Shown: positions 1 to 24,836 of the stretch, one piece after another | Layout of the letters: every line of letters begins with the position of its first letter | How positions within the stretch are numbered: the first letter of the stretch is position 1 | Virus record (IMG/VR): IMGVR_UViG_3300006101_000061 | Span: 1-24,836 of that record | Length of the DNA stretch: 24,836 nt | Reading direction: 5' to 3' (one strand) | Origin: a virus | Program-made: the position numbers and the translations under genes | The notes under the pieces: model-generated | What the model was told of the DNA's origin: nothing | What the model saw: the letters and a program-made list of their open reading frames with translations, nothing else | The model's database searches: none

Positions 1-2055
1 ATGAGCCAGTTCTTTGATGCTTTCAAAGATATGCCAATCGTGGGTACTGTTGCAGGTCTATTTGCACAACTAGCAAAAATCCAAGAAGAAGAATTAGATG
101 CTTTCCGTAGAATGTCTAAAACAGGTGTTGGATTTGAAGGCGATCTAAGAAGAATAAGAACTGCTTCGTTAGATATGGGCGTAAGTCTAACAGAATTTAC
201 AGGCATTATGAAAAATGCACAAGACACATTCCGTGGCCTTGGTGGTAATGCAGAAGACGGAGCAAAAGCATTTGTCAAACTATCAAGTCAATTGCGCCAA
301 TCAGGTGCGGGCGACAGTTTACGTGCTCTAGGTATGAGTGCAGAAGACAGCGCCAACGAAATGGCATTGTTTGTGAGAAACAATGGCGGATTGACTGCCG
401 CACAGAAAAAAGATTATCAAGGTGTTGCAAATTCTGTTGCAGAATATGCAAAACAAACAGACAGGCTAGCTAAACTTACTGGTCAAAGTTCAGAAGAAAT
501 TGAAAAGAAAATGGCCAAGGAAGCACAAGACGAGGCTTGGCAAGCAACACTTCAAGGCATGGACGAAAAAGATCGCGAAGCCGCTAACGAAGCTCTTAAG
601 GTTGCACTAGCAACTGGTGGACAAGGTGCTGTTGATGCACTGAAAGCCAAGATGATGGGCTTACCTCCAATGACCGAAGCAGGACAAAACTTTGTATCGA
701 TGAGCGGTGAAGCTAGCAAACGTCTAGAAGAAATGGAAGCTGTTACAAAGAGTAACATGAGTGCAGAAGAAAAACGTCAGAAGCTAGAAGAGCTTGGCGC
801 AAAACTACAACTCGACCGAGCACACGATGCAGAAAAAATAGGAATTAAAACACTACAGGCAATGGCCGCCCAAGGCGATCAAAATGCTATAGCTATGTTA
901 AAAGCCAGCAACGATATGAGTAAAGCTGGTATTACTACATACGAAGGTGCTGTAGATAATTTAAAGAAAGTAAACGAAGCCCAAGAAAAACAAATGCATA
1001 GTGCCGCCGCCATGGCCGCAAATGCAGAAAATGATTTACAAGCAATGGGCAAAGCGATATATGCAGTTATAGGTCCGCTGTTAGATGCAGTGATGCCTCT
1101 AATGAATGGCATGGTTAAGACATTTACAGATTGGATATCGGGTCCAAACGGACAGGCAAGGTTAGAACAGTTTGGCTCTTATGTAAAAGAGATGATTGGT
1201 AAGTTAGTAGACTACGGCAAGAATCTATTCAGCAAAGAAGGTCGAGACAAGATAATGAATGATGTTATGTTCTTCTTTAAAAACTTATGGATCGATATCA
1301 AACTTGCGATAGCAAAATCTATCCCCGGTGGTAGTTTATTCTTTGATGAGAAAGATGCAAAAGCGCAACGCGATGCGTTAGACAAAGAAAAAGAAGCAAT
1401 GGACACTAGAGCCAAAGCCGCAACAGAAAATGCAATGCACGAAGGCGATATTGCGGCCGCTAAGTTAAAAATGGAACAAGGCGGAATAGCTAAAGCTGAA
1501 GAAGCTCAAAAGAAACTATTGAACGACAACTTGGCTGAAAAAGAAAAATTAAACAAGATGGAAGACAGTGAAGCCAAGCGAGATTTAATTGAGAAACTGG
1601 CACTAAAAGAAAAAGAATATAAAGACAATCAACGAATAATCGATTCCGCAAAAAACATGAAGGAAGAGCAGGCTAAACAACAAATAGCAGATGCGGCAAA
1701 AAATAAAGCCATAGTTGATGAACAAAATAAAAAACTTGCGGCACCTGCTAATCCTAAACCAGATAATAATTCTGAAGATTTTGATTACAGTACTGCTATG
1801 GCTACCGGCGGTAGTTTATCATCAGGAAAAACCGCAATGGTGGGAGAACAAGGACCTGAAATTATCAAAGGACCTGCAAGTGTAACATCTACCCAAGAAA
1901 CAAAAAATCTAATTGACGGCCAGAATGCTGTTGTTGCGGCCTTAAACATGTTAAATATGCAAACAGCAAAACTAATTGCTCTAAATGCCGAGCAAGAAAA
2001 ACATCAGAAAGTTATGTCCGATAAGCTGGCATGGACAGGAAACTTGTTTGAATAA
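1..2055 (+). CDS. Tape-measure-like tail protein, 5' end possibly outside the window
   Basis: Tail tape-measure proteins span the tail tube lumen, set tail length and are delivered at infection. Seen here: 684 residues, mostly charged helical and coiled-coil sequence. A hydrophobic stretch lies at about residues 350-375 (AIYAVIGPLLDAVMPLMNGM). A long Lys/Glu/Ala-rich helical tract covers about 450-580. A C-terminal motif GGSLSSGKTAMVGEQGPEII near 603-622 matches the Gly-rich 'G..ALVGE.GPE' signature common near tape-measure C-termini. The frame is open from the first base, so the ATG at position 1 may be internal and the ribosome site cannot be judged. The gene lies 10 bases upstream of the portal gene, where T4 has tail sheath and tube genes. 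T4's own tape measure (gp29) lies elsewhere, so this placement is unusual. The class call is fairly sure; equivalence to gp29 is not claimed. Confidence 0.62.
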   Translation: MSQFFDAFKDMPIVGTVAGLFAQLAKIQEEELDAFRRMSKTGVGFEGDLRRIRTASLDMGVSLTEFTGIMKNAQDTFRGLGGNAEDGAKAFVKLSSQLRQSGAGDSLRALGMSAEDSANEMALFVRNNGGLTAAQKKDYQGVANSVAEYAKQTDRLAKLTGQSSEEIEKKMAKEAQDEAWQATLQGMDEKDREAANEALKVALATGGQGAVDALKAKMMGLPPMTEAGQNFVSMSGEASKRLEEMEAVTKSNMSAEEKRQKLEELGAKLQLDRAHDAEKIGIKTLQAMAAQGDQNAIAMLKASNDMSKAGITTYEGAVDNLKKVNEAQEKQMHSAAAMAANAENDLQAMGKAIYAVIGPLLDAVMPLMNGMVKTFTDWISGPNGQARLEQFGSYVKEMIGKLVDYGKNLFSKEGRDKIMNDVMFFFKNLWIDIKLAIAKSIPGGSLFFDEKDAKAQRDALDKEKEAMDTRAKAATENAMHEGDIAAAKLKMEQGGIAKAEEAQKKLLNDNLAEKEKLNKMEDSEAKRDLIEKLALKEKEYKDNQRIIDSAKNMKEEQAKQQIADAAKNKAIVDEQNKKLAAPANPKPDNNSEDFDYSTAMATGGSLSSGKTAMVGEQGPEIIKGPASVTSTQETKNLIDGQNAVVAALNMLNMQTAKLIALNAEQEKHQKVMSDKLAWTGNLFE

Positions 2056-2065
2056 GGATTAATAT

Positions 2066-3814
2066 ATGGCTTGGAAAAAGTATTTCACACCGGTTTCTAC
2101 CACAGGACAATTAGGTCCTATTAGTGGAGGATCCGGTCCATCTCCTGCAAGAACAAACTATTCAAGCTATCTTCCAGACGTCTATTCAGGACATCCAAAT
2201 CGTTTAGAACGTTATGGTCAATATGACACAATGGATACTGATTCAGAAGTTAACGCGGCCTTTGATATCCTAGCTGAATTCTGCTCGCAGATGAACGATG
2301 AGAACATGACTCCGTTCCAAATTGAATTTAAAGAAAAAGCAACTAGTACTGAAATCAAAGTTATTTCAAAATATCTACAACAGTGGACCAAGCTAAACAA
2401 ATTTGATACACGCATTTTTAAAATCGTTCGTAACGCATTTAAGTATGGCGATAGTTTCTTTGTGCGTGATCCAGAAACACAAGCATGGATGTATATTGAT
2501 CCTAGTAAAGTAGATAAGATTATCGTTAACGAAAGCGACGGTAAAAAACCCGAACAGTATGTAATTCGCGATATCAATCCAAATTTACAAAGCCTATCAG
2601 CGACACAGATTCAACCCACTGCCGGTGATAGTGGCGGATTTGGAAGCGGACAATACAATCAAGCAGGCGCACAACAGCGTGGTATGACTGGTAGTTATGG
2701 CGCAAATGGCGGAGCAGGCGGGTCTGGAAGCAGATTCATGCAACAGCAAAACCAGTGGGCCATTGATGCAAAGCACGTTATACATATTAGTCTAAGCGAA
2801 GGCTTAGACAATAACTTTCCATTTGGTAATAGCTTAATGGAAGGTATTTTTAAAGTCTACAAGCAGAAAGAATTGCTTGAAGACTCAATCATTATCTATC
2901 GTGTACAACGTGCTCCAGAGCGCAGAGTATTCTATATTGACGTAGGTAATATGCCATCACACTTGGCTATGGGCTTTGTCGAACGTATCAAAAACGAAAT
3001 CAATCAAAGACGTATTCCTAGTGTAACAGGAGGCGGAAATTCAGTAATAGACGCTAGTTATAATCCTTTAAGCATAAATGAAGATTACTTCTTCCCACAA
3101 ACTGCTGAAGGTCGTGGGTCTAAGGTGGAAATCCTTCCAGGTGGTACAAACTTAGGAGAAATAGATGACTTACGCTATTTTACAAATAAACTTTTTAGGG
3201 CGTTGCGCATACCGTCAAGCTACTTGCCTACCGGTTCAGATGATGGAGGCAGTAACTTCAATGATGGCCGAGTGGGTACCGCTTATATCCAAGAGCTACG
3301 TTTTAACAAATACTGCGAAAGACTACAAAGTTTATTAAACAGCAATTTTGATACAGAATTTAAACTGTACCTAAACAACAAAGGTGTTAACATTGATCCT
3401 AACATCTTTGCAGTTAAATTTCAAACTCCGCAAAACTTTGCTAGCTATCGTCAAACAGAAATGGACTCTGCTAGAATTAGCACATTCTCTAGTCTAGTCG
3501 AAATTCCATTTATCAGTAAACGTTTTGCGCTAAAACGCTTCTTAGGTTTATCTGCAGAAGAGATGGCTGAAAACGAAGAGCTATGGAAAGAAGAAAATAT
3601 TGATGACAAAGAAGAGTTGTCATCTAGCCAAGAATTGCGTGGCGCAGGTATTACTGCTGGCGGAATCACAGGTGATATGGATTCGCTAGGCGGATCAGAT
3701 ACCGGCGAAGAAGGAATGGATCCTTCAGAGTTAAGTCCAGAAGGTGATATGGGTGCAGGCAGTGGCGTACCCGGCGGTGCTCCAGCAGGGGCCCAACCTG
3801 GTTCACCTGTCTAA
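2066..3814 (+). CDS. gp20: Portal vertex protein (T4 gp20-like)
   Basis: The portal dodecamer occupies one capsid vertex, nucleates prohead assembly, and is the DNA channel to which terminase and then neck proteins attach. At 582 residues it is somewhat longer than T4 gp20 (about 524). The N-terminal part has the family features, including a tyrosine-rich SSYLPDVYSGHP segment and DTDSEVNAAFDILAEFC. The strongly conserved core VQRAPERRVFYIDVGNMP lies at residues 280-297, followed by a stretch ending RFNKYCERLQ. Two additions account for the extra length: a Gly/Gln-rich insertion at about residues 185-230 and an acidic Gly/Pro-rich low-complexity tail at about 525-582. AAGGA overlaps the preceding stop codon and sits 7 bases before the ATG, so the two genes are probably cotranscribed. 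The family assignment is secure. Confidence 0.95.
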   Translation: MAWKKYFTPVSTTGQLGPISGGSGPSPARTNYSSYLPDVYSGHPNRLERYGQYDTMDTDSEVNAAFDILAEFCSQMNDENMTPFQIEFKEKATSTEIKVISKYLQQWTKLNKFDTRIFKIVRNAFKYGDSFFVRDPETQAWMYIDPSKVDKIIVNESDGKKPEQYVIRDINPNLQSLSATQIQPTAGDSGGFGSGQYNQAGAQQRGMTGSYGANGGAGGSGSRFMQQQNQWAIDAKHVIHISLSEGLDNNFPFGNSLMEGIFKVYKQKELLEDSIIIYRVQRAPERRVFYIDVGNMPSHLAMGFVERIKNEINQRRIPSVTGGGNSVIDASYNPLSINEDYFFPQTAEGRGSKVEILPGGTNLGEIDDLRYFTNKLFRALRIPSSYLPTGSDDGGSNFNDGRVGTAYIQELRFNKYCERLQSLLNSNFDTEFKLYLNNKGVNIDPNIFAVKFQTPQNFASYRQTEMDSARISTFSSLVEIPFISKRFALKRFLGLSAEEMAENEELWKEENIDDKEELSSSQELRGAGITAGGITGDMDSLGGSDTGEEGMDPSELSPEGDMGAGSGVPGGAPAGAQPGSPV

Positions 3815-3832
3815 TATTTGGTAAATACTCAT

Positions 3833-4084
3833 ATGCTACTAAACGAGTTTATCTATTTTAACGAAACCGACCGCGATATGCAAGATCAAGATCGCTACGA
3901 TCCTTTTGACGACAAAAGCATTTTGAAATCTAAGGATCTACGTAAGACTAGATTAACCCTACGCATGATCAATCGTTTGCGCAAAGCAGGCGAATCGAGG
4001 GATAAAGAGCAAAAAGAAGACCTAGTGATAGTACGTAAAATGTACGCACAACCAGAGCCCGAAGAAGCGGCCGGTGGTCTATAA
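3833..4084 (+). CDS. Small prohead-core protein, gp68-like
   Basis: In T4-like phages a small basic protein (gp68) lies between portal and protease and is part of the prohead core. The product here is 83 residues from ATG 3833. It opens MLLNEFIYFNETDRD, has an acidic Asp-rich stretch, then a basic helix LRKTRLTLRMINRLRKAGE at about residues 34-52, and ends in a Glu/Ala-rich tail. The basic helix resembles what I know of gp68. An in-frame TTG at 3818 would add five residues, but the ATG start MLLNEF is the more natural one. The ribosome site is weak in either case (GGTAAAT region), so translation may be coupled to the portal gene, whose stop is 18 bases upstream. T4 gp68 is longer (about 141 residues), so the assignment is moderate. 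Confidence 0.62.
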   Translation: MLLNEFIYFNETDRDMQDQDRYDPFDDKSILKSKDLRKTRLTLRMINRLRKAGESRDKEQKEDLVIVRKMYAQPEPEEAAGGL

Positions 4085-4174
4085 ATTAAGCTATCAGTTA
4101 ATTTGATTGACAGATATCTTAAATATTTTGGTCAAAACGATTCAAAAATCGTTAAAAAATATCCCATCTAAAGT

Positions 4175-4192
4175 CAAAAACGGCCGTTTTTG
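4175..4192. terminator. Perfect palindrome, probable terminator
   Basis: The 18-bp exact palindrome CAAAAACGGCCGTTTTTG has an A-tract on one side and a T-tract on the other, so the transcript can form an AAAAAC/GUUUUU stem capped by GGCC with U residues at its 3' side in either direction. The GC core is short (CGGCCG), so it may be a weak or partial terminator. Confidence 0.45.
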
Positions 4193-4222
4193 GCCTATTT
4201 CCCATAAGTAATTAACCTGGCT

Positions 4223-4230
4223 GTTAAATA
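4223..4230 (+). promoter_or_regulatory. Late-promoter-like motif GTTAAATA
   Basis: GTTAAATA resembles the T4 late promoter core TATAAATA. It sits 45 bases upstream of the acidic prohead-core gene and inside a GGCTGT/ACAGCC inverted repeat. The same TAAATA core recurs ahead of several other genes here. The call rests on motif similarity and position only. Confidence 0.45.
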
Positions 4231-4275
4231 TACTTTGACAGCCTTGCCTTACAACGATTAAAGGAGAACCCGCAA

Positions 4276-5268
4276 ATGTCTACAAAATTTGAACAGTTGC
4301 TAGATTTACTTGTAAACGAAGAAACAGAAAAAGCCAATGAACTTTTTCATGAAATTGTCGTAGAAAAATCTAGAGAGATTTATGAGAATCTTATTGCTGA
4401 AGAAGCAGAAGAGGACGAAAAAGACGAAGAAGAACCGGAAGACGAAGGTGTTGAAGAAGCCTTCGATATGGAAGACGAAGGTGAAGAACCAGAAGTAGGT
4501 GGCGATGCTACTGATGCTTTTGTTAGCGACACTGAAGACGAACCAGAAGGTGAAGACGACATGGACATGGGCGCAGAAGAAGGTGGTGATGAAACTCCAG
4601 CTACTAAAGCCGATGTACAAGACCTAGAAGACGCACTAGAAGAACTAAAAGCTGAATTCGAGCGTTTAATGAGCGCAGAAGAAGCTGAAGAAGAAGAAAA
4701 CCCAGGAGTTCACGGTGACTCATCACTAACAGGTGATGAAGAAGGTGACGAATCTGAGGAAGGCGACCAAGAAGCTGACGACCAAGAAGAAGAATACGAA
4801 AGTCTTTATCAAGAAAGCCGTCAACTAACACGCGAATATCGTGAAAAAGTATCTACTCCATCTATGACTGATGGTGGTGGTGTTGGTTCTGGCAAGGGCG
4901 ACCTAGCTGGCCAAACAGGTACAGTTAACACAAAAAGCCCAGTAAGTTCTGGTGCAGGTAAGCCAACAACTTCAGCAAGTGCTAAAAATATTGCCGCAGG
5001 TGGTACAGGAGTTGGAAACAACACAGGTACAAGTCCTAACGCAAAAGGACCAGCAGGTGTGTTGAAAGCAGGTGGTGACTTTGTTCCAGCAGGTACAAAG
5101 AACGTAGCATCTAGCGCAACAGCTAAAATGCCAGATGGTGCAAAACTATCAGGTGTTAGCAAGCCAGCTATGAAGAAAGAAGGTGAAGGTGTTGGTGCAG
5201 GTCGCGGCGATAAAGCTGGTCAGACTGGTTCCGTTGACACACGTAGCCCAACAGATCGTAAGTTTTAA
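4276..5268 (+). CDS. Large acidic prohead-core protein, gp67-like N-terminus
   Basis: T4 gp67 is a small, very acidic prohead-core protein that the prohead protease degrades to internal peptides. This 330-residue product starts with a helical segment of about 45 residues (LLDLLVNEETEKANELFHEI, then KSREIYENLIAEE) that resembles gp67 of T4-like phages. Residues 45-185 are extremely rich in Glu/Asp. The C-terminal 145 residues switch to Gly/Ser/Thr/Lys/Ala and are basic and probably disordered. That tail holds a 21-residue internal repeat (about 202-222 and 305-325, shared pattern GVGxGxGDxAGQTGxVxTxSP). At roughly four times T4 gp67's length it is a strong expansion. AAAGGAG lies 10 bases before the ATG. 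It sits just upstream of the protease, as a core substrate would. The role as core protein is likely; the function of the tail is unknown. Confidence 0.66.
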   Translation: MSTKFEQLLDLLVNEETEKANELFHEIVVEKSREIYENLIAEEAEEDEKDEEEPEDEGVEEAFDMEDEGEEPEVGGDATDAFVSDTEDEPEGEDDMDMGAEEGGDETPATKADVQDLEDALEELKAEFERLMSAEEAEEEENPGVHGDSSLTGDEEGDESEEGDQEADDQEEEYESLYQESRQLTREYREKVSTPSMTDGGGVGSGKGDLAGQTGTVNTKSPVSSGAGKPTTSASAKNIAAGGTGVGNNTGTSPNAKGPAGVLKAGGDFVPAGTKNVASSATAKMPDGAKLSGVSKPAMKKEGEGVGAGRGDKAGQTGSVDTRSPTDRKF

Positions 5269-5281
5269 TTAGAGAACTTGG

Positions 5282-5911
5282 ATGATAAAATACCTAAGAG
5301 AAAACCTAAATTTTGATCAAGCTCGTGTAGAATTATACGAAGCTGAGGAGAAAGGCCAGAAGAGCTTATACCTAAAAGGTATTGCTATTCAAGGCGGAAT
5401 CCGTAATCAAAATCAACGTGTTTATCCTGTGGGCGAAATCACAAATGCTGTCAAGACATTAAATGATCAAATACAAAACGGTTATTCAGTCTTAGGCGAA
5501 GTTGATCATCCAGATGATTTAAAAGTGAATTTGGACCGCGTTAGCCATATGATCACAGATATGTGGATGGACGGTCCTAATGGTTACGGTAAGATGAAAA
5601 TTTTACCTACACCAATGGGTAACTTAATAAAAACTATGCTTGAAAGCGGTGTAAAACTAGGCGTTAGTAGTAGAGGTAGCGGAAACGTTAACGAAGCTAG
5701 TGGCGAAGTATCTGATTTCGAGATCATCACAGTTGATATAGTTGCACAACCTAGCGCACCAGGCGCTTATCCTACACCGGTTTATGAAGCACTCATGAAT
5801 CAACGTGGCGGAATGAAAGCCTGGACCGTTGCTACAGAAGTAAAAGAAGATCCAAAGGCCCAGAAGTACATTAAGGAAGCTCTTCTTAATGTGATTAAAG
5901 GTCTAAAATAA
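5282..5911 (+). CDS. gp21: Prohead core protease (T4 gp21-like)
   Basis: This serine protease of the herpesvirus-like assemblin fold is packaged in the prohead, activates itself, and cuts scaffold, core proteins and the capsid protein before DNA packaging. At 209 residues it is close to T4 gp21 (212). The catalytic signatures are visible: His76 in GEVDHPDD, and Ser129/Ser130 in GVSSRGSG, followed by the DFEIITVDIVAQPSAPGAY segment that completes the family core. The ATG at 5282 lies 13 bases after the upstream stop with only a weak ribosome site (AGAGAA), which fits translational coupling to the gp67-like gene. The next gene, the scaffold, starts 18 bases downstream. Identity is secure from motifs, length and neighbours. 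Confidence 0.94.
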   Translation: MIKYLRENLNFDQARVELYEAEEKGQKSLYLKGIAIQGGIRNQNQRVYPVGEITNAVKTLNDQIQNGYSVLGEVDHPDDLKVNLDRVSHMITDMWMDGPNGYGKMKILPTPMGNLIKTMLESGVKLGVSSRGSGNVNEASGEVSDFEIITVDIVAQPSAPGAYPTPVYEALMNQRGGMKAWTVATEVKEDPKAQKYIKEALLNVIKGLK

Positions 5912-5929
5912 GCCTAAGGAGATAGATAG

Positions 5930-7021
5930 ATGTTGGACGCATTCAAACAACTAGTAGAAAGTGGCATGATGTCTGAGGAAGTAAAGTCTCAGATTGAAGA
6001 AGCTTTCAATGCTAAAATTCAAGAGAATCGCGACCAAGTCACAGCTGAACTTCGTGAAGAGTTTTCTCAACGATATGCACACGATAAGGGTGTTATGGTT
6101 GAGGCAATCGACAAGATGATCGGCGAGAGATTGGCCGTAGAAATGGCTGAACTTGCAGAAGACAGAAAAGCATTAGCGCAAGCTCAAGCTAAGTATGCCG
6201 CAAAAATGACCGGTGATGCTACCAAAATGGAATCATTTGTTATGAATCAGCTAGCGAAAGAATTAGTTGAATTCCAAGGCGACCGTAGAACAGTTGCCGA
6301 GAATATCAACAAGTTAGAGCAGTTTATTGTTCATGCTTTAGCTAAAGAAATCAAAGAATTCGCAGAAGACAAACGTGATCTAGCAGAAACGAAAGTTAAG
6401 TTAGTAGCGGGTGCTAAAGAGAAATTTGATGAAGTTAAGAAACAATTCATTAGTCGTGCCGCAAAGGTTGTAGAAGGTACTGTAACACAGAAATTAACAT
6501 CTGAAATCAAGCAATTGAAAGAAGATATTGATTCTGCTCGTACTAACAACTTTGGTCGTAAGATTTTTGAAGCATTTGCCCAGGAGTTTTCAAGTTCCTA
6601 TATTAACGAAAAATCTGAAACAGCAAAACTGTTGAAGGTTATCGCTAAGAAAGAACTAGAAGTCGCCGAAGCACAACAAGCTCTAAACCAAGTACAAACC
6701 ATTGCAGAATCCAAAGAACGCCAAATCCGTGTTCAGAAAGATTTAATGGAACGTAAAGAAGTAATGAGCGAGTTATTGGCACCTCTAAGTGCTGACAAGA
6801 GAGACATAATGAAGTCATTGTTGGAGTCTGTGCAAACAGGCAAACTTCGTACTTCATATGACAAATACCTACCAGCGGTTCTAGAAAACAATGTCCAGAA
6901 ACCAAAAGCTGTTTACCTAAAAGAAGCAGTTGAAGTGACTGGCGATCGTGAAGCGAAAAGTCAGCCAGAGGTAGGCTTAGATAATATTATAGATATCCGC
7001 AAATTAGCGGGTCTAAAATAA
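5930..7021 (+). CDS. gp22: Prohead scaffold/core protein (T4 gp22-like)
   Basis: gp22 is the main internal scaffold around which the gp23 shell forms; gp21 later degrades it. The 363-residue product is almost wholly charged alpha helix. It starts with MLDAFKQLVESGMMSEEVK, then long Lys/Glu/Ala heptad-like tracts (about 20-200), then a conserved-looking segment NNFGRKIFEAFAQEFSSSY near residues 204-222, and a further coiled coil (about 225-270). This matches the architecture and position of gp22 scaffolds, though it is longer than T4 gp22 (about 269). Several L/I-x-E triplets fit T4 prohead protease cutting sites. AAGGAG lies 8 bases before the ATG. The capsid gene follows after 24 bases. Confidence 0.9.
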   Translation: MLDAFKQLVESGMMSEEVKSQIEEAFNAKIQENRDQVTAELREEFSQRYAHDKGVMVEAIDKMIGERLAVEMAELAEDRKALAQAQAKYAAKMTGDATKMESFVMNQLAKELVEFQGDRRTVAENINKLEQFIVHALAKEIKEFAEDKRDLAETKVKLVAGAKEKFDEVKKQFISRAAKVVEGTVTQKLTSEIKQLKEDIDSARTNNFGRKIFEAFAQEFSSSYINEKSETAKLLKVIAKKELEVAEAQQALNQVQTIAESKERQIRVQKDLMERKEVMSELLAPLSADKRDIMKSLLESVQTGKLRTSYDKYLPAVLENNVQKPKAVYLKEAVEVTGDREAKSQPEVGLDNIIDIRKLAGLK

Positions 7022-7045
7022 TTGAAATTCAAGGAGAAGACGTAA

Positions 7046-8224
7046 ATGTCACAATTATTAAATGAAAGATGGTCAGAGACCAAAGAAGCTCTGCTTGAAG
7101 GCCTACAAGGTAACCGTCGTTCTTCTATGCAAGTTTGCTTAGAGAACACACGTAAGTACTTGGCTGAAAGCGCAACAGCAGGTGCTACCAGTGCTGGTAA
7201 CATCGCAACACTTAACCGCGTGATTCTACCAGTAATCCGTCGTGTTATGCCAACAGTTATCGCTAATGAAATTATTGGCGTTCAACCAATGACAGGCCCA
7301 GTTGGTCAAATCCATACTCTACGTGTTCGTTACGCAGACAATGGTGACCAAGTTGTAGCTGGTGATGAAGCATTGAGCCCATTCAAGATTGCCGCCGCTT
7401 ACAGTGGTAACAATGTTGATGCAACTCCAAAAGCTAACACAACAGCCGCAATGGAAGGTACACCTGGTAAGCGTATGAGCATTCAAATCTTGAAAGCACC
7501 AGTAGAAGCTAAGTCACGCAAGCTATCAGCTCGTTGGACCTTCGAAGCCGCTCAAGATGCTCAAGCACAACAAGGTATTGACATCGAAGCAGAAATTATG
7601 GCCGCTTTAGCTCAAGAAATTACAGCTGAAATCGACCAAGAGATCCTAGCTTCATTAAGTGGTTTAGCATCTGTTGAACAAACATATGACCAGTCACTAG
7701 TTTCAGGTACAGCTACATTCGTTGGTGATGAGCATGCCGCTTTAGCTATCCAAATCAACCGTGTTGCTAACTTAATTGCTCAGCGTACACGTCGTGGTGC
7801 GGCTAACTGGGCTGTTGTTTCAAACCAAGCGTTGACAATTCTACAATCTGCTACTACAAGCGCATTTGCTCGTACAACAGAAGGTACATTCGAAGCTCCT
7901 ACAAACACTAAGTTTGTTGGTACATTGAACAATGCAATGCGTATCTATGTAAACAGCTATATGCCTGATACAGGTAATGACAACAATCAAGTATTGATTG
8001 GCTACAAAGGTGCTTCAGAAGCTGATGCTCCTGCGTTCTATTGCCCATACATTCCTTTGATGAGTTCTGGTGTTGTATTAGATCCTAATACATTCGAACC
8101 AGTAGTTGGCTTCTTAACACGCTACGGCTATGTTGAGTTGACAAATACAGCGTCTAGCTTAGGCAATGCCGCTGACTACTTAGGTAAAGTAGCTATTGTT
8201 TCTGCAAACGTAAGTTTCAGCTAA
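7046..8224 (+). CDS. gp23: Major capsid protein precursor (T4 gp23-like)
   Basis: This is the shell subunit, an HK97-fold protein forming the hexamers of the capsid. Family motifs are clear: GVQPMTGPVGQIHTLRVRY near residues 75-93, APVEAKSRKLSARWTFEAAQ near 152-171, VLIGYKG and a C-terminal FEPVVGFLTRYGY. At 392 residues it is far shorter than T4 gp23 (521), with the region between the N-arm motif and the EAKSR motif much reduced. An N-terminal KYLAE fits the L/I-x-E site of the T4 prohead protease, so maturation after Glu41 would leave about 351 residues (inferred). AAGGAG sits 9 bases before the ATG. A strong palindromic terminator follows 27 bases after the stop, ending the head operon. 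Confidence 0.95.
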   Translation: MSQLLNERWSETKEALLEGLQGNRRSSMQVCLENTRKYLAESATAGATSAGNIATLNRVILPVIRRVMPTVIANEIIGVQPMTGPVGQIHTLRVRYADNGDQVVAGDEALSPFKIAAAYSGNNVDATPKANTTAAMEGTPGKRMSIQILKAPVEAKSRKLSARWTFEAAQDAQAQQGIDIEAEIMAALAQEITAEIDQEILASLSGLASVEQTYDQSLVSGTATFVGDEHAALAIQINRVANLIAQRTRRGAANWAVVSNQALTILQSATTSAFARTTEGTFEAPTNTKFVGTLNNAMRIYVNSYMPDTGNDNNQVLIGYKGASEADAPAFYCPYIPLMSSGVVLDPNTFEPVVGFLTRYGYVELTNTASSLGNAADYLGKVAIVSANVSFS

Positions 8225-8250
8225 TCAGTAGTAGGATTACACATCCAAAC

Positions 8251-8275
8251 AAAAACCGCCCTAGGGCGGTTTTTT
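8251..8275. terminator. Bidirectional rho-independent terminator between converging genes
   Basis: The perfect palindrome ACCGCCCTAGGGCGGT is preceded by an A-run and followed by a run of six T. The stem is GC-rich and capped by CTAG, so the structure works on both strands. It lies between the 3' end of the capsid gene (+) and the 3' end of the endolysin gene (-), exactly where both transcripts need to stop. Confidence 0.92.
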
Positions 8276-8292
8276 GTTGACTTAAAAAAATA

Positions 8293-8928
8293 TTAACCTT
8301 GACTGTCGTCTGCTAGAATATTACAGAAAGCATTATACTTTGCAGTACGCTCATCTAAGCCAAGTGTACCACCATTAATACGTTTTGTCATTGTTAGCAT
8401 GTCATCTTGATCTGCTAATGGATTGAGATTGTTCTTGTGCCAGAACCAGCAGGCTGACCATAATGCGCCTTCTTTGGTCTCTAACCAATCTGGATTTTGT
8501 GCTAAAGAATCATTTTGATACAAATCCATAGAACATTGTGTGTAGTTAGATTTACCTGTGATTTGTACAATACCACGACCGCGATAACGATAACCATCTC
8601 CCGATTCCTCAGGTCCGTTACCCATACGCCCACCGTAAGCACGATTAGCAATCATTTCTGCATTGCCAGCATATTGAGCCGCAATCTCAGGTGGAAATAA
8701 ATGAGGCCATACACGGCCCAATGTTTCTGCACGGTAGTTTAAATTTTCATGAACCACTGTAAAGTCCATACTTTCGTGTGAGCATTGTGCTAAAAAAGCC
8801 GCCACACGTTGAATTGATGTTATACCAAATTGAGGTAATGTTGCCGCAAGCAATGGGAACCAGTCGCCGATTTCCTGGTTGCTTCTCAAGCATTCTTGCA
8901 GTTTGTTAGGGGTAAAATTAAAGTCCAT
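8293..8928 (-). CDS. GH19 chitinase-like endolysin
   Basis: Phage GH19 enzymes hydrolyse beta-1,4 bonds of peptidoglycan glycan strands to release progeny. The 211-residue single-domain product shows the family pattern: AFLAQCSHES with catalytic acid Glu52, then ENLNYRAETL with the second acid Glu61, the AYGGRMGNGPEESGDGYRYR segment, GRGIVQITGKSNY, and the C-terminal TKRINGG substrate-cleft motif. No signal peptide or membrane segment is visible, so a separate holin would be needed; none was found in the window. AAAGGAG precedes the ATG at a good distance on the minus strand, with GTTAAATA about 22 bases upstream of the start. T4's own lysozyme is GH24, so this is a different lysis enzyme. 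It is the only gene on this strand here. Confidence 0.93.
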   Translation of the reverse strand: MDFNFTPNKLQECLRSNQEIGDWFPLLAATLPQFGITSIQRVAAFLAQCSHESMDFTVVHENLNYRAETLGRVWPHLFPPEIAAQYAGNAEMIANRAYGGRMGNGPEESGDGYRYRGRGIVQITGKSNYTQCSMDLYQNDSLAQNPDWLETKEGALWSACWFWHKNNLNPLADQDDMLTMTKRINGGTLGLDERTAKYNAFCNILADDSQG

Positions 8929-8949
8929 TCGGGTCTCCTTTTGTATGCT

Positions 8950-8957
8950 TATTTAAC
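8950..8957 (-). promoter_or_regulatory. Late-promoter-like motif GTTAAATA for the endolysin
   Basis: On the minus strand, GTTAAATA lies about 22 bases before the endolysin ATG, ahead of its AAAGGAG site. It matches the motif at 4223-4230 exactly and stands 16 bases from a similar motif facing the other way, giving a compact divergent promoter pair. Confidence 0.5.
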
Positions 8958-8973
8958 TCTACAGGGTATCTGC

Positions 8974-8981
8974 GGTAAATA
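8974..8981 (+). promoter_or_regulatory. Late-promoter-like motif GGTAAATA for the 186-residue gene
   Basis: GGTAAATA resembles the T4 late core TATAAATA and is followed by TAC. It sits 75 bases before the ATG at 9057, so the transcript would carry a leader of about 65 bases containing the hairpins described separately. Confidence 0.5.
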
Positions 8982-8986
8982 ATACT

Positions 8987-9035
8987 GTTCAAAAGAACTT
9001 GTTGCGGTGCCAACCGCGCAGTGGGTAGAACCCAC
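8987..9035 (+). promoter_or_regulatory. Leader with three consecutive small hairpins
   Basis: Three perfect inverted repeats follow one another directly after the promoter-like motif: GTTC-AAAA-GAAC (8987-8998), GCGGT-GCCA-ACCGC (9004-9017), and GTGGGT-AGA-ACCCAC (9021-9035). They end 7 bases before AAGGAG (9043-9048), which itself is left unpaired. Such a 5' leader could stabilise the message or hold the ribosome site open. The repeats are read directly; the function is inferred. Confidence 0.6.
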
Positions 9036-9056
9036 ATACATTAAGGAGAAATTAAA

Positions 9057-9617
9057 ATGGCAAAAGGTTTAAAAACAGCAAAATATAATAATGAGCAATA
9101 CACTGGTGCGACAATCCAGATGGACTCACAGATTGGTCCTGCGGTAGTTATATGGGCAAATAGCACATCTACAACTACTTACACAGCATTTGGTGGTGTT
9201 GGTGGTAACCCAACAAACACAAGTCCTCGTACTATTCAAGTGCATTTCAAAGATGCAAGCGGTAATGCGTATAATGACGGATTTATCTTAGGACAACGCG
9301 GACGTAAACAGTTCGACGTTGAAAGTGTAGGCGGCGGCGCATCAACAAGAACACGTTGCACCCTTGTTGAAAGTGGCACTTTATCCGCTAAACAAATGTA
9401 TATTCTATTTGGATATAACGGTGGCGGTACTCAATACGCAACTCGTATATCAAATCGTTATGTATGGACAGCAGGAAGTACTGTACGTCTGCCATATACA
9501 TTAGGTTTAACCGCAGAAGTTCAATATGCCCAAGCAACATCTGGAATAGTTTTTCAAAACTATCCAGGACAAACCCAAACTTATCCAACTTTGGCTGTTG
9601 TTGAAGGACAAAACTAA
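9057..9617 (+). CDS. Beta-rich protein of unknown function, candidate capsid decoration or virion protein
   Basis: I do not recognise a family. The 186-residue product has no signal peptide or membrane span. It is rich in Thr, Gly, Ser, Tyr and Val in alternating patterns typical of beta structure (for example GPAVVIWANSTSTTTYTAFG and TVRLPYTLGLTAEVQYA). A GQRGRKQFDVESVGGGAS segment in the middle resembles an exposed loop. It has only one cysteine (near residue 102). The gene forms its own transcription unit: a late-promoter-like motif, a three-hairpin leader, a strong AAGGAG site and a perfect palindromic terminator 4 bases after its stop. That isolated, strong-looking unit next to the capsid gene suggests an abundant late protein such as a capsid decoration protein. 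That is inference from context only. Confidence 0.72.
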   Translation: MAKGLKTAKYNNEQYTGATIQMDSQIGPAVVIWANSTSTTTYTAFGGVGGNPTNTSPRTIQVHFKDASGNAYNDGFILGQRGRKQFDVESVGGGASTRTRCTLVESGTLSAKQMYILFGYNGGGTQYATRISNRYVWTAGSTVRLPYTLGLTAEVQYAQATSGIVFQNYPGQTQTYPTLAVVEGQN

Positions 9618-9621
9618 AAAT

Positions 9622-9647
9622 AAGGACTACCTAGGTAGTCCTTTTTT
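9622..9647 (+). terminator. Rho-independent terminator, perfect palindrome
   Basis: Nine-base arms AAGGACTAC and GTAGTCCTT flank CTAG with no mismatch, followed by a T-run to 9647. It starts 4 bases after the stop of the 186-residue gene. An upstream A-run makes it potentially active on both strands. It shares the CCTAGG centre with the terminator at 8251-8275. Confidence 0.92.
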
Positions 9648-9649
9648 GT

Positions 9650-9919
9650 ATGAAGACATTGGTAACAAGTTTAGACTGGGTAGCAATAGAATCCGAATTA
9701 AAAAGTTTGGAAAATACGCTACCCTTGTTTAAACATGATGTTATTCGTTTTATAAAAGCTATCCGAGAGGATGTAACAGCATTAAGCAAACTAGAAGTAG
9801 AATTTCGTAGAACACATTCAAAGCAGTTAGAAAGAGAATGTGCTTCTAAAGTAACAAAAATCAACGAACAACTGAAATTAGTCCATAAATTCCATCTTAT
9901 GAGCCTCCTAGCACAGTAG
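9650..9919 (+). CDS. Small helical protein of unknown function
   Basis: The 89-residue product is not recognised. It is predicted by eye to be almost all alpha helix: Leu/Ile/Val at heptad-like spacing with many Lys, Glu and Arg (SELKSLENTLPLFKHDVIRF, then KLEVEFRRTHSKQLEREC), so a small coiled-coil or helical-bundle protein is plausible. Its ATG comes only 2 bases after the T-run of the preceding terminator, and no ribosome site is visible in the usual window. Translation must be weak, leaderless, dependent on readthrough, or begin elsewhere (a TTG at 9659 is in frame but no better supported). The stop is 13 bases before the next gene. The reading frame is well conserved in character with neighbouring genes, so I keep it as a probable gene. 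Confidence 0.6.
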   Translation: MKTLVTSLDWVAIESELKSLENTLPLFKHDVIRFIKAIREDVTALSKLEVEFRRTHSKQLERECASKVTKINEQLKLVHKFHLMSLLAQ

Positions 9920-9932
9920 GTAAATAAGAGTT

Positions 9933-10454
9933 ATGCCAATTCAGTCTAATCTTTTTCACGCACAACTTATCGATCAAACTACAGATACTCTAGGAGATAT
10001 AGAGTGGGATACTGTTCGCGACCCGCAAACAATACGTAACATCCGACATCTAAGTAATTCTTCTATAGGAGATTTTAGAGAAAGAAGTTGGTTCATAAAT
10101 TATCTAAATTTTGCAGTAGACGAAACATTACCTAATGTAATAACGGGTATTAAATTAATTACAAAATGCCGCAGAAGAGGCAGAGTATTTGATGAAACTA
10201 TAGCTCTAAGATATAACGGAAATATAGTTAGCGACAACAAAACTTCATATATTACAGACGTAGAACAGCATCTTTATAATAACGATATTATGACCTATGG
10301 TGGAGAAGGCGATCTATGGGGAACTATTATAACCCCAGACATGGTAAGAGATCCTAGCTGGGGGATAACCATGCGATTTCAAGCACATCCTATGTATCCG
10401 CATAGCGATGGTATGCAGATTGACAAAGTCCAAATTTGTTTTTACGGCGAATAA
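9933..10454 (+). CDS. Virion structural protein, beta-rich, family known from marine T4-like phages
   Basis: The 173-residue product has a pattern I associate with small structural proteins encoded near capsid or fibre genes of marine T4-like phages: DPQTIRNIRHLSNSS near residue 30, RSWFINYLNF, KCRRRGRVFDETIALRYNG, then DLWGTIITPDMVRDPSWGI and RFQAHPMYPHSDGMQIDKVQ near the C-terminus. The many aromatic and proline residues and short beta segments fit a compact beta-sandwich. No signal peptide or catalytic motif is seen. The start is supported only by a weak AAGAG 2-6 bases before the ATG. It lies between the small helical gene and the fibre-like gene, and is probably part of the same late transcript. 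Exact role unknown. Confidence 0.75.
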   Translation: MPIQSNLFHAQLIDQTTDTLGDIEWDTVRDPQTIRNIRHLSNSSIGDFRERSWFINYLNFAVDETLPNVITGIKLITKCRRRGRVFDETIALRYNGNIVSDNKTSYITDVEQHLYNNDIMTYGGEGDLWGTIITPDMVRDPSWGITMRFQAHPMYPHSDGMQIDKVQICFYGE

Positions 10455-10457
10455 ATA
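10450..10457 (+). promoter_or_regulatory. Possible late-promoter-like motif AATAAATA
   Basis: AATAAATAC overlaps the stop codon of the 173-residue gene and lies 20 bases before the ATG of the next gene. The same nine bases occur in the leader of the giant gene. Because the stop codon supplies part of the motif, chance occurrence is more likely here. Confidence 0.3.
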
Positions 10458-10477
10458 CACTAAAGGAATCATTCTAA

Positions 10478-11587
10478 ATGGCTATTAATGACGTACTACG
10501 TGTCCAAGGAAATTACATAATCGAAGCCCCTAACGGCACGATTACGTTAGATCCCGGAATCCCATTCACTAACACAGATGGCAATCCTGCTACGACAGGT
10601 ACTGTTATTATCACAGGTAATTTAGATGTTCGCGGTGCAACAACTACGATCGAATCTATAACAGCTACAATCACAGATAACGTTATTACTTTGAATCAAG
10701 GACAGCCTGGTACTGATCAAGTGAGCCTAGGAAATTCAGGTATCATTATTGATCGAGGCAACAATGCAGATCCTACATACAGAGCTAGTATTCTGTACGA
10801 TGACACTTATACATGGACTTATTCCGGGGCATCAATATATAAAGGGTCATTTAACTTTGTAAACAAAAACACCGGCGGCGCAATTAAAGTAAATGCAATA
10901 CGTCTAGGAAATAACGCCCCAACTCTAGCTGGTAATATTGGACCAAGCCTAAGTTTGTTAGGTCCAGAAAATAGAACAGGAGTCTTGAGCGTCTATGGAA
11001 CAACCAATTACGAAGACTATTGCGGGCTTCACAAAGACAATATACCAAACGTTCAGTATGTACTGAACCAAATCACGTTAGGAGCACAAACTCCTCCAAA
11101 CGTTAGAAAACTACAACAATTAAACAGCGCAGTTACACTAACAGATAACGGTGTTAATGCACCCAATGTAACTATTAATTTAGGTGGTCCTAATATCCAG
11201 TATACATTTAAATCAGACGGCGAATTAAGAATTGACGGATTAAATGCCAGTTTGAGTATTCTAGATAATAGTATTAGCGCAGTCGCTACAACAGCTACCC
11301 ATGCCCCGTTGGTATTAAGCTCTTACGGTACGGACGGTATCGAATTGCAGAATTATCTAATACTAAAAGATTCAACACAATCTGCGGCATTTTGGACTGC
11401 GGCTAAAAACAATCTAACTCCGGGTGATACCGTTGTTTACTCTAGTGCAACTACAGCCGTGTCAGGCGGCGGTACAAACATATTTTTTGTAAATAGTAAC
11501 AACAAGATAGATCCAACAACAAACACAGTGATACCAGAAGAGCTAGTATCACGTAAAAAAGCATTGGTTTATGCTATCGTATTCTAA
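10478..11587 (+). CDS. Fibre-like virion protein
   Basis: The 369-residue product starts with MAINDVLRVQGNYIIEAPNG and then GTVIITGNLDVRGATTTIES, followed by TITDNVITLNQGQPG near residues 65-80. This 'GNLDV.G..T.I.S....I.DN.I.LN.G' pattern is common in fibre proteins of marine T4-like phages. The middle is repetitive beta-rich Asn/Thr/Gly sequence with no cysteine cluster. The C-terminus ends in a short basic-hydrophobic stretch RKKALVYAIVF. There is no signal peptide or enzyme motif. AAGGAAT lies about 10 bases before the ATG. It is followed after 9 bases by the 119-residue gene, so these genes are probably cotranscribed and their products may form one fibre or collar structure. The specific attachment position in the virion is unknown. 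Confidence 0.72.
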   Translation: MAINDVLRVQGNYIIEAPNGTITLDPGIPFTNTDGNPATTGTVIITGNLDVRGATTTIESITATITDNVITLNQGQPGTDQVSLGNSGIIIDRGNNADPTYRASILYDDTYTWTYSGASIYKGSFNFVNKNTGGAIKVNAIRLGNNAPTLAGNIGPSLSLLGPENRTGVLSVYGTTNYEDYCGLHKDNIPNVQYVLNQITLGAQTPPNVRKLQQLNSAVTLTDNGVNAPNVTINLGGPNIQYTFKSDGELRIDGLNASLSILDNSISAVATTATHAPLVLSSYGTDGIELQNYLILKDSTQSAAFWTAAKNNLTPGDTVVYSSATTAVSGGGTNIFFVNSNNKIDPTTNTVIPEELVSRKKALVYAIVF

Positions 11588-11596
11588 GGAAATATT

Positions 11597-11956
11597 ATGA
11601 TCGTAAGTACACAAATTGCAGGTTACCCAAGCACAACTAACATATTTTTTGCCAGCACAGGTAGCCAATACGCTGTCACTACACTAATATTATGCAATAC
11701 TTCAGCATCTGCTACTGCACAGGTTAATGTTTATGCACAAAGTTATGCAGGCGGTGGCGCACTAGGAGTCGCAGGAAACTTAGGTATCGGCACCAGCACA
11801 CAAATTTTAAATCAAATTGCTATTCCTCCTACAGAGACTTTTATCATGGATACTGAAAAATTTATCATGGAAAGCAATGACAGATTAGATGCTACCGAAG
11901 TTTCCGGTAATGGCGGAATCGTAACTTGCACAGTTAGTGCAATAGTAACTTCATAA
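11597..11956 (+). CDS. Small beta-sandwich-like virion protein
   Basis: The 119-residue product is rich in Thr, Ser, Ala and Val with alternating hydrophobic residues (YAVTTLILCNTSASATAQVN) and a Gly-rich loop (YAGGGALGVAGNLGIGTSTQ). It then has IAIPPTETFIMDTEKFIMES and ends in a strand-like GIVTCTVSAIVTS. This is typical of small single-domain beta proteins near fibre genes of marine myoviruses; the function is not known. TAAGGAA lies 8 bases before the ATG, overlapping the stop of the upstream gene. Its own stop overlaps the next start by one base (TAATG), showing translational coupling to the 262-residue gene. Confidence 0.7.
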   Translation: MIVSTQIAGYPSTTNIFFASTGSQYAVTTLILCNTSASATAQVNVYAQSYAGGGALGVAGNLGIGTSTQILNQIAIPPTETFIMDTEKFIMESNDRLDATEVSGNGGIVTCTVSAIVTS

Positions 11957-12744
11957 TGAAATACGTAAAAAAACTAAACCTAAATCGTAAACGTCCGTCT
12001 AGCCCGGAGTTTAATGTCGTAGTCGACCACTATGTGTCAGGACTTCCCTATGAGCGTATCGAAACTAATAGTCCTGTTAGTATCCAAGTACCGGCTGGCC
12101 CACAAGCAAGCCGTCCAACAGTTTATAAAAACGGTCAGTTACGTTACAATCAAACACTACAAGAATTAGAAGCTTACATAAATGGCACATGGGAAATTAT
12201 TAGAACCGTGCGTCAACCTACTATCAGCTATAAAAGCTATTCTGGCGCAAATTATTTGAACACAATATTTGGACCATTGGCTTATGCTACAGATATTACA
12301 AAACCTCAGAACGTTGCGGTATATATTGAAAACGTTCCACAACTACCAGACACCAGTAATATTGCAGGTAGCAATATTGCAGGAAATTATCAACTAGTAA
12401 ATACTCCTGCGGTAGCAAGACAATTATCAACTCCTGTTGTTCAAGGAGCAGTTACTCTTAACCTATTAACTCTACAAGATGTTCAAGGTGGTATTAGTCA
12501 AAGAGTAGTTGGACCTGGCATTGCCGCAGGTACAGTGGTTCAGTCCATAACAAACACAGCAACAAATACTATCAGGATTAGCGTACCTACAACAGCCGCT
12601 ATTAATACAAGTAGTGTTATACAATTTGTATTCTCAACAGGAACCTACGTTCAATTTACAGGTCCTGCACCGTCTAAAACTGTTTACACAGTACAAGGAC
12701 TTGACGGTTATTTCCCAACACCTAACGGACTTTTCGAGTCCTAA
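11956..12744 (+). CDS. Fibre-associated virion protein
   Basis: The 262-residue product has a basic N-terminus (MKYVKKLNLNRKRPSSPEFN). A phage-fibre-like motif GQLRYNQTLQELEAYINGTW lies near residues 61-80; 'G.IRYN.....E.Y..G.W' modules are frequent in phage tail fibres. The rest is Thr/Val/Ile/Asn-rich beta sequence, including a QRVVGPGIAAGTVVQSI segment that resembles short repeats in adhesins. There is no signal peptide and no cysteine. The start codon overlaps the previous stop (TAATG). It directly precedes the giant repeat gene and its structured leader. A part in assembling or anchoring the giant protein is a reasonable guess but has no direct support. Confidence 0.68.
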   Translation: MKYVKKLNLNRKRPSSPEFNVVVDHYVSGLPYERIETNSPVSIQVPAGPQASRPTVYKNGQLRYNQTLQELEAYINGTWEIIRTVRQPTISYKSYSGANYLNTIFGPLAYATDITKPQNVAVYIENVPQLPDTSNIAGSNIAGNYQLVNTPAVARQLSTPVVQGAVTLNLLTLQDVQGGISQRVVGPGIAAGTVVQSITNTATNTIRISVPTTAAINTSSVIQFVFSTGTYVQFTGPAPSKTVYTVQGLDGYFPTPNGLFES

Positions 12745-12745
12745 A

Positions 12746-12810
12746 ACCACAGTTTTAACAGTATAGAATAAATACTAGTGATGCCAATTCATGGCAGAAC
12801 ATACTGTGGT
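12746..12810 (+). promoter_or_regulatory. Nested inverted repeats around a late-promoter-like motif, leader of the giant gene
   Basis: ACCACAGT (12746-12753) and ACTGTGGT (12803-12810) form an exact 8-bp inverted repeat starting 2 bases after the preceding stop. Between them lie AGTAT (12760-12764) / ATACT (12772-12776), which bracket the motif AATAAATA (12767-12774), and a hairpin TGCCA-ATTCA-TGGCA (12782-12796). The remaining leader to 12867 includes AAGGAG (12853-12858), 9 bases before the ATG. It may combine terminator or attenuator and late promoter functions; this is inferred from structure. Confidence 0.58.
12767..12774 (+). promoter_or_regulatory. Late-promoter-like motif AATAAATA for the giant gene
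   Basis: AATAAATAC lies 93 bases before the giant gene's ATG, within the nested inverted repeats. It is the same nine bases as at 10450-10458 and shares the TAAATA core of the motifs at 4223, 8950 (minus) and 8974. Confidence 0.45.
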
Positions 12811-12867
12811 AAACCCGCAATGTAAGGTGGTTATCCGTGAAACTCGGTGTATAAGGAGCTCTATAGC

Positions 12868-15800
12868 ATGGCCGTAGGTCGCATAACAGGTCCGTTACTT
12901 GCAAGCAATTTGCTTCGTGATGGAATAGATATACAAGTACAAAATGGTTTACTGTACCTTGACGTAACCAACAATAAAGTCGGTATTAATACCCAGACTC
13001 CTGCTTATGACTTAGATGTCAACGCAACTATACACTCAATAAAACTAGTTGTTGATACTACATCAACATTGGGTCTTTTAACAGTTTCAAAGTCCGGAGT
13101 TGGAGCATCAGCAAGTGCAACTATTAGCACAGTAAGTGGTCCTCTAAATATTACTCCAGCCGCAAATCAAACAGTATTTGTCGGAACAAACACAACTATC
13201 GGTGGAAATTTACACGCACAAGGTAATATTACAGCCGATGGAAACATCATCTTAGGTAGCAATCAATTAGTAGATACTCTAGCACTTGGTGCAGAAATTA
13301 TCAGCAGTATAATTCCTAAGACAACAAACACATATAATATCGGTAGCACAACTAGTAACTGGGCTAACGGTTATTTTAACGGATTAGAAGTCGGTGGCTT
13401 GAATATTTCAGGCACAACTATTGCGGCCGCACAAGCAGGCGTTGGCATTAATATTGGAGCAACACCGGCGCAAGACATTAACGTAACTCCAATTACAAAT
13501 CCTTTAGTTAATATCAATGGTCCTATTAGAGTTTGGGGAGATCATCCTCTAGGTACTGCTCCTGTTGTTTCAAATGTTCTATATGTTACAATGGACGGAG
13601 ATGACACCAATGACGGTCGTGCGATGGATCCAAGTCGTGCTTGCCGTACTATTAGCGGTGCAACTAAATCACCATTTTATCAATCAGGTACAAGCATTAA
13701 AGTTTCGCCAGGCCGTTATCTAGAAAATAATCCTATCGAATTAAAACCTTATACTTCTGTTATCGGTAGTGACTTACGTACAACAGACGTTGAACCGATT
13801 AACAAGACTCGCGATTTATTCCACGTACAATCTGGTTGCTATGTTGCCCAGATGCGTTTATTAAATGGTCGTTCTGGTTTAATCCCAGGGGGCTACGGTG
13901 TTACTCCATACGGTTACAAGGTAGGTAATAATCGCGGTGCTTATGCAACTGCTTTCCCAACTAATGGAACTATAGATCTATATCACTCACCATACATACA
14001 AAACGTAAGTAATCAATCCGGTCCTTGGTTGTATGATGGTACCATGTTTATTCCTAATCAAACTGTACAGATTCCAGAAGCTGTCGGTACCGCAAGCTAT
14101 GCGGCAAACACAAATACTATCACTGTAACTCTTTCAACAGGTAGTTTGTATGTTGGCCAAGCAGTTAATTCAGGTCCACAAGATGAAGGTTATTTTGCGG
14201 CTCGTTCGCTATTGTTAGCAAATGAAGCGTTCATACAAGAACAAGTAGTTGCATGGACAAATCAAGAATACGGTGGCCCATTCCAATATAATTCAGCTAA
14301 ATGTACTCGAGACACTGGATTGATCATTGACGGCCTAGCACTAGATGTTCTATATCAAGGAAACAGCCAATCTGTTTTCTCTGGATTACAATACTGGAAT
14401 CAAAGCGGATATGTAGGATCTGTAGGCGGAGAAGTAACAACAACAACTGCGGCAATTAACTGGATCGCAAGCCTAACATCTGCGATTATTTTAGGCCAAT
14501 CAGTTCCATTCACTTATCAAAATACAATTACACAAACTGTAGTAACTAGCGTTGGTAACTCTGCCGATGTGACAGCAGTACAAAATGATTTTAAAGTTAT
14601 TACAAACATTTTAACAACAGGTACTACTGCTGTTACCGATAAAATTATTCCTAACGGAGCAGTTACTACAGCAACACATACTCTAAATGCTTACGCGGCA
14701 TTACAGGCCAACCGTTCTTTCTTACAAGCAGAAGCTATTGCTTGGGTAGAAGCTAATAAAACAATCGGCTTTACATACAATCAAGCCAAGTGCTATAGAG
14801 ACACTGGATTGATCGTTGATGCTATCGTCCAAGATATGTTGTTTGGAGGCACAAGCCAGTCAACATTTGCTGGTATTCAATACTACAATCAAACATCATC
14901 TGTTATTCCTGGAGAGCAAACAACAACCACTGCGGCAATTAGCTACATTAGTCAATTGGCACAACGTATTGTTGTTAATGATTTGACTGGTACACGTTAT
15001 CAAAGTACTGTAACACAAACAACAAGTCCAACACCTGGTACTTCTGCAGAAGCAAGTACAGTTGGTACAGACTTTAGTTTGATAGTACAAATTATAAACA
15101 GCGGAACAGCTGGTGTTACAGATTTAATCGTTCCAAACGGAATAGTTGCAAGTTCTAACGCAAACATTCAACACGCTTATGCGTTGTTGCAAGCTAATAA
15201 AAATTACATGGAAGCAGAAGCAACTGCCTTCGTTAACAGTACATATCCTAGCTTCAGCTACAGCGGAACCAAGTGTGCTAGAGATATCGGCTATATGGTT
15301 GATTCTGTTGCATTTGACTTATTGTACGGCGGCAATCGACAAGCAATTCAATCAGGTGTTTACTATTATGGTTATTCAGGCACTTCTAGTGCTATTCCAG
15401 GAGAACAAGCGCAAACTCTAAATGCTTATAATTTTATTAACAATCTAATTACAGATATTGTTACTGCTACTCCTATAGCAACACCATATCAATATACAGC
15501 AACACAGGTTACAAGCCTACCAGCAGGTACAACAAGCGAAGTAACAAGCCTACAGAATAATCTATCTGTTATTACTAGTATCATTACAGGTGGTCCGAGC
15601 TCAGCATCTGCACCAACAAGCATTCCACAAACAATAAGTGCAAATTCAAATGTTCTACATGCCGCGGCAATAGTTGAAGCTAACAGAACATTTATTCAAG
15701 CAGAAGTTATTGCTTACACAAATTCACAGTACGCAATTTATGATCAAGCCAAGTGTGCTCGCGATACAGGATTGATAGTTGATGCATTGGCATTTGATTT

Positions 15801-18800
15801 ATTATATCCAACTAAAGGCAACAGTCAATCAACATTTGCAGGTTTGCAATATTGGAATCAAGGCACTTATATCAAACCAATAGGCAGTGAAATTATCACT
15901 GCTACTAATGCTATATTGTTTGCTAGCAAGTTGGCTCAACAAATTGTAGTTGGCTCAACAGCAGGCCCGAGATATCAAAGTACTTTAACACAGATTACAA
16001 ACTTAACTCCTGCTACTTCTAATGAAGTTGCATTAGTTGCCGCAGACTTTAATACTGTTATTGGAATTTTAAATAACGGCACTGCTGGTGTTACAGAAAA
16101 TATTGTTCCTAACACAACAGCAAGCTCTACAGCAAGTATTGTTGCGGCTTACAATTTATTAAATGCGAATCGACAATATATCCAAGCAGAAACTGTTGCG
16201 TATGTTGATTCTATTCGCGGAACATTCCCATACAATCATTCTAAATGCGAGCGCGATACACGATTAGTAGTCGATGCTCTTGTACAAGATTTAATCTTCC
16301 AAGGTTCAAGTCAAACTGTATTTTCAGGTTTACAATACTGGAATCAAACTACAACTGCGATACCTGGAGAAGTTACAACAACTACAAACGCAATTAACTA
16401 TGTTTCTAGTCTAGCACAGAAAGTTATTGCTAACAACCAAACAGGTATACGTTATCAATCGACAGTAACACAAAACGTATCATTCACTCCTGGTACTTCA
16501 GCCGAACAGGCTCTAATTGGTACAGATTTTTCAGTAATTACAGATCTAATTACCAATGGTACAGCAGGTGTAAGCGATATGATAGTTCCAAACGGAATTA
16601 CACCTAGTTCAAATAACAATGTAACTAATGCTTATAATATTTTACAAGCAAACCGTGCATACCTAATTGCAGAAGGTGTTGCTTATGTTGAGTCAACCAA
16701 GACTAGCGGATTTACATACGATGGTACAAAATGCCAACGTGATATTGGCTACATGGTTGACTCAGTATCTTTTGATTTGTTGTATGGCGGTAATCGTCAA
16801 GCTATTCAATCAGGTGTTTACTATTTTGGATACTCAACAACATCAAGTGCTATTCCGGGAGAAATCACAGAAACTGTAGCAGGTTACGCACATATCGGTG
16901 GTATCATTTCCAGTATCATACAGGGATTTGCGATAGGAAGCTCATATCAGACATGGGTATCACAAACAACATCTGGATTGGGCGGAACTACTTCAGAAGT
17001 AAACTATGTACAGACTCTGATCAGTACTTTGGAAAACATCATTCAAAATGGTCCTAGCCAAGCTCCTGCAGAAAGTCCAATCAGTTTAACACGTAGTAAT
17101 AATCCTAACGTTCTAAATGCGGCAACATTATTACATAACAATAGAGAATTTATTACCCAAGAAGTTGTAGCATACATTGATGCAACATATAACACAAATA
17201 CATTCACATATAATGAATACAAGTGTAAGCGTGATACAGGCCTAATTGTTGATGCCCTATTACAAGATCTATATTTTGGCGGAACAAGTCAATCGACTTT
17301 TGCTGGCATCCAATATTGGAATCAAACTACAACAACTATTCCAGGTGAAGTTTCAACTACTACATCGGCTATTGCTTATGTTTCATCGTTGGCTCAACGT
17401 ATCGTAATGAATGATACGACCGGTCTTCGTTATTCAACATCTACACAAGTAACTAACCTAAGTGCCCCAGGCACAGCCGCAGAAGCAACTGTGGTTGCTA
17501 ATGAGTTTGCGACTATTGTAAACATTATAACAACCGGCACAACAGGTATTACTGATAAGATAATTCCAAACGGAATTACACCAAGTACAAAAGCCAATGT
17601 ATTAAATGCTTACACTTTATTAGAAGCTAATAAGAGCTACCTACAGGCAGAAGCAGTTGCGTACATTACAGCAACAGCACCTTCGTTCGTATATGATAAG
17701 TCAAAGTGTGCTAGAGATGTAGCCTATATGGTAGATTCTGTTGCGTTTGATTTGAAATGGGGCGGAAATCGTCAAGCTATACAATCAGGCACTTACTATT
17801 TTGGTTATAGTTTAACTTCTAGTGCTATTCCAAATGAAAGCACAGAAGTTTTAGATGCTTACACATACCTAAGTTCACTAGTTGGTAGTATTGTAACAGC
17901 AACACCGGTAGTTCCTTATCAAACTGCAATCAGCCAAGTGTCTAACTTACCTGTTGCAACAAATACAGAAGTTACTGCTCTGCAAAATAATGTTTCTTAT
18001 ATTAAAAATATTATTGCAAACGGTCCAAATGTTGCAAGTGCGCCTACATCAATTCCTTTAGCACCTAGTGCATCTTCTAGTGTATACAATGCTGTACAAT
18101 TATTAGAAGCTAATCGTGCATTTATACAAGCAGAACTAACAGCGTACATCAACAACAAATATAATGTATTCACATACAACGAAGATAAATGTTTCCGTGA
18201 CACAGGATATATTGTTGACAGTATTGCATTTGACTTGTTACACGGCGGTAATCGTCAAGCAACACAAGCCGGAGTTTACTACTACGGATTCTCAAATACA
18301 CAAAGCGCAATACCTGGAGAACAGGCAAACACAGTTGCGGCTTACGATAGGATCAAATCTATCATAGGTCCTATTATATTAGGACAACCTATCACTAAGT
18401 CAGCAGGTAATCCTAGCTCACAAGTTACTGGCTTACCAATTGCAACTCAATTACAAGTTACTTCTCTACAATCTCTTGTAGATGACATCACTAATATTAT
18501 TGACATTGGTCCAAGCGCGGCCGCAAGTGCTATACCAATTAGCTTAACAGCTAGTTCAGATGTTAATGCACAAAAAGCATTTAACTATCTAATGGCAAAC
18601 CGTTCGTTTATTGTAAACGAAGTTATTGCTTATGTTAACGCTCAGTACGGAACAGCATTTGAGTATGATGCAGTTAAATGTAAACGTGATATCGGTTACA
18701 TGATCGACTGTGTTAGCTTTGATTTGCTTCGCGGCGGTAATCGTCAAGCTATTCAAGCAGGTACACTATACTTTGGATATAACAGCAATTCGACTACTTT

Positions 18801-21800
18801 AATCAATGAATTAAAGCAAACTGTTATGGCCTACGAATACATGGCTACATTAGTAAATGCAGTTGTACAAAATCAGGCATTAAGCAATTTCTATCAATCC
18901 GATATTCCACAGACATTGATCGAAAATGCGCCATCGACTTCTGCTATTGCGGCAGAATTAGTAAGCGACATTTCCTTGATGACTCGAATTATCAGCAACG
19001 GTCCTTCAGAAGCTCCTGCTTTAATTCCAATTAGTTTAACAGAGTCGGCTGATGCTAACAGAGCTAATGCGTATGCTCTCTTAGAAGCTAATCGTTCATT
19101 TATTGTAGCAGAAATTATTGCGTTTGTCAATACACTACCTAATTTTGTTTACGATCAAGCCAAGTGTTATCGTGACGTGGGTATTATTGTCGAGAACCTA
19201 GCGTTTGATATTTCTTTTGGTGGAAACCAAAAAGCAGTTGAGTCTGGTTTAGGATATTACAAAGGCGTAACATCTGTAATCCAGGGAGAAACAACACAGA
19301 CTATTGGTGCGATCAATTACATCAATACTTTAGCAAATTATATTATTAATAATCAAGTTGCTCCAAATGTGATCGGTAGTACTGCTACACAATCACAGGT
19401 TATCAACACAGCACTAGTGGGCGGTGGGATAGCAAGCACAGCATTAGCTAATGGTGTTTCGATTATAACAGATATCATTCAGAATGGCCCAAGTGCGGCT
19501 CCAGACAGTTACATTGGTGCGGCAATTGACCCTGCATACATGAGTGCAGAAATATTATTGCAGTTAAACAGAAGCTTTATACAAGAAGAAGTTGTTTCTT
19601 ATGTCAACGCACAGTTCTTAACATTCCCATATGACAGTAAGAAATGTTCACGTGATACAGGATTGATAGTCGATGCCGTTGCATTCGATATGCTATATCC
19701 AAGTAATCCTTACAGTCAATCAACATTTGCCGCGATTCAATATTGGAGTCAGAACGGATATACCGGTGCTATCGAAAGCGAACTATCGACAACTACAAAT
19801 GCTATTTCTTATCTAAGTGGCCTAGCATCAAGGATCATTCTAAACGATACTACAGGTGCAAGATATCAAAATAACATCACACAAACAACTATTCCAGGTG
19901 CTCCGGCAACACAGAATGAAGTTGTTGCGCTAGGTGCAGAGTTTTCTATCATTACAGAAATTATCAACAATTATACAGTAACTGGATTACCAATTACTGA
20001 CGGTATTGTTCCTAACGGTAATGCAACAACTTCTATAACAATTAATAACGCTTACGCACTACTGCAAGCTAACAGACAGTATCTACAAGCAGAAACAGTT
20101 GCTTGGGTTGAAGCTAATAAGACAGCCGGCTTTAACTATGATAGAGCAACTTGTTTCCGTGATGCAGGATACATGATAGACTCTGTGTCTTTTGACTTGC
20201 TACATGGTGGTAACCGTCAAGCAGTTCAAAGTGGTGTTTACTATTACAGCTACACTAGTGGATCTACACAGATCTCTGGACAAACAACACAAACAGTTGC
20301 GGCATTTAATCACATTGCCACAGTTGCTGAAGCATTGATCAGAGGTCAAGTAGTTACTCCTACTACTGGTAATTTAGCGTTACCAGTTACTGGATTGCCA
20401 ACAGCTAGTGCGGCTGAAGTAACACAGATACAAAATATCTTCTCTAATATTACAAACTTAATCCAAAATGGTCCAAGCGTACTTGGTACTAAACAGCCAA
20501 TTGGTTTAACACCTAGCCAGAATATTAACGTACAACACGCATACAATATTTTAGAAGCTAATCGTGCATTCCTACAAGCTGAGATGGTGGCATGGGTTGA
20601 TTACACATATAACAGTAACGGATTCAATTACAATCAAGCACTATGCTATAGAGATACAGGATTTATTGTTGATGCAATTAGCCAAGACATATTACTAGGT
20701 GGAAATCATAAATCAATTGAAGCCGCTGTAACTTATTGGGTAGGTTCCGTAAGCGCCATTCCTGGAGAGATTACACAGACAATGGCCGCATACAATTACC
20801 TAGCACAAATAGCTAGCAACGTTGTATCTAACTCTACGTTTACACAGATTTCATACGCAACACAGATAGTAAATCCTTTCTACGCAAATGGTAACGAAGC
20901 TATTCCAAGAATTGAAAGTTTAGTTGCTATGATGAATAACATTATCGAAAATGGACCAAGTGCGGCTCCAGAAGGATACGACGGTTCGGGATTGTTCCCA
21001 GTGCGTTTTGATCCTATTATCGATAACGTAAACATTGCTCCACAAATTGCAAGCCTTTCAACAAATACAGATGGATCATATACTGTAGGATTGACACAGA
21101 ATACTGTGGGAGCAGGTACAAACTATACAATGTACTTTGGTCAGACCAGTGTGTATCCTGTGCAGACTAAAGATGTTCCAGAAAACTGGGCGCAACGTGC
21201 GATCGATCCGTTTGGTTCAATGGGCGGTAGCTTAGTCGACGGTGCAGTTATAAGTAGACGTTCACCGATCCAATCGTTCGTTTATGATGCGTATACTCAA
21301 ATTAACCAAGGTGGTGTTGGTATCAAGATTACCAACAACGGATATGCACAGCTAGTTTCTGTGTTTACGATTTTCTGTGGAACATCTGTTGTCACAGACA
21401 ACGGCGGTATTTGTTCTATTACTAACTCTAACGCCAACTTCGGTGATTACTGTCTAGTATCTAAGGGATACGGTTACTTAGATTTCTTTGGTGAAGTTTA
21501 TAACCCACCAAAACTACCGTACTATCCAAACGGTGTGTACCCAAGCAGTCAAGTAGTCGAAGTATATTGTCCAGATCCAAACAATCGTCCACACATTGGT
21601 CAGATCATGGAAGTTGTTGCTCCAGAAGGTTACACCAACAACCAAGGACTACCAGGCTTCTTATCAGCCAATCCAAATACAAGTACTATTACAACAGGTA
21701 CAGTGACAATCAACGGCATTGATAATTCAGGTATTGTTATTGGTCAAAATGTTTATATCATTGATCAATACGGAAATTATACAGATATCAACGGTACTTA

Positions 21801-24800
21801 TTATTGTGCAACAGGTACAACAGTTGCCGACGTTGGATTCCAAAGCCTTACATTAAGCAAAGCCTTACAAACAGGCGGTGGCGATGCCAATAATCCAACA
21901 TACTTCACGATTTATGTATCTGGTAATGCTTACTATACAGTTTTAAGTTCTGTATTAGCTCCAGATCCACTAACTCCTGGCCAATCATTTATTAGTGCCG
22001 CAGTTAACTCAACTGGAAACGATAATACTGCGCAAGAAGCACAGGCAATCACATTTATTTCTAATCTAGCAGATAGCGTTGTTGCAAACACATTGGCTAC
22101 AGCTTTACAAAACACAACTACACAAATTACTCAACTTTCGTTGACGGGCGGTGTGCAGGCTGTTCCAACAATGAATGGGCTGTTTGATCAGATATCTTAC
22201 ATCATTACTAATGGACTGAATTCTGCACCATCGAGTACTGTAACTTATGGAACTCCTGTGGCAGGTGCGGCTAGTGCGGCCTCATTATTATTACAAAATA
22301 AAGCGTTCTTCCAAGCAGAAACTCTTGCATACTTGAATAGTTTATATTTTGTTTATGATCACGCAACCTGCAGAAGAGATTTAGGTTATATATTAAATGG
22401 CTTTGCATATGATGTATTCTATCAAAGCAATTATCAATCACGCAAGTGTGGTAATGCTTATCAACGTGCGGCGAGTGCATACGTTTTACAAAACGAAATG
22501 ACACAAACTACTGATGCTATTTCACACATAGCGTCACTAGTAACTAACTTAGCCGGTATCAGCAACGTTGGTGAAGCTATTTCAAACGTGACACAAGGTG
22601 CTGTTAACATCAATAATATTATTGACAATGGTACAAGTTCACAGCCAGCTCTAGTACTTCCAGATTATCCCGGAATTGACCTAGGAGTCAGCAATGCTAA
22701 GACATTGATCCTTGATAATATGAACTTTATCAAAGCAGAGACTATTGCTTGGATCAACGCCAACTACACAGTATTCACATACGATCAAGCTAAATGCACA
22801 AGAGATTTAGGTTATATCCTAGATGCACTATCAGCAGATATCTTGACAGGTTCTAACTATCGTGCAGTTAAAGCAGGTCAAGCATACTACAGAGGTAATG
22901 CAAATAATGTTATTGACAATGAACTAACTGAGACAGTTGGTGCATTTAACTATATAAGCGGTCTAGTACAGGCATTACCAAACGTAGCCGCAAGCTCAAC
23001 AGCTACTACACAGGTAATTAATGATATTGTTACTATCAATAATATCGTTCAGAATGGGTTGAGCGTAAGCCCAACTGTAACTTATCCTTTACCAGCAGGC
23101 ATCGACAGCGGATTTGCTAGTGCTAGCCAACTGATACAAAACAACTTAGGATTTATCCAATCAGAAGTTGAAGGATATGTATTCAATACATTTGGTGGAT
23201 TCACATACAATCAAGCCAAGTGCTATCGTGACACGGGATTAATTGTTGATGCAGTTGCACAAGACATTTTATTTGGTGGTACAAGCCAATCAACTTTTGC
23301 CGGTATCCAATATTGGAATCAAACTACAACAACTATCCCTGGTGAAGTTACAACAACCACAAATGCAATCAACTACGTTGCAGGACTAGCACAAAAAGTT
23401 TTACTGAACGATACTACCGGCGTCCGCTATCAGTCGACAGTAACACAGGTTACAAATTTACCTGCGGCAACAAGTGCTGAACAAACTATAGTTTCTACAG
23501 ATTTTTCTGTAATTACAAACATCATTACAAACGGCACAGCCGGTGTAACAGATATCATTGTACCTAATGGTGTAACATCAAGCAGTAATGCTAATGTACA
23601 ACATGCTTATGCTATATTAGAAGCCAATAAGGCCTACTTACAAGCAGAAGGTAAAGCATACGTTGATGCTACTAAGACATCAGGATTCACTTATGACGGT
23701 ACTAAGTGTGTTCGCGATATTGGCTATATGGTTGATTCTGTTGCATTTGACTTATTGTACGGCGGAAACAGACAAGCAGTTCAAAGCGGAGTTTACTATT
23801 TTGGATATTCAAACACTTCAAGTGCTATTCCAAACGAAAGCGTACAAGTAACTCAAGCCTACAACTATATTAGCTCAATATTGCCAAGCATTATTGAAGG
23901 CACAGCGGTAACAACATATCAAAGTACTGTTACACAAGTTACAAACTTGTCAGCGGGTACTGTTGCTAATGCCAATACAGCTACATCGTTGGTTGCTAAT
24001 ATTGTTAATATTATCACTAATGGTCCAACTGTAGCCGCAAGTCCAACAAGTATCGGTCTAACACAAGGCGATGCCAACGCACAAAATACTGCGAAGATGT
24101 TGGAAGCTAACAGAACATTTATTCAAGCACAGACTATTGCTTATATCAATCAGTTGTATCCAAGTGGATTCACTTATGATAGATCAAAATGCAAACGCGA
24201 TGTTGGATTCTTAACACAAGCATTGATCTACGACTTGACGTATGGTGGTAACTCAATGAGCGTTGATGCCGCACTTCAATATTTTAATAGTGCAAACAAC
24301 AACGTCAGTGTAATTCCAAATGAAACACCGCAGACTGTTTCAGCTATTAACTATATCAATACACTTGCACAGAAAGTTATTAGAAATACTGCACCTACAA
24401 CAGTTTATACAACTGCTACACAGTATATCAATAACACATTGACATTAGGTGCCAATGCGGCAAATACGATTGCAACATTAGTAACTGATATGAGTAACAT
24501 TGTTCAAAACGGTCCAGGTGCGGCACCGTTGATCAGCGATATCAATATACCTGTGCCGGGTTATGCTAATCTAGCTAGCACAACTATCGAAGCAGACAAG
24601 TACACATTAGCTAGCGAAACTATTACTTGGATCAATCAAACTTATACTCAGTTTACTTACAATCAAGATACATGTAAGAGAGATATACAGTTTATTGTTG
24701 AAGGTATACTATATGATTTGATGTATGGTGGAAACTGGCAATCTGTTGATGCAGGTTTGCAATACTGGAAGGCAAATACTGTTGGCGAAACAAGTTTAAT

Positions 24801-24836
24801 ACCAAATGAAATACCTGAAACAGCAGGAGCAGTTAA
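12868..24836 (+). CDS. Giant repeat-containing virion surface protein, 3' end beyond the window
   Basis: I read this frame codon by codon from ATG 12868 to the edge and met no stop: 3,989 complete codons. Upstream in-frame stops at 12823 and 12838 and AAGGAG 9 bases before the ATG fix the start. Domains: residues 1-60 contain GPLLASNLLRDGIDIQ, YLDVTNNKVGINTQTP and YDLDVN, a pattern typical of marine T4-like fibre N-termini. Residues 232-430 start a pectate-lyase-like beta-helix (YVTMDGDDTNDGRAMDPSRA). Residues 439-2708 hold 14 tandem units of about 160-169 residues. Residues 2772-3030 look like the continuing beta-helix. Residues 3040 onward hold at least six more units. No signal peptide or enzyme motif is seen. 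It is probably a giant tail-fibre, collar or capsid surface protein in host contact; the exact role is inferred. Confidence 0.9.
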   Translation, partial: MAVGRITGPLLASNLLRDGIDIQVQNGLLYLDVTNNKVGINTQTPAYDLDVNATIHSIKLVVDTTSTLGLLTVSKSGVGASASATISTVSGPLNITPAANQTVFVGTNTTIGGNLHAQGNITADGNIILGSNQLVDTLALGAEIISSIIPKTTNTYNIGSTTSNWANGYFNGLEVGGLNISGTTIAAAQAGVGINIGATPAQDINVTPITNPLVNINGPIRVWGDHPLGTAPVVSNVLYVTMDGDDTNDGRAMDPSRACRTISGATKSPFYQSGTSIKVSPGRYLENNPIELKPYTSVIGSDLRTTDVEPINKTRDLFHVQSGCYVAQMRLLNGRSGLIPGGYGVTPYGYKVGNNRGAYATAFPTNGTIDLYHSPYIQNVSNQSGPWLYDGTMFIPNQTVQIPEAVGTASYAANTNTITVTLSTGSLYVGQAVNSGPQDEGYFAARSLLLANEAFIQEQVVAWTNQEYGGPFQYNSAKCTRDTGLIIDGLALDVLYQGNSQSVFSGLQYWNQSGYVGSVGGEVTTTTAAINWIASLTSAIILGQSVPFTYQNTITQTVVTSVGNSADVTAVQNDFKVITNILTTGTTAVTDKIIPNGAVTTATHTLNAYAALQANRSFLQAEAIAWVEANKTIGFTYNQAKCYRDTGLIVDAIVQDMLFGGTSQSTFAGIQYYNQTSSVIPGEQTTTTAAISYISQLAQRIVVNDLTGTRYQSTVTQTTSPTPGTSAEASTVGTDFSLIVQIINSGTAGVTDLIVPNGIVASSNANIQHAYALLQANKNYMEAEATAFVNSTYPSFSYSGTKCARDIGYMVDSVAFDLLYGGNRQAIQSGVYYYGYSGTSSAIPGEQAQTLNAYNFINNLITDIVTATPIATPYQYTATQVTSLPAGTTSEVTSLQNNLSVITSIITGGPSSASAPTSIPQTISANSNVLHAAAIVEANRTFIQAEVIAYTNSQYAIYDQAKCARDTGLIVDALAFDLLYPTKGNSQSTFAGLQYWNQGTYIKPIGSEIITATNAILFASKLAQQIVVGSTAGPRYQSTLTQITNLTPATSNEVALVAADFNTVIGILNNGTAGVTENIVPNTTASSTASIVAAYNLLNANRQYIQAETVAYVDSIRGTFPYNHSKCERDTRLVVDALVQDLIFQGSSQTVFSGLQYWNQTTTAIPGEVTTTTNAINYVSSLAQKVIANNQTGIRYQSTVTQNVSFTPGTSAEQALIGTDFSVITDLITNGTAGVSDMIVPNGITPSSNNNVTNAYNILQANRAYLIAEGVAYVESTKTSGFTYDGTKCQRDIGYMVDSVSFDLLYGGNRQAIQSGVYYFGYSTTSSAIPGEITETVAGYAHIGGIISSIIQGFAIGSSYQTWVSQTTSGLGGTTSEVNYVQTLISTLENIIQNGPSQAPAESPISLTRSNNPNVLNAATLLHNNREFITQEVVAYIDATYNTNTFTYNEYKCKRDTGLIVDALLQDLYFGGTSQSTFAGIQYWNQTTTTIPGEVSTTTSAIAYVSSLAQRIVMNDTTGLRYSTSTQVTNLSAPGTAAEATVVANEFATIVNIITTGTTGITDKIIPNGITPSTKANVLNAYTLLEANKSYLQAEAVAYITATAPSFVYDKSKCARDVAYMVDSVAFDLKWGGNRQAIQSGTYYFGYSLTSSAIPNESTEVLDAYTYLSSLVGSIVTATPVVPYQTAISQVSNLPVATNTEVTALQNNVSYIKNIIANGPNVASAPTSIPLAPSASSSVYNAVQLLEANRAFIQAELTAYINNKYNVFTYNEDKCFRDTGYIVDSIAFDLLHGGNRQATQAGVYYYGFSNTQSAIPGEQANTVAAYDRIKSIIGPIILGQPITKSAGNPSSQVTGLPIATQLQVTSLQSLVDDITNIIDIGPSAAASAIPISLTASSDVNAQKAFNYLMANRSFIVNEVIAYVNAQYGTAFEYDAVKCKRDIGYMIDCVSFDLLRGGNRQAIQAGTLYFGYNSNSTTLINELKQTVMAYEYMATLVNAVVQNQALSNFYQSDIPQTLIENAPSTSAIAAELVSDISLMTRIISNGPSEAPALIPISLTESADANRANAYALLEANRSFIVAEIIAFVNTLPNFVYDQAKCYRDVGIIVENLAFDISFGGNQKAVESGLGYYKGVTSVIQGETTQTIGAINYINTLANYIINNQVAPNVIGSTATQSQVINTALVGGGIASTALANGVSIITDIIQNGPSAAPDSYIGAAIDPAYMSAEILLQLNRSFIQEEVVSYVNAQFLTFPYDSKKCSRDTGLIVDAVAFDMLYPSNPYSQSTFAAIQYWSQNGYTGAIESELSTTTNAISYLSGLASRIILNDTTGARYQNNITQTTIPGAPATQNEVVALGAEFSIITEIINNYTVTGLPITDGIVPNGNATTSITINNAYALLQANRQYLQAETVAWVEANKTAGFNYDRATCFRDAGYMIDSVSFDLLHGGNRQAVQSGVYYYSYTSGSTQISGQTTQTVAAFNHIATVAEALIRGQVVTPTTGNLALPVTGLPTASAAEVTQIQNIFSNITNLIQNGPSVLGTKQPIGLTPSQNINVQHAYNILEANRAFLQAEMVAWVDYTYNSNGFNYNQALCYRDTGFIVDAISQDILLGGNHKSIEAAVTYWVGSVSAIPGEITQTMAAYNYLAQIASNVVSNSTFTQISYATQIVNPFYANGNEAIPRIESLVAMMNNIIENGPSAAPEGYDGSGLFPVRFDPIIDNVNIAPQIASLSTNTDGSYTVGLTQNTVGAGTNYTMYFGQTSVYPVQTKDVPENWAQRAIDPFGSMGGSLVDGAVISRRSPIQSFVYDAYTQINQGGVGIKITNNGYAQLVSVFTIFCGTSVVTDNGGICSITNSNANFGDYCLVSKGYGYLDFFGEVYNPPKLPYYPNGVYPSSQVVEVYCPDPNNRPHIGQIMEVVAPEGYTNNQGLPGFLSANPNTSTITTGTVTINGIDNSGIVIGQNVYIIDQYGNYTDINGTYYCATGTTVADVGFQSLTLSKALQTGGGDANNPTYFTIYVSGNAYYTVLSSVLAPDPLTPGQSFISAAVNSTGNDNTAQEAQAITFISNLADSVVANTLATALQNTTTQITQLSLTGGVQAVPTMNGLFDQISYIITNGLNSAPSSTVTYGTPVAGAASAASLLLQNKAFFQAETLAYLNSLYFVYDHATCRRDLGYILNGFAYDVFYQSNYQSRKCGNAYQRAASAYVLQNEMTQTTDAISHIASLVTNLAGISNVGEAISNVTQGAVNINNIIDNGTSSQPALVLPDYPGIDLGVSNAKTLILDNMNFIKAETIAWINANYTVFTYDQAKCTRDLGYILDALSADILTGSNYRAVKAGQAYYRGNANNVIDNELTETVGAFNYISGLVQALPNVAASSTATTQVINDIVTINNIVQNGLSVSPTVTYPLPAGIDSGFASASQLIQNNLGFIQSEVEGYVFNTFGGFTYNQAKCYRDTGLIVDAVAQDILFGGTSQSTFAGIQYWNQTTTTIPGEVTTTTNAINYVAGLAQKVLLNDTTGVRYQSTVTQVTNLPAATSAEQTIVSTDFSVITNIITNGTAGVTDIIVPNGVTSSSNANVQHAYAILEANKAYLQAEGKAYVDATKTSGFTYDGTKCVRDIGYMVDSVAFDLLYGGNRQAVQSGVYYFGYSNTSSAIPNESVQVTQAYNYISSILPSIIEGTAVTTYQSTVTQVTNLSAGTVANANTATSLVANIVNIITNGPTVAASPTSIGLTQGDANAQNTAKMLEANRTFIQAQTIAYINQLYPSGFTYDRSKCKRDVGFLTQALIYDLTYGGNSMSVDAALQYFNSANNNVSVIPNETPQTVSAINYINTLAQKVIRNTAPTTVYTTATQYINNTLTLGANAANTIATLVTDMSNIVQNGPGAAPLISDINIPVPGYANLASTTIEADKYTLASETITWINQTYTQFTYNQDTCKRDIQFIVEGILYDLMYGGNWQSVDAGLQYWKANTVGETSLIPNEIPETAGAV
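13561..14100 (+). other. N-terminal part of a beta-helix domain in the giant protein
   Basis: Residues 232-411 of the giant product include YVTMDGDDTNDGRAMDPSRA, then ASIKVSPGRY-like sequence (seen as TSIKVSPGRYLENNPIELKP), YTSVIGSDLRTTDVEPINKT and FHVQSGCYVAQMRLLNGRSG. This is the usual entry of right-handed parallel beta-helix (pectate-lyase-like) folds: 'G.D.NDG....P.RT' followed by 'I.V.PG.Y.E' and 'G'. It ends with SPYIQNVSNQSGPWLYDGTM and PNQTVQIPEAVGT, after which the repeat array begins. Confidence 0.7.
14182..20990 (+). repeat. Coding tandem array 1: 14 units of 480-507 bases
   Basis: Each unit runs: helix 'LLEANRxFIQAExIAYV', then 'FxYDxxKCxRDxG', 'VDxxxxDLLxGG', a variable box, 'IPGE', 'AxxYIxxLxxxI', 'YQSTVTQ', 'NG'. 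The Lys-Cys (or x-Cys) anchor codons start at 14299, 14788, 15271, 15751, 16243, 16729, 17221, 17704, 18187, 18676, 19162, 19642, 20149 and 20641. Spacings are 489, 483, 480, 492, 486, 492, 483, 483, 489, 486, 480, 507 and 492 bases, all multiples of three. Type A boxes read SQSTFAGIQYWNQ or close (units 1, 2, 4, 5, 7, 12); type B read GGNRQAIQSGVYY or close (units 3, 6, 8, 9, 10, 13); units 11 and 14 are divergent. Confidence 0.93.
21181..21960 (+). other. Second beta-helix-like and linker segment between the repeat arrays
   Basis: Residues 2772-3031 contain WAQRAIDPFGSMGGSLVDGA, VISRRSPIQSFVYDAYTQIN, GGVGIKITNNGYAQLVSVFT, then GICSITNSNANFGDYCLVSK and GYLDFFGEVYNPP. The short beta-strand/Gly/Asn rhythm and 'G..I.I.N.GYA.LVS.F' are beta-helix rungs. 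No Cys-x-Arg-Asp unit occurs between 20650 and 22366. The rest (to about 3031) is Thr/Gly/Ile-rich beta sequence. It reads as the continuation of the domain begun at 13561. Confidence 0.65.
21985..24836 (+). repeat. Coding tandem array 2: half unit plus at least six units, continues past the edge
   Basis: A half unit (second half only: EAQAITFISNLADSVVANTL to YIITNGLNSAPSS) starts near 21985. Full units have anchors at 22366, 22792, 23218, 23704, 24187 and 24670. Spacings are 426, 426, 486, 483 and 483 bases. The first two units are about 142 residues, around 20 shorter than the others, and lack the 'YQSTVTQ' linker. Units at 23218 (type A) and 23704 (type B) closely match units 7 and 3 of array 1. 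The last two are divergent (GGNSMSVDAALQYFN, GGNWQSVDAGLQYWK). Confidence 0.92.

Follow-up and report, generated by a model that had tools for sequence, protein, structure and literature searches.

A divergent freshwater-2 RNA as the probable 5′ leader of a late messenger in a T4-type phage

The window, a stretch of 24,836 nucleotides from a viral record (IMGVR_UViG_3300006101_000061, positions 1 to 24,836), carries the head-gene module of a T4-type phage, with portal, protease, scaffold, and major capsid protein (PHROG 138) genes. The major capsid protein gene is followed by an endolysin gene on the minus strand and then by a gene for a 186-aa protein on the plus strand, and the interval between the latter two holds two divergent TAAATA motifs and a 70-nt leader (Table 1). 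A near-perfect inverted repeat (8246-8279) between the stop codons of the capsid and endolysin genes is probably a two-way terminator common to both. The endolysin gene, which separates the capsid gene from the 186-aa gene, is inverted, and among 80 capsid-gene loci a matching endolysin was found at that place only in L004, L005, and L028. Farther downstream, an open reading frame of at least 3,996 aa with many similar repeats (12847-24836) runs off the end of the window.

An earlier note on this DNA had described two facing late-like motifs and, behind one of them, three perfect hairpins that leave a ribosome site exposed. The motifs are 16 bases apart, as stated, when taken as 8-base motifs, but they are divergent and point away from each other. 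The three inverted repeats are exact and lie where they had been placed: GTTC-AAAA-GAAC (8987-8998), GCGGT-GCCA-ACCGC (9004-9017), and GTGGG-TAGAA-CCCAC (9021-9035). The predicted fold contains all three hairpins (P1, P2, and P3) and leaves AAGGAG free. Pairing by homology extends P2 outward (9000-9002 with 9018-9020, U9003 being bulged) and gives P3 a 4-bp stem, GUGG/CCAC, with a 7-nt loop, GUAGAAC. The leader folds at -21.2 kcal/mol (z-score, -1.53), and 17 of 200 shuffled sequences are equally stable. Folding energy alone is weak evidence for structure; the claim that such order exceeds chance therefore holds because the hairpin array is conserved in relatives and not because of its folding energy.

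Table 1. Features of the leader region in the window, and sites of two other RNAs in three related contigs (numbered by contig)
Feature	Position	Strand	Basis or remark
Endolysin gene (PHROG 181), reading away from the leader	8293..8928	-	
Divergent late-type motif of the endolysin gene	8950..8957 (core TAAATA, 8955-8950)	-	Motif search
T4-type late promoter motif of the 186-aa gene, GGTAAATA	8974..8981 (core TAAATA, 8976-8981)	+	Motif search; relatives
Freshwater-2 RNA (RF02980)	8985..9059	+	All 84 model positions matched; 44.0 bits (cut-off, 49.9)
Predicted transcript start, G, 11 nt past the first T of TAAATA	8987	+	Inferred
Hairpin P1, GUUC-AAAA-GAAC	8987..8998	+	Exact repeat; predicted fold
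Match of independent model R1	8995-9059	+	48.0 bits; E = 4.4e-10
Hairpin P2, UGU[U]GCGG-UGCCAA-CCGCGCA	9000..9020	+	Fold; homology; covariation
Hairpin P3, GUGG-GUAGAAC-CCAC, loop fitting near-invariant NUAGAAC	9021..9035	+	Homology; covariation
Shine-Dalgarno sequence AAGGAG	9043..9048	+	Unpaired in predicted fold
Presumed controlled gene, 186 aa (MAKGLKTAKY...), divergent MGRP family member (a family of T4-type jumbo phages)	9057..9617 (ATG at 9057)	+	
Intrinsic terminator, immediately past the stop codon of the 186-aa gene	9622..9650	+	
Glutamine aptamer/manA RNA, L066	5233-5280, 5427-5631		
Glutamine aptamer/manA RNA, L082	5666-5713, 5949-6158		
Glutamine aptamer/manA RNA, L102	2812-2861, 2328-2532	-	

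The leader is almost certainly a divergent freshwater-2 RNA (Rfam RF02980) at the 5′ end of a late mRNA. The earlier note had missed this apparent membership in a known orphan RNA family that stands ahead of one phage gene family. Rfam lists freshwater-2 as type Cis-reg with its function unknown, and no paper naming it was found within the library searched; its phage late-leader setting and its partner gene family are worked out in the present analysis. The match is full length (positions 1 to 84 of 84) and runs through three successive hairpins to the Shine-Dalgarno sequence and AUG, although the alignment misfits some P1 and P2 pairs of the window owing to indels. The window copy, at 44.0 bits, stays below the cut-off of 49.9 bits, which is a reporting threshold and not a biological feature, but a sibling leader 95% identical to it (L004, 52.2 bits), a leader of the same type (L208, 52.4 bits), and most other relatives (reaching 78 bits; 16 of 17 in one further scan) pass, and it is therefore filed as a divergent member. 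The window shares with the family the order of the three hairpins, the match ending at the AUG, the UAGAAC loop, and the ribosome site, and differs from it in an inserted U and a G-C for A-U in P2, a short P1, and a score 6 bits under the cut-off. The P2 core, P3 stem, and UAGAAC loop of freshwater-2 are also present in the window under an independent covariance model, and the genomic setting of clear members, with a late motif upstream and an MGRP-family gene downstream, is shared. The remaining low-scoring Rfam matches in this region were taken as chance.

A search with the capsid protein yielded 80 related viral contigs. Sequences similar to the leader were found in several of these, some ahead of a different-looking downstream gene, and more than 50 loci proved to have the element when TAGAAC was sought ahead of ribosome sites. 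Alignment A1 comprises 43 relatives, without the window and its two nearest relatives, and contains two helices, P2 and P3, in which 98.3% of the cells are paired. Cells changed on both sides number 91, compared with 24 in shuffles, and the covariation score is 0.502, compared with 0.099 in shuffles and at most 0.062 for slid pairings, although the shuffle tests are inflated by the relatedness of the sequences. The P2/P3 structure is nonetheless secure because the slid control is low and P3 has many pair types (GC, AU, CG, and UA). In four leaders of the window's own clade, an A-U pair has become G-C in P2 and two double changes have occurred in P3. Compensatory changes in relatives, whose lack the earlier note had named as grounds for giving up its reading, are thus abundant. 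Covariance model R1, built from A1 without the window, finds the window with 48.0 bits (E = 4.4e-10). That these are chance hairpins in an ordinary leader, as the folding z-score of only -1.53 might suggest, is hardly credible in view of this independent match and of the fixed genomic place, and is refuted by the covariation.

The three hairpins are unequal, with P2 and P3 carrying the conserved recognition features. The P3 loop, NUAGAAC, is near-invariant (a few members have UAAAAC or UAGAAA), as are the UUAUGC/GCGUA strands of P2/P3, while the P3 stem varies freely around its fixed loop. P1 is kept in place but not in sequence: 69 distinct complementary arm pairs were found, with a mean energy of -6.5 compared with -2.5 in shuffles, and there is too little room for it in 22 of 131 leaders. 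Because P2 and P3 covary whereas P1 is variable in sequence and missing in some relatives, we regard P2 and P3 as the conserved module and P1 as a seemingly dispensable accessory. These observations also bear on a passive role, in which the hairpins, binding no particular ligand, would retard decay and hold the ribosome site open. The predicted start coincides with P1, P1 stays a hairpin while its sequence varies, and the Shine-Dalgarno sequence of the window is open, all of which would suit a 5′ stabilizer or an aid to ribosome loading. Stability, however, does not need the near-invariant loop and strands, the P3 stem changes freely, and the 5′-terminal hairpin is the very part for which those 22 leaders have no room, so that we consider a purely passive role rather unlikely.

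The conserved strands could alternatively encode a leader peptide that starts at the AUG within UUAUGC of P2 and stops at the UAG of the P3 loop. In 49 of 126 leaders, translation from this AUG would stop at the loop UAG, but the AUG falls into all three frames relative to the main gene (43/31/52), the loop varies in length, and neither the window nor L028 has the AUG. With frames not conserved, a leader peptide is not supported as a general feature and is very improbable. A pseudoknot joining the 5′ end to the P3 loop was likewise rejected as a general feature, since the stem length of 3.45 shows no enrichment over the 3.39 expected; such pairing is possible in a subset with GUUC or UCUAG, the window included. 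An anti-Shine-Dalgarno hairpin was seen in 18 of 26 long linkers (9 expected), but the excess is driven by a few related clades, the window is without it, and we did not retain it. In L145, L147, L161, L048, and L191 and their relatives, CUUCU or UUUCU between P3 and AGGAG could pair with the Shine-Dalgarno sequence.

The place of the element is as regular as its structure. TAAATA lies 45 to 71 nt before the TAGAAC loop in 56 of 57 loci, compared with a background of 0.76 per kb, and in a wider set, itself a sample, 131 of 133 distinct leaders are closely preceded by it. The dinucleotide GT is enriched in relatives 10 to 11 nt past the first base of TAAATA; the start predicted for the window follows from this enrichment and from T4 late-promoter geometry. 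An intrinsic terminator precedes the promoter in 22 of 50 loci and follows the gene in 19 of 41, compared with 8 of 255 random stretches. Given these flanking terminators, that of the window directly past the stop codon, the late unit would be insulated, with the RNA making up the entire 5′ leader of the gene. To judge from the sequence, the 186-aa gene is a single-gene late unit with a short mRNA that is transcribed from a T4-type late promoter and runs to a dedicated terminator. A late motif upstream and one gene family downstream therefore make the RNA the likely 5′ leader of a dedicated late mRNA. The late-type promoter, ordered leader structure, open Shine-Dalgarno sequence, and cis role for the 186-aa gene, all proposed in the earlier note, are supported.

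Among the matches listed, the freshwater-2 element was seen only in T4-type viral contigs. Viral pattern scan totals are a sample (at least 121 matches); a gene starting with MGRP lies directly downstream in 116 of the 121 listed, and the remaining 5 have similar starts (MGNA, MARS, MARL, MARG, and MGRS). The window gene starts with MAKG and is homologous to the MGRP family in its central domain. The family usually adjoins the capsid gene in large T4-type water phages. L026, L029, and L039 have no RNA, and no MGRP gene was found in 4 kb of downstream sequence. One strong copy per contig was found in 10 of 10 phage contigs of up to 328 kb. L173 has two tandem freshwater-2 RNAs (483-514 and 1665-1696), each of which has a separate late motif and MGRP gene, and the second tandem MGRP genes of L028 and L078 are without their own RNA. 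No true copy was found in 84,980 bacterial and archaeal species genomes; the only host-genome match was rejected as chance, lying inside a coding gene that resembles methionine aminopeptidase.

Cultured phages searched with the RNA model gave no credible match, and no match came from searching cultured phages, at the nucleotide and protein levels, with the leader and with the 186-aa protein. Three cultured jumbo phages, Phosso, Atu_ph07, and phi30-3, have MGRP genes at other places in the genome, directly behind TAAATA, with short leaders in which the element is absent, and 121Q, GAP32, and XbC2 have no match to the MGRP gene profile. The MGRP-family proteins of the three carriers, namely, gp466 and gp498 of Atu_ph07 (L227), gp429 of Phosso (L228), and RVBP17_2900 of phi30-3 (L229), are unannotated. 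The gene occurs without the RNA; among the matches listed, no copy of the RNA lacked the gene. This is as expected if one lineage of the gene had acquired a cis element.

The 186-aa protein has no PHROG or Pfam family match. The AlphaFold core (residues 60 to 150, outside which the predicted structure is of low confidence) has no significant PDB match by Foldseek and gives weak matches to SH3-like barrels (Z of 4.4); a similarity to ribosomal protein bL27 was too weak to use. The protein may be a virion surface protein, as suggested by the neighboring capsid gene in many relatives, the fixed basic N terminus, and the variable outer part.

We lean towards the view that the freshwater-2 leader is a translational control element recognized through P2 and P3. 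The two hairpins, with the UUAUGC/GCGUA strands and the NUAGAAC loop, would form a ligand recognition site upstream of an open Shine-Dalgarno sequence, the RNA acting in cis on translation, and ligand binding would tune ribosome loading and thereby secure a suitable level or timing of gene expression; the main task of P1, at the 5′ end, would be to shield the transcript. The P3 loop lies 2 to 16 nt upstream of the Shine-Dalgarno sequence in relatives, and P3 is read as a recognition hairpin because its stem varies freely around a fixed loop near that sequence. The most likely ligand would be a phage protein, either the gene product or a head protein; the N-terminal peptide alone probably does not account for binding, since L208, with a changed protein N terminus, keeps a canonical RNA. 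The predicted fold leaves the Shine-Dalgarno sequence open, so that the RNA by itself shows no off state, and a strand that could pair with it occurs only in a minority of relatives. That the gene does without this RNA in cultured relatives counts against the proposed mechanism.

A phage operator of this general kind would have precedents in the gene 43 and gene 32 leaders of T4 and RB69 (PMC3014915). The gene 43 operator, bound by gp43, resembles the window leader in placing a hairpin with a conserved loop before a T4-type ribosome site (PMC3014915), but it belongs to a DNA polymerase mRNA, has the loop UAAC, consists of a single hairpin about 40 bases upstream, and has a known binder; the likeness is one of design, and no sequence homology is claimed. 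The T4 gene 32 leader, the site of gp32 autoregulation, is likewise structured and present in some but not all relatives of its gene (PMC3014915); it is a pseudoknot, whereas the general test for pairing of the 5′ end with the P3 loop was negative in the window family.

The strong conservation of loop and strands would also be expected of a riboswitch in which P2 and P3 bind a small molecule and control late-gene translation. Phage glutamine riboswitches have been described (PMC9004378), and in three relatives (L066, L082, and L102) glutamine riboswitch aptamers (RF01739) show the same layout as freshwater-2, with TAAATA, the RNA 11 to 12 nt after it, a Shine-Dalgarno sequence, and an ORF, although that RNA is of a different family and the ORF is a different, short gene. 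At about 64 to 84 nt, with two small conserved hairpins, no clear expression platform, and a controlled gene without a known metabolic link, freshwater-2 is improbable as a riboswitch. We accordingly rank a protein-binding translational element first, a passive stabilizer second, and a riboswitch third. The more specific proposal of a ligand-gated translational switch confined to late capsid-linked genes of T4-type phages is offered tentatively. If it is true, a phage protein or metabolite on P2/P3 would set the amount of a virion-type protein, and freshwater-2 would represent a class of leader-borne regulators of late genes that is absent from cultured relatives.

Control of late messengers is usually thought to end at the promoter. 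The present leaders, the glutamine riboswitch included, suggest that these phages use structured leaders on late messengers. The orphan freshwater-2 RNA can now be assigned a host element, together with a promoter and a partner gene, and relatives that have the gene without the RNA serve as natural controls; with these in place, its function becomes directly testable. In L066, L082, and L102, three Rfam cis-regulatory RNAs, namely, the glutamine aptamer, a manA RNA, and that of the freshwater-2 unit, follow one another in tandem downstream of the capsid gene.
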